Shown here piece by piece: positions 1 through 64,000 of a stretch of DNA of 64,000 bases (within the stretch, counting starts at the first letter, position 1; each line of letters opens with the position of its first letter). The notes under the pieces were generated by a model. It worked only from the letters and a program-made list of their open reading frames with translations. It was not told where the DNA came from and searched no databases. Location of the stretch: NCBI GenBank assembly GCA_030531645.1, contig JAUNNB010000001.1:62001-126000 (forward strand). The letters run 5' to 3'. The position numbers and the translations under genes are program-made. This DNA is from Candidatus Saccharimonadota bacterium (GTDB lineage: Bacteria > Patescibacteriota > Saccharimonadia > Saccharimonadales > Saccharimonadaceae).

Positions 1-396
1 GAAGGTTTAACTGTCCTCGACGCCTATGCTGGCTCCGGTGCTGTGGGTCTTGAAGCTCTTTCACGCGGTGCTACTCACGTTACTTTCATCGAAAAATCCC
101 GAAAAGTTGCAGAGGTTCTGAAAGAAAATATCAAGACCCTAGGTGTGGAATCCCAGACAGATATCATCATTGGCGATGTCGCTCAAAATCTCACCACAAA
201 TTATGACATCATTATCGCCGATCCGCCATACGACAAGCCTCTCGACGCTAACCTCTTAAACGAGCTCGCCAGCCATGCCGGAGTCTTCGTTCTTTCCCAC
301 CCAGAATCCTTCAATCCTGCAGAGATTAACAGGGAATTAAGCAGCTCCAAGGCCTATGCTAATGCCAGAATCTCGATTTATAGGCAAAATTATTAA
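1..396 (+). CDS. rsmD: 16S rRNA (guanine966-N2)-methyltransferase RsmD, 5'-truncated by the window
   Basis: The reading frame is open from base 1, so the N-terminus lies outside the window. The visible part begins with the SAM-binding motif (LDAYAGSGAVGLEALSRGA) and contains the catalytic DPPY motif (IIADPPYDKP), both typical of RsmD. The family methylates G966 of 16S rRNA in the small-subunit head using S-adenosylmethionine. About 131 residues are visible out of a usual ~180-190. A promoter for the next gene starts just after the stop codon. Confidence 0.88.
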   Translation, partial: EGLTVLDAYAGSGAVGLEALSRGATHVTFIEKSRKVAEVLKENIKTLGVESQTDIIIGDVAQNLTTNYDIIIADPPYDKPLDANLLNELASHAGVFVLSHPESFNPAEINRELSSSKAYANARISIYRQNY

Positions 397-403
397 AATA
401 TAG

Positions 404-432
404 TTGCAAAAAAATACAACTTATGATATAAT
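404..432 (+). promoter_or_regulatory. Sigma70-type promoter for the 484 gene
   Basis: TTGCAA (404-409), a 17-bp spacer and TATAAT (427-432). The leader is about 45 nt and carries a purine-rich ribosome-binding stretch (gagaagga) before the ATG at 484. Confidence 0.6.
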
Positions 433-483
433 GAACTTAAGAAGTTTATATTTTAATGGTGGGAGAGTGGGAGAAGGATTGAA

Positions 484-918
484 ATGGAAGAATATCAAGC
501 TTCTGATGATGTTATGATGAACACATCAGACGAAAATCGCAAGAAGAAGACTATCATTGTCGCTTCTATCGCAGGCTTAGTTGTCCTTGTCGCTGCTATC
601 TGGGGTATCATCTCCATCGTAAACAGCATCAACGGCAAGAAGATTACCGTTACTGAAAACGAAGTAAAGATTGAAAACGAGACCGCTCAGGTCGAAGATA
701 CCAACCCTCACGGTACTATCTCTCCAGCTGATGAATATACCGCTGACGACAAAGAAGATGTCAAGACCGACTCTCCTATCGTCGCTGACACTCAGGAAAC
801 TGTTGCTCCAGTTAAGGAAACCCCTACTACTGGTCCTGCTGACATGGTCGCAACTGCTATCCTCGCAGGTATCGCAGTCGCCCTCGTTGCTCGCAACGCT
901 CAGATCTCAAAGCGCTAA
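484..918 (+). CDS. Small membrane/surface protein with LPxTG-like C-terminus
   Basis: 144-residue protein of unknown function. It has a charged N-terminus ending in RKKK, a hydrophobic segment at about residues 22-46, an acidic Thr-rich middle, then a C-terminal PTTGP motif followed by a hydrophobic stretch and an SKR tail. That tail has the architecture of a sortase sorting signal, although the motif is TPTTG rather than LPxTG. The first hydrophobic segment is not at the extreme N-terminus, so it may be a signal anchor rather than a cleaved signal peptide. It could be a cell-wall-linked protein or simply a two-TM membrane protein. It is monocistronic, between its own promoter and terminator. 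Confidence 0.7.
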   Translation: MEEYQASDDVMMNTSDENRKKKTIIVASIAGLVVLVAAIWGIISIVNSINGKKITVTENEVKIENETAQVEDTNPHGTISPADEYTADDKEDVKTDSPIVADTQETVAPVKETPTTGPADMVATAILAGIAVALVARNAQISKR

Positions 919-923
919 GCCTA

Positions 924-950
924 AAATCCCCCTCACCGAGGGGGATTTTT
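924..950 (+). terminator. Rho-independent terminator
   Basis: Stem aatcccc(ct)/(ag)ggggatt with a CACC loop followed by a T run, directly after the 484 gene. Confidence 0.85.
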
Positions 951-986
951 GTTGTCAAATTATACTGCTCGTGCTAAAATTAGCTT

Positions 987-1763
987 ATGGCTACAAAAAC
1001 TCAAATCCAACCCGGATTCTTCGATTTCGATATTGTTAAAAAACTTACTACGTCAGAGGGTTACGGTAGCGTTCCGCCAACTTTCGGTGATATCGTCATC
1101 GCCAACATCGGCCTTATTTCTGTCCTAGTTTTCTTCAGTATTATCACTCAAGTCGGCATTTACCTCATCTGGGTGAAGATCTTCGGCAAGAAAAAAGCCT
1201 GGCAGGCCTTCATTCCAGTTTTTAATTTATTCAAGTTATTCCAGGCAGTCAACGCCAATCCGTATCTCTCATTCGCTAGCTTTGTTCCGGTCCTCGGTCT
1301 CTTCCCACTTTTCGTATTTAATTTGAATCTCCCTAAGGCCTTTGGTATCAAGAGCCCGGCCTACGTCGTCCTTTCGATTCTCTTCCCATGGCTCGTGATG
1401 TTCATTGTTGGTCTCGACAAGAAATACGAATACGAATATATCAAGGGCAAAAACACCCCATTTGCAGATTCCTTCCGCGTCCCTATTCCAGGTGAAGCTG
1501 GCTACGACAACGCCATCACTCCGAACGAAGTTGGCGCCGTGGGTTCTCAGGTCTCACAGGCTGCCGCACTCAATGCAGAGAACAACCGCAAACTCCAGGC
1601 TGAGTTTGAAGAACGTAAGCGTGCCGAAGAAGAACGCGCCGCTGCTGAGCTCGCCAAGAAACATGCCAAGATTCACGCCGAGAACGCTCCAAAAGAAGTC
1701 AATTACGACATCTTTGATAACGGCATTACTGACTCTGGCCAAGACATTCCGCACCAAGGGTGA
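987..1763 (+). CDS. DUF5684-like polytopic membrane protein
   Basis: 258 residues. Four or five hydrophobic segments between about residues 30 and 155 surround the signature GKKKAWQAFIPVFNLFKLF, close to the basic-loop/IPxxN motif of DUF5684 proteins. The C-terminal 70 residues are a hydrophilic Glu/Lys/Ala-rich helix, probably cytosolic coiled coil. Function is unknown; family members often sit near signal peptidase genes, but that is not the case here. The start is set by TAAAAT at 975-980, which is 6 nt from the ATG, implying a leaderless mRNA. The TGA stop also forms part of the next gene's extended -10. Confidence 0.7.
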   Translation: MATKTQIQPGFFDFDIVKKLTTSEGYGSVPPTFGDIVIANIGLISVLVFFSIITQVGIYLIWVKIFGKKKAWQAFIPVFNLFKLFQAVNANPYLSFASFVPVLGLFPLFVFNLNLPKAFGIKSPAYVVLSILFPWLVMFIVGLDKKYEYEYIKGKNTPFADSFRVPIPGEAGYDNAITPNEVGAVGSQVSQAAALNAENNRKLQAEFEERKRAEEERAAAELAKKHAKIHAENAPKEVNYDIFDNGITDSGQDIPHQG

Positions 1764-1769
1764 TATAAT
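1764..1769 (+). promoter_or_regulatory. Extended -10 overlapping the upstream stop codon
   Basis: TATAAT at 1764-1769 preceded by TGA (1761-1763), which is both the stop codon of the previous gene and the TGn element of an extended -10. The ATG of the next gene is 7 nt downstream, where transcription should start. Confidence 0.65.
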
Positions 1770-1775
1770 ATAAGC

Positions 1776-2390
1776 ATGAAAGAGTTAGAAAAGAGAGTTA
1801 AAAGCTATTTTATGATGGCTTCCGCCATGACCATCGCCATGGTAATTTTTGGTATTATATTTATTATTGCACCAGGCCAGGTTCTCAATATTATTCATTG
1901 GATCATCGCCTGCTTGCTTCTCGCTGCCGGCGCATATTTATTATGTTTCCGTGGCGTCTTTGGTAGTATTATCTTGATTTTGCTCGGCCTCATCGTGGCT
2001 TTTCATCCGGGCGTAATGGATGTTATCCCTATTATTCTAGGTATCTATGTGGTTATCTCTAGTTCCGCCAAGCTTCGTGGCGTTATGAGCTTGAAATCCA
2101 CCTCTCCTACCGCCTATACCGTAGCTATGGTTACTAGCGTCATCAGCCTCGTTTGTGGCGTCCTTATGATTATCCACCCAGGTATCGCCAATACCTCATT
2201 TATGGTAATTGTGGGTATTGCTATGGTTATCTATGGTCTCTCTGATTTTATCGATATGGTGATCTTGCAAAAGCATCTCAACGCCTTTGCTAAAGGTTTC
2301 TCAGCTAAATCCAAATCTTCCGACACCAAGAAAAAAGAGGGTGTCAAAGTCGACGATATCAAAGAAGCTGAAGTCGTCAAAAAGAAGTAG
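1776..2390 (+). CDS. DUF308/HdeD-family membrane protein
   Basis: 204 residues with about six transmembrane helices arranged as repeated helix pairs (for example IIFIIAPGQVLNIIHWIIAC and LMIIHPGIANTSFMVIVGIA). The repeated hydrophobic-Pro-Gly pattern is typical of the DUF308 short repeat found in HdeD-like proteins. The C-terminal 35 residues are Lys/Glu-rich and probably cytosolic. In enterobacteria HdeD is linked to acid stress, but no function can be assigned here. The start is 6 nt after a TATAAT, so it is probably leaderless. Confidence 0.75.
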   Translation: MKELEKRVKSYFMMASAMTIAMVIFGIIFIIAPGQVLNIIHWIIACLLLAAGAYLLCFRGVFGSIILILLGLIVAFHPGVMDVIPIILGIYVVISSSAKLRGVMSLKSTSPTAYTVAMVTSVISLVCGVLMIIHPGIANTSFMVIVGIAMVIYGLSDFIDMVILQKHLNAFAKGFSAKSKSSDTKKKEGVKVDDIKEAEVVKKK

Positions 2391-2445
2391 ATCTTACCTG
2401 TGGAAAACTTTATAAAACATTTTTGAAAAATCTCCAAAAATGTTG

Positions 2446-2474
2446 TTGACATGAAAATGTTTATGCTTTATACT
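2446..2474 (+). promoter_or_regulatory. Strong promoter of the WxL-like secreted protein
   Basis: TTGACA (2446-2451), 17-bp spacer, TATACT (2469-2474). It is followed by an unusually long AT-rich leader of about 125 nt that ends in an AAGGAG site 7 nt before the ATG. Confidence 0.75.
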
Positions 2475-2605
2475 TAAGTTAGCTTGAAGGTCATAAACAC
2501 GTAAAAACAAAATTAGCGAAAGAAGTATAAACATTATTCAACTCTTCGCGCGTGTAAAAATAAAACAAGCAACAAAATAATATAAATACAAAAAGGAGAC
2601 AAATT

Positions 2606-3184
2606 ATGTCAAAGAAAACTTTAATCGCAGCCCTCGGTGTAGCAGCTGGTCTCGGTGTCGCCGCTATGCCTGCCGCAGGCGTATTCGCTGATCCTGCAAC
2701 TGATGATTCTACAGAGGAAATCAAGGTTATTATTAATGAAGCTCTTGAAATCAACTGTGTTACTGAAACCACTGCTGGTGCCAGCGAAGTTACTATGGCA
2801 AGTGGTCAGTCTAATAGTGACTTGTCAACCAAATGTACAGTTGTGACAAACGCCGCTAAGGGTTTCACCCTTTCCGTTAAAGATGTTGACAGTGAACTCG
2901 CTCTTACAAATAGTGGTACTCGTCCACAGGATAGAATCGAAGCTGTTGCTAATGCTGCTACGACCGAAGGTTGGAGCCTTACTAATACTGACGGCACTGG
3001 TGCTGGTGTTGTTACTAGCCCATTTGCAATTAAGGCTACTGACCAGATTATTCACTACCAGGCAGACCCAACCGATGATCAGGGTAAATCTGTAACCGTC
3101 AACTATACTTTCAATACTCTTGCTGACCAAGCTGCAGGTACTTACACTGACGAAATCGTCTACACTGCTACTGCTAACGTCTAA
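2606..3184 (+). CDS. Secreted WxL-like beta-sandwich surface protein
   Basis: 192 residues with a clear signal peptide: KK, a hydrophobic core, and a likely cleavage at about residue 28 (AGVFA-DP). The mature part is Thr/Ser/Ala-rich and beta-strand-like, with two cysteines that could form a disulfide. It has one GWSL (W-x-L) tripeptide and ends in GTYTDEIVYTATANV, which resembles the last strand of Firmicutes WxL domains, although the distal Trp is replaced by Tyr. No membrane anchor is present. The next gene encodes a DUF916-like membrane-anchored protein, the usual partner of WxL proteins. The match to the WxL family is by pattern only, and it could be another secreted Ig-like protein. Confidence 0.55.
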   Translation: MSKKTLIAALGVAAGLGVAAMPAAGVFADPATDDSTEEIKVIINEALEINCVTETTAGASEVTMASGQSNSDLSTKCTVVTNAAKGFTLSVKDVDSELALTNSGTRPQDRIEAVANAATTEGWSLTNTDGTGAGVVTSPFAIKATDQIIHYQADPTDDQGKSVTVNYTFNTLADQAAGTYTDEIVYTATANV

Positions 3185-3201
3185 TCTTAGCTGAAAGTGA
3201 A

Positions 3202-3230
3202 AAAATCCCCCGGTTGTCGGGGGATTTTTG
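3202..3230 (+). terminator. Rho-independent terminator
   Basis: Stem aatccccc/gggggatt with loop ggttgtc, then TTTTTG, between the secreted protein and the DUF916-like gene. Confidence 0.85.
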
Positions 3231-3242
3231 ATAATTTAAGTC

Positions 3243-3271
3243 TTGTAAAAACGCTTAAGCTCGTGTATGAT
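3243..3271 (+). promoter_or_regulatory. Promoter of the DUF916-like gene
   Basis: TTGTAA (3243-3248), 17-bp spacer, TATGAT (3266-3271), then a short leader with acataacaaggagg. The same leader sequence precedes the paralogue at 49906. Confidence 0.6.
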
Positions 3272-3293
3272 AGGTACATAACAAGGAGGCATT

Positions 3294-4238
3294 TTGAAAA
3301 TAAAACATTTAGCTACTAAAATTTTGTGTGGTATTTTGCTTGTTGCGGGTATCGCCGTTTCTGGTATCTTCACTGGATTTGCACAGGCTGCCAGTACTGC
3401 AGTACTTAGCGTTGAAGGCGAGTTGATTAATCGTATTGGCGAAATGCAACCAGGCAAATCATATGATGGTGTTATTAAAGTCAGAAATAAGAGTAACATG
3501 GAGGCAGATGTCAAATTCTATGCTACCGGTTATTACGTAGAGGGCGAGAGTTATGCTCCTGTTTACCCAGAAGAAGGTGACCGCGCTCTTATTATGAAGT
3601 GGGTAGAATTCGAAGAAGAAAAAGCAAAAATTGCTCCAGGTGAAGCCGTAGAAGTTAAGTATACTATTTCCGTTCCAAAAGATGCTCCGGCTGGTGGTCA
3701 GTATGCCACTATTATGGCTGAAACTGAGCCTGACGAAAGTGGGACTATTCAGGCTAATGCTCGTGTAGGTCAAATCGTTATTTCGTATGTTTCTGGTGAA
3801 ACCACTAAGTGCGGGAAGATTCAGAGTACTAGCATCGCCGGCTTCCTCGTCAACCCTCCAATCACCGCCTCTGCTATCGTTGAGAACTGTGGTAACGTTG
3901 ATCTCGATGCTGAATATATCTTGAAAGTTTACCCGCTCTTCTCTGATGAAGAAATTTATACTACGGAAGAAAACCCAGAAACCAAGATTATTCTTCCAGA
4001 CACTCGCCGTATGCACTCCGTATCCTGGGCTGCTGCTCCATCCATCGGTATCTTCCGTGCTGAGGAAATCGTCCGCATTAATGGCGAAGAAACTGTTGCT
4101 TCCAAGTTCATCGTCATTCTTCCAATCTGGCTCATCGTCCTCATTCTCGTTGCAATCGCTGCAATCGTCTTCCGCGTCATAACTATTAGCAAGACCCGCA
4201 AGCAGGCAACTAACCGCCCAGCTCCAAAGAAGAAATAA
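3294..4238 (+). CDS. DUF916/WxL-interacting-like membrane-anchored surface protein
   Basis: 314 residues starting at a TTG codon 4 nt after AAGGAGGC. Layout: signal peptide (about 1-32), an N-terminal beta domain with the phrase TISVPKDAPAGGQYATIMAE, a second beta domain with cysteines near positions 166 and 200, a transmembrane helix at about 277-300, and a Lys/Arg-rich cytoplasmic tail. This order (signal peptide, two extracellular domains, TM, basic tail) is that of Firmicutes DUF916+DUF3324 WxL-interacting proteins, which bind peptidoglycan and WxL partners. Paralogues lie at 49906 and 50853. The TTG start is conserved in the 49906 copy. Family membership is inferred from architecture and local motifs. 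Confidence 0.6.
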   Translation: MKIKHLATKILCGILLVAGIAVSGIFTGFAQAASTAVLSVEGELINRIGEMQPGKSYDGVIKVRNKSNMEADVKFYATGYYVEGESYAPVYPEEGDRALIMKWVEFEEEKAKIAPGEAVEVKYTISVPKDAPAGGQYATIMAETEPDESGTIQANARVGQIVISYVSGETTKCGKIQSTSIAGFLVNPPITASAIVENCGNVDLDAEYILKVYPLFSDEEIYTTEENPETKIILPDTRRMHSVSWAAAPSIGIFRAEEIVRINGEETVASKFIVILPIWLIVLILVAIAAIVFRVITISKTRKQATNRPAPKKK

Positions 4239-4253
4239 TTTCTCACATTCAAA

Positions 4254-4277
4254 AGACGCCCACCCAGGCGTCTTTTT
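4254..4277 (+). terminator. Rho-independent terminator
   Basis: Stem agacgcc/ggcgtct with loop caccca and a T5 run after the DUF916-like gene. Confidence 0.85.
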
Positions 4278-4285
4278 GTGATACG

Positions 4286-4395
4286 AAAAAAGATGCTAAT
4301 GCATCTTTTTAGATGAGGACTCCCGACTTGTGTATCAACCCACTGTCGGCCCTCGCGGACAGGCTCCGTCCGCTATGCTGACCTCTAGCCTATCT
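4286..4395 (-). ncRNA. Candidate structured small RNA (about 110 nt)
   Basis: No protein is encoded here. On the minus strand an extended -10 (TGGTATAAT, 4410-4402) should start transcription near 4395. The RNA would contain hairpin gcggac/gtccgc (4355-4360 with 4368-4373) and hairpin ccgac/gtcgg (4323-4327 with 4345-4349), enclosed by gagg/cctc (4315-4318 with 4382-4385), i.e. a three-way junction. It ends at a terminator stem agatgc/gcatct (4291-4306) plus T run; that stem also has a T run on the plus strand. I see no SRP RNA (GGAAG loop), tmRNA, RNase P or tRNA signature. The identity is unknown. Confidence 0.6.
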
Positions 4396-4430
4396 AATTA
4401 CATTATACCACATCATGCTATAATATGTCT

Positions 4431-5006
4431 ATGGGAATAGAAATCGAAGCAACTTTTACCGGTATAGATAAAGATCTATACCGCGAAAAACTAAAATCCG
4501 TGGGAGCCACACTTAAACAAAAAGAACTCCTAATGCGCCGCGTCGTATTCGATGTTTCAGAACACGAATTTGCTCGCGTCCGCGACGAAGGCAATTGCAT
4601 CACCATGTCTTACAAACACCAAGATTCGCATAGCTTATCTGGTATGCAAGAAGTCTGCGTCAAGGTGGACTCGTATGACGAGGCGATTAATTTTCTCCTT
4701 GCGCTAGGCTTCAAAATTAAGTCCGAGCAAGAAAGCTACAGGGAAGAATGGGAGCTAGATGGCGTAGAAATCACGATTGATACATGGCCATGGCTGGCGC
4801 CATATACCGAGATCGAAGGTCCTAGCGAAGACGCCGTAAAAAGCGTATCTGAGAAATTAGGCTTTAATATGGAAGATGCCATTTATGGTTCAGTCGATGA
4901 TGTCTATATCAAGTATTACAAAACAACCAGCCACGAGGTAAACTTCAGACCGAAGATTCTGTTCTCCGAAGAAGTAGGTTGGGAAGAAAGGAAGGAAAAT
5001 GGGTAA
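4431..5006 (+). CDS. CYTH-domain protein (class IV adenylate cyclase/thiamine-triphosphatase-like)
   Basis: About 191 residues. It opens with GIEIEATFTGID, the ExExK-type N-terminal strand of the CYTH fold with the third charged residue altered (E-x-E-A-T), and contains alternating charged strands (RRVVFDV, FARVRDEG, YREEWELDGVEITID). CYTH enzymes are triphosphate tunnel hydrolases or cyclases that bind metal through these acidic and basic residues. The start at 4431 is chosen because TATAAT (4419-4424) ends 6 nt before it, while an in-frame ATG at 4425 would lie upstream of the expected transcript. It overlaps the next gene by 8 nt, suggesting translational coupling. The substrate cannot be predicted. 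Confidence 0.75.
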   Translation: MGIEIEATFTGIDKDLYREKLKSVGATLKQKELLMRRVVFDVSEHEFARVRDEGNCITMSYKHQDSHSLSGMQEVCVKVDSYDEAINFLLALGFKIKSEQESYREEWELDGVEITIDTWPWLAPYTEIEGPSEDAVKSVSEKLGFNMEDAIYGSVDDVYIKYYKTTSHEVNFRPKILFSEEVGWEERKENG

Positions 5007-5880
5007 ATCAAAAGTTTATTTCACCAAGGAAATCACACCAGAATCTTTAGTTAAGATGTATGAGACATTGGGTGTTGAGTTAAAAGGAAATGTTGCTATC
5101 AAATTGCATTCTGGCGAGAAGGGAAATCAAAATTATGTAAAGCCAGAATTTGTCCAGCAGATTATCGAGCATGTCGGCGGGACCGTCGTGGAATGTAATA
5201 CTGCATACGAAGGCCAAAGAAACTCTACAGAAAAGCACAAAAAGTTGATTGAAGATCACGGCTGGACCAAATATTTCGATGTCGACATCATGGATGCGGA
5301 AGGCCCAGATGTAGAGCTAGATATTCCGAATGGAAAAGTTTTGAAGAAAAACTATGTCGGCAAGAATATAAATAATTATGATTCTATGTTGGTCCTTTCT
5401 CATTTCAAGGGGCATCCTATGGGTGGCTTCGGTGGCGCTTTGAAACAACTTTCAATAGGCGTCGCATCAAGCCAGGGCAAAGCCTATATCCATTCGGCAG
5501 GTAGGACCTTGGATCAATTTAATTTGTGGGATAATTTGCCAGATCAGGATTTGTTCCTAGAGAGTATGGCCGATGCGGCTTCATCCGTCGTGAAACACTT
5601 TGGCGAGAATATCGTTTTCATCAATATAATGTGCAATATGTCTGTCGACTGCGATTGCTGCGCTGTTGCCGAAGACCCATGTATGAAAGACATCGGTGTG
5701 CTTGCTAGTACAGACCCAATCGCTATAGACCAGGCCTGTATTGATTTGGTAAACAATTCAGATGATCCAGGAAAAGAACATTTTATGGAGAGGGTGAACT
5801 CCAGAAACGGTATTCATACCATAGAAGCTGCCGCCGAGCTTGGCTTTGGAAGCAGGGAATACGAACTAATCAGTATCTAA
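4999..5880 (+). CDS. DUF362-domain protein
   Basis: 293 residues. The fold signature is the DUF362 pattern: VAIKLHSGEKGNQNYVKP near residue 31, DSMLVLSHFKGHPMGGFGGALKQLSIG near residues 130-155, and a cysteine cluster CNMSVDCDCCAVAEDPCM near residue 212 that could hold a metal or Fe-S cluster. DUF362 proteins are often fused to ferredoxin domains; no separate 4Fe-4S ferredoxin motif is seen here. Its start lies inside the CYTH gene, with GGAAGGAAA just upstream. The biochemical role is unknown. Confidence 0.78.
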   Translation: MGKSKVYFTKEITPESLVKMYETLGVELKGNVAIKLHSGEKGNQNYVKPEFVQQIIEHVGGTVVECNTAYEGQRNSTEKHKKLIEDHGWTKYFDVDIMDAEGPDVELDIPNGKVLKKNYVGKNINNYDSMLVLSHFKGHPMGGFGGALKQLSIGVASSQGKAYIHSAGRTLDQFNLWDNLPDQDLFLESMADAASSVVKHFGENIVFINIMCNMSVDCDCCAVAEDPCMKDIGVLASTDPIAIDQACIDLVNNSDDPGKEHFMERVNSRNGIHTIEAAAELGFGSREYELISI

Positions 5881-5892
5881 TTTTAATTTGGT

Positions 5893-5940
5893 AAGCCACA
5901 CGCTCTAACCTCACTTCGTTCGGTATCGCTTGTGTGGCTT
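5893..5940. repeat. Inverted repeat (9-bp arms)
   Basis: aagccacac (5893-5901) pairs with gtgtggctt (5932-5940). It sits after the DUF362 gene and next to a larger palindromic element. There is no T run on the plus strand, so it is not a classical terminator. Confidence 0.55.
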
Positions 5941-5941
5941 T

Positions 5942-6027
5942 CCAGAAAATCCAGATTTTTGCTTTGCAAAAATCTATTTTTGTTTAGCAACAAAAATACG
6001 AGACTTCGTCTCGTTTGGATTTTCTGG
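5942..6027. repeat. Palindromic element: 12-bp inverted ends enclosing three perfect hairpins
   Basis: Outer arms ccagaaaatcca (5942-5953) and tggattttctgg (6016-6027) enclose three back-to-back hairpins: 5953-5975 (10-bp stem, TTT loop), 5976-5997 (9-bp stem, TAGC loop) and 5998-6014 (7-bp stem, TTC loop). Its right end overlaps the CCA-encoding bases of tRNA-Pro. Read on the minus strand, the 7-bp hairpin followed by TATTTTTG could terminate the tRNA transcript. Confidence 0.7.
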
Positions 6028-6101
6028 TCGGGGTGACAGGGCTCGAACCTGCGACCTCACGCTCCCAAAGCGCGTGCGCTAGCCAACTGCGCTACACCCC
6101 G
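6025..6101 (-). tRNA. tRNA-Pro (anticodon TGG)
   Basis: Minus-strand cloverleaf: acceptor CGGGGTG/CACCCCG, D-arm GCGC/GCGC, anticodon loop TTTGGGA, T-arm GCAGG-TTCGAGC-CCTGT, discriminator A, and CCA encoded at 6025-6027. Confidence 0.95.
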
Positions 6102-6202
6102 AAACAGCTACATAAAGTATACCACTTTAGCGCTTATTTTTCAAGACCAAGATTTCTAGCATTTTCGCCCCTTATATGATAGAATAAAAGGAAGGAGTTT
6201 TA

Positions 6203-8122
6203 ATGCCACAAAATAATCTCAAGAAGGAGTCTCCAAAGGCTCAAAAATCAAATACAATTCGTAGCATAATTTTTTCATTTTTAGTTATTATGTGCGGCGC
6301 TTGGGCATTCACCGCCCTTTCCGGCCACACCAACGGCAAGATCGAGGAAGTTCCAATTTCCGACGTCATTTCTCGTGCCAATGATAAAAACGGCGATATC
6401 AAGAAACTTTCTGTCGCTGGCGATACTGTCCTCATCACTTTGAAGGGTAATGACAATCCTACTCAGAGTTCTCGCAAAGATGGTGCCGGCACTCTTTATG
6501 ATATTGGTCTCGTTGATCAGTGCAAAGAACTTTCTGGCGACGAACTCAAAACCTGTAAAGAGGCTTATCCTGTCATTGAATATACCGAACCTGTCGATTG
6601 GTTTGGTATCGTCCTCAATGTGGCATCCTTCATTCTTCCTATCATCTTAATTATCTTCCTATTTAGCTTCATGATGCGCCAAGTTGGCAATGCCAACAAG
6701 GAATCTATGGGCTTCGGCAAGGCTAAGGCTAAGATTTACGGCCCAGACAAAAAGAAAGTTACCTTTGATGATGTTGCCGGTAACGAAGCTGCTAAACAAG
6801 ATTTGACAGAAATCGTAGATTTCTTGAAGAATCCAAAGAAATATGAAAAGCTCGGTGCTAAAATCCCTCGCGGTGTTCTCCTTGCAGGTGATCCAGGTAC
6901 AGGTAAAACTTTGATGGCTCGTGCTGTGGCAGGCGAAGCCAATGTTCCATTCTTCAGTATTTCCGGTTCTGAATTCGCTGAAATGTTCGTAGGTGTGGGT
7001 GCTTCTCGTGTCCGCGACCTCTTCAGTAGAGCTAAGAAAAATGCTCCATCTATCATCTTTATCGATGAAATCGATGCCGTTGCTCACAAGCGTGATGCCC
7101 GTGGTGGTGCTGGTCGTGAAGATGAACAGACTTTGAACCAAATCCTCGTCGAGATGGATGGTTTCGACAATGAATCTGGCGTTATCGTAATGGCTGCAAC
7201 CAACCGCGTTGATATGCTTGATAAAGCCCTCCTTCGCCCAGGTCGCTTTGACCGCCATGTAGATGTCACTCTTCCAGAAAGAAAAGATCGTCTCGATATT
7301 TTGAAAGTTCACTTCAAGAACAAGCCTACTGATGACGGCGTAGACCTCGATAGTCTCGCAGCCAAAACCGCCGGTTCTTCTGGCGCCGACCTCGCTAATA
7401 TTGCCAACGAAGCCGCTATTACCGCAGCTCGTGAAGGTCACAAAAAGATTACTTCCGGTGATATTACAGAAGCCTTCGAGCGTGTTGCCATTGGCCCAGA
7501 ACGCAAGTCTAAGGTCATGAACGACCACGAACGCAAAATTACCGCTTACCACGAAGCTGGCCATGCGGTGGTTGGCCATGTTCTTCCAGATTCTGACCCA
7601 GTTCACAAGGTTACCATTATCCCACGCGGACACACCGGTGGTGTCACCTGGTTCCTCCCTCCAGAAGATCGCAGCTACAAGAATATCTTCGAACTCAAAG
7701 ACATCCTCGCTCGCGCTATGGGTGGCCGTGTTGCCGAAAAAATCATCTTCGGCGATGATGGTATTACCACTGGTGCAAGTAGCGACTTGAAGAATGTCGC
7801 CGAGCTTAGCAAAGATATGATTATCAGCGAAGGTATGGGTGGCAAAGCTATGCGCAACCTCGTCTTCCCAAGTGAAGAAACTGGTTATTACACCATTAGC
7901 ACCGGCAAACCATATTCCGAAAAAACCGCCGAAGCTATCGATGCTGAAATCCGCACCCTTTCCGAAGAAGCTGCCAAGCGCGCTGAAATCGTTCTCAAAG
8001 AAAACCGCGAGGTCCTAGATCGTCTCGCCGCCGCTCTTCTCGAAAAAGAAACTCTCGAAGAAAAAGACTTAGCTGAACTATTAAAGGGAACATCACTTCC
8101 TGCAGGAGCTAAGTTACATTAA
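6203..8122 (+). CDS. ftsH: ATP-dependent zinc metalloprotease FtsH
   Basis: 639 residues. Two N-terminal transmembrane helices (about 20-40 and 138-158) flank an extracytoplasmic domain. The AAA+ module follows, with Walker A GDPGTGKT (229-236; the usual sequence is GPPGTGKT), Walker B IIFIDEID and the second region of homology ([20 protein letters not shown]). The M41 zinc site is HEAGH at 450-454. FtsH degrades misassembled membrane proteins and short-lived regulators at the inner face of the membrane. A GGAAGGAG site precedes the ATG. The stop overlaps the murJ start (TAATG), so the two genes are coupled. Confidence 0.96.
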
Positions 8123-9750
8123 TGAAGCATTTCAAGTTTAGGTCGGTCGTAGCATTAGCAAACAGTAAACTCAGCATCAAATATGCTGCAGTCTTACTTA
8201 GCTGTTCTACGCTCGTTTCCGCCTTGCTTGGTATTCTGCGTGATCGTCTTTTAAACTCATATTATCTCGACACATATCCTACCGGTATCGATGCCTACAC
8301 TGCCGCCTTCACGGTCCCAGATTTTATGTTCTTCATTCTAACTTCTGGCGCGCTCGCAGTGAGCTTTATTCCAGTTTTTAATCAGCGTCTCGTTGCCGGT
8401 AACAAAAAATCTGCCTGGGAGCTTAGCTCATCCATCTTGAATCTTATGGCGCTAATTACTTTGGTAGCTTCTGTTCTCATTATGATTTTTGCCGACCCAC
8501 TCATCCGTTATGTTGTGGGTCCAGGCCTCGACGAATCAGGTACCATCCTTGCCATCAATATGATGCGCGTGATTGCTATCAATCCATTCCTCTTTAGTAT
8601 TTCTACAGTAATTTGCTCTATGCAACAGGCTGTTGGACGCTTCGTTTTCTACGCGCTCGCCCCAGCCGTTTACAATATTGGTATCCTCATCGGCATCACT
8701 TGGTTCACTGGCGGTATCAATATCTTTGGTTGGCAAATCTTTGATGGTGGCATTATGGGCGTAGCACTCGGTGTGGCCTTTGGTGCTGTACTTCAAGTTC
8801 TTGTTTCCATCATCGGCCTTGTAGGTCTTGGCTTCGATTACGATTTCAAGATTCACTGGAAGAATAAAGGTTTCCGCGATTGCCTGAAACTTCTCCCGGC
8901 TCGCTCCTTAGATCAGGGAATTGGCTATGCCAACACTATCGTCACCACCAATCTCAGCTCCCATATGGGCGCAGGTGCCTTGCGCGGTTTCCAACAGGCT
9001 AATACACTTCATAACATGCCAGTATCTCTCATCGGTGTGGCTATCTCCACGGCTTTTTTCCCGAAGTTAACCGAAGAAACCGAATCCGAGGAAAAGTTTA
9101 ACGCTACCTTCCGCCAAGCACTTCGCACCATCACATGGGTCTCTTTGCCGGTGGTTGTTATTGCTTTCTTTGCTCGCGGTTATGTCGTGAACTTTATCAA
9201 GAATGGCGGCGACTATCTCATTGCTAGCATCTTCGCCACTATGGTTATCGCCACATTTGCCCAGTGTATTTACCACATTGCTTCCAGGGGCTTCTATGCT
9301 CACCAGGATACAAAGACCCCATTCATTACCAGTGTGGTTGCCGTAGGTCTAACTATTCTCTTGATGTTAATCTTCTCCAGTATGGGGCTAGGTCCTGAGG
9401 GTCTTGGCTGGGCCCAGACTATTGGTGCCGTGGCACAGGTTATGATTCTTCTTATCATTCTTAACCGCCGTGCCAAACACAAACTCTTCAATAAGAAATT
9501 CTGGAGCGCTATCTGCAGGATGGCTATCGCAGCTGTCATTACCGGTGTGGTCGCCTATTTCATGACCAAACTTCTTCCACTTATGGCCGATGATAATTCA
9601 TTCCTCGCTACCTTCCCGAAGTTCTGCATTATCTCAATCGTTTCGTTTGCCGTTTATATCTTCATTAGCTTCATCTTGAACCTAGAAGAGGTTATCCCAG
9701 TTTTTGAAAAAATTTCCAAGATCCTATTTAGAAACCTAGACAAAAAGTAG
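8122..9750 (+). CDS. murJ: Lipid II flippase MurJ (MviN family)
   Basis: 542 residues with about 14 transmembrane helices and the MviN/MurJ pattern: an N-terminal LLGILRDRLLNSYYL segment, AAFTVPDFMFFILTSGALAVSFIPVF, and the central repeat ISTAFFPKLTEE. MurJ flips lipid II across the cytoplasmic membrane for peptidoglycan synthesis, so this organism builds a cell wall. It is 1-nt coupled to ftsH. Confidence 0.92.
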   Translation: MKHFKFRSVVALANSKLSIKYAAVLLSCSTLVSALLGILRDRLLNSYYLDTYPTGIDAYTAAFTVPDFMFFILTSGALAVSFIPVFNQRLVAGNKKSAWELSSSILNLMALITLVASVLIMIFADPLIRYVVGPGLDESGTILAINMMRVIAINPFLFSISTVICSMQQAVGRFVFYALAPAVYNIGILIGITWFTGGINIFGWQIFDGGIMGVALGVAFGAVLQVLVSIIGLVGLGFDYDFKIHWKNKGFRDCLKLLPARSLDQGIGYANTIVTTNLSSHMGAGALRGFQQANTLHNMPVSLIGVAISTAFFPKLTEETESEEKFNATFRQALRTITWVSLPVVVIAFFARGYVVNFIKNGGDYLIASIFATMVIATFAQCIYHIASRGFYAHQDTKTPFITSVVAVGLTILLMLIFSSMGLGPEGLGWAQTIGAVAQVMILLIILNRRAKHKLFNKKFWSAICRMAIAAVITGVVAYFMTKLLPLMADDNSFLATFPKFCIISIVSFAVYIFISFILNLEEVIPVFEKISKILFRNLDKK

Positions 9751-9771
9751 TTGTGGAAAAACCATAAACTT

Positions 9772-9815
9772 TATTAACTAAAAGTCTAGACATTTCAGAG
9801 AAACCTGTATATAAT
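9772..9815 (+). promoter_or_regulatory. Promoter of the 9836 surface-protein gene
   Basis: TAGACA-like -35, a 17-bp spacer and TATAAT (in cctgtatataatataagc), followed by a short leader with an AGAGGTC ribosome site before the ATG at 9836. Confidence 0.5.
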
Positions 9816-9835
9816 ATAAGCATAAGAGGTCAATT

Positions 9836-11032
9836 ATGCCCAAGAATATAAACGTAAAACAGAAATTTTGTAGAGAAAATTCAATGAGCCTTTCTTCGCA
9901 TGGCACGAATAAGAGCCTTGCGTTAGTCGCTTCTAGCTTTGCAGTCTTTTCTGCTTCGTTTGTGGCAGCACTCGTTTTCTCAGGTGCCGCTCTTCCTGAG
10001 GTTAGCTCTTATGCAGAGACCGAGACAAATGTTCTCCCAGCTTCTGAATACTACTTATCTCTTTCATCCAAGTCTGATGTTTCTATTGATGTTTTGAAAA
10101 CCACCGCTGAAGGTGCTATTGCTACTGCGGAAGATACTCTTACGGTTAAAACCAATACTTCTGGCTACAAAGTAGCCCTCAGCGCAGTAGATGAAAAACC
10201 TGAATCCCAGAATCTCTACCTAGATGGTGATACAGAAAAAGAATCCATCAAGGCTACTTCCGGCACTGCCGAAGCTCCAAAACCCCTCGATCAGAACTCT
10301 TGGGGTTATGCAGTTGCAGGCCTCGATAAATTCGACGAGGTTTACGATTCCAAAGAAGTTGATTTGAAGAAAGCAAAATTTGCCGCTCTTCCTAAATTCG
10401 GCGAAGGCGAAATTGTCGCTTCCAATTCATGGGAAAAGTCTGGTATTGCTCATGAAGCAGAACACACAGTAGTTTATGGTGTTCATGCTAACTCACTTCT
10501 CTCTGCTGGTAAATACGAAGGCGTTATCCTCTACACCATCTCATCAGATACTTTGATGGATCCTGAAAATGTAAAAGTTTCCGTCGACTCTATCGATTGG
10601 GCCGAAGAAGGCACTTTCCCACTCACGGTTGATGTTCTTACTATGTCCAACATGAACGAATATGCATGGTCCGTGAAGTTGGTAAACGCCAAGGATGATA
10701 AAGACATCTATGAATGCGCCAATGTAGAAGTTGAGCAGACCAATAACGAAGAAGGCGATACCCCAGGTGTCAAGATTACCTGCGATGCTCCAAAAGCTCT
10801 CGGTAAAGGGAAGAAAGATGCTGAATTCAAGGTAATCGCAGTCTCTGAAAAGCTCGGTGAATACGAAGCCACAGACAAGTTGAAAGTCAAAGGCACTGAA
10901 GTCGAGCAGCCAGAAGTTGAATCTCCAGTCGAGGAAGTCGAAGATAACGACATCGAAACCGACATCAAGGACAAAGAACCAAAGTCTGAAGATATCAATA
11001 TCACCGAAGACACTACAACTTCTCAAGAATAA
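9836..11032 (+). CDS. Secreted acidic surface protein, unknown function
   Basis: 398 residues. A hydrophobic segment at about 28-52, preceded by a 27-residue polar stretch, looks like a signal peptide or signal anchor with a possible cleavage near SSYAE. The middle (about 60-235) is beta-rich with the phrases SWGYAVAGLDKFDEV and AGKYEGVILYTIS, which resemble the closing strands of WxL-like/Ig-like surface domains seen in the 2606 protein. The C-terminal 55 residues are almost all Glu, Asp, Thr and Val and are probably unstructured. No LPxTG motif is present. It is likely displayed through its N-terminal helix. Confidence 0.6.
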   Translation: MPKNINVKQKFCRENSMSLSSHGTNKSLALVASSFAVFSASFVAALVFSGAALPEVSSYAETETNVLPASEYYLSLSSKSDVSIDVLKTTAEGAIATAEDTLTVKTNTSGYKVALSAVDEKPESQNLYLDGDTEKESIKATSGTAEAPKPLDQNSWGYAVAGLDKFDEVYDSKEVDLKKAKFAALPKFGEGEIVASNSWEKSGIAHEAEHTVVYGVHANSLLSAGKYEGVILYTISSDTLMDPENVKVSVDSIDWAEEGTFPLTVDVLTMSNMNEYAWSVKLVNAKDDKDIYECANVEVEQTNNEEGDTPGVKITCDAPKALGKGKKDAEFKVIAVSEKLGEYEATDKLKVKGTEVEQPEVESPVEEVEDNDIETDIKDKEPKSEDINITEDTTTSQE

Positions 11033-11035
11033 ACA

Positions 11036-11060
11036 ACACCCACCTCTCGGTGGGTTTTTT
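11036..11060 (+). terminator. Rho-independent terminator
   Basis: cccacc-tctc-ggtggg stem followed by T6, right before the dnaX -10 box. Confidence 0.85.
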
Positions 11061-11077
11061 GATGTATAATATATTAT

Positions 11078-12508
11078 ATGAAGGCATTATATCGTAGATA
11101 TCGTCCTATTTCGCTAGATACTGTGATTGGACAAGATCAAGTTGTTACTCCATTGCGTGAAGCTTTGAAACAAGGCAAGATTTCACACGCCTATCTTTTC
11201 TCTGGCCCACGCGGCACTGGCAAAACTTCCATTGCTCGTATCTTTGCTCATGAAATCAATAATTTCAAATATGAACTTGAAGATGATTATATAGATATCA
11301 TCGAGATTGATGCCGCTTCTAATACTGGTGTCGATAATATTCGCGATTTGCGCGAGAAAGCTATCATTGCACCGGCCGAGGGCAAATACAAGATATATAT
11401 CATCGACGAAGTCCACATGCTGAGTAAATCCGCGTTTAATGCTTTGCTCAAGATTATGGAAGAGCCGCCAGAGCATGTTGTGTTTATTATGGCCACTACC
11501 AACCCAGAGAAAGTTCCTATTACTATTACTTCTCGTTCCCAAAATTTTGTGTTCAAGCTCGCCGATTCAGAGACTATGTTTGCGCATCTAAAAGAAATCG
11601 CAAAGCAAGAAAAAATTAAGATTTCGGACGATGCCCTGAAGATTATTATTGAACGTGGCGGCGGATCCTTCCGCGACACTATTTCGTTGCTCGATCAAAT
11701 TTCAACGATTACCGATGCTAAGACCGAGATTACTCCAGAAATGGTAGATGAAGCTCTCGGCTTGCCAACTTCAAAGAAAGTCGCAGAACTTCTGGACCTA
11801 TATTCTAACGGTGATTTGAATGGTGCAGTAGAAGTAATGCGCGAATTACTAAATTCTGGCGTTGAAGCTGAATCATTGGCAGTTACATTGGTAGAAAGAA
11901 TTTCCGCTAGCCCTAACCCAGCCACCCTTAGTCTAGTTTCTAGACTATTCGATGTCCAGGCCCCATTTGCCGAAGCCAAATTACTTGTCGCAATCCTCGG
12001 CAACGGTACTGCCCCAACCATCAAAAAACCAGTCGTGCTAGCAACCGCCCCAGTCGCAAAATCTGTAAACAACGAGCCCCGTGACGACCGTCAGGAGTAT
12101 CAGAACCAAGCTAGCTTGAGTTCTGATACGACGCAACGGAAAGCGCGTAGCGATTACGCGCGTGAGGAAGTCGTTTCCGAAGAGGTTGTTGCTTCAGATC
12201 TTACTCCTAGTGCAGTTGCTTCTCGCGAAGACTTCATCGATGCCGTTGCAACCAAGTCTTCGATGCTAACCTCCGCTCTCGACACCTGCAAACTCGAAGT
12301 TTCAAATTCCTCAATCGATATCTACCCTACCAAGATGTGGTACAAAATTCTTACGAGTAAAAATAACCTCGATATTTTGCGTGAGTTTTCCTCTGGAAAG
12401 CAGCTAAATATCCACGACCCGTCCGAAAAACCAGAGAAAAAATCGACCCTTTCTGATATAATGGGTAATGTACAGGAGGTTAATGATGACGGAGGAGACC
12501 CATTCTAA
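11078..12508 (+). CDS. dnaX: DNA polymerase III subunit gamma/tau (clamp loader ATPase)
   Basis: 476 residues. Walker A GPRGTGKT is at 43-50, Walker B IYIIDEVHMLSK follows, then the sensor segment ATTNPEKVPITITSR. The AAA+ core loads the sliding clamp onto DNA. The usual four-cysteine zinc module between Walker A and the DVIEIDAASN segment is missing: only INNFKYELEDDY links them. The linker at about 335-375 contains two DNA palindromes (12097-12129 and 12144-12160). The C-terminal ~100 residues would be a short tau-like domain. TATAAT ends 7 nt before the ATG, suggesting a leaderless start. The 3' end overlaps dnaB. Confidence 0.93.
   Translation: MKALYRRYRPISLDTVIGQDQVVTPLREALKQGKISHAYLFSGPRGTGKTSIARIFAHEINNFKYELEDDYIDIIEIDAASNTGVDNIRDLREKAIIAPAEGKYKIYIIDEVHMLSKSAFNALLKIMEEPPEHVVFIMATTNPEKVPITITSRSQNFVFKLADSETMFAHLKEIAKQEKIKISDDALKIIIERGGGSFRDTISLLDQISTITDAKTEITPEMVDEALGLPTSKKVAELLDLYSNGDLNGAVEVMRELLNSGVEAESLAVTLVERISASPNPATLSLVSRLFDVQAPFAEAKLLVAILGNGTAPTIKKPVVLATAPVAKSVNNEPRDDRQEYQNQASLSSDTTQRKARSDYAREEVVSEEVVASDLTPSAVASREDFIDAVATKSSMLTSALDTCKLEVSNSSIDIYPTKMWYKILTSKNNLDILREFSSGKQLNIHDPSEKPEKKSTLSDIMGNVQEVNDDGGDPF
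12090..12160. repeat. Palindromes embedded in the dnaX coding sequence
   Basis: Perfect 10-bp arms gtatcagaac (12097-12106) and gttctgatac (12120-12129), extended by cgtc/gacg after a 3-nt bulge, then a second palindrome cgcgta/tacgcg (12144-12149 with 12155-12160). Both are read in frame through the variable DnaX linker. Confidence 0.6.
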
Positions 12509-13850
12509 AGACGGTGGACGTATTCCACCTCAGGATATTGAAGCTGAGCGCGCTTTGCTTGGCTCGATTATGTTGGAAGACGAAAAATTTCCAGAGATTC
12601 TTGAAAGTATAAAACCAGAAGATTTTTATGACAAAAATCATGCGTCAATCTATCGTGCTATGATTCGTCTTTATGATGACGGCAAGCGCATCGACCTTAC
12701 TACCGTATCATCAGCTCTAAAAAGTATGAAACTTCTAAAAGACGTGGGTGGCGCTCCGTATTTGGCTGAACTTACCAATGTTGTCTCGGCTTCTCATGCA
12801 GAATCTTATGCTAAGATTATTGAAAGCGCATCCATTCGCCGCAATTTGATTGAGGCTGGTAGAGTTATTGCTGATAAAGCCTATGACGGAACGACTGAAA
12901 TCGAAGAAATCCTAGGCAATGCGGAAAAAGAACTTTTCAACGTTTCTAACAAAACCGTCAAGACCGACTATGTTGCCATAGACGAGCTCCTAGTTGATGC
13001 ATTCAACCGTATGGAAGAGCTCAGCAAGAACAAGGGGTCACTACTTGGTCTCAAATCCGGCTTTCCTGATATTGATAAAAAGACCGCAGGTTTTCAGCCT
13101 GGCCATCTCATTGTTATAGGCGCGCGCCCAGCTATGGGTAAAACTACGTTCGTGCAGAACCTAGCCTATAATATTGCTAGTATGAACAAGGATGCCGGTG
13201 TCCTATTCTTCAGTATGGAGATGCCAGCAATGGAAATTATGCAACGTATGATTTCCGATGTTTCCGGCGTGAAGAACTGGAACATTAGAACTGGTAATAT
13301 TTCAGAGGATGAATTCAGCCTCATTGGAGATGCTATGGGCGAGATGGATGGAAAACCAGTTTATATTGATGATACCAGCGGTATGACTTTGCTCGAGCTT
13401 CGCAACAAAGCTATCCGCGCTAAGCATGACCATCCAAATCTCAGCGTAATTATTATCGACTACCTCCAGCTCATGTCTGGTTCCGGACGCTACTCAGGGA
13501 ATCGCGTTCAGGAAGTTACTGAAATCTCTCGTGGCTTGAAGGTTCTCGCTCGTGAACTTGGTGTCACCGTAATTGCGTTGTCTCAGCTCTCTCGTAGAAC
13601 ATCTGACCGTGACGATCCACGCCCACTTCTTACCGATTTGCGTGAATCTGGTTCTATCGAGCAGGATGCTGACGTCGTAATGATGCTCCATCGTGTTGAC
13701 TACTACCACACAGAAGAAGATTACGAAAAAACCAATATCACCGAAGTTATCTTTGCTAAAAACCGTCACGGTGAGCAGGGAACGGTCAAGCTCTACTTCC
13801 ACCCAGACCTCCTCCGCTTTATGTCCCTCGACATTAAGTCTCAAGAGTGA
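12483..13850 (+). CDS. dnaB: Replicative DNA helicase DnaB
   Basis: About 455 residues. The N-terminal primase-binding domain starts at PPQDIEAERALLGSIM. The RecA-like motor has Walker A GARPAMGKTTF, Walker B VIIIDYLQLMSG and the SQLSRRTSDRDDPRPLLTDLRESGSIEQDAD motif region. It is the hexameric 5'-3' helicase of the replication fork. The start is placed at 12483 because AGGAGG (12474-12479) lies 3 nt upstream; the adjacent ATG at 12486 is equally possible. The start lies inside the end of dnaX. The TGA stop forms the extended -10 of the following gene. Confidence 0.95.
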   Translation: MMTEETHSKDGGRIPPQDIEAERALLGSIMLEDEKFPEILESIKPEDFYDKNHASIYRAMIRLYDDGKRIDLTTVSSALKSMKLLKDVGGAPYLAELTNVVSASHAESYAKIIESASIRRNLIEAGRVIADKAYDGTTEIEEILGNAEKELFNVSNKTVKTDYVAIDELLVDAFNRMEELSKNKGSLLGLKSGFPDIDKKTAGFQPGHLIVIGARPAMGKTTFVQNLAYNIASMNKDAGVLFFSMEMPAMEIMQRMISDVSGVKNWNIRTGNISEDEFSLIGDAMGEMDGKPVYIDDTSGMTLLELRNKAIRAKHDHPNLSVIIIDYLQLMSGSGRYSGNRVQEVTEISRGLKVLARELGVTVIALSQLSRRTSDRDDPRPLLTDLRESGSIEQDADVVMMLHRVDYYHTEEDYEKTNITEVIFAKNRHGEQGTVKLYFHPDLLRFMSLDIKSQE

Positions 13851-13856
13851 TATAAT
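13851..13856 (+). promoter_or_regulatory. Extended -10 fused to the dnaB stop codon
   Basis: The TGA stop (13848-13850) is followed directly by TATAAT, and the GTG start of the next gene is 6 nt further on. Confidence 0.65.
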
Positions 13857-13862
13857 TAACCC

Positions 13863-15347
13863 GTGGGTAAACTTGTTGTTTCGAAATTATTTCTTTATAA
13901 ACATCGTTTTGTGATTTGTTATGTGCTTTTGGCACTCGCCTTTTTGACATTGATGTTTGGTTTGCCAATTGTTACGCCAAATGGTCTTTCTGAATCTGAA
14001 ATAGAATCTGCTGTCACCGCTTATAACATCACAGATGGCACGCTCGCTTCGGGCGACATCGTTGATCTCCCATATCATTTATTGCAAAAACTTTCGATTT
14101 CGATTTTTGGTTTAACTCCATACGCCATCAAGCTCCCATCAATCCTGATTGGCGTGGTACTCGGCTTCGTCTTGATACTTCTCTTGAACCGTTGGTTCAA
14201 GAATAACGTGGCCGCATTTTCTAGTATTCTAGCCGTCCTTTGTTCCAGCTTCCTCTTCATTTCTGGATCTGGCACTCCGCTCATTATGTTTGTTTTCTGG
14301 CCAACGCTTTTGCTCTGGCTAGGTTCCAAGATCCAAGGCGTCAATAAACCAAAGCCACTATATTGTTTCTTCTTTGCCTTCGCTTTGCTCGGTGCTATTT
14401 TCACGCCGTTTATGATATATCTCGCACTCTTCATTGTGATTCTTGTTATTTTCAACCCTCATCTTCGTTTCACCGTAAAGAGCCTTCCTAAGATTCCTTT
14501 CCTGCTCACCACTATGATAGTTGTGGCCGGTTGTAGCTTCATTATTATGAATGCCATCAAGCACCCAACTTCACTCACTCACTTACTTTTCATGGAAGAC
14601 TTTTCAATTCTCACCTACTTCCAAAATATCGCAAACTCTCTTACTCCATTCTTCTCATGGAATGGTCGTGTAGAATCTACATTCCTAGCGCCATTAATTT
14701 CATTGCCAACCCTCGCTCTCGCGCTAATTGGTCTCATTTCAACAGCCAAAGGCTTCCTTGCTTCTCGCAATTCAATTGCTACCTATCTCATCATCTTCAC
14801 ATTGCTAGCTTCTGGCTTTAACCCAGATATGGCTGTGCTCCTGACTCTTCCGTGCGCCATTCTCATTGCCCATGGTCTTCGTTATATTCTTAATAAATGG
14901 TACGGGATTTTCCCAGAAAACCCATACGCGCGCGTCTTTGGCGTGGTTCCTATTGCTCTCTTCATGGGCATTATGATTTATTCAGATATTACTCATTTCT
15001 TCTTTGGCTACCGCTATAATCCACCGGTTTCCAACCAGTTCTCAACCGACCTTGCCTTGCTCGATGCAAACCTAAACGGTGGCGATACCTTGTTAGTTCC
15101 AGAAGATTCTATCGACTATGAATTCTACAAAATCTACGCCGAAATTAATCCACTTATCACTTCTGGCCGCACGGTTAATATTGCAACTACAGCACCAGAC
15201 AATATAGTCGCCGACTCTCACCTCATCACAATGGGACACACAGAGGGAATCGATATGAAGAAATATGACCTCTTCCGCATTGTAACCAATTCTAAGTCTC
15301 AAAACTCAGATCGTATTTATATTTACACTCTAAAAACCGAAAAATAG
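13863..15347 (+). CDS. Polytopic GT39/ArnT-like membrane glycosyltransferase (GT-C fold)
   Basis: 494 residues, GTG start. About ten transmembrane helices occupy the first 390 residues. An acidic loop after the first helix (NGLSESEIESAVTAYNI) matches the position of the catalytic acidic loop in GT-C enzymes, and LPYHLLQKLSISIFGLTPYAIKLPS is typical of GT39/PMT-like proteins. The C-terminal ~100 residues are a soluble extracytoplasmic domain. Such enzymes transfer sugars from polyprenyl-phosphate donors onto proteins or envelope glycans; the substrate is unknown. Likely leaderless. Confidence 0.65.
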   Translation: MGKLVVSKLFLYKHRFVICYVLLALAFLTLMFGLPIVTPNGLSESEIESAVTAYNITDGTLASGDIVDLPYHLLQKLSISIFGLTPYAIKLPSILIGVVLGFVLILLLNRWFKNNVAAFSSILAVLCSSFLFISGSGTPLIMFVFWPTLLLWLGSKIQGVNKPKPLYCFFFAFALLGAIFTPFMIYLALFIVILVIFNPHLRFTVKSLPKIPFLLTTMIVVAGCSFIIMNAIKHPTSLTHLLFMEDFSILTYFQNIANSLTPFFSWNGRVESTFLAPLISLPTLALALIGLISTAKGFLASRNSIATYLIIFTLLASGFNPDMAVLLTLPCAILIAHGLRYILNKWYGIFPENPYARVFGVVPIALFMGIMIYSDITHFFFGYRYNPPVSNQFSTDLALLDANLNGGDTLLVPEDSIDYEFYKIYAEINPLITSGRTVNIATTAPDNIVADSHLITMGHTEGIDMKKYDLFRIVTNSKSQNSDRIYIYTLKTEK

Positions 15348-15373
15348 TATAACGCTTATGATATAATTGGGGT

Positions 15374-17461
15374 ATGGGTATTTTATTCGTATTTCTTATT
15401 TTCGCAGCGCTAATTAATTTTGGCTTGCCTATTTTAATTATTGTCTTAATTATTCGTGCAGTGAACAATAGCAAGGTCAAGAAACTAAAAGAGGAAAACG
15501 CAGCTTTGAGACTTGCTGCAACTCAGGCAGCTGCTAAAAATGGCAAAATCATGAGTGCTAGCCTAGGCGAGGATATAGATCCGAAATCAGAACCAAGCAG
15601 CGATGACCCAACGCCTGACGAAGTTCTCGGCCCTATTACCACGGTGCCTGAAACTCCAACCACAGTTTCTGAACCAAAACGCGATGATACCCCACTTAAT
15701 ATTCTGCTTCTCGTTGGTGCAATTCTCATTCTCGCATCCATCTCGGCGTTCCTTAGTTCCAGCGCTCCTGGCTCCATTAAGACAATCTTTGTCATAGCTA
15801 TAACATTAATGATTTATGCGCTAGGTCTTTTCCTCTATAAGCGTGTCGAGAGACTGAAACCTGCCGCGGTTACACTTCTGTTCATTGGCCTTGCTGCTAT
15901 CCCATTCTGGACTGGTGCACTTAACGGCTGGCTCAAAATTGACTTTAATTATTGCGCTCTCATCACAAGCGCCGTGGCCTGCATCGTTTACGGCTACACC
16001 GCATATGCCATTAATAACCCGTTATTAAGTTATCTCTCAATCTTCGCATTTATGTGTATCGATACATCCGTGATGGCTGTATGGGAAGTTGGCACATTCG
16101 CCACATGCTTTAGCTTACTCGTCATTTCCGGCCTTATTTGTATTGCTAGCGCCGTGCTCGATCACACAAAGAAACTTTCATCTACTACTAAGACATTAAT
16201 CGCGGAGCCACTTCATAATTTGGCTGTTATCACCCCACTCACATTTATAGTCTTTTCATCATTCTTCCCAGATAACTACGAACCATATTCACGTTACCTC
16301 ACTATCCTTACTGGCATGGTAGCAGTCGAATACGCAATTCTATTCATCACAGGCAAAGACATCATTTCTCGCTTCCTTTTCCGTGTCGGCGTCCATGCAT
16401 TTATAGTTGTTCTGACAGCCGACCTTATCGGTGAAACCACCATTGCTTCAGTCCTTATTTGGATTGGCGTGGCACTCGCTCAATGTCTTGTCAGTCTATT
16501 CATCAAGACTAAAAATGAGCTCGAATCCGGTCTCGAAGCCGGCTTCGGATTCGTATCAAATCTCGTATTGCTCATCGCACTTCCGCTCAGTCTTATGCTA
16601 AAAGACCAAACGACCACAGGTGTTCTCCAACTAGTCGCTGTGCTCTGCTCGATTGGCTTTGAACTTGCGTATTGGTTCAAGTCTAAGTCTGAATTCTGGC
16701 CAGTCTTTGCCAGTATGGGCGTAGTCACTTTGCCAATCATTGTGATTAGTTCCATTCTTAAAGTCGAAGATCCAGCTACTGTCTATCTATTCACATATCT
16801 CGGCCTTGCGGCTATCACCATAGCTCTCGCATTCTTCCGCCGAGATTCCAAGAACTTCAAATTCTATGATGCAGCTTTGACTCTTACGGTCATAGTTTGC
16901 GCCTTCGCATCAATCTTCACCCAAGGCCAACATTCATACTGGAGCGGCTTCCTTCTCGCAGCTCTCGAAATCGGCACATACGGTGCACTTATTAAGAATG
17001 CCATTTGGATGGAAGTGTCTATTTATACACTATGTTGCGCCTTCTCGCATCTTGCTTCTGAACTTATTAAAGACGGAAACACTACAGTATTAGTTGTAAG
17101 TCATATTTTCGCCGTAGCATTGCTCGGCGTTAGCCTCGTCAAAGAATTTGGCATCTTTAATGGCAACGACAAACAATCATATCCACGAGCATGGTTCGCA
17201 TACGCAATAATTTTCATCACTGTCGGATCACTCGCCTTGGCTAATGAAGGCTACCAAATCTTCTACCTCCTCGAGCAAATTGGCGTCCTAGGCATTGGTG
17301 CCGCCACTAAGCGCAAACCATTTGCAATCGCTGGTGCAATCGGTGTGTTCCTAGCTATTTTGAAATACCTCAGCGCATACAGCTATATATTATTGGCCTT
17401 CCTCGGCATCAGCATTATCGGTGTAGTAGTAGCTGTGCTTCTCACTCGTGGCAAGAAATAG
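15374..17461 (+). CDS. Large polytopic membrane protein, DUF2157/DUF2339-like
   Basis: 695 residues. An N-terminal helix (1-28) is followed by a short basic coiled coil (VKKLKEENAALRL), a Pro/Thr/Asp-rich linker to about residue 110, and then about 18 hydrophobic segments to the C-terminus. The layout (one helix, charged linker, very long run of TM helices) is shared with DUF2339/DUF2157 proteins. No catalytic motif is visible. The start is supported by TATAAT 6 nt upstream. Function is unknown. Confidence 0.6.
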   Translation: MGILFVFLIFAALINFGLPILIIVLIIRAVNNSKVKKLKEENAALRLAATQAAAKNGKIMSASLGEDIDPKSEPSSDDPTPDEVLGPITTVPETPTTVSEPKRDDTPLNILLLVGAILILASISAFLSSSAPGSIKTIFVIAITLMIYALGLFLYKRVERLKPAAVTLLFIGLAAIPFWTGALNGWLKIDFNYCALITSAVACIVYGYTAYAINNPLLSYLSIFAFMCIDTSVMAVWEVGTFATCFSLLVISGLICIASAVLDHTKKLSSTTKTLIAEPLHNLAVITPLTFIVFSSFFPDNYEPYSRYLTILTGMVAVEYAILFITGKDIISRFLFRVGVHAFIVVLTADLIGETTIASVLIWIGVALAQCLVSLFIKTKNELESGLEAGFGFVSNLVLLIALPLSLMLKDQTTTGVLQLVAVLCSIGFELAYWFKSKSEFWPVFASMGVVTLPIIVISSILKVEDPATVYLFTYLGLAAITIALAFFRRDSKNFKFYDAALTLTVIVCAFASIFTQGQHSYWSGFLLAALEIGTYGALIKNAIWMEVSIYTLCCAFSHLASELIKDGNTTVLVVSHIFAVALLGVSLVKEFGIFNGNDKQSYPRAWFAYAIIFITVGSLALANEGYQIFYLLEQIGVLGIGAATKRKPFAIAGAIGVFLAILKYLSAYSYILLAFLGISIIGVVVAVLLTRGKK

Positions 17462-17481
17462 TGTGATATAATACCTTTAAT

Positions 17482-18882
17482 ATGGTGAAGGTAAAAACTC
17501 AGTTTGTTTGTAGTTCTTGTGGGGCTAATTTTGCCAAGTGGCAAGGTCAGTGCCCATCTTGTGGTGAGTGGAATACATTAACCGATGATGCTGCTACGGT
17601 CGCAAAATATGCGCCAGAAGCTATCGCCGAAGATTCTAAAAAATTTGCCCTAGGCAAAGCAGAACTTTCTGGAAAAGTCTTAGACTATACAAATATTTCC
17701 GATATTTCTCCAAGCGACAAAAAAGCTCGTTTACTTACAGAATTCAAAGATTTGAATACCGTGCTTGGTGGTGGTATCCTGCAAGGCTCAGTTAATTTGT
17801 TAGCAGGCCAACCAGGCATCGGCAAGTCTACAATTTTAATGCAGATCTGTGCTGAAGTTGCCAAGAAGGAAAAAGTTCTCTATGTTTCTGGTGAGGAGTC
17901 TGCCGGCCAAGTCAAAATGCGTGCAGTTCGCCTTGGTGCGAGTGGAAAGAACCTATCATTTGCAAGTTCAACTTCCGCTAATGACATCGCTAAGACTATC
18001 GAGTCCGGCGAATTCAAGTTGGTAATAATCGACTCGATTCAGACTGTCGCGATGAATGAAATATCGTCAGCCCCAGGCACTCCATCGCAGATTTCACAGT
18101 GTGGCAATCTCATTATTCGTGCCGCCAAGAAATCTGATACTGCAGTTATTATAGTGGGTCATGTCACAAAAGATGGCGACCTAGCCGGACCAAAAATCCT
18201 AGAACATTTAGTGGATGTAGTTTTGAACTTTGAAGGCGATCGTTATGGTGGTTTCAAAATGATTCGTGCTATCAAAAACCGTTTTGGGCCGACCAATGAA
18301 GCTGCAATTTTTGAAATGGAAGAAGAAGGTTTGAAGGAAGTTGAGAATCCATCTGCAGCTCTTCTTGCCGAACGCCAAAACACAGATGGCTCAATCATTC
18401 TTGCTACCGTGGATGGTAATCGCCCTCTGCTAGTAGAGATCCAAGCTCTTGCCACGAAGACATCCTTCGGCTATCCAAAACGCGCCACATCCGGTTTTGA
18501 TTTGAATCGTCTAAACCTACTTATTGCCGTTCTGGAACAGCGTACCAAGCTCAACTTGTCCGACGTCGACATCTTTCTAAATGTAGTAGGGGGAATCAAA
18601 ATTAAAGATTCTGCCGCCGACCTTGCAGTTTGTATCGCTATCGCTTCTGCACTGACTGGCCGCAAACTTTTTGAAGATTATGTGGTATTTGGTGAGGTGG
18701 GCTTGGGTGGCGAAATTCGTTCCGCTTTTCGTCCAGCTCAGCGCATCGCCGAGGCCAAAAAACTTGGTTTCAAGCATGCTATCGCTCCGCGCACTACTAA
18801 GGACCCAGCAGGTAGTAAAGGTTTCGTTCTTGGTGTAAAAGATTTAAGGGATACACTAATTAAATATGTCAACGAAAAGTAG
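17482..18882 (+). CDS. radA: DNA repair protein RadA (Sms)
   Basis: 466 residues. The N-terminal zinc finger is CSSCGANFAKWQGQCPSCGEW (residues 10-30). The RecA-like core has Walker A GQPGIGKST and the RadA-specific KNRFGPTNE motif, followed by a Lon-like C-terminal domain. RadA is a branch-migration helicase in recombinational repair. The GTG codon next to the ATG is an alternative start. The last 17 nt overlap ruvC, so two recombination genes are coupled. Confidence 0.95.
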   Translation: MVKVKTQFVCSSCGANFAKWQGQCPSCGEWNTLTDDAATVAKYAPEAIAEDSKKFALGKAELSGKVLDYTNISDISPSDKKARLLTEFKDLNTVLGGGILQGSVNLLAGQPGIGKSTILMQICAEVAKKEKVLYVSGEESAGQVKMRAVRLGASGKNLSFASSTSANDIAKTIESGEFKLVIIDSIQTVAMNEISSAPGTPSQISQCGNLIIRAAKKSDTAVIIVGHVTKDGDLAGPKILEHLVDVVLNFEGDRYGGFKMIRAIKNRFGPTNEAAIFEMEEEGLKEVENPSAALLAERQNTDGSIILATVDGNRPLLVEIQALATKTSFGYPKRATSGFDLNRLNLLIAVLEQRTKLNLSDVDIFLNVVGGIKIKDSAADLAVCIAIASALTGRKLFEDYVVFGEVGLGGEIRSAFRPAQRIAEAKKLGFKHAIAPRTTKDPAGSKGFVLGVKDLRDTLIKYVNEK

Positions 18883-19393
18883 CCTTACTAAAACTCGCAT
18901 TCTTGGCATTGATCCAGGCACTGGCATTTGTGGCTTTGGCGTGATTGAAGTGACTAGTAAGGTTAATAATGATAGTCTTAGTCTGCGTGGCAAAGTAAAG
19001 ATGATCGATAATGGCGTTATTTCTACACCACCACACACCCCGCTTTCGGACAGACTGTTAGATATTTATGAATCAATGCACGAGATTATCAAATTGAATA
19101 AACCAGATATGGTGAGTATTGAAAAACTTTTCTTCACCAAAAACATCACGACTGGTATTTCCGTCGCGGAGGCTCGTGGCGTCGTTCTACTTGTTTGCAA
19201 ACAAGAGAATCTTCCAGTCTTTGAATACACGCCAAATGAAATCAAAAAGACTCTAACTGGCTACGGTTCTGCCGACAAGAAGCAGATGCAGGAAATGGTA
19301 AAACTTCATCTTGGTCTTAAAGATGTTCCAAAACCAGACGATGCAGCAGACGCACTAGCCGCCGCTATTACACACACCTTGATGGCTAATTAA
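18866..19393 (+). CDS. ruvC: Holliday junction resolvase RuvC
   Basis: 175 residues. RNase H-like fold with the four acidic residues recognisable: ILGIDPGTG (first Asp), VSIEKLFF (Glu), and DDAADALAAAITH (last two Asp). RuvC cuts Holliday junctions symmetrically. ruvA and ruvB are not in this window. It overlaps radA and ends convergently with the PH-domain gene, whose stop overlaps by 4 nt. Confidence 0.94.
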   Translation: MSTKSSLTKTRILGIDPGTGICGFGVIEVTSKVNNDSLSLRGKVKMIDNGVISTPPHTPLSDRLLDIYESMHEIIKLNKPDMVSIEKLFFTKNITTGISVAEARGVVLLVCKQENLPVFEYTPNEIKKTLTGYGSADKKQMQEMVKLHLGLKDVPKPDDAADALAAAITHTLMAN

Positions 19394-19980
19394 TTATCTT
19401 CTTTATCTTTTTTCTGATCCTTGGCTTCGTGCACCAAGTGAGTGATAACCTTGAGTTCGTTTACTGGGTTATCGAGAGACTTAAATGTATAGGTGGTTTC
19501 ATCACCAACCGTAGACATACGCAGTGTGCCGATGTTGAACAAGTGTTCAAAGAGGCCGTTCTGCTTGAAAGAAACATCTTCGATTGAGTTTAGGTCGATA
19601 ATATTAGTTGATGCAGAGAAGAGGGAAGTCATTGTCTGCTGAACGACGCGATTATTGGTGATATAAATTCTATTAGCATTATAAACGCGTGTGGCAACTA
19701 GTGCACAGACGAAAATTGCTACCATTACCAAGACAACTACAAGTGTCATCATGGCCTTTGCTGCTGAATCGAGTTTAGTTGCCCCACCAGAAGCTGAAGC
19801 AAGAAATAGGCCCAGAACTACACCGCAAACGATGAGTGCTAGGGCTGTGCCAGACCAGATGAAAATCGGAATTATCCTAGAACATCTCAAAGAGAGTTCT
19901 ACATATTCATCTTCCTCAAGAGTTATGCCTGGGAAATCTTTTTTGGACCTCGCATGGCGAAGCTTTGATAAATCTGTCAT
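19390..19980 (-). CDS. Membrane protein with bacterial PH (bPH2/DUF304-like) domain
   Basis: 196 residues. Two transmembrane helices at about 37-62 and 76-98 are followed by RVYNANRIYITNNRVVQQTMTSLFSASTNIIDLNSIEDVSF, the characteristic start of a bacterial PH-like domain in which the membrane pair precedes the domain. The C-terminus is charged (DQKKDKEDN). Function is unknown. It is divergent from ftsK across about 50 bp that contain both promoters. Confidence 0.75.
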   Translation of the reverse strand: MTDLSKLRHARSKKDFPGITLEEDEYVELSLRCSRIIPIFIWSGTALALIVCGVVLGLFLASASGGATKLDSAAKAMMTLVVVLVMVAIFVCALVATRVYNANRIYITNNRVVQQTMTSLFSASTNIIDLNSIEDVSFKQNGLFEHLFNIGTLRMSTVGDETTYTFKSLDNPVNELKVITHLVHEAKDQKKDKEDN

Positions 19981-20029
19981 ACTAAGATAATTATATCATA
20001 TTTTGCGTTTTTATGGTAGAATAAAGTAT

Positions 20030-22267
20030 ATGGCAAAGAAACACAAAGGCCGCAAAAGTACAAGAGAGGTAGGACCGGAGTATAATCTCCCTGGAGGTTT
20101 CTGGCGTCAGGTCTTTGCCGTCTTCTTGATAGTTCTCGCAATAGCACTCGTCGCCACTTGGTTCGGCGAGGGCGGATCGGCACTTAACGCTATCCATAGC
20201 GTGATGCTAAAAGGTATTGGCTATGCTAGCTACTTCATTCCAGTTGTTCTCGTTTACATTGCAGTGAAGATTTTCCGTGCTGAAAACAATCGTATCTCAG
20301 TGCTTGTTTGGATTGCTGCATTCTTGATGGTGGCATGGCTTTCTGGTGTCTTTGGACTTCCAACTATTGGTAAGGCAGACCCTACCGGTGGCATTGTTGG
20401 CGAATATTTAAATAAATTAGTCACCTTGGCGCTCAACCCGGGTGTCGCAGCTATTATATATATAGTCCTTATTCTTATTACTAGTCTTTTCTTACTCCAA
20501 GTTTCTCCAGCCACTTTCTTCTCGAAAATTGTTGGCTTCTTCCGCTCGAATCGCAGAAGCGAGGATGCAGAGAATGCTCGCATTTCTCGTCGCGCCGAGG
20601 AAGAGGGTGAAACTGTTCATAATCTCAAAATTAAGAAGAGCGGTTTTCCTCCAGCTACCGATGAGCCTGCTCCAAAGTTTGCCATACACAAGGCTGCTAC
20701 TCCGGATAAGGCTCCTGAAAAAGAAGAGTCAGAAGACAAGGTTCTTACGGCTGTCACAGATCCAGACTGGAAGATGCCAACTCCAGACCTTTTGAAGGCG
20801 AGTAAGTCTCTCAAGACCGCTCCAGACGGTGGCAATCTTCAGCAAAACGCAGAAATTATTAAGTCTACGTTCTTTGACTTTGGCATCGAAGTCGAAGTAG
20901 ATGGTGCTAATGTCGGCCCTCGTGTTACACAATACACGCTTCGTCCACCTCGTGGCACAGCGCTTTCTAAGATTGCTGCTCGCGACAAAGAGCTTGCTTA
21001 CAACCTAGCAGTTGATAAGATTCGTATCGAAGCTCCAATTCCTGGAACTAACCTCATTGGTATTGAGATTCCAAATGCCATAGAAGGTTCTGTGACCTTA
21101 CGCTCAATGCTTGATACTGATGTATGGAAAAAGGCTAAGGATCCACTTACTTTCATTTGCGGTCAAGATATTTCCGGTAATCCTGTCGTGGCTAACCTTG
21201 CTAAAATGCCGCACCTCTTGATTGCTGGTACTACTGGTTCTGGTAAGTCCGTTATGACCAATACTTTGATTAGCTCCCTTCTTTTCCGTAACGCACCATC
21301 AGATTTGAAACTTATCATTGTCGACCCAAAACAGGTTGAAATGGTTCAATACGAAGATATCCCACATCTTCTCACGCCGGTTATTAATAGTACCGATAAA
21401 GCTCTTTCGGCTATGAAGTGGGCTGTCAATGAGATGGAACGTCGCTATTCATGCATGTCTAAAGAGCGTGTGAAGAAAATTGACGATTACAATACCAAGA
21501 TGGCAAATAAAACCGTCGGCGTGACCGACGAAGACGGCAATGAGCAACAACACGATGGTGGCAAGATGCCATATATCGTAATCATCATCGATGAGATGGC
21601 CGACCTTATGATGCAGGCAGGGAAAGACCTTGAAGCCTTAATTGTGCGCGTCGCACAGAAAGGTCGTGCTGCTGGTATCCATCTCGTACTCGCAACCCAG
21701 CGTCCAGAAGTTAAGGTTATTACTGGTCTTATCAAAGCTAATGTTCCTGGCCGTATCGCCTTCGCCGTGAACAATAATATGGACTCACGTATCATGCTCG
21801 ATATGGGTGGTGCCGAGAAGTTGCTTGGTAAAGGCGATATGTTGATGCTCACCACCGAGATGATGGGTAAGCCTAAGCGCGTCCAGGGTGCGTTCTCGCC
21901 AGACGAAGACGTGGAGAACCTCACCAGCTTCCTTCGCGAACAACGCGCTCCAGAATACAATGACGATGTTATTTCCCAGGTTGTCCAAATTAAGGGCGGA
22001 GAAGCAGGCGGTGATATTGCTGGCGGCTTCGGTCGTAGGTATGATCCAAACGACCCACTTGTCCGCAAGGCCATTGAAATTACTTTAAGCAAAGGCGAAT
22101 TCTCTACATCAAACTTACAGACTTATCTTGGTAAAGCGCACGGGTGGGTTTCCGGTCTCGCTTTGTGGCTTGAAAGTATTTCCGTAATCGGCCCAAAGAA
22201 TGGTAACAAGGCTCGTGAAGTTCTCATCAAGTCTATGGATGAGTTTGACGAATTAGCCAATCAATAA
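20030..22267 (+). CDS. ftsK: DNA translocase FtsK/SpoIIIE
   Basis: About 745 residues. Four N-terminal TM helices (about 25-170), a charged linker, then the RecA-like motor with Walker A AGTTGSGKSVM, Walker B IVIIIDEMADLMM, and the C-terminal winged-helix gamma domain (ALWLESISVIGPKNGNKAREVLI). It pumps chromosome termini through the division septum. The start at 20030 is chosen because TAGAAT (20017-20022) lies 7 nt upstream; an in-frame ATG at 20003 would precede the promoter. Confidence 0.94.
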   Translation: MAKKHKGRKSTREVGPEYNLPGGFWRQVFAVFLIVLAIALVATWFGEGGSALNAIHSVMLKGIGYASYFIPVVLVYIAVKIFRAENNRISVLVWIAAFLMVAWLSGVFGLPTIGKADPTGGIVGEYLNKLVTLALNPGVAAIIYIVLILITSLFLLQVSPATFFSKIVGFFRSNRRSEDAENARISRRAEEEGETVHNLKIKKSGFPPATDEPAPKFAIHKAATPDKAPEKEESEDKVLTAVTDPDWKMPTPDLLKASKSLKTAPDGGNLQQNAEIIKSTFFDFGIEVEVDGANVGPRVTQYTLRPPRGTALSKIAARDKELAYNLAVDKIRIEAPIPGTNLIGIEIPNAIEGSVTLRSMLDTDVWKKAKDPLTFICGQDISGNPVVANLAKMPHLLIAGTTGSGKSVMTNTLISSLLFRNAPSDLKLIIVDPKQVEMVQYEDIPHLLTPVINSTDKALSAMKWAVNEMERRYSCMSKERVKKIDDYNTKMANKTVGVTDEDGNEQQHDGGKMPYIVIIIDEMADLMMQAGKDLEALIVRVAQKGRAAGIHLVLATQRPEVKVITGLIKANVPGRIAFAVNNNMDSRIMLDMGGAEKLLGKGDMLMLTTEMMGKPKRVQGAFSPDEDVENLTSFLREQRAPEYNDDVISQVVQIKGGEAGGDIAGGFGRRYDPNDPLVRKAIEITLSKGEFSTSNLQTYLGKAHGWVSGLALWLESISVIGPKNGNKAREVLIKSMDEFDELANQ

Positions 22268-22297
22268 TACAATAGTTTCATATTAACAGGAGGTTAC

Positions 22298-23452
22298 ATG
22301 CCAACGAGGCGTCCGAAGGTGACGGTGGTGGTCCCTGTTTATAAAGTTGAAAAGTATTTGCGTGAGTGCGTGGACAGTATTCTGCGCCAGACACTAAAAA
22401 ACATTGAAGTCATTTTAATCGACGACGGTTCGCCAGACGACTGTGGCCAGATTATTGATGAATATGCTAAGGCTGATAAACGCGTTGTCGCGGTTCACCA
22501 GGAGAACTCTGGATATTCCAAAGCGGTTAATCGTGGCATTGAAATGGCACGCGGTGAGTATATTGGCATCATTGAGTCTGACGACTGGATTGAACCAGAT
22601 ATGTATGAAACGCTATATAACGACGCCAAGAAAAACAGAACCGACGTCACTAAGGGCATGTTTTATTTCTACAATTCTACGGTTCTCGCCGGCGCCCAGA
22701 ACTCAGTTTTCAGGAATCCATCCAACGTTGATTTGAGGCTTGCTCCGTCCGGAGTATTTCAGGCCAAAGAATGGCCTAAATTAATTGCATTCCATGCGTC
22801 AATTTGGTCTGCCATCTATCGTGCCGACTTTATCAAGAAAATCCCAATTCCAGAATCCGCTGGCGCTAGCTATCAAGATTTTCCATTTATGATGCAATTC
22901 TTGACTAAGGCAAAACGCATTACCGTAGTGAAACGCCCATTTGTCCATTGGCGCAATGATCCAGAGCAGGGAAATTCCTCAAGTGCGCGTGGCGAGAAAC
23001 TTTTGCTCATGGCGCAAAATTCTAAATTATCTCTTGAAATTGCCCATAAATATAAAGATTACGATAAAATTCGTGAAGCCGTATTCATTCAGATTCTCTG
23101 GGCTAATTTGAGCTTCTTTGAACGTGAAGGTTTCAGGTTAAGAGGGGCATATTATAAACTTTTGCGCGAGATCTTTTCAGAAATTGCTGGTGATCCTACT
23201 TTCAAATTCCAGTATTTCAGCAAACACGATAAAGACATGGTTAAATACTTCTTGGTCAAAAATGGCCGTGCTAAGTATGAAGTTCATCGTTTCTTCCATA
23301 GAATTCGTTCCGCTCTACATAAATTCGCTCGCACATTCTTTCCAACCTATCGCACAGTTACATATCTCAAGTGGCAGAACTGGGAAATGGAACATCAGCT
23401 CGAAATGATGTCCGAAGAAATCCAAGCAATCAGAAAGCAGTTAGAAAAATAA
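22298..23452 (+). CDS. Family 2 glycosyltransferase
   Basis: 384 residues. GT-A fold with PVYKVEKYLRECVDSILRQT, the nucleotide-binding IDDGSPDDCG and the metal-binding ESDDW motif in the first 110 residues, typical of EpsH/WcaA-like GT2 enzymes. The C-terminal third is basic and helical, without clear TM segments. It probably adds a sugar to a surface polysaccharide or glycolipid; acceptor and donor are unknown. AGGAGGT precedes the ATG. The gene sits between ftsK and the rpsF operon. Confidence 0.88.
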   Translation: MPTRRPKVTVVVPVYKVEKYLRECVDSILRQTLKNIEVILIDDGSPDDCGQIIDEYAKADKRVVAVHQENSGYSKAVNRGIEMARGEYIGIIESDDWIEPDMYETLYNDAKKNRTDVTKGMFYFYNSTVLAGAQNSVFRNPSNVDLRLAPSGVFQAKEWPKLIAFHASIWSAIYRADFIKKIPIPESAGASYQDFPFMMQFLTKAKRITVVKRPFVHWRNDPEQGNSSSARGEKLLLMAQNSKLSLEIAHKYKDYDKIREAVFIQILWANLSFFEREGFRLRGAYYKLLREIFSEIAGDPTFKFQYFSKHDKDMVKYFLVKNGRAKYEVHRFFHRIRSALHKFARTFFPTYRTVTYLKWQNWEMEHQLEMMSEEIQAIRKQLEK

Positions 23453-23481
23453 TTGAATTTTTCTAACAGATGTGATATAAT
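23453..23481 (+). promoter_or_regulatory. Promoter of the rpsF-ssb-rpsR operon
   Basis: TTGAAT (23453-23458), 17-bp spacer, extended -10 with TATAAT at 23476-23481. The ~55-nt leader contains hairpin agcaaac/gtttgct (23499-23505 with 23518-23524), a possible site for S6:S18 feedback binding, followed by AAAGGAG. Confidence 0.6.
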
Positions 23482-23543
23482 TGCTGTAATATCAGCTCAG
23501 CAAACAGCATTTGGCGTGTTTGCTTTAACCAAAGGAGTAAGAA

Positions 23544-23897
23544 GTGAAACAGTATGAACTTACTGTGTTGTATCATCCTGATTTAGAGATGAATATAACA
23601 CCAGCCACTGACAAAATCGCTGCGCTCGTCAAGGCGAACGGTGGTAAAATCGTTTCTGAAGAAAACGAAGGTAAGAAACGCCTAGCTTATCCTATCAATG
23701 GACTCGACTATGCGGTCTACTACTTCTATGTCGTGGAACTTCCTGCAGAAGCCCCTCGCAAGATAGAAGCCACCCTCAACATTTCTGAAGAAACCATACG
23801 TCATCTCTTAGTCTCCGTTGATGCTCGCAAGGCAAAATATGCTGCTAAGCGTGCAGAACGTGAAGATAAAGAAGATGTCGCTGAAGATAATGAATAA
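23544..23897 (+). CDS. rpsF: 30S ribosomal protein S6
   Basis: 117 residues from a GTG start 6 nt after AAAGGAG. It begins KQYELTVLYHPDLE and contains KIVSEENEGKKRLAYPINGLDYAVYYFYVVELP, the S6 core, with an acidic tail (EDKEDVAEDNE). S6 binds S18 on the platform of the 30S subunit, and the S18 gene lies two genes downstream in the conserved rpsF-ssb-rpsR order. Confidence 0.96.
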   Translation: MKQYELTVLYHPDLEMNITPATDKIAALVKANGGKIVSEENEGKKRLAYPINGLDYAVYYFYVVELPAEAPRKIEATLNISEETIRHLLVSVDARKAKYAAKRAEREDKEDVAEDNE

Positions 23898-23915
23898 TAA
23901 GTAAAGGAGTAATTT

Positions 23916-24359
23916 ATGGCGCGGGGTTTTAGCAAAGCAATCATTGTGGGCAACTTAACAAGGGATCCAGAGCTTCGCTCTACGGCCGGCGGTACATCCG
24001 TCTGTCGTATTAGCGTCGCCGTCAGCCGTCAATACAAAGGTAATGATGGCGATATGAAGGATGAGGTTTCTTATCTCGATTGTTCCGCTTGGGGCAAGCA
24101 AGGTGAGACCATCAGCCAATATCTACACAAAGGAGATCCAATCTTGGTCTCTGGTCGTCTTCGCCAAAATTCATATGAGGCAAAAGATGGCAGCAAACGT
24201 AACTCTGTAGAAATCGTTGTCGAAGACTTCAACTTTATCGGCGGTCGTGGAAATAACGACTTTAGCTCTAAGTCTTCTAGCGATGCTAGTGAAGTTCCTG
24301 ATGTCGTACCTGATGATATTCCTGAAGGTGAAATCGACGTCGATGATATGCCATTCTAA
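23916..24359 (+). CDS. ssb: Single-stranded DNA-binding protein
   Basis: 147 residues. OB fold starting with KAIIVGNLTRDPELRSTAGGTSVCRISVAVSR, then YLDCSAWGKQGETISQYLHKGDPILVSGRL. The disordered acidic tail ends in the canonical DDMPF, the tip that recruits repair and replication partners. It is cotranscribed between the S6 and S18 genes. Confidence 0.96.
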   Translation: MARGFSKAIIVGNLTRDPELRSTAGGTSVCRISVAVSRQYKGNDGDMKDEVSYLDCSAWGKQGETISQYLHKGDPILVSGRLRQNSYEAKDGSKRNSVEIVVEDFNFIGGRGNNDFSSKSSSDASEVPDVVPDDIPEGEIDVDDMPF

Positions 24360-24387
24360 AACGAACACTGTAAATTAAGGAGAAATT

Positions 24388-24585
24388 ATGAGAAAGATTA
24401 AGAACGATCCGAATCTGTATTTCGATTATCGCGATGTGAAAACACTCCAGCGTTACATCGATCCTTACGGTAGGATTGAGCCTATGAGCAAGACCGGTCT
24501 TTCTGCAAAACAGCAGCGTCAGCTCGCAGTTGCAGTTAAGCGTGCTCGCCATATCGCTCTTCTCCCATTCGTATCAGAGAATTAA
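24388..24585 (+). CDS. rpsR: 30S ribosomal protein S18
   Basis: 65 residues, a short form. It contains [39 protein letters not shown], matching the RNA-binding core of S18. The N-terminus is short and lacks the basic/cysteine region of longer S18 versions. AAGGAGAAA precedes the ATG. Confidence 0.94.
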
Positions 24586-24590
24586 TATCT

Positions 24591-24611
24591 ACCCCAGATA
24601 TGAGCTGGGGT
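24591..24611 (+). other. Intercistronic hairpin between rpsR and efp
   Basis: accccag/ctggggt stem (24591-24597 with 24605-24611), no T run. It could be an mRNA-stability or processing hairpin rather than a terminator. Confidence 0.5.
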
Positions 24612-24628
24612 AACAAGAAAGGAATATA

Positions 24629-25189
24629 ATGTACGGACCTACGGATCTAAAGAAAAATGTACTCATCACTCTCGACGGCCAACCGTACAAGGTGGTAGAG
24701 TATTCGCAAAAAGTGATGGGACGTGGTGGCTCCATTGTTAACGTTAAGGTTAAAAACCTTATCACTGGCGCTCTTCTTCCAAAGACTTTCAAAGGTCAGG
24801 AAAAGATTGAGCCGGCTGAGGTTACCACGAAGAAAGTTCAGTATCTTTATAAAGATGATGAAAAATTCTACTTTATGGATCCTGAATCATTTGAGCAGTA
24901 TGAACTTCTCGCTGACATGGTTGGCGACATGAAAGATTTCATGAAAGATGGTGACGAGATGGAAATCCAATTCTATAACGGCACCGCCATCAACCTTGTT
25001 CTTCCGAAGAACCTTTGGCTTGAAGTTACTTATACTGAAACCGCAGTTAAAGGCGATACGTCTACTTCAGTTATGAAAGACGCAACGCTCGAAACCGGTG
25101 TCGTAATCAAGGTTCCTGCCTTCATCAAAACCGGTGACGTTGTTTCTGTTGATACTGAAACTTACGCATATCGCGAACGAAGGAAATAA
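24629..25189 (+). CDS. efp: Elongation factor P
   Basis: 186 residues, three beta-barrel domains. The N-terminal KOW-like domain has the tip loop KVMGRGGS with Arg at position 32, where E. coli and Bacillus EF-P carry a lysine at the matching loop position; an Arg tip is known from rhamnosylated Pseudomonas-type EF-P. The C-terminal domain contains GDTSTSVMKDATLETGVVIKVPAFIKTGD. EF-P rescues ribosomes stalled at polyproline. The stop overlaps the start of the tlyA-like gene (AATG). No modification enzyme is recognised nearby. Confidence 0.95.
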   Translation: MYGPTDLKKNVLITLDGQPYKVVEYSQKVMGRGGSIVNVKVKNLITGALLPKTFKGQEKIEPAEVTTKKVQYLYKDDEKFYFMDPESFEQYELLADMVGDMKDFMKDGDEMEIQFYNGTAINLVLPKNLWLEVTYTETAVKGDTSTSVMKDATLETGVVIKVPAFIKTGDVVSVDTETYAYRERRK

Positions 25190-25743
25190 TGCCTGTATCA
25201 AGGGCACATGAAAAAATAGCGGACGCTGCAGAGGCGTTCCGCTATGATTTTCGTGGGAAGGTTGCGCTAGATATCGGTTCTAGTACCGGCGGCTTTACAG
25301 AATATGCTTTGAGCCGTGGCGCCAAAAAAGTTATTGCCGTAGAAAAGGGAACTAATCAAATGAAAGCTCCTTTGCGTTTCGATTCGCGTATCAATCTCCA
25401 CGAAAAAACAGACATTTTTGAGTTCGAGCCAAACGAAAAAATCGATGTAATTATGGCAGATGTGTCATTTATTTCTCTAAAACAAGTTTTAGCTTATGCG
25501 AAAACCCATATTGCAAGTAGCAATACTGATTTTCTCGTAATGCTAAAACCTCAATTCGAAGCAAAGGATGCAGATCTTAAGAAAGGTATCGTAAAGAACG
25601 AAAAAATTCGTCGTGAAATCATTAAAGACTTTGAGGCCTGGCTTAAAAACAACAAGTTCCTTTGCGTCAATAAAAGGGATAATATTCTAGCTGGCAAGAA
25701 CGGCAACGTAGAGCGTTTTTACCTCTTAAAACTCGCTAAATAG
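25189..25743 (+). CDS. TlyA-like rRNA 2'-O-methyltransferase lacking the S4 domain
   Basis: 184 residues. FtsJ-type methyltransferase with the SAM motif ALDIGSSTGGFTEYALSRGAKKVIAVEKG, the IMADVSFISL segment and MLKPQFE, all matching the catalytic domain of TlyA. TlyA proteins normally start with an S4 RNA-binding domain of about 60 residues; here the protein opens directly at SRAHEKIADAAEAF. TlyA methylates cytidines in 16S and 23S rRNA. It is 1-nt coupled to efp. Confidence 0.85.
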   Translation: MPVSRAHEKIADAAEAFRYDFRGKVALDIGSSTGGFTEYALSRGAKKVIAVEKGTNQMKAPLRFDSRINLHEKTDIFEFEPNEKIDVIMADVSFISLKQVLAYAKTHIASSNTDFLVMLKPQFEAKDADLKKGIVKNEKIRREIIKDFEAWLKNNKFLCVNKRDNILAGKNGNVERFYLLKLAK

Positions 25744-25755
25744 ACCGCCTAAACC

Positions 25756-25784
25756 TTGCATTTTTAGGCAAACTTTGCTATAAT
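25756..25784 (+). promoter_or_regulatory. Promoter and leader of the RNase J gene
   Basis: TTGCAT (25756-25761), 17-bp spacer ending in TTGC, TATAAT (25779-25784). The ~100-nt leader contains a short hairpin aactc/gagtt followed by TTTTTG (about 25818-25836), a possible attenuator. Confidence 0.6.
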
Positions 25785-25893
25785 AATAGTAACAGTTGTA
25801 ATACTTGTAAAACCGTCGAACTCATCCGAGTTTTTGTACGCGTCAAGCTGCGAGGTATCAGCAATATTATTAAACTAAACAAGGAAAATTTTA

Positions 25894-28062
25894 ATGAATC
25901 AAACTGAACAGGAACGCAGAGCGAGGTTGATGAAATCTCAAGCCGAGCGCTTGCCTGAAATCAAGAAACGCTTTGAAGAGCGCGAACGTCTAGCCAAAGT
26001 TGTGAAGCCAGAATCTGTCCCAACCGATGCCGCTGCAATTTTTGAAGAAGCACAGAAGCGCAATTTCAATAGTAATTTTAAGGCCGGTGGCAAAGATGCC
26101 AAATTGGTTAAGAAGGCAAAAGCCCCAGCCAAGAAAGCTGCCGCCAAGCCTGCCGCTGCACCTAAGGCTAAGACATCCAAAGTTGAACTTTCAGTCACCA
26201 CTAAGAAGGGTGATATGGTTCACCACCAGCGCATGCTCTCTCAGGATGTCAATGCTCAGGCTACCCAGCATATCATCGGCGTCCCGGTAAACAAATCTCG
26301 CTATAACGGTTACAATGGTTCTCAGGTAACCAATAATCAGCTCAAGAAATTCCGTACTGATCCAGACTCTGTCCGCATCATCCCAATCGGTGGTACTGGT
26401 GAGTTTGGTATTGGTAAAAACATGACTATCATCGAGTATAAGAGCGAGTCAATCTTGATTGATATGGGCGTTCTGTTTGCAGGTGATGATTATCCTGGTG
26501 TGAATTACATGATCCCAGACACCCAGTATATTGAAGATAATATCGACAAAATCAAGGCGATTTGTTTCACTCACGCTCACCTCGACCACATTGGTGCATG
26601 CCGTCATATTTTGCCAAAATTCTCTACTACAGTTCCAATTTATGCCACCGATTTCACGATTGGCATGATTAAAAAGCAAATGTCTGAGCTAAATGAAGAG
26701 CCAGATATGAATTATCAAGTCGTTGATCCATTGAAGCACGAGAAGATTAAAGTAAGCGAAAATCTTTCGATTGAATTTGTCCATACTCTGCACTCAATCC
26801 CAGGCAACACTGCTATCGTAGTCCGCACCCCTAATGGCGTCATTTACGTTTCAGGTGACTGGCGCTATGAAGAAAATCCAATGGGTCGCCAGGCTGATTA
26901 CGAGCGCATCGATGAAATTGCAAAGACTGAGGGAATTACACTCATGTTGAATGAATGTACTAATATCGACTCCCCAGGTCATCACCCACATTCTGAATAT
27001 GATGTTGGTGATAATATCGGCAAAGTAATGGACCACTATGCTAATGGCCGCGTGATTGTCTCATGTTTTTCATCTCAGATTTCTCGTATTGGCAAGGTGC
27101 TCGAAGAGGCCGCTAAACGTGGTCGCAAAGTTGCATTTGCAGGCTTCTCTATGATTAACAACGTCGACGTTGCGCTTCGTACCAAGGCTGTTAAGGTTCC
27201 TAAAGATACCGTCATGAAGATGAAAGATATTATCAAACTTCCTGACGATCGCGTCACTATTATTTGTACCGGTTCACAGGGTGAGCTTAACGCAGTCTTG
27301 AATCGTATGGTGACTGGTGCTCATAAATACATTAAAATCAAATCTACCGATACCATTGTCTTCAGCTCTAATCCTATTCCAGGTAATGAGCCACACGTCG
27401 TTAATACTGTAGACGGTTTGCTTCGCGAAGGCGCACAAGTTATCCAGAACGGCAAGACTCATCTCACCAATATCGGCCCTCTACATCTTTCTGGCCACGC
27501 CTATTATGAAGATCATGTTGAGTTTGTCACTCGCATTAAGCCATTGAACTATATGCCATATCACGGCGAGTTCTATATGATGCAACACAGCGCCGAAATG
27601 GCTGAAAACGTCATTGGCATTCCAAAAGATAGAATTATCATCGCTGATGATGGCGACGTCATTGAACTTACAAAGGACAAAAAGATTCGTAAGAGCGGTC
27701 GTGTCCATGTTGGCAACAAGCTTTATGATGATGCTGATATGCCGGTTCATGAAGCAGTCGTAAAAGATCGTATCCATATTTCTCGCGAAGGTATCTTCGT
27801 CATCGTTTTGACGCTCAGTAAAAAAACCGGTCGTCTAATTAAGACTCCGGACATCGTCTCACGTGCATTTATTTATCTCGATAATTCTGAAGAGTTGATT
27901 GGTAAAATCCGCCATTATCTCCGTGTCAAAACTGAGAAGGCTGGCCAGACAGATCCTGATGCTAAGCAGCTCAAAGAAGAGGTTAAGGAAGATGTGACCC
28001 GCATTCTTTACGATGCTACGGGCCACACCCCAATCGTTATTCCTGTGATTAATAAGGTCTAA
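25894..28062 (+). CDS. rnj: Ribonuclease J
   Basis: 722 residues, longer than the usual ~555. The first ~155 residues are a Lys/Ala/Pro-rich, probably disordered extension (KKAKAPAKKAAAKPAAAPKA). The metallo-beta-lactamase/beta-CASP core follows, with THAHLDHIG as the zinc-binding signature, then GDWRYEENP and GSQGE. RNase J carries out endonucleolytic and 5'-3' exonucleolytic mRNA and rRNA processing. The basic extension may add RNA binding. It ends convergently with the recombinase, with a 4-nt overlap. Confidence 0.93.
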   Translation: MNQTEQERRARLMKSQAERLPEIKKRFEERERLAKVVKPESVPTDAAAIFEEAQKRNFNSNFKAGGKDAKLVKKAKAPAKKAAAKPAAAPKAKTSKVELSVTTKKGDMVHHQRMLSQDVNAQATQHIIGVPVNKSRYNGYNGSQVTNNQLKKFRTDPDSVRIIPIGGTGEFGIGKNMTIIEYKSESILIDMGVLFAGDDYPGVNYMIPDTQYIEDNIDKIKAICFTHAHLDHIGACRHILPKFSTTVPIYATDFTIGMIKKQMSELNEEPDMNYQVVDPLKHEKIKVSENLSIEFVHTLHSIPGNTAIVVRTPNGVIYVSGDWRYEENPMGRQADYERIDEIAKTEGITLMLNECTNIDSPGHHPHSEYDVGDNIGKVMDHYANGRVIVSCFSSQISRIGKVLEEAAKRGRKVAFAGFSMINNVDVALRTKAVKVPKDTVMKMKDIIKLPDDRVTIICTGSQGELNAVLNRMVTGAHKYIKIKSTDTIVFSSNPIPGNEPHVVNTVDGLLREGAQVIQNGKTHLTNIGPLHLSGHAYYEDHVEFVTRIKPLNYMPYHGEFYMMQHSAEMAENVIGIPKDRIIIADDGDVIELTKDKKIRKSGRVHVGNKLYDDADMPVHEAVVKDRIHISREGIFVIVLTLSKKTGRLIKTPDIVSRAFIYLDNSEELIGKIRHYLRVKTEKAGQTDPDAKQLKEEVKEDVTRILYDATGHTPIVIPVINKV

Positions 28063-28940
28063 CGATACTTATCAAACAACGTTTGTAATTGTCCATCGAG
28101 CCCATGGATATAGCGTTGTGTTGTTTCTACATTTGAATGCCCCAATAGTTCCTTCAGCTCCATAATTGAAGCACCACGTTTTTGGGCATCCGTTGCAAAC
28201 GAATGTCTCAATGCGTGTGGATAGAAATCTTTATAACCGGCCAATTCAAAAGTATGGCGCATTTTTGCGCGTAATGTATCGATGCTGTATTGTTTTCTCA
28301 AACGGTCGTTCCACCAGATTTTATCCTGAATATTATGATCATTAATCCATTTGAGTAAATGCAAATAGGCTTCCTCTGATATATACGCTTCGCGTGGCTT
28401 GAAGCCTTTACCCACGAACTTAATCATCCTTCCGTTCATTTCTGAAAGTGACAAATTTGCTAGCTCATGAATACGCAGTCCCGCATCAAACGAAATGCGA
28501 ATTAATAGCCAACTCATTTCATCGGCATATTCAAGCACTTCTTCAATTTGCGCGCGGGTATAAAAACTGCGCCTCGCCGGCCCCTCTTTCATCTTCTGAA
28601 TTAGAGGGACTTTCAAAGGCACTTCTAGATTCCCCATATCACGATAGTATCGCACCATCGCAAGTACGTTTGCCATACGTGTATTAATTGTGCGAGGCGA
28701 AACTCCTGAGAGGCGTTCGGTCTCTACCCAGGCATTAATCACTTCGTTATCAAGATCATTTAACGATTTGATGCCAGTAATACGAATAACACGTGCGTAA
28801 GTTTGTTTCTTGGACATCAAAGTTGAATAACTCATATTACGCACATGTTCGCAATATTCTAAATACTCATTGATTTCCTTAAAAACTGGACGTCTCGAGC
28901 GTGTTCTCAGACGTACAGGTGGTAACTTTACGTCATCCAT
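28059..28940 (-). CDS. Tyrosine recombinase (XerC/XerD-like)
   Basis: 293 residues. An N-terminal SAM-like DNA-binding domain (about 20-110) is followed by the catalytic domain with the R...HxxR...H...Y set: DAGLRIHELANL (Arg), HALRHSFATDAQKRG (His, Arg), LGHSNVETTQRYIHG (His and nucleophilic Tyr). Size and motifs fit the housekeeping Xer recombinase that resolves chromosome dimers. It lies 1 nt after the helicase gene and is probably cotranscribed with it. A tRNA-Phe about 1.5 kb upstream made an integrative element worth considering, but no cargo is seen. Confidence 0.88.
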   Translation of the reverse strand: MDDVKLPPVRLRTRSRRPVFKEINEYLEYCEHVRNMSYSTLMSKKQTYARVIRITGIKSLNDLDNEVINAWVETERLSGVSPRTINTRMANVLAMVRYYRDMGNLEVPLKVPLIQKMKEGPARRSFYTRAQIEEVLEYADEMSWLLIRISFDAGLRIHELANLSLSEMNGRMIKFVGKGFKPREAYISEEAYLHLLKWINDHNIQDKIWWNDRLRKQYSIDTLRAKMRHTFELAGYKDFYPHALRHSFATDAQKRGASIMELKELLGHSNVETTQRYIHGLDGQLQTLFDKYR

Positions 28941-28941
28941 T

Positions 28942-30387
28942 TTAATTCTCCATTAAACCAATATCTATAATTTTCATTTTTTTGTAGAGTAGATTTTCTA
29001 GTTCAAGAATGAAAACCGATTTATGGCCATGCATTGTAAGGAGATACAAATGTTTTTTGGCTCGAGTCATTGTTACATAAAATAGCCTACGCTCTTCCGC
29101 AAACGGGAATTTTTCGGCGTTAGGATGAATCAACTTCATAATTTCCGAGCTCTCTACCTTACTCGGAAATCCCATTTTTGCATCCTTCAGATTCATTGCA
29201 AACACATAATCTGCTTGAAGTCCCTTCGATTTATGTGCGGTCATAAAATTAATTGTAAGATCAGGACGTTCATCAAATATCACTTGGTCTTTTTCAACTT
29301 TGAAATATAGCTTCAAAATCGAACGGTCTCTTGTATAACGTCCTAAATAAAAGACAGTTGCGTTGTTTGGTAATTGGCGTAAGATTCGTATGGATTCTTC
29401 AATGGTTTGAAGTACGGAATCTGCGCAGATTTCAGTGACATTATAATCGTCATCTGGCATAGCTTTTATTTTCTTGGGAATTTGTCTGTAGTTCTCCATT
29501 ATAAAACGTCCAGACGCATCCGCAATAGAAGCAGGGAATCGGTAAGTCGTTTCAATTCTAGATAGTTTCGTGTTGCCCCAAAACTTCTCAAATTCCAAAA
29601 TCAAATTTACCTCACTGCCTGCAAATCTATAAATCGCTTGCCAATCGTCGCCTACGCAAAACAAATCGTAGTCTTTTAAATCGCGCAACGCTTTTAACAT
29701 TTCAAATCGTGGCTTTGAGATATCCTGATATTCATCTACAATCACAAATCGAAATGGATTCTTGTATTTTCCGTCACGAATAAATTTCGTTGCTGTATTA
29801 ATCATATCGGAAAAATCTATTTCGTTTCGTGCGCTCAGCTCTTTTTTATAAGCCTCATTAATGTCGCGCGCACGGCGCACCAATTCTAAATCTTCTTCTT
29901 TAATTTTTCTTCGTTTATACGCCTCCTCTAAAAGTTCATCTAAATCAATATCTTCCATCCTAGCAACCGAGATGATGTTCGTGAGGCTTTCTGCATAAGA
30001 TTGCTCGTCTTCGGCGAGATTACGCATAACAAATTCTTCAAGCGACAATCTAGCAATTTTTATCGGCGTCTTGGAGCATTGTTTTAAAATTTCTAGCCCC
30101 AATTTATGAAATGTTGATGCAACTACCTCCCCCTCCGCCAGATCCTTAGTTTCGCTCAAGATTCGTTCTTTCATCTCGGCAGCGCTCGCATTGGTAAAAG
30201 AAAGCACCAGAATTTCTTCTGGCTGATATAACCCCTGCGAGATTGCCCACTTAATTTTTCCGACAATCGTCGTAGTTTTTCCAGTCCCAGCCCCCGCTAC
30301 GACTAGATGATTATGGTGTTGCTCGGTTACACAGCCCATTTGCTGTTCATCGAGTTTCCTCCCCTCGACTAAAAAATCTTTTTCCAT
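28942..30387 (-). CDS. SF1 DNA helicase, helicase IV (HelD)/UvrD-like
   Basis: About 481 residues, shorter than UvrD/Rep (~700). Motif I AGAGTGKTTTIVGKI, motif II FVIVDEYQDIS, motif III CVGDDWQAIYRFAGSEV (very close to E. coli helicase IV), motif V FMTAHKSKGLQADYVF and motif VI RRLFYVTMTRAKKHLYLL are all present. It is a 3'-5' repair-type helicase lacking the large 1B/2B insertions. The start at 30387 (MEKDFLVEGRKLDEQQ) is preferred, since an upstream in-frame ATG would run through tRNA-Phe. It may be transcribed from the tRNA-Phe promoter. Confidence 0.88.
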   Translation of the reverse strand: MEKDFLVEGRKLDEQQMGCVTEQHHNHLVVAGAGTGKTTTIVGKIKWAISQGLYQPEEILVLSFTNASAAEMKERILSETKDLAEGEVVASTFHKLGLEILKQCSKTPIKIARLSLEEFVMRNLAEDEQSYAESLTNIISVARMEDIDLDELLEEAYKRRKIKEEDLELVRRARDINEAYKKELSARNEIDFSDMINTATKFIRDGKYKNPFRFVIVDEYQDISKPRFEMLKALRDLKDYDLFCVGDDWQAIYRFAGSEVNLILEFEKFWGNTKLSRIETTYRFPASIADASGRFIMENYRQIPKKIKAMPDDDYNVTEICADSVLQTIEESIRILRQLPNNATVFYLGRYTRDRSILKLYFKVEKDQVIFDERPDLTINFMTAHKSKGLQADYVFAMNLKDAKMGFPSKVESSEIMKLIHPNAEKFPFAEERRLFYVTMTRAKKHLYLLTMHGHKSVFILELENLLYKKMKIIDIGLMEN

Positions 30388-30412
30388 TAAAAAAGCCCCG
30401 TAGGGTAAAAAA

Positions 30413-30488
30413 TGGTGGTTCCGGCTGGACTTGAACCAGCGACACAAGGCTCTTCAGGCCTCTGCTCTACCAACTGAGCTACAGAACC
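30413..30488 (-). tRNA. tRNA-Phe (anticodon GAA)
   Basis: Minus-strand cloverleaf: acceptor GGTTCTG/CGGAACC, anticodon loop CTGAAGA, T-arm CTGG-TTCAAGT-CCAG, discriminator A and encoded CCA (30413-30415). A weak GC hairpin plus T6 (about 30411-30388) follows before the helicase start. Confidence 0.95.
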
Positions 30489-30531
30489 ATCCCTTTAATT
30501 ATAGCATACATTATGGTAAAATAAAAGTGTT

Positions 30532-31845
30532 ATGAAAAAAATTAATACATCCCCAATTTCTGGTATGCAAGAGCTTTTGCCACGCGACCAGGCCATTTTT
30601 GATAATATTAAAAATCAAATTACGGATGTATATCACCATCATGGCTTCCAGCACATCGAAACGCCAGTTATTGACCGCACAGAAATCTTACTTGCAAAAG
30701 CCGGTGGCGACACTGAAAAACAGATCTATAAAGTCTTCAAAACTGCCGAAACTGCCGATGATGCAGACCAGGCTCTTCGCTTCGACCACACTGTACCACT
30801 AGCTCGCTATGTTGTCGAGCATGAGAATGAACTTACCTTCCCATTTAAGGTTACCCAATTCGGCCGCAACTTCCGTGGGGAGCGCGCCCAGAAGGGGCGT
30901 TTCCGTGAATTCTACCAGCTCGATATTGATGTAATTGGCCGTGGCAATTTGCCACTCGCTTATGATGCCGAAGTTGCAGCTACTGCTGTCGAGGCTCTAA
31001 AAACCTTTATCACGCGCGATTTTGTACTTCGTATTTCCAACCGCAAAATTCTCGCTGGTCTCGTCGAATATCTAGGCTTGGAATCTCAACTTACCGCCAT
31101 TTCAGGTATCATCGACCACGCAGAAAAAGTCCCGGCCAAGAAGACTCACGAATGCTTCGAAGAAGAGGGAATTGATGCTGAAAAAATCAAAATCCTCGAA
31201 GATTTTATGAAGATTGCCGGCCCACGCGCCGAAGTTATTGAAAAACTAAATGCGCTCAAAATCGACAACGAAACGTTCGCTCTTGGTGTTAACGAGCTCG
31301 ACACCGTGCTCGGCTTGCTTGAAACTCAAGATTTTGGCCCACGCGCCAAAGTTATCGGCGATATGTTGATTATCCGCGGTCTCGATTATTACACTGGTAC
31401 CGTCTTTGAAACATTTATGCCAGAATACCGTGAAATTGGTTCGATTTGCTCTGGCGGTCGTTACGAAAATCTTGCTGGTCATTACACCGACCAAAAACTC
31501 CCAGGCGTAGGCATTTCAATCGGTCTCACCCGCTTGTTCTTCATCCTGAATGAATATAAATTACTCGAAAATACAGAGAATGCTAATCCAATCGATGTGG
31601 CAATTATTCCAATTTCGGAAAACGAGTTTAAATTCGCTTTGGAGCTCTCAAATACCATCCGCGAAAAAGGCCTATCCACCGATGTAGTCCTAACGGACAA
31701 AAAACTTAGCGATAAAATGTCTTACGCATCCAAGACTGCCAATTACGGAGTTGTCATTGGCGAGTCAGAGGCCAGTGGTGGTGAAATTTCGATTAAGAAT
31801 TTTGCAACTGGTGAAAAATCTTCGCTAGACCAATTTTTGAAATGA
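30532..31845 (+). CDS. hisS: Histidyl-tRNA synthetase
   Basis: 437 residues, class II. Starts with the HisRS pattern SPISGMQELLPRDQ. Motif 2 is FGRNFRGERAQKGRFREFYQLDIDVIG and the histidine-A motif is RGLDYYTGTVFE, followed by GGRYENLAGHY. An anticodon-binding domain forms the C-terminus. It charges tRNA-His. A TAAAAT box lies 9 nt before the ATG. The stop overlaps the next gene (aaATGA). Confidence 0.95.
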   Translation: MKKINTSPISGMQELLPRDQAIFDNIKNQITDVYHHHGFQHIETPVIDRTEILLAKAGGDTEKQIYKVFKTAETADDADQALRFDHTVPLARYVVEHENELTFPFKVTQFGRNFRGERAQKGRFREFYQLDIDVIGRGNLPLAYDAEVAATAVEALKTFITRDFVLRISNRKILAGLVEYLGLESQLTAISGIIDHAEKVPAKKTHECFEEEGIDAEKIKILEDFMKIAGPRAEVIEKLNALKIDNETFALGVNELDTVLGLLETQDFGPRAKVIGDMLIIRGLDYYTGTVFETFMPEYREIGSICSGGRYENLAGHYTDQKLPGVGISIGLTRLFFILNEYKLLENTENANPIDVAIIPISENEFKFALELSNTIREKGLSTDVVLTDKKLSDKMSYASKTANYGVVIGESEASGGEISIKNFATGEKSSLDQFLK

Positions 31846-32432
31846 GAAATCACGAATTATCCCAAAATTTTCTAAAAAGTCCCCGCATAGCCCTGTTTTT
31901 GATCGGTCATAGCAATATCAAAAAACGCGACCTCGTTCTAGATATCGGTGCTGGCTCCGGTGTTATCACGATGGCTTTGGCTAAACGAGCCAAAGAGGTT
32001 TGGGCTATCGAGCCAGATCCAAAAACTGCCGAGAAACTTCGCGAAAATGTAGCAAAATACCACCTAGATAATGTCAAAATCATCGAGAAAGATTTCCGTG
32101 AAATAGATCTTCCAGACGAGCCATACAAAGTTTTTGCCAATCCTCCGTTTCACATCGCCTCCGAGATTCTTTATAAATTATTAAATGTAGAAAACAAAGA
32201 CGGCCAAATCGTTGCAAAGCCAGGGCACCACAATGCTCCGGAATCGATTTATCTTTTGCTTCAAAAACAACTCGCCCTGAAGCTCATCATAACAGACCGC
32301 CATTACACTTCGCAGCTCGGGCATATCATTACTTCAAAATACTCTTGCAAGATCAAATATCCACTTAAACCAACAGATTTCACACCGCCTCCAGCTGTCC
32401 CCGTCGTGCTTTACGAAGCCAAGACATTGTGA
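31842..32432 (+). CDS. Erm/KsgA-family rRNA adenine methyltransferase, short form
   Basis: 196 residues. ELSQNFLKSPRIALFLI is the typical Erm/RsmA opening, followed by the SAM motif LVLDIGAGSGVITMALAKRA and NPPFHIASEILYKLL in place of the usual NxPYNIS. It ends after the TPPPAVPVVLYE segment and lacks the C-terminal helical domain of KsgA (~270 aa) and Erm (~245 aa). It could be the housekeeping 16S dimethyltransferase in reduced form or an Erm-type 23S enzyme; the sequence does not decide. It overlaps hisS by 4 nt. Its TGA stop forms the extended -10 of the next gene. Confidence 0.78.
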   Translation: MRNHELSQNFLKSPRIALFLIGHSNIKKRDLVLDIGAGSGVITMALAKRAKEVWAIEPDPKTAEKLRENVAKYHLDNVKIIEKDFREIDLPDEPYKVFANPPFHIASEILYKLLNVENKDGQIVAKPGHHNAPESIYLLLQKQLALKLIITDRHYTSQLGHIITSKYSCKIKYPLKPTDFTPPPAVPVVLYEAKTL

Positions 32433-32535
32433 TATAATATGCCCGAGTAGGACGCGTTTAGGAGGGCGCGTAAGACAACTGTAGACGGGCCTCTTGTAGA
32501 GCCCATCCTAAGCTATTTAGAAAGGTGGTGAAACG
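32433..32535 (+). promoter_or_regulatory. Extended -10 plus structured three-way-junction leader
   Basis: TATAAT (32433-32438) follows the TGA stop of the previous gene. The leader folds as an outer stem tagga/tccta (32448-32452 with 32506-32510) enclosing acgcg/cgcgt (32452-32456 with 32467-32471; base 32452 is shared) and gggcctct/agagccc (32487-32494 with 32498-32504). AAGGTGGTGA follows 7-8 nt before the ATG. No known riboswitch is recognised. Confidence 0.5.
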
Positions 32536-32856
32536 ATGAAATCTTTGAAGGCTATCCCAATTATCGTAGCGCTCGCTTCACTTGGTGGCGCGTTGTACTG
32601 CCTCTACAAAATCTATTCGGAGCACAAGCTCCCGGAGTTCAGTCCAAATCGCGACACGGATGGAGAAGACGACTTCTTTGATGAGGAAATCTATGAGGAC
32701 GAAGGTCCTGGAAATGAAATACCCGGTCGCACAGGGTCGCGTCTCCAATATGATTTTATGAACACGCACGGCTACGCCGATGCAGATGACAAATTCAATG
32801 ATCAAATCAAAACCGCAGAAGACCACATGTTCGTGGATTCAAAAGATCAAGCATAA
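32536..32856 (+). CDS. Small single-pass membrane protein, acidic, unknown
   Basis: 106 residues. An N-terminal hydrophobic helix (about 5-26, AIPIIVALASLGGALYCLYKI) is followed by a strongly acidic hydrophilic region (DTDGEDDFFDEEIYEDEG) and a polar C-terminus. No known motif. Codon choice is more GC-rich than its neighbours. It is preceded by a structured leader and ended by a strong terminator, so it is its own transcription unit. Function unknown. Confidence 0.65.
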   Translation: MKSLKAIPIIVALASLGGALYCLYKIYSEHKLPEFSPNRDTDGEDDFFDEEIYEDEGPGNEIPGRTGSRLQYDFMNTHGYADADDKFNDQIKTAEDHMFVDSKDQA

Positions 32857-32868
32857 TTATTATGCTGT

Positions 32869-32899
32869 GCCCGCCAGAATATCGGCGGGCTTTATTTTT
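32869..32899 (+). terminator. Rho-independent terminator
   Basis: gcccgcc/ggcgggc stem (32869-32875 with 32884-32890) and TTTATTTTT. Confidence 0.88.
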
Positions 32900-32914
32900 G
32901 AAAGCATAAGTGAA

Positions 32915-32943
32915 TTGACTTTTTAAATTTTTTGTGCTATAAT
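32915..32943 (+). promoter_or_regulatory. Accessory-type consensus promoter (32999 gene)
   Basis: TTGACT (32915-32920), 17-bp spacer ending in TGTGC, TATAAT (32938-32943). The 55-nt leader ends in AAGGAGGAG. Confidence 0.8.
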
Positions 32944-32998
32944 AGAACAATGACATAGTCGCGGGGGCGCACATTTCACAGATAAGGAGGAGTAAATC

Positions 32999-33304
32999 AT
33001 GACACTTGAAACTTATATTTTGGAGATTGGAGACCCAATAACGAGTCTCAAGAAACAGTTAGACCAGGGGTTTCGCCCTGGCACCAAAATGACTATCAAA
33101 GTGACTAATGGTAAAACACTCGAAATGAGGGTTAACCTCGAATCAATTGAGAAAGACGAAAAAGGAAACCAGTACGACTTTACTGGTATCGTGTCCGAAA
33201 ACTATACAATTGATATCATCAAAGTTCAGTGTGAGGCCCCAATTCGTGGCCATATATATACTAAACAGCTTGGTGATCATAAAGGAACAATTTCGATTTC
33301 ATAA
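32999..33304 (+). CDS. Small soluble protein, unknown function
   Basis: 101 residues, no signal peptide or TM segment. Predicted alternation of short beta strands (MTIKVTNGKTLEMRVNLESI, YDFTGIVSENYTIDIIKVQC). I do not recognise a family. A very strong promoter and ribosome-binding site suggest high expression. It is followed by hairpin aagtgc/gcactt and a T-tailed terminator that lies inside the convergent membrane-protein gene. Confidence 0.6.
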   Translation: MTLETYILEIGDPITSLKKQLDQGFRPGTKMTIKVTNGKTLEMRVNLESIEKDEKGNQYDFTGIVSENYTIDIIKVQCEAPIRGHIYTKQLGDHKGTISIS

Positions 33305-33320
33305 AAGTGCTCCCCCGCAC

Positions 33321-33989
33321 TTACTTAGCACGATCCGCGTGCGAGCCCCTGTTTTTAGGGGCTTTTTTCTGCTCCTTTTTCTCGCGATATTTCTCGTCCA
33401 TCAAAATCGCATAAGTCTCAAATCCCATCTTTTTCATCGCAAACAAAGCGATAATAATCGACGCTATAGTTAGCGCATAAGAAATTGTGCTGGCTAGAGC
33501 CATACTAGATGACCCCGCAATAGATACAATTATAGGCATCAGCAATGTGGTTCCACAGGTAGGGCAACCGGAGCCTAGAATGGCGAGCCCGGCAATAATC
33601 CCAGCGTTCTGCGCGCTAGCAGATACAGATTTCGATTTCTCCTGAGATTTCTTACGAGCCTTGAAAACGAATACTACAAGCCCAATTAATATGCCTTGCA
33701 AAAGTGAAATAAAGAACGAAAATGCCCAATCAAGCACAGAAACTTGCCCAACGCCAAAAATCTTCAAAATACCTTTGCCGATAATCTGCATTTTCCCGCC
33801 AAAGTCCATAGTTGGGAACAAGTCCATTGCGGCCGTTCCGCCAGAGAGCAAGTTTAAAAGTGTCCCAAAAAACAGGAATACAATTATCGCCGGAATCCAG
33901 AATTCTTTCCTGAGGGCCACGCCTTTTATGCCGTTAAAAGACAGTTTCCATTCGTCTAGAAACCGCGCAAAACTCCACTTTCTCTTCAT
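33321..33989 (-). CDS. Polytopic membrane protein with a GCPTCG redox-like motif
   Basis: About 222 residues starting at 33989 (MKRKWSFARFLDEW). TATAAT at 34001-33996 lies 6 nt before the start, so it is probably leaderless; in-frame ATGs further upstream would overlap the divergent gene. It has four or five TM helices. LGSGCPTCGTTLLMP sits at the edge of a helix and holds the only cysteine pair, in a CxxC arrangement. The C-terminus is a Lys/Arg-rich cytosolic tail. The DsbA-like gene is divergent with 39 bp between start codons, which suggests a thiol-redox partnership like DsbB or DsbD. This role is inferred, not shown by homology. Confidence 0.6.
   Translation of the reverse strand: MKRKWSFARFLDEWKLSFNGIKGVALRKEFWIPAIIVFLFFGTLLNLLSGGTAAMDLFPTMDFGGKMQIIGKGILKIFGVGQVSVLDWAFSFFISLLQGILIGLVVFVFKARKKSQEKSKSVSASAQNAGIIAGLAILGSGCPTCGTTLLMPIIVSIAGSSSMALASTISYALTIASIIIALFAMKKMGFETYAILMDEKYREKKEQKKAPKNRGSHADRAK
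33344..33371 (+). terminator. Terminator for the 32999 gene
   Basis: agcccc/ggggct stem around a T-rich loop followed by T6, lying within the convergent CDS on the other strand. Confidence 0.8.
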
Positions 33990-34028
33990 GCTTCTATTAT
34001 ATGATATAATTGAAAAAAGGAGTGAAAA

Positions 34029-34763
34029 ATGGAAGAAAATAACGGTAAAGTCGGTACTATTTTGCGGATTGTAGCGGTGGCTGTGGTTGCAGTATTTATT
34101 GGCGCCCTTATAATTTTTAACGCTGGATCTACCAAACCTTCTGATGAGATTTGGGATACGAAAGCAACTCTCGGTAATGTCGAGTCCAGCAATCATTTTG
34201 TGATGTATACAGATATTATGTGTCCATATTGCGACTACTTCTCTCGCGCCCTGATGGACGATTGGGATGAGGCTAAGAAATTCATCGAAGAAAATAATAT
34301 TGTCTTCGAGGTGCGTATGACAGACTTCCTTTGGGAATACAACGGAGTTTCTAAATATTCTACCGCCGGCGCTGAAGCCACAATCTGCGCTAAGAATGAG
34401 GATAGATTTTGGGATTATTACCACGCCGCTCTCAAGGCTTTGAATGATGACTACCACTCAAAGGGTATGGGTAATTCTCATGATTCCGCCCCTATTACAG
34501 ATATGCCAGATGATTACTGGGTGAAAATCGGCAAGGGAATCGGTCTAGGTGGTACATTTGAAGATTGTGTAAATAATCACGCCGCCTTGAAAGAAGTTCA
34601 GGACAATACCAAGAAAACCGCCAAGGCTCTCGAGAAAAACAACATCTCTGGCCTGCCATTCTTCCATTTCGGTAATTTCAAAACCTCTGGCTACGATACT
34701 AGCTGGGGCTGGGAAGACGGCGCCAAAAAATACTTTGAGGCTGGCCTCAAAGCTGCTAAATAA
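34029..34763 (+). CDS. DsbA/thioredoxin-fold thiol-disulfide oxidoreductase, membrane-anchored
   Basis: 244 residues. One N-terminal TM helix (about 15-35), then a thioredoxin-like domain with the active site MYTDIMCPYCDYFSRAL (CPYC). An inserted helical segment follows, and the cis-Pro loop is probably NNISGLPFFHF. It should act outside the membrane, forming disulfides in secreted proteins, several of which in this window have paired cysteines. AAAGGAG lies 6 nt before the ATG, with TATAAT just upstream. It is divergent from the CPTC membrane protein. Confidence 0.85.
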   Translation: MEENNGKVGTILRIVAVAVVAVFIGALIIFNAGSTKPSDEIWDTKATLGNVESSNHFVMYTDIMCPYCDYFSRALMDDWDEAKKFIEENNIVFEVRMTDFLWEYNGVSKYSTAGAEATICAKNEDRFWDYYHAALKALNDDYHSKGMGNSHDSAPITDMPDDYWVKIGKGIGLGGTFEDCVNNHAALKEVQDNTKKTAKALEKNNISGLPFFHFGNFKTSGYDTSWGWEDGAKKYFEAGLKAAK

Positions 34764-35072
34764 CTAGTCGCACCCTTCTTCGCGAATTTTTACACCGTTC
34801 ACGGTCTTGTATTTGCGTTTCGAATTTTTCTCTAATTTGGCTAGAACCTCTTTTTCGAGGTCAAGACCCAAAATCTCGGCCATCCCTAGCAGATAAATCA
34901 TCACATCTGCTAGCTCCTCGCCGAGATTATCTTTACTTTTAAGCCAAGCCTCATAGGCTTCGTTTAACTCGCCATATGTTAAACAGAATTCCTTCTCTAT
35001 GTTGGTTGTGTTGAAACCCTGCTTTACCTTATTGTCGTAGGCTTGTTTCTGGAGATCTTTTAGTTCAATCAT
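34764..35072 (-). CDS. MazG-like nucleotide pyrophosphohydrolase
   Basis: 102 residues, all-alpha NTP-PPase. The metal-binding acidic residues are visible in TYGELNEAYEAW and NLGEELADVMIYLLGMAEILGLDLEKEV. The family hydrolyses (d)NTPs to monophosphates for pool sanitation. The start codon is only 6 nt after the CCA end of tRNA-Leu, so the message is probably released by tRNA 3' processing. It is convergent with the DsbA-like gene, with no gap. Confidence 0.85.
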   Translation of the reverse strand: MIELKDLQKQAYDNKVKQGFNTTNIEKEFCLTYGELNEAYEAWLKSKDNLGEELADVMIYLLGMAEILGLDLEKEVLAKLEKNSKRKYKTVNGVKIREEGCD

Positions 35073-35078
35073 AATTCA

Positions 35079-35165
35079 TGGTGCCCGAGACAGGGGTTGA
35101 ACCTGCACGTCCGTGAAGACACTAGCACCTGAAGCTAGCGCGTCTGCCAATTCCGCCACTCGGGC
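35079..35165 (-). tRNA. tRNA-Leu (anticodon CAG)
   Basis: Minus-strand class II tRNA: acceptor GCCCGAG/CTCGGGC, anticodon stem CTAGC/GCTAG with loop TTCAGGT, a long variable arm, discriminator A and encoded CCA (35079-35081). Confidence 0.94.
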
Positions 35166-35176
35166 ATATTAAAAAA

Positions 35177-35250
35177 TGGAGGCACCGACCGGAATTGAAC
35201 CGGTGTACGCGGTTTTGCAGACCGCTGCGTAACCACTCCGCCACAGTGCC
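35177..35250 (-). tRNA. tRNA-Cys (anticodon GCA)
   Basis: Minus strand: acceptor GGCACTG/CGGTGCC, anticodon stem GCGGT with GCA in the loop, discriminator T as usual for Cys, encoded CCA. It lies just upstream of tRNA-Leu, so they are likely cotranscribed. Confidence 0.94.
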
Positions 35251-35296
35251 ATATGGGTATTATAGCACATCTAGATCGATTTTTCGAGCCAAGCAA

Positions 35297-35379
35297 CAAA
35301 AAACCTAGCCGCCGAAGCGTCTAGGATAAATTTGCCACACTCTAGGTATTTAAATGTCTCTCAACGTCATTCAAATACT
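35297..35379 (-). ncRNA. Candidate small RNA with perfect-consensus promoter (about 83 nt)
   Basis: The minus strand carries TTGACA (35414-35409), a 17-bp spacer and TATAAT (35391-35386), so transcription should start near 35379. The RNA has an 11-bp hairpin (gtatttgaatg with catttaaatac) and ends in stem cctag..cgc/gcg..ctagg (35304-35325) plus T6. CCTAGA occurs twice before the final CTAGG, so two mutually exclusive stems are possible. No open reading frame of note. Not a recognised RNA family. Confidence 0.6.
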
Positions 35380-35385
35380 AACCTT

Positions 35386-35414
35386 ATTATATAGGAACAA
35401 AATACTTATGTCAA
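35386..35414 (-). promoter_or_regulatory. Perfect sigma70 consensus promoter
   Basis: TTGACA, 17-bp spacer, TATAAT, all matching consensus, reading toward the candidate small RNA and beyond it tRNA-Cys and tRNA-Leu. Confidence 0.8.
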
Positions 35415-35500
35415 CATTGATTTTAGACTTTTTTATGATTTTGTTTTCACGTTTTCCACATTGACAAACTCGGAATACGATTGTCTTGAAAAACTGAACC

Positions 35501-35535
35501 GTGTTCGGTTTTTCAAAAAAGTGTTCGGTTTTTCA
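35501..35535. repeat. 15-bp direct repeat within a hairpin-rich stretch
   Basis: gtgttcggtttttca occurs at 35501-35515 and 35521-35535. The first copy also pairs with gaaaaactgaac just upstream. No gene is seen between 35415 and 35648. Confidence 0.6.
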
Positions 35536-35573
35536 GGGGCCAGATGGGGCAAAACGAAATCCGAACAAGGATC

Positions 35574-35623
35574 AAAAAACCACCTGTTCCGTAGCTAAGG
35601 GGGGTTAGCTACGGAGCAGGTGG
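35574..35623 (-). terminator. Long-stem terminator after tRNA-Gly
   Basis: A 17-bp stem (35581-35597 with 35606-35622, one G-T pair) with an 8-nt G-rich loop. On the minus strand it is followed by T6, so it should end the tRNA-Gly transcript. Confidence 0.7.
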
Positions 35624-35648
35624 CAAAACCGCTCCGTTTTTGCATAGC

Positions 35649-35725
35649 TGGTGCGAGCGAAGAGACTCTAACTCTCGACCTCTTCCTTGGCAAGGAAGCG
35701 CTCTAAACAACTGAGCTACGCTCGC
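35649..35725 (-). tRNA. tRNA-Gly (anticodon GCC)
   Basis: Minus strand: acceptor GCGAGCG/CGCTCGC, anticodon stem CTTCC/GGAAG with loop TTGCCAA, discriminator A, encoded CCA (35649-35651). Confidence 0.94.
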
Positions 35726-35785
35726 ATATCATGGTTTTAATTTGCGATATATAGATTGTAGCATAACTTTCTAGAAAAAGCAATA

Positions 35786-35998
35786 TCAAATTTCAATTAC
35801 CTTGTGCCTAGAGTTAGCTCCACGCACAATCTTTATAGATGTTTTTGGCACATCCATATATTTAGAGATTGCTTTAATTACTGCAGTATTTGCTTCGCCA
35901 TCGTGGGCTTTGGCACGAGTCCAAACAACCAACCCATCCTCGGTTTTCTCAATCTTTTCCTGCGAACTGCCAGGCTTCACTATAACACTTATTTTCAT
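35786..35998 (-). CDS. DUF167 (YggU family) protein
   Basis: 70 residues. Contains the whole DUF167 pattern: KPGSSQEKIE, VVWTRAKAHDGEANTAVIKAISKY and PKTSIKIVRGANSRHKVIEI. It is a small alpha/beta protein conserved in bacteria and archaea with unknown function. Monocistronic and divergent from the acidic surface protein. Confidence 0.88.
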   Translation of the reverse strand: MKISVIVKPGSSQEKIEKTEDGLVVWTRAKAHDGEANTAVIKAISKYMDVPKTSIKIVRGANSRHKVIEI

Positions 35999-36074
35999 TG
36001 CTTTTATTGTAGCATTTTTAAAACGCTTATGTTAAAATTTATCTAAATAAGGTCTAATTTTTAAGGAACCAATT

Positions 36075-37781
36075 ATGGATAATAACAACGAAAATACTAA
36101 CCCTGTACCAGAGACGCCGGCTCCAGAGCCAACGCCTACACCAGAGCCTACACCTGAGCCAACTCCTGAAGCGGCCCCTGAACCAGCCCCAGAAGCTCCA
36201 GTAGAGCAACCAGCAGCAGAACCAGAAGCTGTTGCTTCTGACCCTACTCCTGTAGCCCCTGCTCCGGTCGACACCTCTCGTCACCTCTACCCAGAAGACC
36301 AACCTTCAGTCCAGAAGGCTGAGAAAGCAGAAAAAGCCAAGAAGCGCAAAAAACCTATCATCATCGCTAGTGTTGTAGCAGGTCTCGCACTTATCGGTGG
36401 CGGTAGCGCCTTTGCAGCTACTTACATCATGCATAATCAACCAACCAATATTATGCTTTCATCCGTTAATCGCTTCCTTACCGCCAAGCATATCGATGCT
36501 CAGGGCACTATCACTATGAGGGATGTCAACGATGATGGCATTATCAAGCAGGCTGTTATCTCTCTCAAAGAAGGTTCCGAAGGCATCAATGTCGACTCTC
36601 AGGTTTCTATCAATATCCAATTCAATCAAGACCAGCTCGACATCGACCCTATTGGCATTAATCTCGGTGCTACTTTCATCAAGGAAGGTGTCGCCTATAT
36701 CCAGATTAACAACCTCAAAGACACCCTGGAATCTGTCAAAGCAAAACTTATCGAAACGATAAAGTCAAGCATGGTCGGCTATGACCAGGCTGCGCTCGAT
36801 ACGCTCATTGCCCATACTGAGGAATTTATTATGGGCCTCGCCAGCGATATTGACGGCGAATGGTGGAAGATTGATCTCAGTGAAATCCTCGACGAGGTCA
36901 AAGAAATGGATAACAGCCAAAAGAATGCTTACAAGACTTACTATAGCTGCGTTCTCAACGCCGTTAACGACGAAATCAATGGCCGTGTCAAATACCAGGA
37001 TGTTTATGACAAGCACTCCTTTGTCACCCTCGAAGAATCCAACGGCAAGACCAAATATGGCAAGTCCTTGGATGAGGTCTTCAGTGGTAACGGCGGCAAG
37101 TTCTACAATGTTAAAGTTGATGCCGGCAAGCTAGACGAGTTCATCGGCGCCATCGGCGACGCTAGCGACATCGCAGATAAGATTGGTAAATGTACCGAAG
37201 ACTACCAAAAAGCCATCGGCTACGACCTCGACATGTATGACGATGACGACGATTACGACTATGTCTACGAAGAGGAAGATGATTTTGATGACTATGATGA
37301 CGACGATGATTATGTCGAAAAGACAACCATCTACTGTCCAGATGGCTCAACCGCCACATCATTCAGTGAATGTTCCAAAGAGGCTGAAACTAATAGTAAA
37401 TACAAATACCTCGCAGACGACATTGAATTCCCAGAGATTGTTGTTGGTTTCAACGGCTTCTTCTCAAAGGAACTTAAGAGCCTCTATGTTCACGACGTCA
37501 CCAAGAACTATAAAGACGAAGACGATTTCGAATACGAAGTTGCCCTCAACTTCAGCTATAGCGACGATCTCACTGTCCACGCTCCAAGCCAATCAAAGAG
37601 CATCTCTGAACTCGTCACTCGTGTCACCGATGGTATCAATCAGTATATGACCGATATGCAAGCATTCTACTCTTCGGCATATTCATACCCAGTTCACAAG
37701 TGCGACCAGCTCGACATCAACTCCATGACTGATGATGAAGTTCTCAAGAACTGTGGTTACGGTGCATCACTCGATGCATAA
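36075..37781 (+). CDS. Membrane-anchored surface protein with Pro/Glu-rich N-terminus and acidic Asp tract
   Basis: 568 residues. The first ~60 residues are Pro/Glu/Ala repeats (PETPAPEPTPTPEPTPEP) and, given the TM orientation, are probably cytosolic. A basic stretch (KKRKKP) and one TM helix (about 95-115, IIIASVVAGLALIGGGSAFA) follow. The rest is extracellular, with an Asp/Glu/Tyr tract at about 386-415 that could bind divalent cations and a few cysteines near the C-terminus. I do not recognise the extracellular fold. Confidence 0.6.
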   Translation: MDNNNENTNPVPETPAPEPTPTPEPTPEPTPEAAPEPAPEAPVEQPAAEPEAVASDPTPVAPAPVDTSRHLYPEDQPSVQKAEKAEKAKKRKKPIIIASVVAGLALIGGGSAFAATYIMHNQPTNIMLSSVNRFLTAKHIDAQGTITMRDVNDDGIIKQAVISLKEGSEGINVDSQVSINIQFNQDQLDIDPIGINLGATFIKEGVAYIQINNLKDTLESVKAKLIETIKSSMVGYDQAALDTLIAHTEEFIMGLASDIDGEWWKIDLSEILDEVKEMDNSQKNAYKTYYSCVLNAVNDEINGRVKYQDVYDKHSFVTLEESNGKTKYGKSLDEVFSGNGGKFYNVKVDAGKLDEFIGAIGDASDIADKIGKCTEDYQKAIGYDLDMYDDDDDYDYVYEEEDDFDDYDDDDDYVEKTTIYCPDGSTATSFSECSKEAETNSKYKYLADDIEFPEIVVGFNGFFSKELKSLYVHDVTKNYKDEDDFEYEVALNFSYSDDLTVHAPSQSKSISELVTRVTDGINQYMTDMQAFYSSAYSYPVHKCDQLDINSMTDDEVLKNCGYGASLDA

Positions 37782-37817
37782 AGTGACAATATACTATAAT
37801 TATGGTATAATATAAGC

Positions 37818-39074
37818 GTGAACGAAGCGCTCAAAGAAAAACTAAAAACTTTACCTCACTCTCCTGGCGTTTACTTCCATAAAAACGCCGAAGGTGAGGT
37901 AATTTATGTTGGCAAAGCGGCAGTCTTGAAGAATCGCGTCCGCCAATATTTTCAGAATACCGAAAAAGATCCAAAAACCGAGGCCCTGGTCAAAGAAATT
38001 GCCATGACCGACTGGATTGTGGTCGATACAGAGATGGATGCCCTTTTCCTAGAATCAGAGATGATTAAGCGCTATATGCCTAAATGGAATATCTTGCTCC
38101 GCGACGACAAAACTGTGGTTTATGTCCGCATCGATATGAAATCTGAGGTTCCATATGTTACCACTACGCGCAATCCAGAAGGTGATGATGCGACTTACAT
38201 TGGCCCATTTTATGCCAAGTCGACCATCGTCGACGCGCTCCGTATCTTGCGCCGAGTTTTCCCATATTACGACCGTCCATACGATGGCCGAAAAACCCTC
38301 AACACCGACCTCGGCCTTACCCCGGGTATCGAAATCGGCAAAGTTACGCCAGCCGAGTATAAAAAATCTTTGCGCAACCTCATTCGTTATCTCAACGGCG
38401 ACAGGGAAACGCTCCTAAAAGACATCGAAAAGCAGATGAAAGAGGCCTCCAAGGCTCAGGAATATGAGCACGCCGCCAGTCTCCGTAACCAGCTCTATGG
38501 CCTCAAGGGTCTGAAACGCAAAATCGTTTTCAGTGATAAGGAATTCCTCGATATTTCTTCCGACAAGGCTCTGCTTGAACTTCAGAAATTACTAAACCTA
38601 GAAACTCCCCCACGCCGTATTGAAGGCTATGATATCTCTCATATCTCCGGCCAGAATGTGGTTGGCTCGATGGTCGTCTTTACCAACGGTACGGCAGATC
38701 GCGCCCAGTATCGCAAGTTCAAACTTCGCAAACAACAGAATAATGATACAGCCTCCCTGCAAGAAGTCCTTACCCGCCGCCTCAAACACAACGAGTGGAC
38801 CTTCCCAGATGTGATTTTACTCGATGGTGGTGCCCCTCAGCTCTCCTCAGCTATGGAAATCTTGAAGGATACCGACATCGCCGTTATCGCCCGCGATAAA
38901 TCTGGCGACCATTCTCGTAATGCTGAGGTTAAAATTATTACCGCCGACAGGGAATTACACTATCTCAAACCAGACAGTCACCTCTCCAAGCTCATCGCTC
39001 GCATCGACGAAGAAGCACATAGATTTGCTATCACCTATCATCGCCTACTTCAAGGTAAGAAACTCTTGAAATAA
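37818..39074 (+). CDS. uvrC: Excinuclease ABC subunit C, shortened (no HhH domain)
   Basis: 418 residues against the usual ~600, GTG start 6 nt after TATAAT. Domains in order: GIY-YIG nuclease (SPGVYFHKNAEGEVIYVGKA), UVR motif (LLKDIEKQMKEASKAQEYEHAASLRNQL region), and the RNase H-like C-terminal nuclease domain (GYDISHISGQNVVGSMVVF, DVILLDGGAPQLSSA). It stops at FAITYHRLLQGKKLLK, so the tandem helix-hairpin-helix DNA-binding domain is absent. It should still make both incisions in nucleotide excision repair, though DNA binding may differ. uvrA and uvrB are not in the window. Confidence 0.93.
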   Translation: MNEALKEKLKTLPHSPGVYFHKNAEGEVIYVGKAAVLKNRVRQYFQNTEKDPKTEALVKEIAMTDWIVVDTEMDALFLESEMIKRYMPKWNILLRDDKTVVYVRIDMKSEVPYVTTTRNPEGDDATYIGPFYAKSTIVDALRILRRVFPYYDRPYDGRKTLNTDLGLTPGIEIGKVTPAEYKKSLRNLIRYLNGDRETLLKDIEKQMKEASKAQEYEHAASLRNQLYGLKGLKRKIVFSDKEFLDISSDKALLELQKLLNLETPPRRIEGYDISHISGQNVVGSMVVFTNGTADRAQYRKFKLRKQQNNDTASLQEVLTRRLKHNEWTFPDVILLDGGAPQLSSAMEILKDTDIAVIARDKSGDHSRNAEVKIITADRELHYLKPDSHLSKLIARIDEEAHRFAITYHRLLQGKKLLK

Positions 39075-39100
39075 TCTAGAAAGTAAAGTATAATAACCCT

Positions 39101-39328
39101 ATGAATGTAGGCAACATATTGGAAACTGTCACTATGATTTCTGCTGTGCTCAGCATTTTGTTGATTCTTCTTCAACAACGCGGCGCAAGTCTTGGTGCTG
39201 GTTTTGGCGCATCCGGCGAACTTTACACCACTCGCCGCGGTCTTGATAAATCACTATTTAACGCCACTATTTTCACGGTGTTAGTGTTTATTTGCTCGAT
39301 TCTCGGAATCCTCTTGATTCCATCATAA
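39101..39328 (+). CDS. secG: Protein translocase subunit SecG
   Basis: 75 residues with two TM helices separated by the SecG loop LLQQRGASLGAGFGASGELYTTRRG. SecG assists SecYE in protein export. TATAAT ends 6 nt before the ATG, which suggests leaderless translation. It is 13 nt upstream of the peptide-binding protein gene and may be cotranscribed with it. Confidence 0.92.
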   Translation: MNVGNILETVTMISAVLSILLILLQQRGASLGAGFGASGELYTTRRGLDKSLFNATIFTVLVFICSILGILLIPS

Positions 39329-39341
39329 TCGAATTTTAGTT

Positions 39342-41084
39342 ATGGAAAAGTTTTTCAAAAAGCGTGGGCAAAAATTACAAAGGCGAGTAACTCGCCTTGC
39401 TAAGGATGTTAGCGAAGATAGTATCGATCATATCAAGGAAAACTTGGTTGATCGCGTCTCTCATATTCGCAACGTCCGTCTTCTCGTCCTCGAATGGAGC
39501 CTACTTGTCGTAGTGATGATTTTCTTGAGCCTTACTCAGGCTTTCTGGTATTCTGATTCCTATGCTTCTGAAACTTATGTTCCAGGTGGCACTTATTCTG
39601 AGGCTACCCTCGGTAAAGTGAATTCTTTGAACCCACTTTTTGCTAGTACTAACTCTGAAAAAACATTGAGCCGCTTGCTTTTTGCCACGCTCACTAGTGT
39701 CGACTATACCGGCCACACCGGTCTCGGCCTCGCTGAGAGTATCACAATGGACGAAACTGGTAAGACTTGGACCTTGAAGCTCCGCGATGGCCTCAAGTGG
39801 TCTGATGGTGAACCACTCACAAATGCTGATGTCATCTTCACGGTCAATCTTATCCAAGACACCAGGACTAATACGAGCTATAACAACGCCATGGCCGGCG
39901 TCAGTGTTGCAGAGGATAAGGCCGGTAATCTTGTCTTTAGCCTCGATACACCAAATGTCTATTTCAACTCCGCTCTCGATCTTCCAATCGTGCCAAAGCA
40001 TATTCTAGAAAAGGTTGAGTCAGCCCTCTTGCTCGAGGATACTTTTAGCACGGCTCCAACCGTCACATCCGGCGCCTTCACTTATAACGCTGCCCAGCTC
40101 GTTGGCACTGAAGGTGAAAAAATTATCTACCTCAACCCAAACAGCAATTATTACAAAGGTAAAGCTATGCTCGGTAGCTTCGTGGTTCACGCTTTCTTGA
40201 AGACTGATGATATTGTTTCTGCACTTAATACCGGTATGGTTTCCGCTACAGCCGAACTTCGTTCTTCGGATGAATCCAAGATTACCTCTGGCGCCATCAC
40301 TCTCCGTCAGACTTCACTTAGCTACGGCGTTTACGCTTTCTTCAATATGGATAGTGAAACTCTGAAATCCAAGCCTCTCCGCCAAGCCATTCGTCAAGGT
40401 CTCAATATGACTAACCTTCGCAATTTCCTAAACGGCGAGGTCGCTCTCGACTACCCACTCATCCCATCACAGATTGACATTAAAAAATACCCAGAAATTC
40501 CACAGGAAGATTTCATCAAGGCTCGTAGCGCGGTTATGAATATCGTCGGTGCTAACCCAACCGAAACCCTCCAGGTGGTGACGGTTGATTCCGGTTATCT
40601 CTCTCAAATCGCCCAAAATATGGCAGAGCAGCTCACCGACCTTGGCATTCCAGCCACCGCTCAAGTCTACGAAGCTAACCAGGATTTCGTCTTGAACGTC
40701 CTTCGTCCACGCAATTACGACATTGTCATTTATCCTATCGGCCTTGGCCCAGATCCAGACCTCATGGCCTATTATCACTCTACTCAGGCTACTTCTAGCG
40801 GTTACAATCTCTCCAACTATCGCAACTCACTCGTGAACGATATTATGGTTTCCGCCCGCACTACCGTAGACCAGAATCTCCGCTCCAAGAAGTATGAAAG
40901 TTTCCTCAATACTTGGGTTGACGACGTTCCAGCCATTGGTATTTATCAGACCGCACTTTCATATTACGTGAACAAAAACGTCCGCACTTTCTCGACCGAG
41001 AATTCACTCGTCTACAGCACGGACCGTTTCAATGACGTCATTTACTGGGCTGCTGAAAAAGCTACCAAGAACCGCACCCCATAA
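39342..41084 (+). CDS. Extracellular solute-binding protein family 5 (OppA/DppA-like), TM-anchored
   Basis: 580 residues. A basic N-terminus and one TM helix (about 45-68) anchor it, instead of a lipoprotein signal with cysteine. The SBP_bac_5 fold follows: YSEATLGKVNSLNPLFA, WTLKLRDGLKWSDGEPLTNADVIFT, and the C-terminal ALSYYVNKNVRTF region. Such proteins capture oligopeptides for an ABC importer. No permease or ATPase is adjacent, so the transporter is elsewhere or the protein works alone. Peptide uptake would suit an organism with reduced amino-acid synthesis. Confidence 0.9.
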   Translation: MEKFFKKRGQKLQRRVTRLAKDVSEDSIDHIKENLVDRVSHIRNVRLLVLEWSLLVVVMIFLSLTQAFWYSDSYASETYVPGGTYSEATLGKVNSLNPLFASTNSEKTLSRLLFATLTSVDYTGHTGLGLAESITMDETGKTWTLKLRDGLKWSDGEPLTNADVIFTVNLIQDTRTNTSYNNAMAGVSVAEDKAGNLVFSLDTPNVYFNSALDLPIVPKHILEKVESALLLEDTFSTAPTVTSGAFTYNAAQLVGTEGEKIIYLNPNSNYYKGKAMLGSFVVHAFLKTDDIVSALNTGMVSATAELRSSDESKITSGAITLRQTSLSYGVYAFFNMDSETLKSKPLRQAIRQGLNMTNLRNFLNGEVALDYPLIPSQIDIKKYPEIPQEDFIKARSAVMNIVGANPTETLQVVTVDSGYLSQIAQNMAEQLTDLGIPATAQVYEANQDFVLNVLRPRNYDIVIYPIGLGPDPDLMAYYHSTQATSSGYNLSNYRNSLVNDIMVSARTTVDQNLRSKKYESFLNTWVDDVPAIGIYQTALSYYVNKNVRTFSTENSLVYSTDRFNDVIYWAAEKATKNRTP

Positions 41085-41089
41085 AATAA

Positions 41090-41125
41090 AATAATGCCCG
41101 CGATAAAACTGCGAGCATTATTGAA
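41090..41125 (-). terminator. Terminator of the 41166 gene
   Basis: Minus-strand stem aatgctcgca/cgcgggcatt (with wobble) followed by a T-rich run. It lies between the two convergent genes. Confidence 0.6.
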
Positions 41126-41165
41126 ATAATCATACTGTAATAAGCAATCACTCCCTTCATTATTT

Positions 41166-41732
41166 TCAATAGTTACCTACTTCTACTAAATCACAATACA
41201 TATCACGAGGCATTGTCGCGTTCGCTTCCTTTGGACATTCCTCAAAAATCTTTTTTCTGAGCTTTTTAGACTCTTCAGTCATATATAAGTGTTCGATCAA
41301 GTAACAACTATGCTGAGTTTCAATCAAGAAGCATTCACCATGAATAGTATGGCAATTTTCAGTACGATGAATCCTCACTATGGGTGATGTTTTAATTATA
41401 TCGCCGGCCCACCATGAAAGAACTCCACCTTTATGTTTTCCACTATCAGGAGTGTATTTTATATATTCCTGACAGAGTTGCCCTAGTGCACAAAACGTCC
41501 TACCGGGCAATAAAGCTGATAGATCTAATGTCTCATCATCGCCTTCTTCGAACTCTTTTGCTAGCTGCATGGCTTTGTAATTATACTCTTTCTGCCAGCG
41601 GCCAAACTTTGGACTAATAATCTTTTGCTCTTCCGGCGAGTCATACATATCCGGGCTAATTGCCAGATGATTAAAAGTCCCATGTAACTTCTTTGTTCTT
41701 AATACCTTTTCTACATCACTAAATCTCTTCAT
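41166..41732 (-). CDS. Unknown soluble protein of the accessory cluster
   Basis: 188 residues from the ATG at 41732, chosen because AAGGAGAAA precedes it. No signal peptide or TM helix. It is His- and Cys-rich in the C-terminal half (IHRTENCHTIHGECFLIETQHSCYLIEHLYM), which could bind metal or simply be structural. The family is not recognised. Codon and base use are more AT-rich than in the flanking genes. It is transcribed divergently from the 42058 gene out of a shared promoter region. Confidence 0.6.
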   Translation of the reverse strand: MKRFSDVEKVLRTKKLHGTFNHLAISPDMYDSPEEQKIISPKFGRWQKEYNYKAMQLAKEFEEGDDETLDLSALLPGRTFCALGQLCQEYIKYTPDSGKHKGGVLSWWAGDIIKTSPIVRIHRTENCHTIHGECFLIETQHSCYLIEHLYMTEESKKLRKKIFEECPKEANATMPRDMYCDLVEVGNY

Positions 41733-41848
41733 ATCATTTCTCCTTATATAAAAAATAACTTTACTACCAATATCAAAGGCATTAAAAACCACTGCCTATT
41801 TTTAACAGTACAACCTATTTTTTAAGGTGCCATTAATACAACCTCCTT

Positions 41849-41877
41849 ATTATAGCATACCATAAGCAATTTGTCAA
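41849..41877 (-). promoter_or_regulatory. Accessory-type promoter, minus arm of a divergent pair
   Basis: TTGACA (41877-41872), 17-bp spacer ending in ATGC, TATAAT (41854-41849). An AAGGAGGT directly follows the -10 and would lie upstream of the expected transcription start. A 3-codon ORF (ATG GCA CCT TAA) starts at 41833. The leader to the 41732 start is about 110 nt. Confidence 0.75.
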
Positions 41878-41897
41878 TACTTAAAGCATAAAAACTA

Positions 41898-41926
41898 TTG
41901 ACAAAAATAAGCATATGTGCTATAAT
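41898..41926 (+). promoter_or_regulatory. Accessory-type promoter, plus arm of a divergent pair
   Basis: TTGACA (41898-41903), 17-bp spacer ending in TGTGC, TATAAT (41921-41926). Its sequence mirrors the minus arm, and the two -35 boxes are 20 bp apart. Confidence 0.8.
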
Positions 41927-41947
41927 AAGAGTATAAGCCTTATGGTT

Positions 41948-42004
41948 TAAGCACTTTTACAGCGAAAGATTTAGACTTTTTTTCTGTGCTTATGCCCTAA
42001 GGTC
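41948..42004 (+). other. Structured 5' leader of the 42058 gene
   Basis: Arms ccttatggtttaagcac and gtgcttatgccctaagg pair over about 17 positions with a few mismatches; the inner 7 bp taagcac/gtgctta are perfect. The arms enclose a ~30-nt A/T-rich loop. It is followed by AGGAGGAAG before the ATG. Confidence 0.55.
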
Positions 42005-42057
42005 ATCTTTATTTCGTTCATAGTAAAACTTTTATTTTTATATAGGAGGAAGAGAAT

Positions 42058-42573
42058 ATGGGAAGAGATATTACATGGCCAGCAGGAAATTGGAATGAAG
42101 TTTACTCAAGAACTGAGGCTAAACTTACGCATGAATGTTATGAAAGTTACAGAGGTTATCAATCTAATGAAAGACAACTGGGAAAAAGGTTTGTAGTTGA
42201 TGCAGATGGCAAGATTAAGAAAGGGTTCAATAAATGGACCATGACAGAAGGAGAGGCATACGCTCCAACTGACTACGCGACCCATAAAACAGTAATTTTA
42301 GAATCGGGAGATTTTATTATTACATCTTTAAGAAGCGCACGTGATAATAATGCTAGAGTAGAACTGCTTATCTATGAAGTAACCGACGACTCTCCGGAGG
42401 GTTTAAAACCCAATGGAGCTCTAAAAAGGGTTTACAAACTAAAAATTGAGACTGATGATTTCTGGAGCAAAATACCTAAATCAGAGTGGACCCACAAGAT
42501 ACCTGAAGTTTTACACTTGGCAGTAAAGAAAGCCTTTAAAATCCCGAAACGGGTTTTAAAGAGCGAAGACTAA
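42058..42573 (+). CDS. Unknown soluble protein, accessory cluster
   Basis: 171 residues, no signal peptide or TM helix. Rich in aromatic and charged residues, with a Trp-containing C-terminus (DDFWSKIPKSEWTHKIPEVLHLAVKKAFKIPKRV). It shares the short motif YATHKTVIL with the next protein (YATHTVIL), so the two may be distantly related. A strong promoter and ribosome-binding site point to high expression. Base composition is AT-rich. No family recognised. Confidence 0.6.
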   Translation: MGRDITWPAGNWNEVYSRTEAKLTHECYESYRGYQSNERQLGKRFVVDADGKIKKGFNKWTMTEGEAYAPTDYATHKTVILESGDFIITSLRSARDNNARVELLIYEVTDDSPEGLKPNGALKRVYKLKIETDDFWSKIPKSEWTHKIPEVLHLAVKKAFKIPKRVLKSED

Positions 42574-42620
42574 ATCTTTTATTGTAGTAATGGCATTTCG
42601 TTTTATAGGAGGATATGAAT

Positions 42621-43112
42621 ATGGAAAAAAGATCACCAGAGTATTACGCAACACATACTGTTATATTAGCTGAAAATATCTTACCAAAAAAGAAAATGGC
42701 TGGCGTTGCAAATAGACACGGCTCACTTCAACATGAGATTACAAACGGACTATTTGCAGCGATTGTGGAGCGGAAGAACGTAGTCTTGAAGCCGGAGTAT
42801 CAGAATGCGGTATACCTACATGGCTATACTTGTTACCATCCCATCATTGGTCATGGAACAGTAGATACGTCTACTATAGCCGGACTTAGACTAGAAGATG
42901 CAATGGAAACTACTGGCGAGAAAATTACTCACATATACTTCAAAACTCGGAATAGGGAATACCTATCATATGACGAGAGATGTTTTAAATATCCAATGAA
43001 TGCAAACTTTGAAAAATATAAGAATTCTGGCAGAAGTTTTGCTGATTTTGAGTATTTGTTTGATGAAATAGACGACAAAGTCCCTGAAATTCAAATGGTA
43101 GATAAGGAGTAG
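42621..43112 (+). CDS. Unknown soluble protein, accessory cluster
   Basis: 163 residues. The start at 42621 is preferred over 42615 because AGGAGG (42607-42612) is then 8 nt upstream. Begins EKRSPEYYATHTVILAENI, sharing YATH-TVIL with the upstream protein. The middle is basic and the C-terminus acidic (FDEIDDKVPEIQMVDKE). No TM helix. It is cotranscribed with the 42058 gene and ended by the terminator at 43163. Function unknown. Confidence 0.6.
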   Translation: MEKRSPEYYATHTVILAENILPKKKMAGVANRHGSLQHEITNGLFAAIVERKNVVLKPEYQNAVYLHGYTCYHPIIGHGTVDTSTIAGLRLEDAMETTGEKITHIYFKTRNREYLSYDERCFKYPMNANFEKYKNSGRSFADFEYLFDEIDDKVPEIQMVDKE

Positions 43113-43162
43113 AAGAGAAGTTTCTCTGAAGAATATAAAGGAGGTGTCATAAATTACGGAAA

Positions 43163-43185
43163 GGTCCACGAATGTGGATCTTTTT
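43163..43185 (+). terminator. Rho-independent terminator of the accessory operon
   Basis: ggtccac/gtggatc stem with GAAT loop and T5. Confidence 0.85.
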
Positions 43186-43212
43186 AGTGTCAAAATGTTT
43201 ACAAACAAAAAT

Positions 43213-43231
43213 AGCTCCGAAGGAGCTTTTT
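43213..43231. terminator. Bidirectional terminator next to tRNA-Leu
   Basis: agctcc-gaa-ggagct stem. T run on the plus side, and ATTTTTG on the minus side just after tRNA-Leu(GAG). Confidence 0.75.
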
Positions 43232-43318
43232 TGGTGCACCTGACTAGACTCGAACTAGCACAGCCTTACGGCCACTACCACCTCAAGGTAGCGTGTATAC
43301 CAATTTCACCACAGGTGC
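43232..43318 (-). tRNA. tRNA-Leu (anticodon GAG)
   Basis: Minus-strand class II tRNA: acceptor GCACCTG/CAGGTGC, anticodon stem CTACC/GGTAG with loop TTGAGGT, long variable arm (TGGCCGTAAGGCTG), discriminator A, encoded CCA (43232-43234). Confidence 0.94.
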
Positions 43319-43361
43319 AACACCTATAGTATATCACAAACATAAAAATAATACAAGTTTA

Positions 43362-43407
43362 TTGACATCCAAACTGTCGTCGTGGTATAATTCGACTAAT
43401 AGTCGAA
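43362..43407 (+). promoter_or_regulatory. Promoter and palindromic operator of the TetR gene
   Basis: TTGACA (43362-43367), 18-bp spacer, TATAAT (43386-43391), and directly overlapping it a perfect 17-bp palindrome ttcgact-aat-agtcgaa (43391-43407). The position over the transcription start suits autorepression by the TetR protein. Confidence 0.75.
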
Positions 43408-43418
43408 AAATTGTAAAT

Positions 43419-44003
43419 ATGAAGGTCAATCATAGAAAAGATAAGATTATAGATACCGCCTACACGCTTTTTGTGCGGGACGGCTATGATAATACTTCTG
43501 TGGATGAAATCATTGCAAACATTGGTATCGCCAAGGGTACTTTTTATTATTATTTCGAAACCAAGGAGCAGTTGCTCGAAGCAGTCATCAATAAACTCTT
43601 GGATCAAGAAAAAGCAAAGGCTATCGAAGTTGCCGAAAGTTCTATGCCACTCGAGCAGAAGCTTGTCGGCGTGATTATGGCTATGCGTCCAACGTCTAGT
43701 GAAGCGGAAATCGCTGATGCTCTCAACAAGCCAGAGAACATCGTCATGCACGAGAAGATTAACCAGAAAATCATTGAAACTGCCACGCCAATTTTGGCCA
43801 CCATCGTGGAAGATGGTGTAGCGGATGGCGTCTTCAATTGCACTAATATTGCAGAACGCATTAAGTTAATCCTCATTATGAGTGGCATGTTTGACGATGG
43901 AAAATTCACTGAGCATGATATTGAAGTTTTTATCGACACTATTGAAAAGGTTTTGGGCGCCAAGCCTAGCACAATGAAATTTATTGAAGAATTAATAAAA
44001 TAA
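43419..44003 (+). CDS. TetR/AcrR-family transcriptional regulator
   Basis: 194 residues from the ATG at 43419; upstream in-frame ATGs would lie in the promoter or the tRNA. The N-terminal HTH is textbook TetR: KDKIIDTAYTLFVRDGYDNTSVDEIIANIGIAKGTFYYYFETKEQLLEAVI. The C-terminal helical domain would bind the inducer. It heads an operon with the ABC transporter, so it probably senses a toxic compound that the transporter removes and represses through the palindrome at 43391-43407. Confidence 0.9.
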   Translation: MKVNHRKDKIIDTAYTLFVRDGYDNTSVDEIIANIGIAKGTFYYYFETKEQLLEAVINKLLDQEKAKAIEVAESSMPLEQKLVGVIMAMRPTSSEAEIADALNKPENIVMHEKINQKIIETATPILATIVEDGVADGVFNCTNIAERIKLILIMSGMFDDGKFTEHDIEVFIDTIEKVLGAKPSTMKFIEELIK

Positions 44004-44011
44004 GGAGGAGT

Positions 44012-44767
44012 ATGAAACCCATTATTAAAACTAAAAAAGTCTTTAAAAAATTTGGCGCCGAAGGCAGCGAGCGCACTGTCATTGACGGCATTGACCTAGA
44101 AATCTACGAAAACGATTTCACGGTTATTATGGGTTCTTCCGGCGCCGGTAAATCTACACTCATGTATCTTTTGTCCGGTATGGACACGCCTAACGCTGGC
44201 GAAATCCTATTCGACGGCACCGACATTACCAAAATCAGTAGCGAAGAAATGGCGGTCTTCCGCAGGAAACATTGCGGTTTTGTCTTTCAGCAGATTTATA
44301 TGCTGGAGGGAATGAGCTTGCTTGACAACGTCCTTATGACCGGTCTCCTTATGAATAAAAACAAGAAAGCAGTCTTGGCCAAAGCCGAGGAGCTGTTCGA
44401 TCGTGTGAATATCGATAAAGTAACTAGAAACAAAAAGTCCAACCAAGTTTCTGGCGGTGAATGTCAGCGCGCTGGCATCGTTAGAGCGGCCATCAACGAC
44501 CCGCAAGTCGTCTTTGCTGATGAGCCTACCGGCGCTCTCAATTCCAGTAACTCCACTGCAGTCCTCGATGTTCTAACCGGTCTAAACGCCACCGGTCAGT
44601 CCATCATCATGGTGACCCACGACAAGAAAAGTGCACTTCGCGGCAACCGTATTATTTATCTCAAAGACGGCAAAATTTTCGGCGAACTCAAACTTCCGAA
44701 ATACAGTGAAACAGACAAGACTAGGACCGAAAAACTAGACAAATTCTTGGCAAAGATGGGGTGGTAA
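44012..44767 (+). CDS. ABC transporter ATP-binding protein (MacB/LolD type)
   Basis: 251 residues. Walker A MGSSGAGKST, Q-loop FVFQQIYML, signature VSGGECQRAGIVRA (Gln of LSGGQ replaced by Glu), Walker B VVFADEPTGAL and H-loop MVTHD. MacB-type ATPases drive mechanotransmission with FtsX-like permeases. AAGGAGG lies 5 nt before the ATG. The gene is 8 nt after the TetR gene and 1 nt before the permease. Confidence 0.92.
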   Translation: MKPIIKTKKVFKKFGAEGSERTVIDGIDLEIYENDFTVIMGSSGAGKSTLMYLLSGMDTPNAGEILFDGTDITKISSEEMAVFRRKHCGFVFQQIYMLEGMSLLDNVLMTGLLMNKNKKAVLAKAEELFDRVNIDKVTRNKKSNQVSGGECQRAGIVRAAINDPQVVFADEPTGALNSSNSTAVLDVLTGLNATGQSIIMVTHDKKSALRGNRIIYLKDGKIFGELKLPKYSETDKTRTEKLDKFLAKMGW

Positions 44768-44768
44768 T

Positions 44769-47072
44769 ATGAAGCATTTAATATTAGCAGGCTACTTCCT
44801 CAAGAAAAATCTTAAATCGATTTTGTCGTTTGCAATCATCCTTTTCGTGGCAACCGTTATGTTCACGAGCGGGATTATGATTACCACGAGCATCGATGAC
44901 GATTACAAAAAACGATTCGACGAACTCAATACTGCCGATGTGTCATTCGTGGTTCCAGAACAAACTTATACAGATGGTCTTTTGGACAAAATTCGTGCCA
45001 CAGAAAATGTTTCTGACGTAGAAACGGCTAGGGGTATTATGTTAAGCATCCCAGTCCAAATGAACGGCATGGAGCAAAACCAAAACCAGATTTTTTATCG
45101 TCTAGACGACATCAAAAATATCAGTAAACTCAACACCATTTCTAGTACGGACAAAAATCTAGAACACGCAATATATATCCCATATTATTTGTCGGCTAAT
45201 TCCGATCTCGCCCTCGGTAGTGATTTTAGTTTTACTGCGGACGGCACGAAATATGAATTCCGCGTCAAAGGCGTGATGGAAGAAATGCAATATGGCAATT
45301 ATTCTAGCTCGGTCCTAGGTGAATATTTGCCGGCAGATTCGTATGAGTATTTGAAAGAACATAATTCTGACAAAGAAACTCGCACCATCTTCATTAAAAG
45401 TAGTGACGAGGAACAAACTTTGAAGGATGTTTCAAAAATCTTAATTGAAAATCACATTCCAATTCTCAATAAGTCCAGAGCGTCTGTAAAAAAGCAATCC
45501 AGACTTTCTGTGTCAAATATCCTAGTGCTCATCCTCCTCGCCTTTGCCGTAATTATTCTATTCATCAGCCTCGTGGTGACGCGCTTCAAAATCAAGCAAA
45601 CTCTCGAAGAAGATTTGACCAATATGGGCGTTCTAAAATCACTCGGCTATAAAAGCCACGAAATTATCACAGGCATAGTTTTGCCATATGTGATTGCCAC
45701 GCTTGTATTCTCTGGCCTTGGCATCGTCCTAGCCACGCCGGTTTTAGGTCTGCTTGGTAATGTAATCTCTACTCAGGCCGGCTTTGTTTGGGAGCCTCAG
45801 CTAAACATCGTGGCTAGTCTCATAATTGTCATTTCTATCATTACGCTCATCACGGTTTCAACATATCTCTCGACTCGCAAAATCAAAAAACTCAAACCCA
45901 TCGAAGCCATCCGTGGCATCGGCGAAAACGAAACCATCAAAAATCCATTCCCAATCGCAAAGACTAAGGGCAATGTTAATTTCATTATGGCGCTCAAAAA
46001 CTTCGCTAATTCCATCAGCGGCAACATTTTGCTCGGCACTATTCTTCTGCTCACGACTATCCTAGCTTCGTTTGTAGTCACGTTGTTTTATAACGTAAAT
46101 GTCAGCCCAGAGAATTTTGTAAACACGCTCGTGGAAGAACACCCAACCGTTATGGTGAAACAACGCGAAAATATCAAAGACGAAATCGCTAAGGACTATA
46201 AAACAATTTACTACGACGAAAATTGCGAAAGCGTCCTCGACGGCAATTCATACAAAACATTCGTAGCTGAAACTTTTGAATCTATGGCAAATGATCTCGT
46301 CTTCGAAGGTTCCAATCCAAAGAACTCAGATGAAGTTGCCGTCGGTAGCAGTCTCAAAGAAAAATACGATTACAAAATTGGCGACAAAATTAAATTGTCT
46401 AGCAGTAATTCACACGAGTATACAATCACCGGTTTCGTTCAGTCCGTAAACAACGCTGGCGAAGTTATTGAAATGACCATAGACGGCTACAAAAATATCA
46501 ATGAAGATTACGAACCAGACACATTATATATTTATCTCGATGATGAAACTGAAGAAAAAGCCACAAAACTCATCGAAGATTTGGAAGCCAAATATGGCGA
46601 CAAGATCGAGCAAACAGTAAACTATGTTTCCTCAATGAACTCAGCCGTGGCGATGTTTATTAGCCTTATCAAGATCATCACCATCGTCATTATCATTATT
46701 GCACTTCTAGTTATTTATCTCGTCCTAAATATCTTGCTCTCCGGCCTCATTATGAGCAAGAAGTTGGAGCTTGGTGTTTTGAAATCTGTCGGCTTTAGGA
46801 CCAGGCAATTAGTTATTCAAATTGTGGGTGGATTCATGCCAAGCATCATCGTCTTCGTCTTGCTCGGCGCAGTCATCAGTAGCTTGTGCATGAATAATGT
46901 TTTCGATTCAATCTTCAGTATGGTGGGTGCATACAAAGTCAGCTTTGAATATCCTTTGTTCATCTTCTTTGGCTCGGCTGCATTTCTCGCCGTCAGCGCC
47001 ATCCTCATCGGCGTCATCCTGTCTATGAAGATCAAGCGTATCACGGTCTACTCGCTTATCAAAGAAAGCTAG
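44769..47072 (+). CDS. ABC transporter permease with two FtsX domains
   Basis: 767 residues. TM helix at about 17-37, a large extracytoplasmic domain, three TM helices around 245-370 (first FtsX domain), a TM helix near 415-440, a second extracytoplasmic domain, then three TM helices in the last 140 residues (second FtsX domain). This is the layout of BceB/YtrF/MacB-like permeases for lipoprotein export or antimicrobial-peptide resistance. Partner of the preceding ATPase and probably controlled by the TetR protein. Confidence 0.9.
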   Translation: MKHLILAGYFLKKNLKSILSFAIILFVATVMFTSGIMITTSIDDDYKKRFDELNTADVSFVVPEQTYTDGLLDKIRATENVSDVETARGIMLSIPVQMNGMEQNQNQIFYRLDDIKNISKLNTISSTDKNLEHAIYIPYYLSANSDLALGSDFSFTADGTKYEFRVKGVMEEMQYGNYSSSVLGEYLPADSYEYLKEHNSDKETRTIFIKSSDEEQTLKDVSKILIENHIPILNKSRASVKKQSRLSVSNILVLILLAFAVIILFISLVVTRFKIKQTLEEDLTNMGVLKSLGYKSHEIITGIVLPYVIATLVFSGLGIVLATPVLGLLGNVISTQAGFVWEPQLNIVASLIIVISIITLITVSTYLSTRKIKKLKPIEAIRGIGENETIKNPFPIAKTKGNVNFIMALKNFANSISGNILLGTILLLTTILASFVVTLFYNVNVSPENFVNTLVEEHPTVMVKQRENIKDEIAKDYKTIYYDENCESVLDGNSYKTFVAETFESMANDLVFEGSNPKNSDEVAVGSSLKEKYDYKIGDKIKLSSSNSHEYTITGFVQSVNNAGEVIEMTIDGYKNINEDYEPDTLYIYLDDETEEKATKLIEDLEAKYGDKIEQTVNYVSSMNSAVAMFISLIKIITIVIIIIALLVIYLVLNILLSGLIMSKKLELGVLKSVGFRTRQLVIQIVGGFMPSIIVFVLLGAVISSLCMNNVFDSIFSMVGAYKVSFEYPLFIFFGSAAFLAVSAILIGVILSMKIKRITVYSLIKES

Positions 47073-47101
47073 CCGCGTGTCTTTGTGGTAAAATAATAAC
47101 C

Positions 47102-47830
47102 ATGAAGATTTTACAATTGAACGTATGGATGGGGAAAGTTGAGGGGGAATTAAAACGCTTGCTTGAGCAAGACGAATGGGATGTGATTTGTATGCAGGAA
47201 GTAATGGCTTCCACCGACGCCACGCTGCACCTCTCGCGCCTATGCTTCAGCCTTTCACGAATTATCGATGCCTCCAAAATGCCATATCACACTTTCGCTC
47301 CGAACTATAGCAGCAAAGTTGGCGACGGCCATTTTGAACTCGGCAATGTAATTCTCAGTAAAATCCCGATTCTGGATACCAGTTCCACTTTCACGCACGG
47401 CCAATATACGGAAGATTTAATCCTCGGCGAAACGCCAAAAAACAATCTCAACATTATGTCCGCCAAGCTCGCTAATGGCCTTACCATAGTTAACCATCAC
47501 GGCTATTGGTGCAACCAGCCGATGGGCGATGAGCATACCGTCGAGGCCTTCAAAAAAGCCGCCGACTTTGTCCGCAAAATCGATGGCCCACTCGTGATGT
47601 GTGGCGACCTCAATGTCGAGCACGATGCTCCAGCTATGCGCGAATTTGATTTCTTGCGCGACCTTACACACGAAAACAATATCGATAATACCCTCTCCGG
47701 CCTCAAGTTCAACGGCAAAGTCGCCTGCGACCACATCCTCGTAAACGACAGTATCGATGTGAAAGGTTTTAGAGTCATCAAATCCCTCGCCTCCGATCAT
47801 TATCCAGTCGAAGCAACCATCGAGTTCTAG
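47102..47830 (+). CDS. Endonuclease/exonuclease/phosphatase family protein
   Basis: 242 residues. Carries the EEP-fold motifs: LNVWMG (Asn), WDVICMQEV (metal-binding Glu), VNHHGYW, CGDLNVEHDAP (Asp, Asn), and DHILVNDSI with ASDHYPVEATIEF (terminal Asp-His). No signal peptide, so probably cytosolic. The substrate could be DNA, a phosphoinositide-like lipid or a nucleotide. TAAAAT ends 7 nt before the ATG. It overlaps the convergent DUF1653 gene by 4 nt. Confidence 0.85.
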   Translation: MKILQLNVWMGKVEGELKRLLEQDEWDVICMQEVMASTDATLHLSRLCFSLSRIIDASKMPYHTFAPNYSSKVGDGHFELGNVILSKIPILDTSSTFTHGQYTEDLILGETPKNNLNIMSAKLANGLTIVNHHGYWCNQPMGDEHTVEAFKKAADFVRKIDGPLVMCGDLNVEHDAPAMREFDFLRDLTHENNIDNTLSGLKFNGKVACDHILVNDSIDVKGFRVIKSLASDHYPVEATIEF

Positions 47831-48075
47831 CCAATATTCACACTATCAATTTCTTTGAGCTCAAAGCGATATTTTTGGCGCACATTTGGGTACTTGTGCT
47901 TGTTTACCTTTTCTGTCCACATTTTGAGCGGCCGCACCCATAATTCACCATCGCCGTATAGGGCCTGATAAATCACCATCTCTTCCTTCGTTTCCGAATG
48001 TCGACAAATCCCACGCACAATATAATAATCGCCCTTGAAATGACGATAAACTCGATTTACTTTGACCTCTCTCAT
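47827..48075 (-). CDS. DUF1653-domain protein
   Basis: 82 residues. Matches DUF1653: VYRHFKGDYYIVRGICRHSETKEEMVIYQALYGDGELWVRPLKMW. A small SH3-like barrel of unknown function, often found as a stand-alone protein. Convergent with the EEP gene and divergent from the CDF transporter. Confidence 0.88.
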   Translation of the reverse strand: MREVKVNRVYRHFKGDYYIVRGICRHSETKEEMVIYQALYGDGELWVRPLKMWTEKVNKHKYPNVRQKYRFELKEIDSVNIG

Positions 48076-48138
48076 AATATCTAGATTTTATCACGCCCCC
48101 ACCGAATCCCAAAGCATAAGTATGATATAATAAAACGC

Positions 48139-49020
48139 ATGAAGCAAAAAAACGATTATCAGTCAGTAGCATACCATGTTAGCACAGTTAGTATCATTGC
48201 TAACGCACTCCTCAGCATTGGCAAATTCTTTGCCGGCGTGCTTGCGAATTCCGCCGCTATGATTTCCGATTCCATCCACTCGCTTTCAGATGTACTTAGT
48301 ACCGTAGTTGTGATGATTGGTGTGAAGATTTCCGCCAAAGAACCAGACGAAAACCATCCATACGGCCACGAGCGTCTAGAATGCGTGGCGGCTATTTTAC
48401 TCGCCAGCATGCTAGCTGCGGTGGGTGCCGGTATTGGCATGGGCGCCGTCAACATGATTATTAATCGCGACGAAAGCGGTCTTGAGATTCCAGGCGTTCT
48501 CGCTCTTGTTGCTTCTATCGTTTCTATTATCGTCAAGGAAATTATGTATCAATATACCGCACATAATGCCAAGAAAATCAATTCGCCAGCCCTCATGGCG
48601 GATGCCTGGCATCATCGCTCCGATGCGCTTTCGTCTGTTGGCGCTTTGATTGGTATTGGCGGCGCCATGCTCGGTTTCCCAATCTTAGACCCTATCGCTT
48701 CCATCGTGATTTGTATCTTCATTTTGAAGGCAGCTCTCGATATTTTCGCCGATGCCGTCCGCAAGATGACAGATCACTCATCTGGTGAGGAGACCGAGGC
48801 AGAGATTCGCAAAATCGCTAAATCCGTTCGTGGCGTGAAGGGAATCGATAGTCTCAAAACCCGCGAATTCGGCGCCAAGATTTATGTAGATATTGAAATT
48901 AGTGTAGATGGCAAGATGACCTTAAACGATGCTCATGCCATCGCCGAACGCGTCCACGACAAGATTGAGAAAAAGTTGCCCCATGTCAAACACTGCATGG
49001 TTCACGAAAATCCGGCATAA
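48139..49020 (+). CDS. Cation diffusion facilitator (CDF) family transporter
   Basis: 293 residues. Six TM helices in the first ~210 residues. The metal site is visible in helix II (MISDSIHSLSDVL) and helix V (ADAWHHRSDALSS), a D-D...H-D arrangement typical of Zn/Fe/Mn CDF exporters. A cytoplasmic ferredoxin-like domain follows, ending in KHCMVHENPA. It exports divalent metal by proton antiport; the HD pair in helix V is most often linked to zinc. TATAAT ends 7 nt before the ATG. Confidence 0.93.
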   Translation: MKQKNDYQSVAYHVSTVSIIANALLSIGKFFAGVLANSAAMISDSIHSLSDVLSTVVVMIGVKISAKEPDENHPYGHERLECVAAILLASMLAAVGAGIGMGAVNMIINRDESGLEIPGVLALVASIVSIIVKEIMYQYTAHNAKKINSPALMADAWHHRSDALSSVGALIGIGGAMLGFPILDPIASIVICIFILKAALDIFADAVRKMTDHSSGEETEAEIRKIAKSVRGVKGIDSLKTREFGAKIYVDIEISVDGKMTLNDAHAIAERVHDKIEKKLPHVKHCMVHENPA

Positions 49021-49030
49021 AACAAAAACA

Positions 49031-49063
49031 CCCCGGCCGATGTTGCGTGGCCGGGGCTTTTTA
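49031..49063 (+). terminator. Terminator of the CDF gene
   Basis: ccccggcc/ggccgggg stem (49031-49038 with 49049-49056) followed by CTTTTTA. Confidence 0.85.
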
Positions 49064-49080
49064 TATATAACGAAGGGTTT

Positions 49081-49742
49081 TTACCCCTCCGGAGCTAAGT
49101 AAACAGTGACCGTGCCGTTGCAGGAATGCAGTGCTTCGTGATGCGTTGCAACTGCTATGTCGATATGGTTGCCTTTTATCAGGCCTCCTGTATCTTCCGC
49201 AACATACGTTCGCACGTCACCGTCTCCAAAATCCACCAAGACTGTTGAGCCTAGCGGTATAACTTTTGGGTCTACCGCAATCGTACGACCCGGTGTCACC
49301 TCTGTCCCTGTGGCAGTGATTCCGTTGCCGGTGCCACAGATGTGCCTATACCGCTCACAGCAGTAATAAGTCGTCTTAAACTCACCTAGACATCTGTACT
49401 CAGTCACAGCTGGTACAATTTCAACCACGTCTTCTATGGGGATTTCTTCCGGTATTAACTCCGGTTCAATCTCGATTCCCACAGGCGCCAGGTTCAGCGT
49501 TTCTATGGTTACTGCGTTTTCCGCGAGTACTTCCGCAAATTGTCGGCTCACCCCTGCCACCAACATTAAATCGTTGACCGCTGGTGAAGGCACCGGCATT
49601 TGAGGGATTTCCGTTAGCGGAGCAGCATTCGCTACCGCGTGCACGCCATTTAAATTAGCGCCCCTACATAAATAACTATTGTCATTAAAATCGCTATCAT
49701 TAGCTTGCAAGTCCGTATGTTAGATGTCATAATCTTGTTCAA
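49081..49742 (-). CDS. Secreted 3D-domain protein, apparent frameshift in the signal region
   Basis: The C-terminal ~90 residues are a 3D (double-psi beta-barrel) domain: GEFKTTYYCCERY, TEVTPGRTIAVDPKVIPLGS, YVAEDTGGLIKGNHIDIAV, with the three conserved Asp. Such domains occur in peptidoglycan-cleaving or cell-wall-binding proteins. The long frame from 49710 lacks an export signal. In the neighbouring frame, a TTG at 49742, 8 nt after GGAGG, encodes a perfect signal peptide (CKLMIAILMTIVIYVG) that runs into a stop. One extra G in the run of four at 49664-49661 would join the two as one protein ending its signal at about AVANA-AP. Either a sequencing error, a real mutation or slippage. It has the accessory-type promoter. 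Confidence 0.75.
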
Positions 49743-49804
49743 GATTCTGTCCTCCTTAAACTCTCTGTAAATATACTAGGTCTTATACGACCCCCATCTC
49801 TCCT

Positions 49805-49833
49805 ATTATAGCACACTTTGTCATAAAAGTCAA
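49805..49833 (-). promoter_or_regulatory. Accessory-type promoter of the 3D-domain gene
   Basis: TTGACT (49833-49828), 17-bp spacer ending in GTGTGC, TATAAT (49810-49805). Nearly the same as the promoter at 57710-57738. Confidence 0.8.
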
Positions 49834-49855
49834 GCAATGCGCTTTAATGAAACCC

Positions 49856-49884
49856 TTGAAATCGGGCCGGATTTTTAGTATTAT
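49856..49884 (+). promoter_or_regulatory. Promoter of the second DUF916-like operon
   Basis: TTGAAA (49856-49861), 17-bp spacer, TATTAT (49879-49884), then the leader agatacataacaaggagg, shared with the 3294 gene. Confidence 0.65.
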
Positions 49885-49905
49885 AGATACATAACAAGGA
49901 GGATA

Positions 49906-50844
49906 TTGAATCTGAAACTGCGAGCAAAACTCATCTTGTGTGCCATAATGAGTGTCTTGACTGTTTTTGCGCTCAAGGCCTATACCACCTCTGTTTTCGC
50001 TACGGATGAGCCTGCCGAACCTCGCCAGATTAATATGCAGATTTCTCCGGCTTATCAGCGCCTTGGAGAGTTGACCCCAGGCGACCGTTACTCTAGTAAA
50101 TTCACCATTATTAACTCCGGCGATAGCGATTTGGAATACAAGGTCTATACCACCGGCTACACTGTCTCCGATGGTGATTACAAGGCATCGTTCCCAGAGA
50201 ATACCAGCACTTTCACCACCATCCAGAAATGGTTCAAATTCAGCGAGACTGAGGGAACTTTGAAGGCCAAAGATCGCAAAGAAATCGAATATACCGTCAC
50301 TGTGCCTAAAGATGCACCAGGTGGCGGCCAATATGCGGCTATTATGATTGAAACCACAAGTGGCGAAGGCAGCGTCATCTCTGCCAATGCTCGTGCCGGC
50401 CTCGTGGTTTATTCCACCGTTCTTGGCGATAATGTCAGCTGCAACGAAATCTCCAATATCTCTGCTTCTGGCTTTCTAATGTCTCCGCCTATCTCTGTTG
50501 CCACCACCATCAAGAACTGCGGCAATATCGAGTCCAGCGCCACCTACACACTTACCGTAAATTCTATCTTTGGCAAGGAAGTCTATTCCAACTCTGCCGA
50601 GCCAGATGTTCGCACCATCTTGCCTAACACCTCTCGCCTCAACATTGTCAAATGGGAAGAAACCCCAATCTTCGGTATCTATAAAGTCCGCCTCAAAGTC
50701 GAGGTTCCAGGCGAGGTTAAAGAATTCGAGAAACTCGTTTTCATCTGCCCAATCTGGGTCTTCATCATCGTTATTTTGCTAATCGGTTTTATCGTATTTA
50801 TGATAATCGTGCGTAAGCGTAAACATGTAAGAGTAATAGAGTAA
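49906..50844 (+). CDS. DUF916/WxL-interacting-like membrane-anchored surface protein
   Basis: 312 residues from a TTG codon just after AAGGAGGATA, as in the paralogue at 3294. Signal peptide (about 1-28), first beta domain with ISPAYQRLGELTPGDRYSSKFTI and TVTVPKDAPGGGQYAAIMIE, second beta domain with paired cysteines (VSCNEIS and IKNCGNIE), TM helix at about 281-304 and a basic tail (RKRKHVR). Extracellular, anchored by the C-terminal helix. First gene of an operon with the next DUF916-like gene (8-nt gap). Confidence 0.6.
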   Translation: MNLKLRAKLILCAIMSVLTVFALKAYTTSVFATDEPAEPRQINMQISPAYQRLGELTPGDRYSSKFTIINSGDSDLEYKVYTTGYTVSDGDYKASFPENTSTFTTIQKWFKFSETEGTLKAKDRKEIEYTVTVPKDAPGGGQYAAIMIETTSGEGSVISANARAGLVVYSTVLGDNVSCNEISNISASGFLMSPPISVATTIKNCGNIESSATYTLTVNSIFGKEVYSNSAEPDVRTILPNTSRLNIVKWEETPIFGIYKVRLKVEVPGEVKEFEKLVFICPIWVFIIVILLIGFIVFMIIVRKRKHVRVIE

Positions 50845-50852
50845 GGAGGAAT

Positions 50853-51830
50853 ATGAAGAAATTACGCAGTATCAACTTTAAGTCCCGCATCTTGGCTAGC
50901 CTTGCCGCTATCGCCTTGGTTTTTGGCGCAGTCTTCACTGCACCAGTCGCTCACGCTGAAGAGAGCAGCACTCCAAAGATCTGGATTCAGGTCTCCCCAG
51001 TCAACAACCGTGTCACCTTGAACGCTAAAGAGGAGTTGATGTATATCTTCAACATCGACAATATCGGCGCTCAGGAGTTCACTGTCAAGGTCTATGCTTC
51101 TCCATATCATGTCGTGGATGATAAATATAATATCGATTTCTCCTCTGAAACCAACCGCACTCAGCTCTCACGCTGGATGGATTTCCGCAAGAACGGCACT
51201 AAGGATGAGTTTAAGAAAGAACTCACTCTGACCATCCCAGCAGGCGGTCGCCAAAGTGTTGAATATCGCATCACTGTCCCTGCTGATATCCCAGCCGGCG
51301 GCCAGTATGCATCTGTTGTCACCGAATATGTTCCAACCAGCAACTCTGGTGGCACTGGCGTAACCACCGTTCCTCGCGTCAATATGCTCGTCTATGGCAC
51401 CACCAATGGTGACACCGAAGAATCTGCCGAGATGACCGAGCACGACATCACTGGCTTCCTCGTTTCTGGCAATGCTAAGGCTACATCCGTCGTTACTAAT
51501 ACCGGTAACACCGATTTTGTTGCCGACTATCACCTCAAGGTTGAAAGCCTCTTCGGCAAAACAGTTTACGAAAACAGCGCTATAAATGATGTCCTCCCAG
51601 ATACCTCTCGCCGCTTCGAGATGGAATGGGAAGAAACCCCTATGTTTGGCATCTTCCGCGCTACCAGTACAGTCAAAGTTCTAGGCCAGGAATACACAAA
51701 AACCAAGCTCGTCCTAGTGATCCCAGTCTTTGTAATAATCATAATCATTTTGCTATTGACAATCCTCATTGTGTGGATTATAATCCTAGTTAGGAAGCGC
51801 CAGGCTCAGAAGTCGCGCGTTATCGTCTAA
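50853..51830 (+). CDS. DUF916/WxL-interacting-like membrane-anchored surface protein
   Basis: 325 residues. Signal peptide (about 1-35, AVFTAPVAHAEE), IWIQVSPVNNRVTLNAKEELMYIFNIDNIG, RITVPADIPAGGQYASVVTE, a second beta domain (VTNTGNTDFVADYHLKV), TM helix at about 289-314 and tail RKRQAQKSR. It lacks the cysteine pair of the other two paralogues. AAGGAGGA precedes the ATG. The following gene encodes an IPNTG surface protein, so this locus combines DUF916-like and sortase-type proteins as WxL loci do in Firmicutes. Confidence 0.6.
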   Translation: MKKLRSINFKSRILASLAAIALVFGAVFTAPVAHAEESSTPKIWIQVSPVNNRVTLNAKEELMYIFNIDNIGAQEFTVKVYASPYHVVDDKYNIDFSSETNRTQLSRWMDFRKNGTKDEFKKELTLTIPAGGRQSVEYRITVPADIPAGGQYASVVTEYVPTSNSGGTGVTTVPRVNMLVYGTTNGDTEESAEMTEHDITGFLVSGNAKATSVVTNTGNTDFVADYHLKVESLFGKTVYENSAINDVLPDTSRRFEMEWEETPMFGIFRATSTVKVLGQEYTKTKLVLVIPVFVIIIIILLLTILIVWIIILVRKRQAQKSRVIV

Positions 51831-51863
51831 TCGCGATAGACGAACACGAAACGGAGGAGCCCG

Positions 51864-51915
51864 TAGCAATTCTGCGAGGATTGCTATGTAGCGGACAACT
51901 TGAACTGCGTCAAGT
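51864..51915. repeat. Two small palindromes between surface-protein genes
   Basis: tagcaat/attgcta (51864-51870 with 51880-51886) and acttga/tcaagt (51898-51903 with 51910-51915) lie in the 135-bp gap. No T run follows and no convincing promoter is seen. Confidence 0.5.
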
Positions 51916-51965
51916 GTGGAGTCGGCAAGCGTTTCAAATAAAAACTATAAAAAAGCGAGTGTGGA

Positions 51966-52895
51966 ATGAAAAAAAATCATCAAACCCTTTTACTCGGCGC
52001 GCTTGGCCTATCGGCTGTTTTAGCCAGCGTATATGCCGTGAACAAACTCCCTATATTTGCATCTGCAAATAGTTCTGGCGATGTTGATGTCAAAGTCAAG
52101 GTCGTGAACTCAAACGGGATTTACATATCATCAATTAAAGACGGTCAGGTCATGTATGATCACCTCCAAGAGGTTGAGGCTACATATTCTGATGTCTGGA
52201 ATATCCGCTATGTCTTGACTTATACAAAGACTGGCGAATCGGTCGAATTCAGAAAGAGAACTCTAGCCGACCAAGGCGACCCAACGGTCTCTGGTACGGA
52301 TAACTATGAACTTTCTGTGAAAGACCATTTCGGCAAGTTTGCTTTTGGCACTTATATTCTTTCGGCTTACAATGATGCCAATTCGATGCCTTCGGATACC
52401 GTATCATTTGTCTACAAGCCATACAAAATCGAAAATACCGGTGAATATGACGAAGAAACCGGCAACCCAATCGTAGAAATTACCACCAGCCCTGAGGTAG
52501 ATAAACTTGCGGTGATGGTGACCGACTTAAATGGTAACGAAATTTACAAGAAGCCTGTTCTTGTTGACACTAGCGTCGATATTGTGACACGCTACGTCGT
52601 TGACCTTGATGGTCTTGATGCGAAGAGTGGCGACTATCAAATCTTCGGTGTGACTGCCTATGACCGTGACGACAATCCTATCGATGGTATCGAACAGGAA
52701 GGTGCGGGTATCGATTTCGAAAAAGTTGAACCAGTCCCAGAAATTCCTAACACTGGTGCTAGCTCACTCTTCGAGGAGATGAACCTCACTAAGGCTGATA
52801 TTATGTCAGCGCTCATCGTCCTCTTTGTGGCCTCAATCTTCGTCGCGTTCTCAATCTTGAAACGCACTGGCCGCAAATCATCTGAAAAACGCTAA
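51966..52895 (+). CDS. Sortase-type surface protein with IPNTG motif
   Basis: 309 residues. Signal peptide (about 1-34), extracellular beta-rich region with FGKFAFGTYILSAYNDANS and a second repeat-like unit (SGDYQIFGVTAYDRDDNP), then PVPEIPNTGASS, a hydrophobic helix (about 278-300) and a basic tail (KRTGRKSSEKR). This is a canonical LPxTG-type sorting signal with Ile in position 1. No sortase gene is in the window. Probably a wall-linked partner of the DUF916-like proteins upstream. Confidence 0.75.
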   Translation: MKKNHQTLLLGALGLSAVLASVYAVNKLPIFASANSSGDVDVKVKVVNSNGIYISSIKDGQVMYDHLQEVEATYSDVWNIRYVLTYTKTGESVEFRKRTLADQGDPTVSGTDNYELSVKDHFGKFAFGTYILSAYNDANSMPSDTVSFVYKPYKIENTGEYDEETGNPIVEITTSPEVDKLAVMVTDLNGNEIYKKPVLVDTSVDIVTRYVVDLDGLDAKSGDYQIFGVTAYDRDDNPIDGIEQEGAGIDFEKVEPVPEIPNTGASSLFEEMNLTKADIMSALIVLFVASIFVAFSILKRTGRKSSEKR

Positions 52896-52904
52896 TCAAT
52901 TAAA

Positions 52905-52965
52905 CGCAAAATTCATTCCTCTCACGGAGGTAAAGGGCCTCCGTGAGCACTTGCGTTTTTTAATT
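52905..52965 (+). terminator. Nested terminator hairpin
   Basis: ctcacggagg/cctccgtgag (10 bp, 52921-52930 with 52938-52947) inside an outer aaacgcaa/ttgcgttt pair, then a T run. The outer arm ttgcgt doubles as the -35 of tRNA-Val. Confidence 0.8.
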
Positions 52966-52979
52966 TCTTGTGCTATTAT
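52951..52979 (+). promoter_or_regulatory. Promoter of tRNA-Val
   Basis: TTGCGT (52951-52956), 17-bp spacer ending in TGTGC, TATTAT (52974-52979), 9 nt before the mature tRNA 5' end. Confidence 0.7.
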
Positions 52980-52988
52980 AGTGTAAGC

Positions 52989-53065
52989 GGGCGGTTAGCT
53001 CAGTTGGCTAGAGCGCGTCTTTGACGTAGACGAGGTCAGAGGTTCGACTCCTCTATCGCCCACCA
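52989..53065 (+). tRNA. tRNA-Val (anticodon GAC)
   Basis: Acceptor GGGCGGT/ATCGCCC, D-arm, anticodon stem GTCT/AGAC with loop TTGACGT, T-arm GAGG-TTCGACT-CCTC, discriminator A and CCA at 53063-53065. Confidence 0.95.
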
Positions 53066-53072
53066 CGAAGAT

Positions 53073-53098
53073 CAACGGATAAAATCCGTTGTTTTTTT
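53073..53098 (+). terminator. Terminator of tRNA-Val
   Basis: caacggat-aaa-atccgttg stem plus T7. Confidence 0.9.
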
Positions 53099-53160
53099 GT
53101 TGGAAAAAATAAAACGCTTATGGTTTCAAAAACAGATAAATTATGGTAAAATAGCACCAG

Positions 53161-53892
53161 ATGGAAAAACGACAATTGAGTTTTTTGGACCGCAATCCCA
53201 TTTTGAAGGATGCATTAAGCCTTGTTTTCTTCGTGGTCTGCGTGATTCTAGGTACACTCATTGTCAACAACTTCATTTTCCGCTCTTATAATGTCATCGG
53301 TATTTCGATGGAAAACACTTTCAAGGATGGCGACCGCGTTATCGTGAATCGCCTCACTGTTTCTATGTCTCACTTTGCTGGCCAGGAATACATCCCAAAT
53401 CGTGGCCAAATTATTGTCTTTGCTAACGGCTCTACCTCTGGTCCACTCACTTGTGGCGCCGAAGCCGGCATCGCCGATCAATACGTCATCAAGCGTGTGG
53501 TTGGCTTCCCAGGCGAGCGTGTCACCGTGAAAGACGGTGTTCTCACAGTTTACAACGATGAACACCCAGATGGCTTCCATCCTGACGATGAAACTCGCGT
53601 CTCCGACGAGGACGGCCCTAAGGCCTTCACTGCCGGTGAAGTCGATACCATTGTCCCGGCTGGCGAGCTCTTCGTAGCTGGCGATAACAGGGAAGGAACT
53701 CATTCTAACGACTCCCGCTACAAACTCGGCACCATCCCGTATTGTCGTGTAGTTGGTCCAGTTATGCTTCGCCTCTTCCCACTTAACAAGCTCCGCTTCT
53801 TTGCTGAGATTCCCAAGATTGATTTATTAGAGACTACAGCAGACACACTAAATCTCTCTGCAGGAACAAATTTAGTTATTAAACGTGATTAA
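53161..53892 (+). CDS. lepB: Signal peptidase I
   Basis: 243 residues. One TM helix (about 18-40), the catalytic Ser in VIGISMENTFKDGDRVIVNR, the Lys general base in YVIKRVVGFPGERV, and the box FVAGDNREGTHSNDSRY. It cleaves signal peptides of the many secreted proteins in the window. TAAAAT is 8 nt before the ATG. It is followed closely by a membrane protein and HtrA, forming an envelope-quality operon. Confidence 0.95.
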   Translation: MEKRQLSFLDRNPILKDALSLVFFVVCVILGTLIVNNFIFRSYNVIGISMENTFKDGDRVIVNRLTVSMSHFAGQEYIPNRGQIIVFANGSTSGPLTCGAEAGIADQYVIKRVVGFPGERVTVKDGVLTVYNDEHPDGFHPDDETRVSDEDGPKAFTAGEVDTIVPAGELFVAGDNREGTHSNDSRYKLGTIPYCRVVGPVMLRLFPLNKLRFFAEIPKIDLLETTADTLNLSAGTNLVIKRD

Positions 53893-53906
53893 GGTTGGAG
53901 GTAAAA

Positions 53907-54689
53907 ATGCCTGATTACATATTATTTAGGAAAAGTAGGAATGTCGCGAGCTCGGTGCTCCATGTTTTCTTTAATCTTGCGCTCGGTGTCCTGTCGATTG
54001 CGGTTACCTATCTTACAAAGAGCTGGTATCTCGGTATCATCCTAGTCCTCATCTCTAAATGGCGCATGTTCCTCGTTCGCCCTCGCTACTGGGTTCTAAA
54101 CCTCAAGTCTAACCTCGTCGATCTCATTGTCGGTATCAGTTTTGTCCTCATTACCTACTGTTCAGGCGACAGCTTCCTTCCGATTCATGTCATTTTAGCA
54201 GTCCTTTACTGCGCTTGGCTCATCTTTCTCAAGCCTCGCTCATCTACCGTCGCGACAGCCCTCCAGGCTCTCACTGCTATGTATCTTGGCACCACCTGTG
54301 CCACCCTTATCTTCGCCAACGCTGACGCAATTTTCCTCACGGCCTCCTGCGCCGTGGTCGCATTCGCCTCTGCCCGTCACGTCCTAGTCCAGAGTGACGA
54401 CACGGATTTTTCCATCATTCCGCTCACCGCTGCCCTTGTCGCCGCCGAAATCTCATGGCTCTCCCAGTCATGGCTCATTGTCTATAGTTTCCCTACTCTC
54501 GGCATCATCGTCCCTCAGCTCTCTCTCGTGATGCTCATCGCTGCTGTCGCCTTCGGTTACATCTATAAATCCATCAAAGAAAACGAAGGCCGCCTCAATT
54601 TCGGCGAAGTCGCTATGCTTGTATTTTTCTCAATAATTTTGATTGCCGTCATCGTACTCGGCTTTAGCAAACCAATATTTAACGTCTAG
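53907..54689 (+). CDS. Polytopic membrane protein, unknown
   Basis: About 260 residues with about eight TM helices covering almost the whole length. The start at 53907 is preferred because GGAGGT lies 6 nt upstream; the in-frame TTG at 53895 overlaps that site. No catalytic motif recognised. Lies between signal peptidase I and HtrA with tight spacing, so a role in envelope protein handling is possible but not shown. Confidence 0.65.
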   Translation: MPDYILFRKSRNVASSVLHVFFNLALGVLSIAVTYLTKSWYLGIILVLISKWRMFLVRPRYWVLNLKSNLVDLIVGISFVLITYCSGDSFLPIHVILAVLYCAWLIFLKPRSSTVATALQALTAMYLGTTCATLIFANADAIFLTASCAVVAFASARHVLVQSDDTDFSIIPLTAALVAAEISWLSQSWLIVYSFPTLGIIVPQLSLVMLIAAVAFGYIYKSIKENEGRLNFGEVAMLVFFSIILIAVIVLGFSKPIFNV

Positions 54690-54696
54690 GAGGTAT

Positions 54697-55992
54697 ATGA
54701 AGGACGAGGAACTCAAAGATAAAATTGAAGATCAACCTGTGGAAAACTCTGAAGAAACTGTGGAAAAGTCGGATGAAGAACCGGCCAAAACAGAGGAGAA
54801 ACCAGCTAAGGTCGAAACTAAACTTACTAAAATCGACTACGACAAAAAGGAAGAAAAACCTGCTGAAAAGAAGAGCTCAACCTCTAATAACGGCGTACTC
54901 GTAATCGCTATCTTGGCCCTTATGACAGGTGTTATCGCCCTCAGTATGCTCTTTGTTCAGTATTTTGTCCCAAGTATCAGCTCGCCGGTCACCCTCTATA
55001 ACAACGATGGAAATAACAACATTACCTTCGAGGAAGGCGCCCCTATCGCAGATGTGGCGGCCGCCGTCTCCCCATCTGTCGTCTCTATCGTCACCGAGAC
55101 TCGCACCACCTCTTGGTACGGTTCTTATGATTCCTCCGCCGCCGGCACCGGCTTCATCGTCACTGCCGATGGCTTCGTCGTCACCAATAAGCACGTTGTC
55201 GAAGGCGCTCGCACCATCAATATCATTATGGATAACGGCACTGAATACAAGAATGTCAAACTTATCGGCACCGACCCTTTGAACGATGTTGCAGTCCTCA
55301 AAATTGACGGCGTTTCTGATCTTAAAGCCGTTAAACTCGGCGATTCCAAGACTCTTCGCGCTGGCCAGCAGGTCATCGCCATCGGCAACGCTCTTGGCCA
55401 ATACCAAAATACCGTCACCGCCGGTATCATTTCTGGCACCGGCCGCAGCCTCACCGCCGCCGATTCCACCGGCTCTACATATGAAAACCTCTCTGATATG
55501 ATTCAAACCGACGCCGCCATCAACGGTGGCAACTCCGGTGGTCCACTCGTCAACGCCGCTGGTGAGGTTATCGGTATTAATACCGCCTACGCTTCAGATT
55601 CCCAGAGTATCGGTTTTGCCATCCCTATTACAGGGGTTAAAGGCCTCATCCGCGATGCCATCAAAGAAGGCAAAATCCAACGCGCAGTGCTCGGTGTCCG
55701 CTACTATTCTCTCGATGCCGCCAAGGCTAAAGAGCTTGATTTGGGTGTCGAATCTGGCGCCTACCTCTATACTTCTAACAGCTCTTCTGCTATCATCTCA
55801 GGTGGTTCTGCCGAAATCGCAGGTCTGAAAGACGGCGATGTTATCGTCGCTATCAACGATACCTACATCGGCCCTGCCGGATCCCTCAGCACTCTAGTTG
55901 GTGAATACTCTGTAGGAGACACCGTTAAACTCACAGTCGTCCGCAATAAACAAGCCTTTGAAGTCAACGCAACATTAACTGCGTATAAGTAA
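54697..55992 (+). CDS. htrA: HtrA/DegP-like serine protease with PDZ domain
   Basis: 431 residues from the ATG after TAGGAGGTAT. A Glu/Lys-rich cytosolic N-terminus (1-65), one TM helix (about 68-90), then an extracellular trypsin-like domain with the triad His (VVTNKHVVEG), Asp (DPLNDVAVLKI) and Ser (NGGNSGGPLVNAAGEVIGIN), and a C-terminal PDZ domain (GLKDGDVIVAINDTYIG). It degrades or refolds damaged surface proteins. Layout matches Gram-positive HtrA. Confidence 0.94.
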   Translation: MKDEELKDKIEDQPVENSEETVEKSDEEPAKTEEKPAKVETKLTKIDYDKKEEKPAEKKSSTSNNGVLVIAILALMTGVIALSMLFVQYFVPSISSPVTLYNNDGNNNITFEEGAPIADVAAAVSPSVVSIVTETRTTSWYGSYDSSAAGTGFIVTADGFVVTNKHVVEGARTINIIMDNGTEYKNVKLIGTDPLNDVAVLKIDGVSDLKAVKLGDSKTLRAGQQVIAIGNALGQYQNTVTAGIISGTGRSLTAADSTGSTYENLSDMIQTDAAINGGNSGGPLVNAAGEVIGINTAYASDSQSIGFAIPITGVKGLIRDAIKEGKIQRAVLGVRYYSLDAAKAKELDLGVESGAYLYTSNSSSAIISGGSAEIAGLKDGDVIVAINDTYIGPAGSLSTLVGEYSVGDTVKLTVVRNKQAFEVNATLTAYK

Positions 55993-56009
55993 AGTTAAAC
56001 ATAACAGTC

Positions 56010-56038
56010 TTGACAATTTGTCCAATCTGTGCTATAAT
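56010..56038 (+). promoter_or_regulatory. Accessory-type promoter of the 56158 gene
   Basis: TTGACA (56010-56015), 17-bp spacer ending in TGTGC, TATAAT (56033-56038). A ~115-nt leader follows with hairpin gagggc/gccctc (about 56067-56082) and ends in AAGGAGGG. Confidence 0.82.
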
Positions 56039-56157
56039 GGGGGCATAGCATTGATTGGGCTGTCGCGAGGGCGGGAGCCCTCAAAGCACCTTACAATGTA
56101 GCAACAGAAAGGCACTTACTCAGTTTAAAAAAATCAAAATTTAAGGAGGGTTAAACC

Positions 56158-57555
56158 ATGAGTAAAGTAAAAGAAGCAGTAGGACAGTTAGGCAATCTCG
56201 TAGGAGCAGGCAAGAAAGGCCAGCCCCAGAACGGCGTTCCCGCAGAAGATCGTAAGGCTGAAATCGAAGCCCAGATGCGCAAACTCCAGGAGGAGAAAGA
56301 CGCTATCGACAAGGCTGAAGCTGACATCAAGGCAGCAGAGGACCAGGCTAAGAAAGAAGCTGAAGCGAAGGCAAGGAAAGAGGCCGAAGAAAAACTGAAG
56401 GCAGAAGCCGCAGCGAAAGAGGCTGAGGAAAAAGCCAAGAAAGAAGCCGAAGAAAAGGCTAAGAAAGAGGCCGAAGAGAAAGCCAAAAAGGATGCTGAGG
56501 CGAAAGCCGAAGTAGAACGCAGGCAGGCTGAAGCTGAAGCTGCTCGCAAGAAGGCCGAAGATGAGCGTAAAGCTCGTGAAGCCGAAGAAGCTCGTAAAAA
56601 AGCAGAGGCAGAAGCGGCGCGCAAGAAAGCTGAGGCTGAGGCTAAAGCGAAGGCCGAGGCGGAAGCCAAGGCAAAAGCGGCGGCAGAGGCCAAAGCAAAG
56701 GCTGAAGCAGAAGCCAAGGCGAGAGCCGAAGCGGAAGCTCAGCAGAAGGCTATCGAAGCTGCTCGCCAGGCCGAAGCAAAGCCGAAGAAAGGCAAGCTCA
56801 ACAGGGAGAAAGGTTATCCCAGACTCTCTTATGAGGAGCTGATGGCTTTGAACGGTGGTCATCTGGTAGACTCCAAGGAGATCGAAGATGCTGAAATCGC
56901 AGGCTACATCAAATCCGAGCAGTATGCTGTAGACACTCAGGTTACCCTGGACGGCGGTGCTCCCAGCACCAAACTTCAGACCACGGTCGCCAGAATGTAC
57001 AAGGCATCTCCGGATATGAAAGCTCCTGAAGGTATGGCAATCTACGATGAATGGAAGGTCGCTCACAGGCGCCCGGATGGCACCGTTAAGGTTCCCAATG
57101 CGTATCAGGCAGCTCAGGGTCAGGAAATCACCATCACGGCGGTCATCGATCCGTCTGCAATGGTTGAGCCGGAACCCGAACCGGAAAAGCCCTCAGCACC
57201 CCTTAAGGGCGCAGCTTATGGCAGTGAGCCGAAGGAGAGCTCCAGTAGCACTTGTCCCATGGTCCATCCCATCAGCGCGATTCAGAAACGTCTCGATAAA
57301 GGGCACACAGTCCTGGTTACACAGCTAATCAAGGGTAACGGCACCTACTATGCACTCGTTGAGGATGCCAGAGCTAACGGAGTTGAAGTACTCGAATATA
57401 AGTTCTACTATATCGACAAACCGACCCCTGAAAGCGACGGCTACATCATTGAAGGAATTTATCCGACCAAGGCTGAAAAGCAGAAGTTCTTCGTTGAGAA
57501 CGATGGTGATCAGAAGAACCCGGTTGATGTGGTCCTGGTTGAGAAGAAATCCTGA
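56158..57555 (+). CDS. Cytosolic long-helix protein (Ala/Glu/Lys repeats) with unknown C-terminal domains
   Basis: 465 residues, no signal peptide or TM. Residues ~35-205 are an almost uninterrupted Ala/Glu/Lys/Arg helix with repeats such as KKEAEEKAKKEAEEKAKK and AEAKAKAEAEAKAKAAAEA, expected to form a single alpha helix or coiled coil some 25 nm long. Residues ~210-330 and ~370-465 are two mixed domains of unknown type joined by a Pro/Glu linker (PEPEPEKPSAP). Codon use (CCG, CTG, GCG, CCC) differs clearly from the flanking genes, suggesting transfer or very different expression constraints. It has its own strong promoter and terminator. Confidence 0.65.
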   Translation: MSKVKEAVGQLGNLVGAGKKGQPQNGVPAEDRKAEIEAQMRKLQEEKDAIDKAEADIKAAEDQAKKEAEAKARKEAEEKLKAEAAAKEAEEKAKKEAEEKAKKEAEEKAKKDAEAKAEVERRQAEAEAARKKAEDERKAREAEEARKKAEAEAARKKAEAEAKAKAEAEAKAKAAAEAKAKAEAEAKARAEAEAQQKAIEAARQAEAKPKKGKLNREKGYPRLSYEELMALNGGHLVDSKEIEDAEIAGYIKSEQYAVDTQVTLDGGAPSTKLQTTVARMYKASPDMKAPEGMAIYDEWKVAHRRPDGTVKVPNAYQAAQGQEITITAVIDPSAMVEPEPEPEKPSAPLKGAAYGSEPKESSSSTCPMVHPISAIQKRLDKGHTVLVTQLIKGNGTYYALVEDARANGVEVLEYKFYYIDKPTPESDGYIIEGIYPTKAEKQKFFVENDGDQKNPVDVVLVEKKS

Positions 57556-57594
57556 TTTGGTTTCGCTAAGCTAATTCTGTTTTGTTACGTTAGG

Positions 57595-57625
57595 CCCCCG
57601 CACCCATTCGTGCGGGGGTTTAATT
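57595..57625 (+). terminator. Rho-independent terminator
   Basis: cccccgcac/gtgcggggg (57595-57603 with 57610-57618) and a T-rich tail. Confidence 0.9.
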
Positions 57626-57709
57626 TTGCCCAAAAATGGCCCGTTCAACACTTTAAAAACACATAAAACATAACCAATTTGACAAGAAGTAAAAATAACC
57701 ATAAAACTA

Positions 57710-57738
57710 TTGACTTTTTTAGCAAAGTGTGCTATAAT
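57710..57738 (+). promoter_or_regulatory. Accessory-type promoter of the 57982-60351 operon
   Basis: TTGACT (57710-57715), 17-bp spacer ending in GTGTGC, TATAAT (57733-57738). Confidence 0.82.
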
Positions 57739-57744
57739 GGTATC

Positions 57745-57981
57745 AGTCAATAGGATCGGGGTTCCAAAAGGCTGAGGTGTAAAAGATCAAAGCAGTTTGC
57801 CGGTACTATGACGACCATTAAAAACCGAATCATCCCAGGTACAAAATACCTGGTTTAGATACTTACAGAAAGGGAAAGGCAAAGGGGGGCCTCCAAAGGC
57901 TTCAATGGTGGGATTGGTAGCCTGCCGAATTTTGTTCTTTTCAAAAAACAACAAAAATTCGAATATAAGGAGGAAAAAACA
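57745..57981 (+). other. Long structured 5' leader (about 235 nt)
   Basis: No ORF of note. Contains hairpin ccaggta/tacctgg (about 57836-57854), gcct/aggc near 57890-57901, and an A/T-rich hairpin cgaatttt..aaaaattcg (about 57928-57963), then AAGGAGGAAA before the ATG. I could not match it to TPP, cobalamin, SAM or other well-known riboswitch cores. Confidence 0.5.
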
Positions 57982-58779
57982 ATGTTAGGTATCGTTTTTG
58001 GATTTATGATCACAATCATCGCCGGCTACTTCTTCTTGGGTAGACAGTGCGAAAACGCTGGCGACGGGAAGCAGCCCTTGGAGCTCAACAAGCTCGCTAA
58101 GGGTATCTTCTATACACTCATTATTCTGGTAATCTTCTTGAACGGCTGGCTCGTTTCGAAGCTCGGAATCTTTGCAGGTGTCATTTTTATCGTAGCACTC
58201 ATGCTCGCTGAGGTTTACCTCGACAAGCATAACAGACCGGCAACGGCTTGGGTGGTGCTCGCTGAAATCGGCCTCGGAGTTCTGAGTATTGCGGTAGCGA
58301 GAATCCAGACATTCAAGGGGAATCTTCCGTTTATGATCCTGGTAGCTATGGGAATCGTCGCAACCATTCTGGTATGGACTTTCTACTACTACGGAGATAC
58401 GGAAGAAAAACAGGAAGGAGTGAAGCAGAAGAAGGCGGAAGTCAAGGCAAAGTTCGAAGAGCACAAAGTTCAGAAACAGGCTAAGGCAGAAGCAAAGAAG
58501 GCTGAAAAAGCCAAAAAAGCCGAAGCAGAGGAAGCTGAGAGATTAGCAGCCCGAGCTAAGATTCAGGAAGCCCAGCAGGCTAACGAATCTAAAGGCCAAG
58601 ATGTAACTGTAAACGTAAATGTAACTGAGGGTGAGCGTGATGCTCAGACGCGTATCTGGCAGAAAATCGCCGGCTGTACTTTAGTCGTAGCGTGCTTTGC
58701 TGGAGCTATCGCGTTCTACGCGTTGGTGTTCATTAGGGAATTTCCCTCTTTGGACATCACCAATTTCTTCACCAGATAA
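57982..58779 (+). CDS. Membrane protein with cytosolic Lys/Ala/Glu helix, unknown
   Basis: 265 residues. Four TM helices (about 1-20, 42-60, 62-78, 92-142 as a pair), then a ~65-residue charged helix (KKAEVKAKFEEHKVQKQAKAEAKKAEKAKKAEAEE region) and a last TM helix at about 232-256. The helix composition matches the long helix of the 56158 protein, so the two could pack together at the membrane. Codon use is shifted as in that gene. It is cotranscribed with the next gene, with a 12-nt gap. Confidence 0.65.
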   Translation: MLGIVFGFMITIIAGYFFLGRQCENAGDGKQPLELNKLAKGIFYTLIILVIFLNGWLVSKLGIFAGVIFIVALMLAEVYLDKHNRPATAWVVLAEIGLGVLSIAVARIQTFKGNLPFMILVAMGIVATILVWTFYYYGDTEEKQEGVKQKKAEVKAKFEEHKVQKQAKAEAKKAEKAKKAEAEEAERLAARAKIQEAQQANESKGQDVTVNVNVTEGERDAQTRIWQKIAGCTLVVACFAGAIAFYALVFIREFPSLDITNFFTR

Positions 58780-58791
58780 GGAGGTGGGCTT

Positions 58792-60351
58792 ATGAAGAAA
58801 TTTATCATTAGCGGAGTGAGCATCGCAGCGGTGCTCATCGCAGTTATGGCAATAGCCGTATTCGCGCATCAGCGCAACACAATGGCAGATGAAGACGCAA
58901 TCCCGACGACGGATGTGGTGATCAACGGTATCACTTATCATTTGGACTTAACGGTCCCGGATGATACTCCGCTGACGGAAGAGTCAAAAAATGCTCCCTA
59001 TGAGTTGAGGCTGGATTCCACTCCTGAACTTTCGGCTGAAAGGCTTGAAATGGCAGGCTTCCGTGGAGCTATCGGTTTCCCTCTGGGAACATATGATGAA
59101 GCAACAAGAAAGTATATCGCAGACAACGCATTCTACAAGAAGAATTCGAAGCTTAATGACACGGACGACCGCATGGCGCACGCTGAACACAGAGTTTTGA
59201 TGTACACTTCGATACAGTACGATGCACAGTTTGCGTATTATGTTGACACAGCAGTGGCAACTGAGTATGGTCCTGCTCCGATCGGGGCATGGAACCCTTG
59301 GAACCGCAGGTTCTTGGATGACTATGAGAAGTATGGCCCTGGCCACTTCGAAACATATCATACCGTTTACTGGACACAATACGGAGTAGAGCTTCCGCTC
59401 GATTCCAGTGACCTTACGGCTTGGTATGCTGAACATCCCGGACTTCCGGCACCTACGGAAGCTCAGCTTGCTCTGGCAGTTGGTCCCGACGGTGAACCTA
59501 TCAGATACGCCACGGACGAACTCCGCGACTATCAAAACAAGTGGATGATTCTGCTTGATATGTTATGGAAACCCGCTGGAATCAAGACCGATTGCAAATC
59601 AAACGAGTTTTACCTGTTAACACCTAGTGTAGAGTGGAAGGACACCAGAGTTGTTATGAACGAGGATAAGTCCTACTACGACACACTTCCGATCTGTGCT
59701 TATGAGTCGGTCAGAAAAGACGGCCTGAGAGATTTGACCTTTGGCATTAACATGCAGGGCCAGAACTTGGTAATTTATCACAAGGCTCCGTCTTCGGGAG
59801 GTGGTGGTTCATCGCAGCCCGACAATAATCCCGACCCGAACAAGACTGACAATAATCCGAATCCGAGCGTAACTCCACCGGATGATGACAATCCGACTCC
59901 TGGCCCCGGCCCTGGCCCTGGTCCTGGACCTGGTCCTGGCCCTGGCGATGGTGACGGTGGCAAGAAACCCGAAGAAGCTCCGGCTAATACGGGCGATGGT
60001 GATACTGGTGGCGGCGGTTCTAATCCCGGTCACGAAGAGAGTGAGGAAGGTTATCAGCCTAACGGCCCCGACCAAAACTCTGGCGGACATCAGAATCCGG
60101 AAAACAGCAATCCATCCACTCCGGCGGACGAGCGCAATGATACGGACAACACCAATCAGAATCAGATGAACGATCAGCCTGACAATAGTAATCAGGATAC
60201 AACTTGGACATCTGATGGCTCAGACGGCACTACAGTTACCAACAGCGGTAACAATGATACAGTAACTACTACGGACGGAAACGGGAATTCATCGACTACC
60301 AACGCTGACAGCCCTGATGCAGGGAACGGCGAGATGGCCCCTCCGTCATAA
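58792..60351 (+). CDS. Secreted or membrane-tethered protein with Gly/Pro-rich and Asn/Asp/Thr-rich tail, unknown
   Basis: 519 residues. An N-terminal hydrophobic helix (about 5-25) ends in VFAHQRNTMA, signal peptide or anchor. Residues ~40-325 form a folded domain rich in Tyr and Trp (IGAWNPWNRRFLDDYEKY, YWTQYGVELPLDSSDL) with two cysteines. From ~330 the chain is low complexity: GGGGSS, Asn/Pro/Asp repeats, a PG dipeptide run (PGPGPGPGPGPGPGPG) and an Asn/Thr/Asp tail. No LPxTG motif or C-terminal TM. AAGGAGGTGG precedes the ATG. The tail looks like a wall-spanning stalk. Family not recognised. Confidence 0.65.
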   Translation: MKKFIISGVSIAAVLIAVMAIAVFAHQRNTMADEDAIPTTDVVINGITYHLDLTVPDDTPLTEESKNAPYELRLDSTPELSAERLEMAGFRGAIGFPLGTYDEATRKYIADNAFYKKNSKLNDTDDRMAHAEHRVLMYTSIQYDAQFAYYVDTAVATEYGPAPIGAWNPWNRRFLDDYEKYGPGHFETYHTVYWTQYGVELPLDSSDLTAWYAEHPGLPAPTEAQLALAVGPDGEPIRYATDELRDYQNKWMILLDMLWKPAGIKTDCKSNEFYLLTPSVEWKDTRVVMNEDKSYYDTLPICAYESVRKDGLRDLTFGINMQGQNLVIYHKAPSSGGGGSSQPDNNPDPNKTDNNPNPSVTPPDDDNPTPGPGPGPGPGPGPGPGDGDGGKKPEEAPANTGDGDTGGGGSNPGHEESEEGYQPNGPDQNSGGHQNPENSNPSTPADERNDTDNTNQNQMNDQPDNSNQDTTWTSDGSDGTTVTNSGNNDTVTTTDGNGNSSTTNADSPDAGNGEMAPPS

Positions 60352-60388
60352 AGTACCTTTCTGTAAATGGGGATCTATGCACTTTTTT

Positions 60389-60412
60389 GGCTCGGAGCGC
60401 AAGCTCCGGGCC
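60389..60412 (+). other. Stable GNRA-loop hairpin after the island
   Basis: ggctcggagc-gcaa-gctccgggcc, 10-bp stem with one G-T pair and a GCAA tetraloop. No T run follows, so it may protect the mRNA 3' end rather than terminate. The rest of the 60352-60548 gap is AT-rich with repeated ctattaataat units; no clear -10 was identified for the 60549 gene. Confidence 0.5.
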
Positions 60413-60548
60413 AGCCCCTATGATTCTAAACAATTTGTATTTGAGATGATTCGGCTTTTATGGTTTGACGAAAATTAAAAATTCGGCTAGCAAAACAAAT
60501 AACTATTAATAATCTATTAATAATTATTAAAGAAAGGATTTTTTCATT

Positions 60549-61997
60549 ATGAAAAAAGCTACTAAAATCGTCAGTGCTGCTGCTATTGCTTTAGCCGGTG
60601 CTGGTATCGCCACCTCTGCAGTTTTTGCTTGGGGTGACAACAGCGGCCTCAAAGACGGTCGTCCTGTTTACACTATCGCAGATATTGAAGCAGGTAAAAC
60701 TGATGGTAAAGTTATTCTTAACTCCATCTCTGACAAGGAAAACCTTACTCATAAGGGTGTCCTTGAAGACGAACGCTACTTCGTAGGTGTTCGTGATGCA
60801 TCCACTGGCAACAATGGTGCAAACAACCTTTGGAACAACGATTATATCGAAGTTGAAGAAGGTAAAGAGTATATCGTTCGTATTTACGTCCACAACAACA
60901 ACCGTTGGGGTGAACGTGAAGATGCTATTGCTCGTGACGTTACTACTCGTTTTGATCTTGGTAAGACCCCAGATACCACTCAGCGTGTTGATGGTTACAT
61001 CACCTCTTCAAACGCTCAGCCATCTCAGTACTGGGACTCTGTCTCTCTCAAGTCAAAAGATGGTCGTAGGTTCTACCTCGACTACATTGAAGGCTCTGCC
61101 CTTCTTGAAAACCGTGGTATTGGTTCTGCTGCTAACAACGGTGGCACTTCCGGTATCAAACTTACTGATGAAGTCATCAGCAAGGACGTAAAGATTGGTT
61201 ACAACAAACTTGATGGTAACATTGGTGGTTGTTTCAAGTACTCCAGCTATGTCACTATCCGTGTTAAGCCAGTCTTCGAAGACTCTTCTATCGACAAATC
61301 TGTCCGTATCAAGGGTCAGACTGAATGGAAGAATACTGTCGACGCTCAGATTGGCGACGAAGTTGAATTCCAGATTCACTACAAGAACAAGAACGCTTCT
61401 CAGGTCTCTAACGTAATTATCCGTGACTCTCTCCCTGATGGTCTCGAATACGTTAAGGGTACTACTAAGCTCTTCAACACCACTTTCCCAAATGGTGCAT
61501 CTACTAAAGATGAAACTCTCGTGATCGATGGTGTTAACGTTGGTTCTTACAAAGTTAACGGCGACGCTTATGTTCGTTTCACCGCTAAAGTTGTTGATAC
61601 CAACCTCGCTTGTGGTAACAACCGTCTCATCAACTGGGCAAAAGCTTCTGCTAACGGCTTCGCTGTTCAGGCATCTGCTAATGTCTATGTAAAGAAGGCT
61701 TGTGAAGAGAAACCAGTTTCTAACGACTTCACCGTCACTTTCATCGATTGTGACAACAAGAAAACTACCAAGAAGATCACCGTCAAAAAGGCTGGTGATA
61801 CCGCAGAGGTAACTGCTCCTTGGGGTAACAAGTACACTGTTTCTAAGGATACTACTATCCGCGAACTCAACTGTACTGAAACTCCAGAAAAGCTTCCTGA
61901 AACCGGTGTTGCTTCTATCGCAACTGGCGCTATCGCCCTTGGTTCTGCTGTAACTGCTGGTGGTTACGCAATTGCTAGCCGTAAAGAAAATCGTTAA
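60549..61997 (+). CDS. LPETG surface protein with DUF11-like domain
   Basis: 482 residues. Signal peptide (about 1-28, ATSAVFAW). A long N-terminal beta-rich region (30-255) with NDYIEVEEGKEYIVRIYVHNNN precedes a DUF11-like domain: AQIGDEVEFQIHYKNKNASQVSNVIIRDSLPDGLEYVKGTTKL. A Cys-containing domain follows (VTFIDCDNKKTTKKITVKK), then EKLPETGVAS, a hydrophobic helix and tail SRKENR, a standard sorting signal. Codon use is strongly biased toward the preferred native codons (GGT, GTT, AAG), suggesting high expression. Probably a major adhesin or surface-layer protein. Confidence 0.8.
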   Translation: MKKATKIVSAAAIALAGAGIATSAVFAWGDNSGLKDGRPVYTIADIEAGKTDGKVILNSISDKENLTHKGVLEDERYFVGVRDASTGNNGANNLWNNDYIEVEEGKEYIVRIYVHNNNRWGEREDAIARDVTTRFDLGKTPDTTQRVDGYITSSNAQPSQYWDSVSLKSKDGRRFYLDYIEGSALLENRGIGSAANNGGTSGIKLTDEVISKDVKIGYNKLDGNIGGCFKYSSYVTIRVKPVFEDSSIDKSVRIKGQTEWKNTVDAQIGDEVEFQIHYKNKNASQVSNVIIRDSLPDGLEYVKGTTKLFNTTFPNGASTKDETLVIDGVNVGSYKVNGDAYVRFTAKVVDTNLACGNNRLINWAKASANGFAVQASANVYVKKACEEKPVSNDFTVTFIDCDNKKTTKKITVKKAGDTAEVTAPWGNKYTVSKDTTIRELNCTETPEKLPETGVASIATGAIALGSAVTAGGYAIASRKENR

Positions 61998-62025
61998 AGT
62001 CTAGACCGCTTTACGTTTCTTTGAG

Positions 62026-62055
62026 AAAAAGTCTCCCTTCGGGGAGACTTTTTCG
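62026..62055 (+). terminator. Rho-independent terminator
   Basis: aaaaagtctccc-ttc-ggggagacttttt, near-perfect stem with T5. Confidence 0.9.
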
Positions 62056-62091
62056 TTGTGTTTTTATAATACTTATGCTAAAATTTAACTT

Positions 62092-64000
62092 ATGAAAGGC
62101 CGTAGTTTCAAGTCTATTTTGCCGTATGCTTTAATTTTGAGTGTCGGTGGTATTATTATGGGACTCGGCATATTTTTGATCGTCAATTTCTGCTCGATTC
62201 GCAATGTTTCGCGCACCGTTATGGTTTATATGGTTGGCGCAGATCTCGAATCTCGCAGTGGTCTCGCTACTGAAGAAATCACCGGTCTAGAGCACCCGGA
62301 CAAGGTGCTTGATAATGGCATCCGTGTCATCATGATGGCTGGCGGTTCCAAGCGTTGGAAGACGGATTTAGTCTCGGCCGATGAAACATCAATCTTCGAA
62401 CTAACTCGCGATGGTTTCAAGAAAGTGAAAACCCAAGATGTGAAAAATATGGGCGAGGCAGAAACTCTCACTAGCTTTATTAATTTTGCAACAAGTAATT
62501 ACCCAGCTGATGATTACGATTTGATGTTCTGGGATCACGGCGGTGCTTTGCTCGGTGCCGAGTTTGATGAGCTCCACGATAGCGACCAGCTAAGTCTAGT
62601 TGAAATGAAGAAGGCTTTTGAAGGAACCATCTTTGGCGGCGAACAGAAACTCGAAAGCATCATTTTCTCCACTTGTTTGAACGGTACGCTCGAAATCGCT
62701 AATATTACCGCGCCATTTTCTAGGTATCTTGTAGCATCGGAAGAGACTTCCATTTCATTGCCAGGTTTCTCCGATTTTAGCTTCCTAGAAGATGTCACAC
62801 CGCATGACGATGGTGATATCTTCGGCCAACGCTACATCGAGAGATATCAGTCAAAGACAGCCAGCCTCAAAGACCGTGTTGGCTTTATGGCGCAGGATTA
62901 TGATTTGTATTCGACTTACTCAGTCGTCGATTTGTCGCGCGTCAATAAAATCAATTCCGCTGTCGATGAGTTCTACGGTTCCATTAATACTTGGCTAAAT
63001 TACGCTGAGATTTCGCGTGTTCGCGCTAACTTGTATCAATACGCCAACGAGCAGTCTGGCGACCCTAGCTACGATATGGTAGACCTCTATAATCTTACAG
63101 AGAAACTAGACGGATTCACTTCCGTTCCTGCTTCTAAAGTTCTCACTGCCATCGAAGACGCCGTAGTTTATAATTACGCCACTAATTCCGAATCGCGTGG
63201 CATCAGCATCTACTTCCCATACAATGCTAGCACCAAGGTGAAAGAATATTTCCTAAGTAATTATGCAGATGTTACTCCAGCTAGAAATTACGCCGATTTT
63301 ATCGAGAGCTTCAATCAAACTCTCGTGGCCAGCTCATCCGGCGGTTATAAGTCTAATACTTTCGTTCGCTCTAAATCTAATGTTGAAAACAAGACCGAAG
63401 GTTCTGCGGATGTCTCATATGAACTTACCGAGGAACAAGCTCAGAACTTCGCCAAAGGTAGATATATGGTGGTCCGTTCCAATCCAGATTATCCGGGCTA
63501 TTATTGGCCAACTTATATTGGCAAAAACGTCTGGCTCGAAGGTAACACTTTGAAGGCTAGCGTGGTTGGTCGCCAACTCACAGTCTATGACAAAGACGAG
63601 GGGAAGTCCGAGGTCATTACCGCCATCGAGTCTGATGAAGATGATGATTATGTTCGCTATGAATTTGCAGTAGTGCTAGAAGATTTCCGCGCTGATAAAA
63701 TCAGCGATTGGAAAATCGATGCCGCCAAGGTCCATATGACTCGTGATAAGCACACGGATAAAGTCGGTATTTCCGACGTCTATCTCTTGCCAAAGTCAGA
63801 CAAAGAATCCGAGGAGAAATCTATCATCCGCGCTACGTCGCCAGTCTATGTGTCATTAGATGATTACGATATTATCGCGTTCTCGTCCAGCAGTTATAAC
63901 ATTATGAATGAAGACAAGACATTTAACCCTAACTACCAGTCGAACGGAGTGATTCAGGGTTGGGAAGTCCACATCAAAGATCTGGATCTCCGCGTGCAAG
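62092..64000 (+). CDS. Membrane-anchored clostripain-family (C11) cysteine protease, 3'-truncated by the window
   Basis: At least 636 residues, open at the window end. One N-terminal TM helix (about 10-33) is followed by TVMVYMVGADLESRSG, the usual C11 opening. The catalytic dyad is His149 in MFWDHGGALLG and Cys195 in IIFSTCLNGTLEIA, 46 residues apart as in characterised C11 enzymes. A C-terminal region beyond ~400 is beta-rich with unknown role. C11 proteases cleave after Arg or Lys. Extracellular location suggests processing of surface proteins or host peptides. TAAAAT ends 7 nt before the ATG. Confidence 0.85.
   Translation, partial: MKGRSFKSILPYALILSVGGIIMGLGIFLIVNFCSIRNVSRTVMVYMVGADLESRSGLATEEITGLEHPDKVLDNGIRVIMMAGGSKRWKTDLVSADETSIFELTRDGFKKVKTQDVKNMGEAETLTSFINFATSNYPADDYDLMFWDHGGALLGAEFDELHDSDQLSLVEMKKAFEGTIFGGEQKLESIIFSTCLNGTLEIANITAPFSRYLVASEETSISLPGFSDFSFLEDVTPHDDGDIFGQRYIERYQSKTASLKDRVGFMAQDYDLYSTYSVVDLSRVNKINSAVDEFYGSINTWLNYAEISRVRANLYQYANEQSGDPSYDMVDLYNLTEKLDGFTSVPASKVLTAIEDAVVYNYATNSESRGISIYFPYNASTKVKEYFLSNYADVTPARNYADFIESFNQTLVASSSGGYKSNTFVRSKSNVENKTEGSADVSYELTEEQAQNFAKGRYMVVRSNPDYPGYYWPTYIGKNVWLEGNTLKASVVGRQLTVYDKDEGKSEVITAIESDEDDDYVRYEFAVVLEDFRADKISDWKIDAAKVHMTRDKHTDKVGISDVYLLPKSDKESEEKSIIRATSPVYVSLDDYDIIAFSSSSYNIMNEDKTFNPNYQSNGVIQGWEVHIKDLDLRVQ

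What the first reader, a model, noticed from the sequence alone, without database searches (positions are those of the whole stretch)
4286..4410. Unassigned three-way-junction small RNA on the minus strand
An extended -10, three nested stems and a strong terminator define a ~110-nt RNA with no ORF. The promoter is back-to-back with that of the CYTH gene. It matches none of the universal RNAs I can recognise, so it may be a lineage-specific small RNA.
Basis: partly seen in the sequence, partly recalled or inferred. Interest (0 to 1): 0.65.

Follow-up and report, generated by a model that had tools for sequence, protein, structure and literature searches.

The report
Orphan small RNA gene in Saccharibacteria
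Between two protein genes of a small-genomed bacterium (Saccharibacteria) lies what looks like a complete gene for a 110-letter structured RNA that encodes no protein; it matches no known RNA and no relative, so it is probably a species-specific regulatory RNA of an ordinary kind.

Summary
On the minus strand, 4431-4286, there is an 11/12 sigma-70-type promoter with extended -10 (TAGACA-18-TATAAT), a predicted start at A4395, a compact GC-rich fold, and a 10-bp terminator hairpin with a U tract ending at 4286. The longest start-to-stop frame has 9 codons. My scan of the window for promoter-to-terminator units found three: one inside an ORF, a real tRNA-Val gene, and this one. Shuffled windows gave 0.1 units each, none as strong in 30. 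The fold is stable (z -3.8 with terminator, -2.7 without). P3 is near certain, but the P1/P2 three-way junction holds only about 60-67% of the ensemble; a competing 5' fold takes a third. Rfam has no match. No homologue was found in 174 genomes of the genus, 393 of the order, phages or plasmids, so covariation cannot be tested. No housekeeping RNA fits; SRP RNA is further excluded because sampled relatives show no Ffh M domain. No gene lies downstream in its direction, so it is not a leader or riboswitch. Best reading: a free-standing, fast-evolving orphan sRNA, probably a trans-acting regulator. Transcription is unproven. Its promoter overlaps that of the apparently leaderless CYTH gene, so the two probably compete for polymerase.

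The parts
4426..4431 (-). -35 hexamer TAGACA of the RNA promoter (5/6)
4402..4407 (-). -10 hexamer TATAAT (6/6) with TG extension (TGGTATAAT, 4410-4402)
4286..4395 (-). predicted 110-nt RNA, start at A4395; start inferred from the 5-8 nt spacing between -10 and start codon in apparently leaderless genes of this window and of CYTH orthologues
4309..4397 (-). P1 (TTAGAT/ATCTAA as DNA, at 4397-4392 and 4314-4309; only its inner 4 bp lie within the RNA if it starts at 4395)
   Evidence: pair probability 0.5-0.6
4355..4373 (-). P2 hairpin GCGGAC-GGAGCCT-GTCCGC
   Evidence: pair probability 0.67
4315..4354 (-). P3 hairpin GAGGGCCGAC...GTCGG...TCCTC with terminal loop GGTTGATA
   Evidence: pair probability mostly 0.95-1.0
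4358..4394 (-). competing 5' fold: GATAGGCT (4394-4387) with AGCCTGTC (4365-4358), excludes P1 and P2; its AGGCT/AGCCT part could also form a pseudoknot with the P2 loop
   Evidence: pair probability 0.33; pseudoknot by eye only
4286..4310 (-). intrinsic terminator AAAAAGATGC-ATTA-GCATCTTTTTT
4397..4424 (+). overlapping divergent promoter of the CYTH gene, ATTACA-16-TATAAT, TG extension, 6 nt before ATG 4431 (leaderless)

Best explanation
A free-standing small RNA gene. RNA polymerase starts at about A4395 from an extended -10 promoter, transcribes about 110 nt of structured noncoding RNA and stops at the intrinsic terminator at 4286. The RNA most likely acts in trans, as a base-pairing or protein-binding regulator, with an exposed 5' stretch (AGGCUAGAGGUCAGCAUA in one conformer) and the P3 loop as candidate contact sites. 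Because its promoter overlaps that of the divergent, apparently leaderless CYTH gene, the two transcripts probably compete for polymerase. Shown: the sequence signals, the fold stability, the lack of an ORF, the lack of a downstream gene in the same direction, the lack of known relatives. Inferred: transcription, termination, trans action, promoter competition. About 0.75 for a real, separately transcribed noncoding RNA; about 0.4 for a trans-acting regulator.
For: 11/12 promoter with TG extension. Fold z -3.8 with terminator and -2.7 without. Promoter-to-terminator scan finds this unit and a true tRNA-Val gene as the only two intergenic units in the window; shuffled windows give 0.1 units each and none as strong. 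The predicted start fits the -10 spacing used by leaderless genes of the lineage. No ORF over 9 codons. GC 0.56 against 0.27 and 0.40 in the flanks. The neighbour in its direction of transcription, gene 3294-4238, is convergent, so nothing lies downstream for a leader to control.
Against: No conservation at all in 174 genomes of the genus or 393 of the order; the opposite strand folds nearly as well relative to shuffles (z -2.75); the three-way junction is not clearly the dominant fold; target search among 55 window genes gives nothing beyond shuffles; no transcript data.
Confidence: 0.7

Rival explanations
1. A known housekeeping RNA that has diverged beyond recognition, above all SRP 4.5S RNA, which Rfam does not find in this lineage.
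For: Rfam small and large bacterial SRP RNA models find nothing in the own genome or acceptably in 30 relatives, so a slot for a roughly 100-nt RNA seems open.
Against: The canonical SRP core motif is not in the sequence and not found in the own genome with 3 mismatches. The Ffh M domain is missing in all 10 genomes searched, with 14 of 14 controls positive, and absence of both ffh and ffs is published for the CPR group Parcubacteria (PMC4508563). A housekeeping RNA would be conserved in the genus; this one is not. tmRNA has its own locus elsewhere in the genome.
Confidence: 0.02
2. A cis-regulatory leader (riboswitch, attenuator) or an antisense RNA for a neighbour.
For: Short structured RNA ending in a terminator; two competing 5' folds; the terminator hairpin also reads as one on the + strand behind gene 3294-4238.
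Against: No gene follows on the minus strand: the next gene in that direction is convergent. It does not overlap any ORF of 100 codons or more, and gene 3294-4238 has a terminator of its own at 4251-4278 (sequence).
Confidence: 0.08
3. A byproduct: a promoter and a palindrome-rich spacer between a convergent and a divergent gene, transcribed or not, without function of the RNA itself. At most the overlapping promoter tunes CYTH.
For: No conservation; neighbours CYTH and 3294 are not syntenic in relatives; overlapping divergent promoters.
Against: Promoter, GC-rich structure and terminator occur together, which shuffled sequence does not give; the only other intergenic unit of this design is a real tRNA gene.
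Confidence: 0.15
4. A mobile palindromic repeat element rather than an RNA gene.
For: An 18-20 nt piece of P2 (AGCGGACGGAGCCTGTCC) occurs twice next to a palindromic repeat in one genome of another family of the order (G302).
Against: Single copy in its own genome; the shared piece is at chance level for a search of 393 genomes and lies in a different context.
Confidence: 0.03

Closest known systems
Bacterial intergenic trans-acting sRNAs in general (sigma-70 promoter, 50-250 nt, intrinsic terminator)
   Same: gene layout, size, lack of ORF, narrow phylogenetic range
   Different: no target, chaperone or transcript shown; no relatives, so no family can be named
isrK (RF01394), best Rfam match over the RNA itself on the correct strand
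   Same: terminator-bearing small RNA; overlap 4364-4286
   Different: 14.8 bits against a gathering score of 50, E 0.34: a chance match that rests on the terminator
Bacterial small SRP RNA (RF00169)
   Same: roughly 100-nt stable RNA
   Different: no SRP core motif, no match, no Ffh in the sampled genomes

Membership tests
Free-standing bacterial sRNA | own promoter | tested here: met
   11/12 sigma-70 consensus with extended -10; consensus match only, activity not tested
Free-standing bacterial sRNA | own intrinsic terminator at 50-250 nt | tested here: met
   10-bp stem plus U tract, 110 nt from the predicted start
Free-standing bacterial sRNA | no coding capacity | tested here: met
   longest frame 9 codons
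Free-standing bacterial sRNA | discrete transcript in the cell | not testable with these tools
   needs RNA-seq or Northern blot
Free-standing bacterial sRNA | conserved structure (covariation) | tested here: inconclusive
   no homologues found, hence no alignment
Bacterial SRP RNA | match to RF00169 or RF01854 and the conserved core bound by Ffh | tested here: not met
Bacterial SRP RNA | Ffh partner with M domain in the genome | tested here: not met
   PF02978 absent in 10 of 10 genomes including the own one; 14 of 14 controls positive
tmRNA / tRNA | match to RF00023 or RF00005 or ARAGORN | tested here: not met
   the genome's tmRNA lies elsewhere, on contig C5
6S RNA, RNase P RNA and other Rfam families | gathering-score match | tested here: not met
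   no match in this region to any of 4227 families at gathering scores; only sub-threshold chance matches at E up to 10
Riboswitch or leader | regulated gene downstream in sense | tested here: not met
   next gene in that direction is convergent
tracrRNA | anti-repeat complementary to CRISPR repeats in the genome | tested here: inconclusive
   BLASTN of the RNA in the own genome gives only itself and one 19-nt chance hit; CRISPR loci were not searched directly

The most novel reading that the evidence does not exclude
The RNA is a bistable regulator: P1/P2 and the 5' helix GAUAGGCU/AGCCUGUC exclude each other, and a ligand, protein or target RNA shifts the balance. It would be one of a set of fast-evolving orphan sRNAs by which individual Saccharibacteria species regulate genes although many of their mRNAs appear to lack leaders.
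Probability: 0.1. Interest if true: 0.6.

Novelty: new member of a known kind. Interest (0 to 1): 0.3.

Why it matters
No paper on small RNAs of Saccharibacteria came up in the papers searched. A well-formed orphan sRNA, and two comparable unassigned units at one locus of a relative, suggest that these streamlined genomes keep small regulatory RNAs that turn over quickly between species. As many genes here appear to lack 5' leaders, any base-pairing regulation would have to work differently from the usual blocking of ribosome-binding sites. For this single locus the importance is modest until a transcript is shown.

Tried and rejected
BLASTN in 60 relatives, 174 genus genomes, 393 order genomes, plasmids and phages: only chance hits, many of them visibly inside coding sequence. 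Exact 16- and 18-mers in viral contigs: chance-level hits, no support from the covariance model. Single-sequence covariance model R1 over the genus, over 40 relatives and over 61 loci around CYTH and 3294 homologues: nothing above noise (13.8 bits at best, inside a 202-aa ORF that precedes a probable ribosomal-protein ORF). Synteny: CYTH orthologues found in 39 of 100 genus genomes but not beside 3294-type genes in the loci examined, so no positional homologue. SRP hypothesis: rejected. mRNA target search in the window: not better than shuffled queries.

Full report
SETTING. The window is contig C6 62001-126000 of a 771-kb, 99% complete genome. CYTH relatives from the same genus come from records titled uncultured Candidatus Saccharibacteria: the contigs CAMUBZ010000012.1 (26,632 bp) and CANBER010000015.1 (25,028 bp) have the same lengths as G064:C12 and G121:C15. 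So the organism is a member of Saccharibacteria (inference). The candidate lies between gene 3294-4238 (+; one of three matches to this protein in the genome) and the CYTH-domain gene (4431-5006, +; PF01928, E 7e-8).

OBSERVATION. Reading the minus strand: TAGACA (4431-4426), 18 nt, TATAAT (4407-4402) with TG in front, 11 of 12 consensus positions. The lineage itself gives a ruler for the start. CYTH orthologues across the genus mostly have TATAAT-like boxes about 6-7 nt before the ATG, and 15 of 55 window genes have such a box 5-8 nt before a start codon. Applied here, the RNA starts at about A4395. The terminator is AAAAAGATGC-ATTA-GCATCTTTTTT and ends at 4286, giving 110 nt. There is no ATG frame beyond 2 codons; the longest frame is TTG plus 8 codons.

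CHANCE. A scan for promoter (extended or perfect -10) followed within 50-260 nt by a hairpin terminator finds three units in 64 kb: one inside an ORF, 52986-53097, which is the tRNA-Val gene with its start predicted 3 nt before the tRNA, and 4285-4395. Thirty dinucleotide-shuffled windows give 0.1 +/- 0.4 units each and none as strong. Folding energy: z -3.8 with terminator, -2.7 for the 89-nt core (10 of 1000 shuffles as good), -3.3 for P2+P3 alone. The opposite strand of the core scores z -2.75, so the fold alone does not give the direction; the promoter and terminator do.

FOLD. P3 (4354-4315) is nearly certain. P2 (4373-4355) has probability 0.67, P1 about 0.5-0.6. One third of the ensemble instead pairs GAUAGGCU with AGCCUGUC, which excludes P1 and P2. 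The helix AGGCU/AGCCU could also form a pseudoknot with the P2 loop; this was seen by eye and not tested.

WHAT IT IS NOT. Rfam 15: no gathering-score match in the region; at E up to 10 only chance matches, on the minus strand to isrK, ftsZ-DE and sR33, the first two of which rest on terminator hairpins. SRP RNA: not found in the own genome or at cut-off in any of 30 relatives with RF00169 and RF01854 (the one weak match lies inside a 348-aa ORF); no core motif in the own genome; and the Ffh M domain is missing in all 10 genomes searched, with 14 of 14 controls positive. Lack of both ffh and ffs was published for Parcubacteria (PMC4508563), and absent SRP subunits in many CPR bacteria are mentioned in PMC8080830. 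tmRNA sits on another contig. It is not a leader: the next gene in its direction is convergent. It is not a repeat: single copy.

RELATIVES. None. BLASTN in 174 genus genomes gives one 23-nt match at E 0.006 that falls in the terminator. In 393 order genomes the best match is an 18-nt piece in G302 beside a palindromic repeat. A covariance model of the single sequence finds only itself above noise. Limits: the genome search uses a first look that needs some sequence similarity; the genus is broad (best CYTH orthologue about 60% identical); metagenome collections could not be searched. A homologue with conserved fold and lost sequence could have been missed. Neighbour order is not conserved, so position did not help.

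MECHANISM. Most likely a trans-acting sRNA. The overlapping divergent promoters (minus -10 at 4407-4402, plus -35 at 4397-4402, plus -10 at 4419-4424, minus -35 at 4431-4426) cannot both hold polymerase, so expression of the RNA and of the leaderless CYTH message should be inversely coupled. This follows from the layout and is untested. No target was found among 55 window genes beyond the level of shuffled queries.

VERDICT. A credible but unproven orphan sRNA gene, a new member of a known kind. It deserves an annotation as a candidate ncRNA and a look in transcriptome data.

Noticed in passing
own genome G000 and relatives: No SRP: Ffh M domain (PF02978) absent in 10 of 10 genomes of the order and SRP RNA (RF00169, RF01854) without an acceptable match in 30 genomes, while controls are positive. 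Loss of SRP is published for Parcubacteria (PMC4508563); here it appears in Saccharibacteria. FtsY was not checked.
   Followed up: partly
L035:2633-2750 (+) and L035:2590-2425 (-): Two further structured intergenic units in a relative (G086) near its CYTH gene: a 118-nt unit (promoter 11/12, terminator, fold z -3.5) and a roughly 165-nt unit upstream of a 114-aa ORF (extended -10, fold z -1.9). Rfam has no match to either, even at E 1.
   Followed up: partly
window, many genes; CYTH orthologues L021-L049: Many genes appear leaderless: a TATAAT-like box 5-8 nt before the start codon in 15 of 55 window genes, and before the ATG of many CYTH orthologues in the genus.
   Followed up: partly
window 2606-4238 and G000:C6:111924-112814: Surface-protein-like gene 3294 belongs to a paralogous family, mostly 2-6 matches per genome in 170 of 174 genomes, often with a second copy and a 2606-type gene alongside.
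   Followed up: no
L118:1501-1518, L119:1501-1520 (G302): A palindromic repeat (CTGAACTTGATTCAGG type) preceded by AGCGGACGGAGCCTGTCC, which is identical to part of P2 of the RNA.
   Followed up: partly
L094:1289-1349, L103:10283-10343: Viral contigs with a 15-bp tandem repeat that contains the 16-mer GAGGTCAGCATAGCGG; probably unrelated.
   Followed up: no
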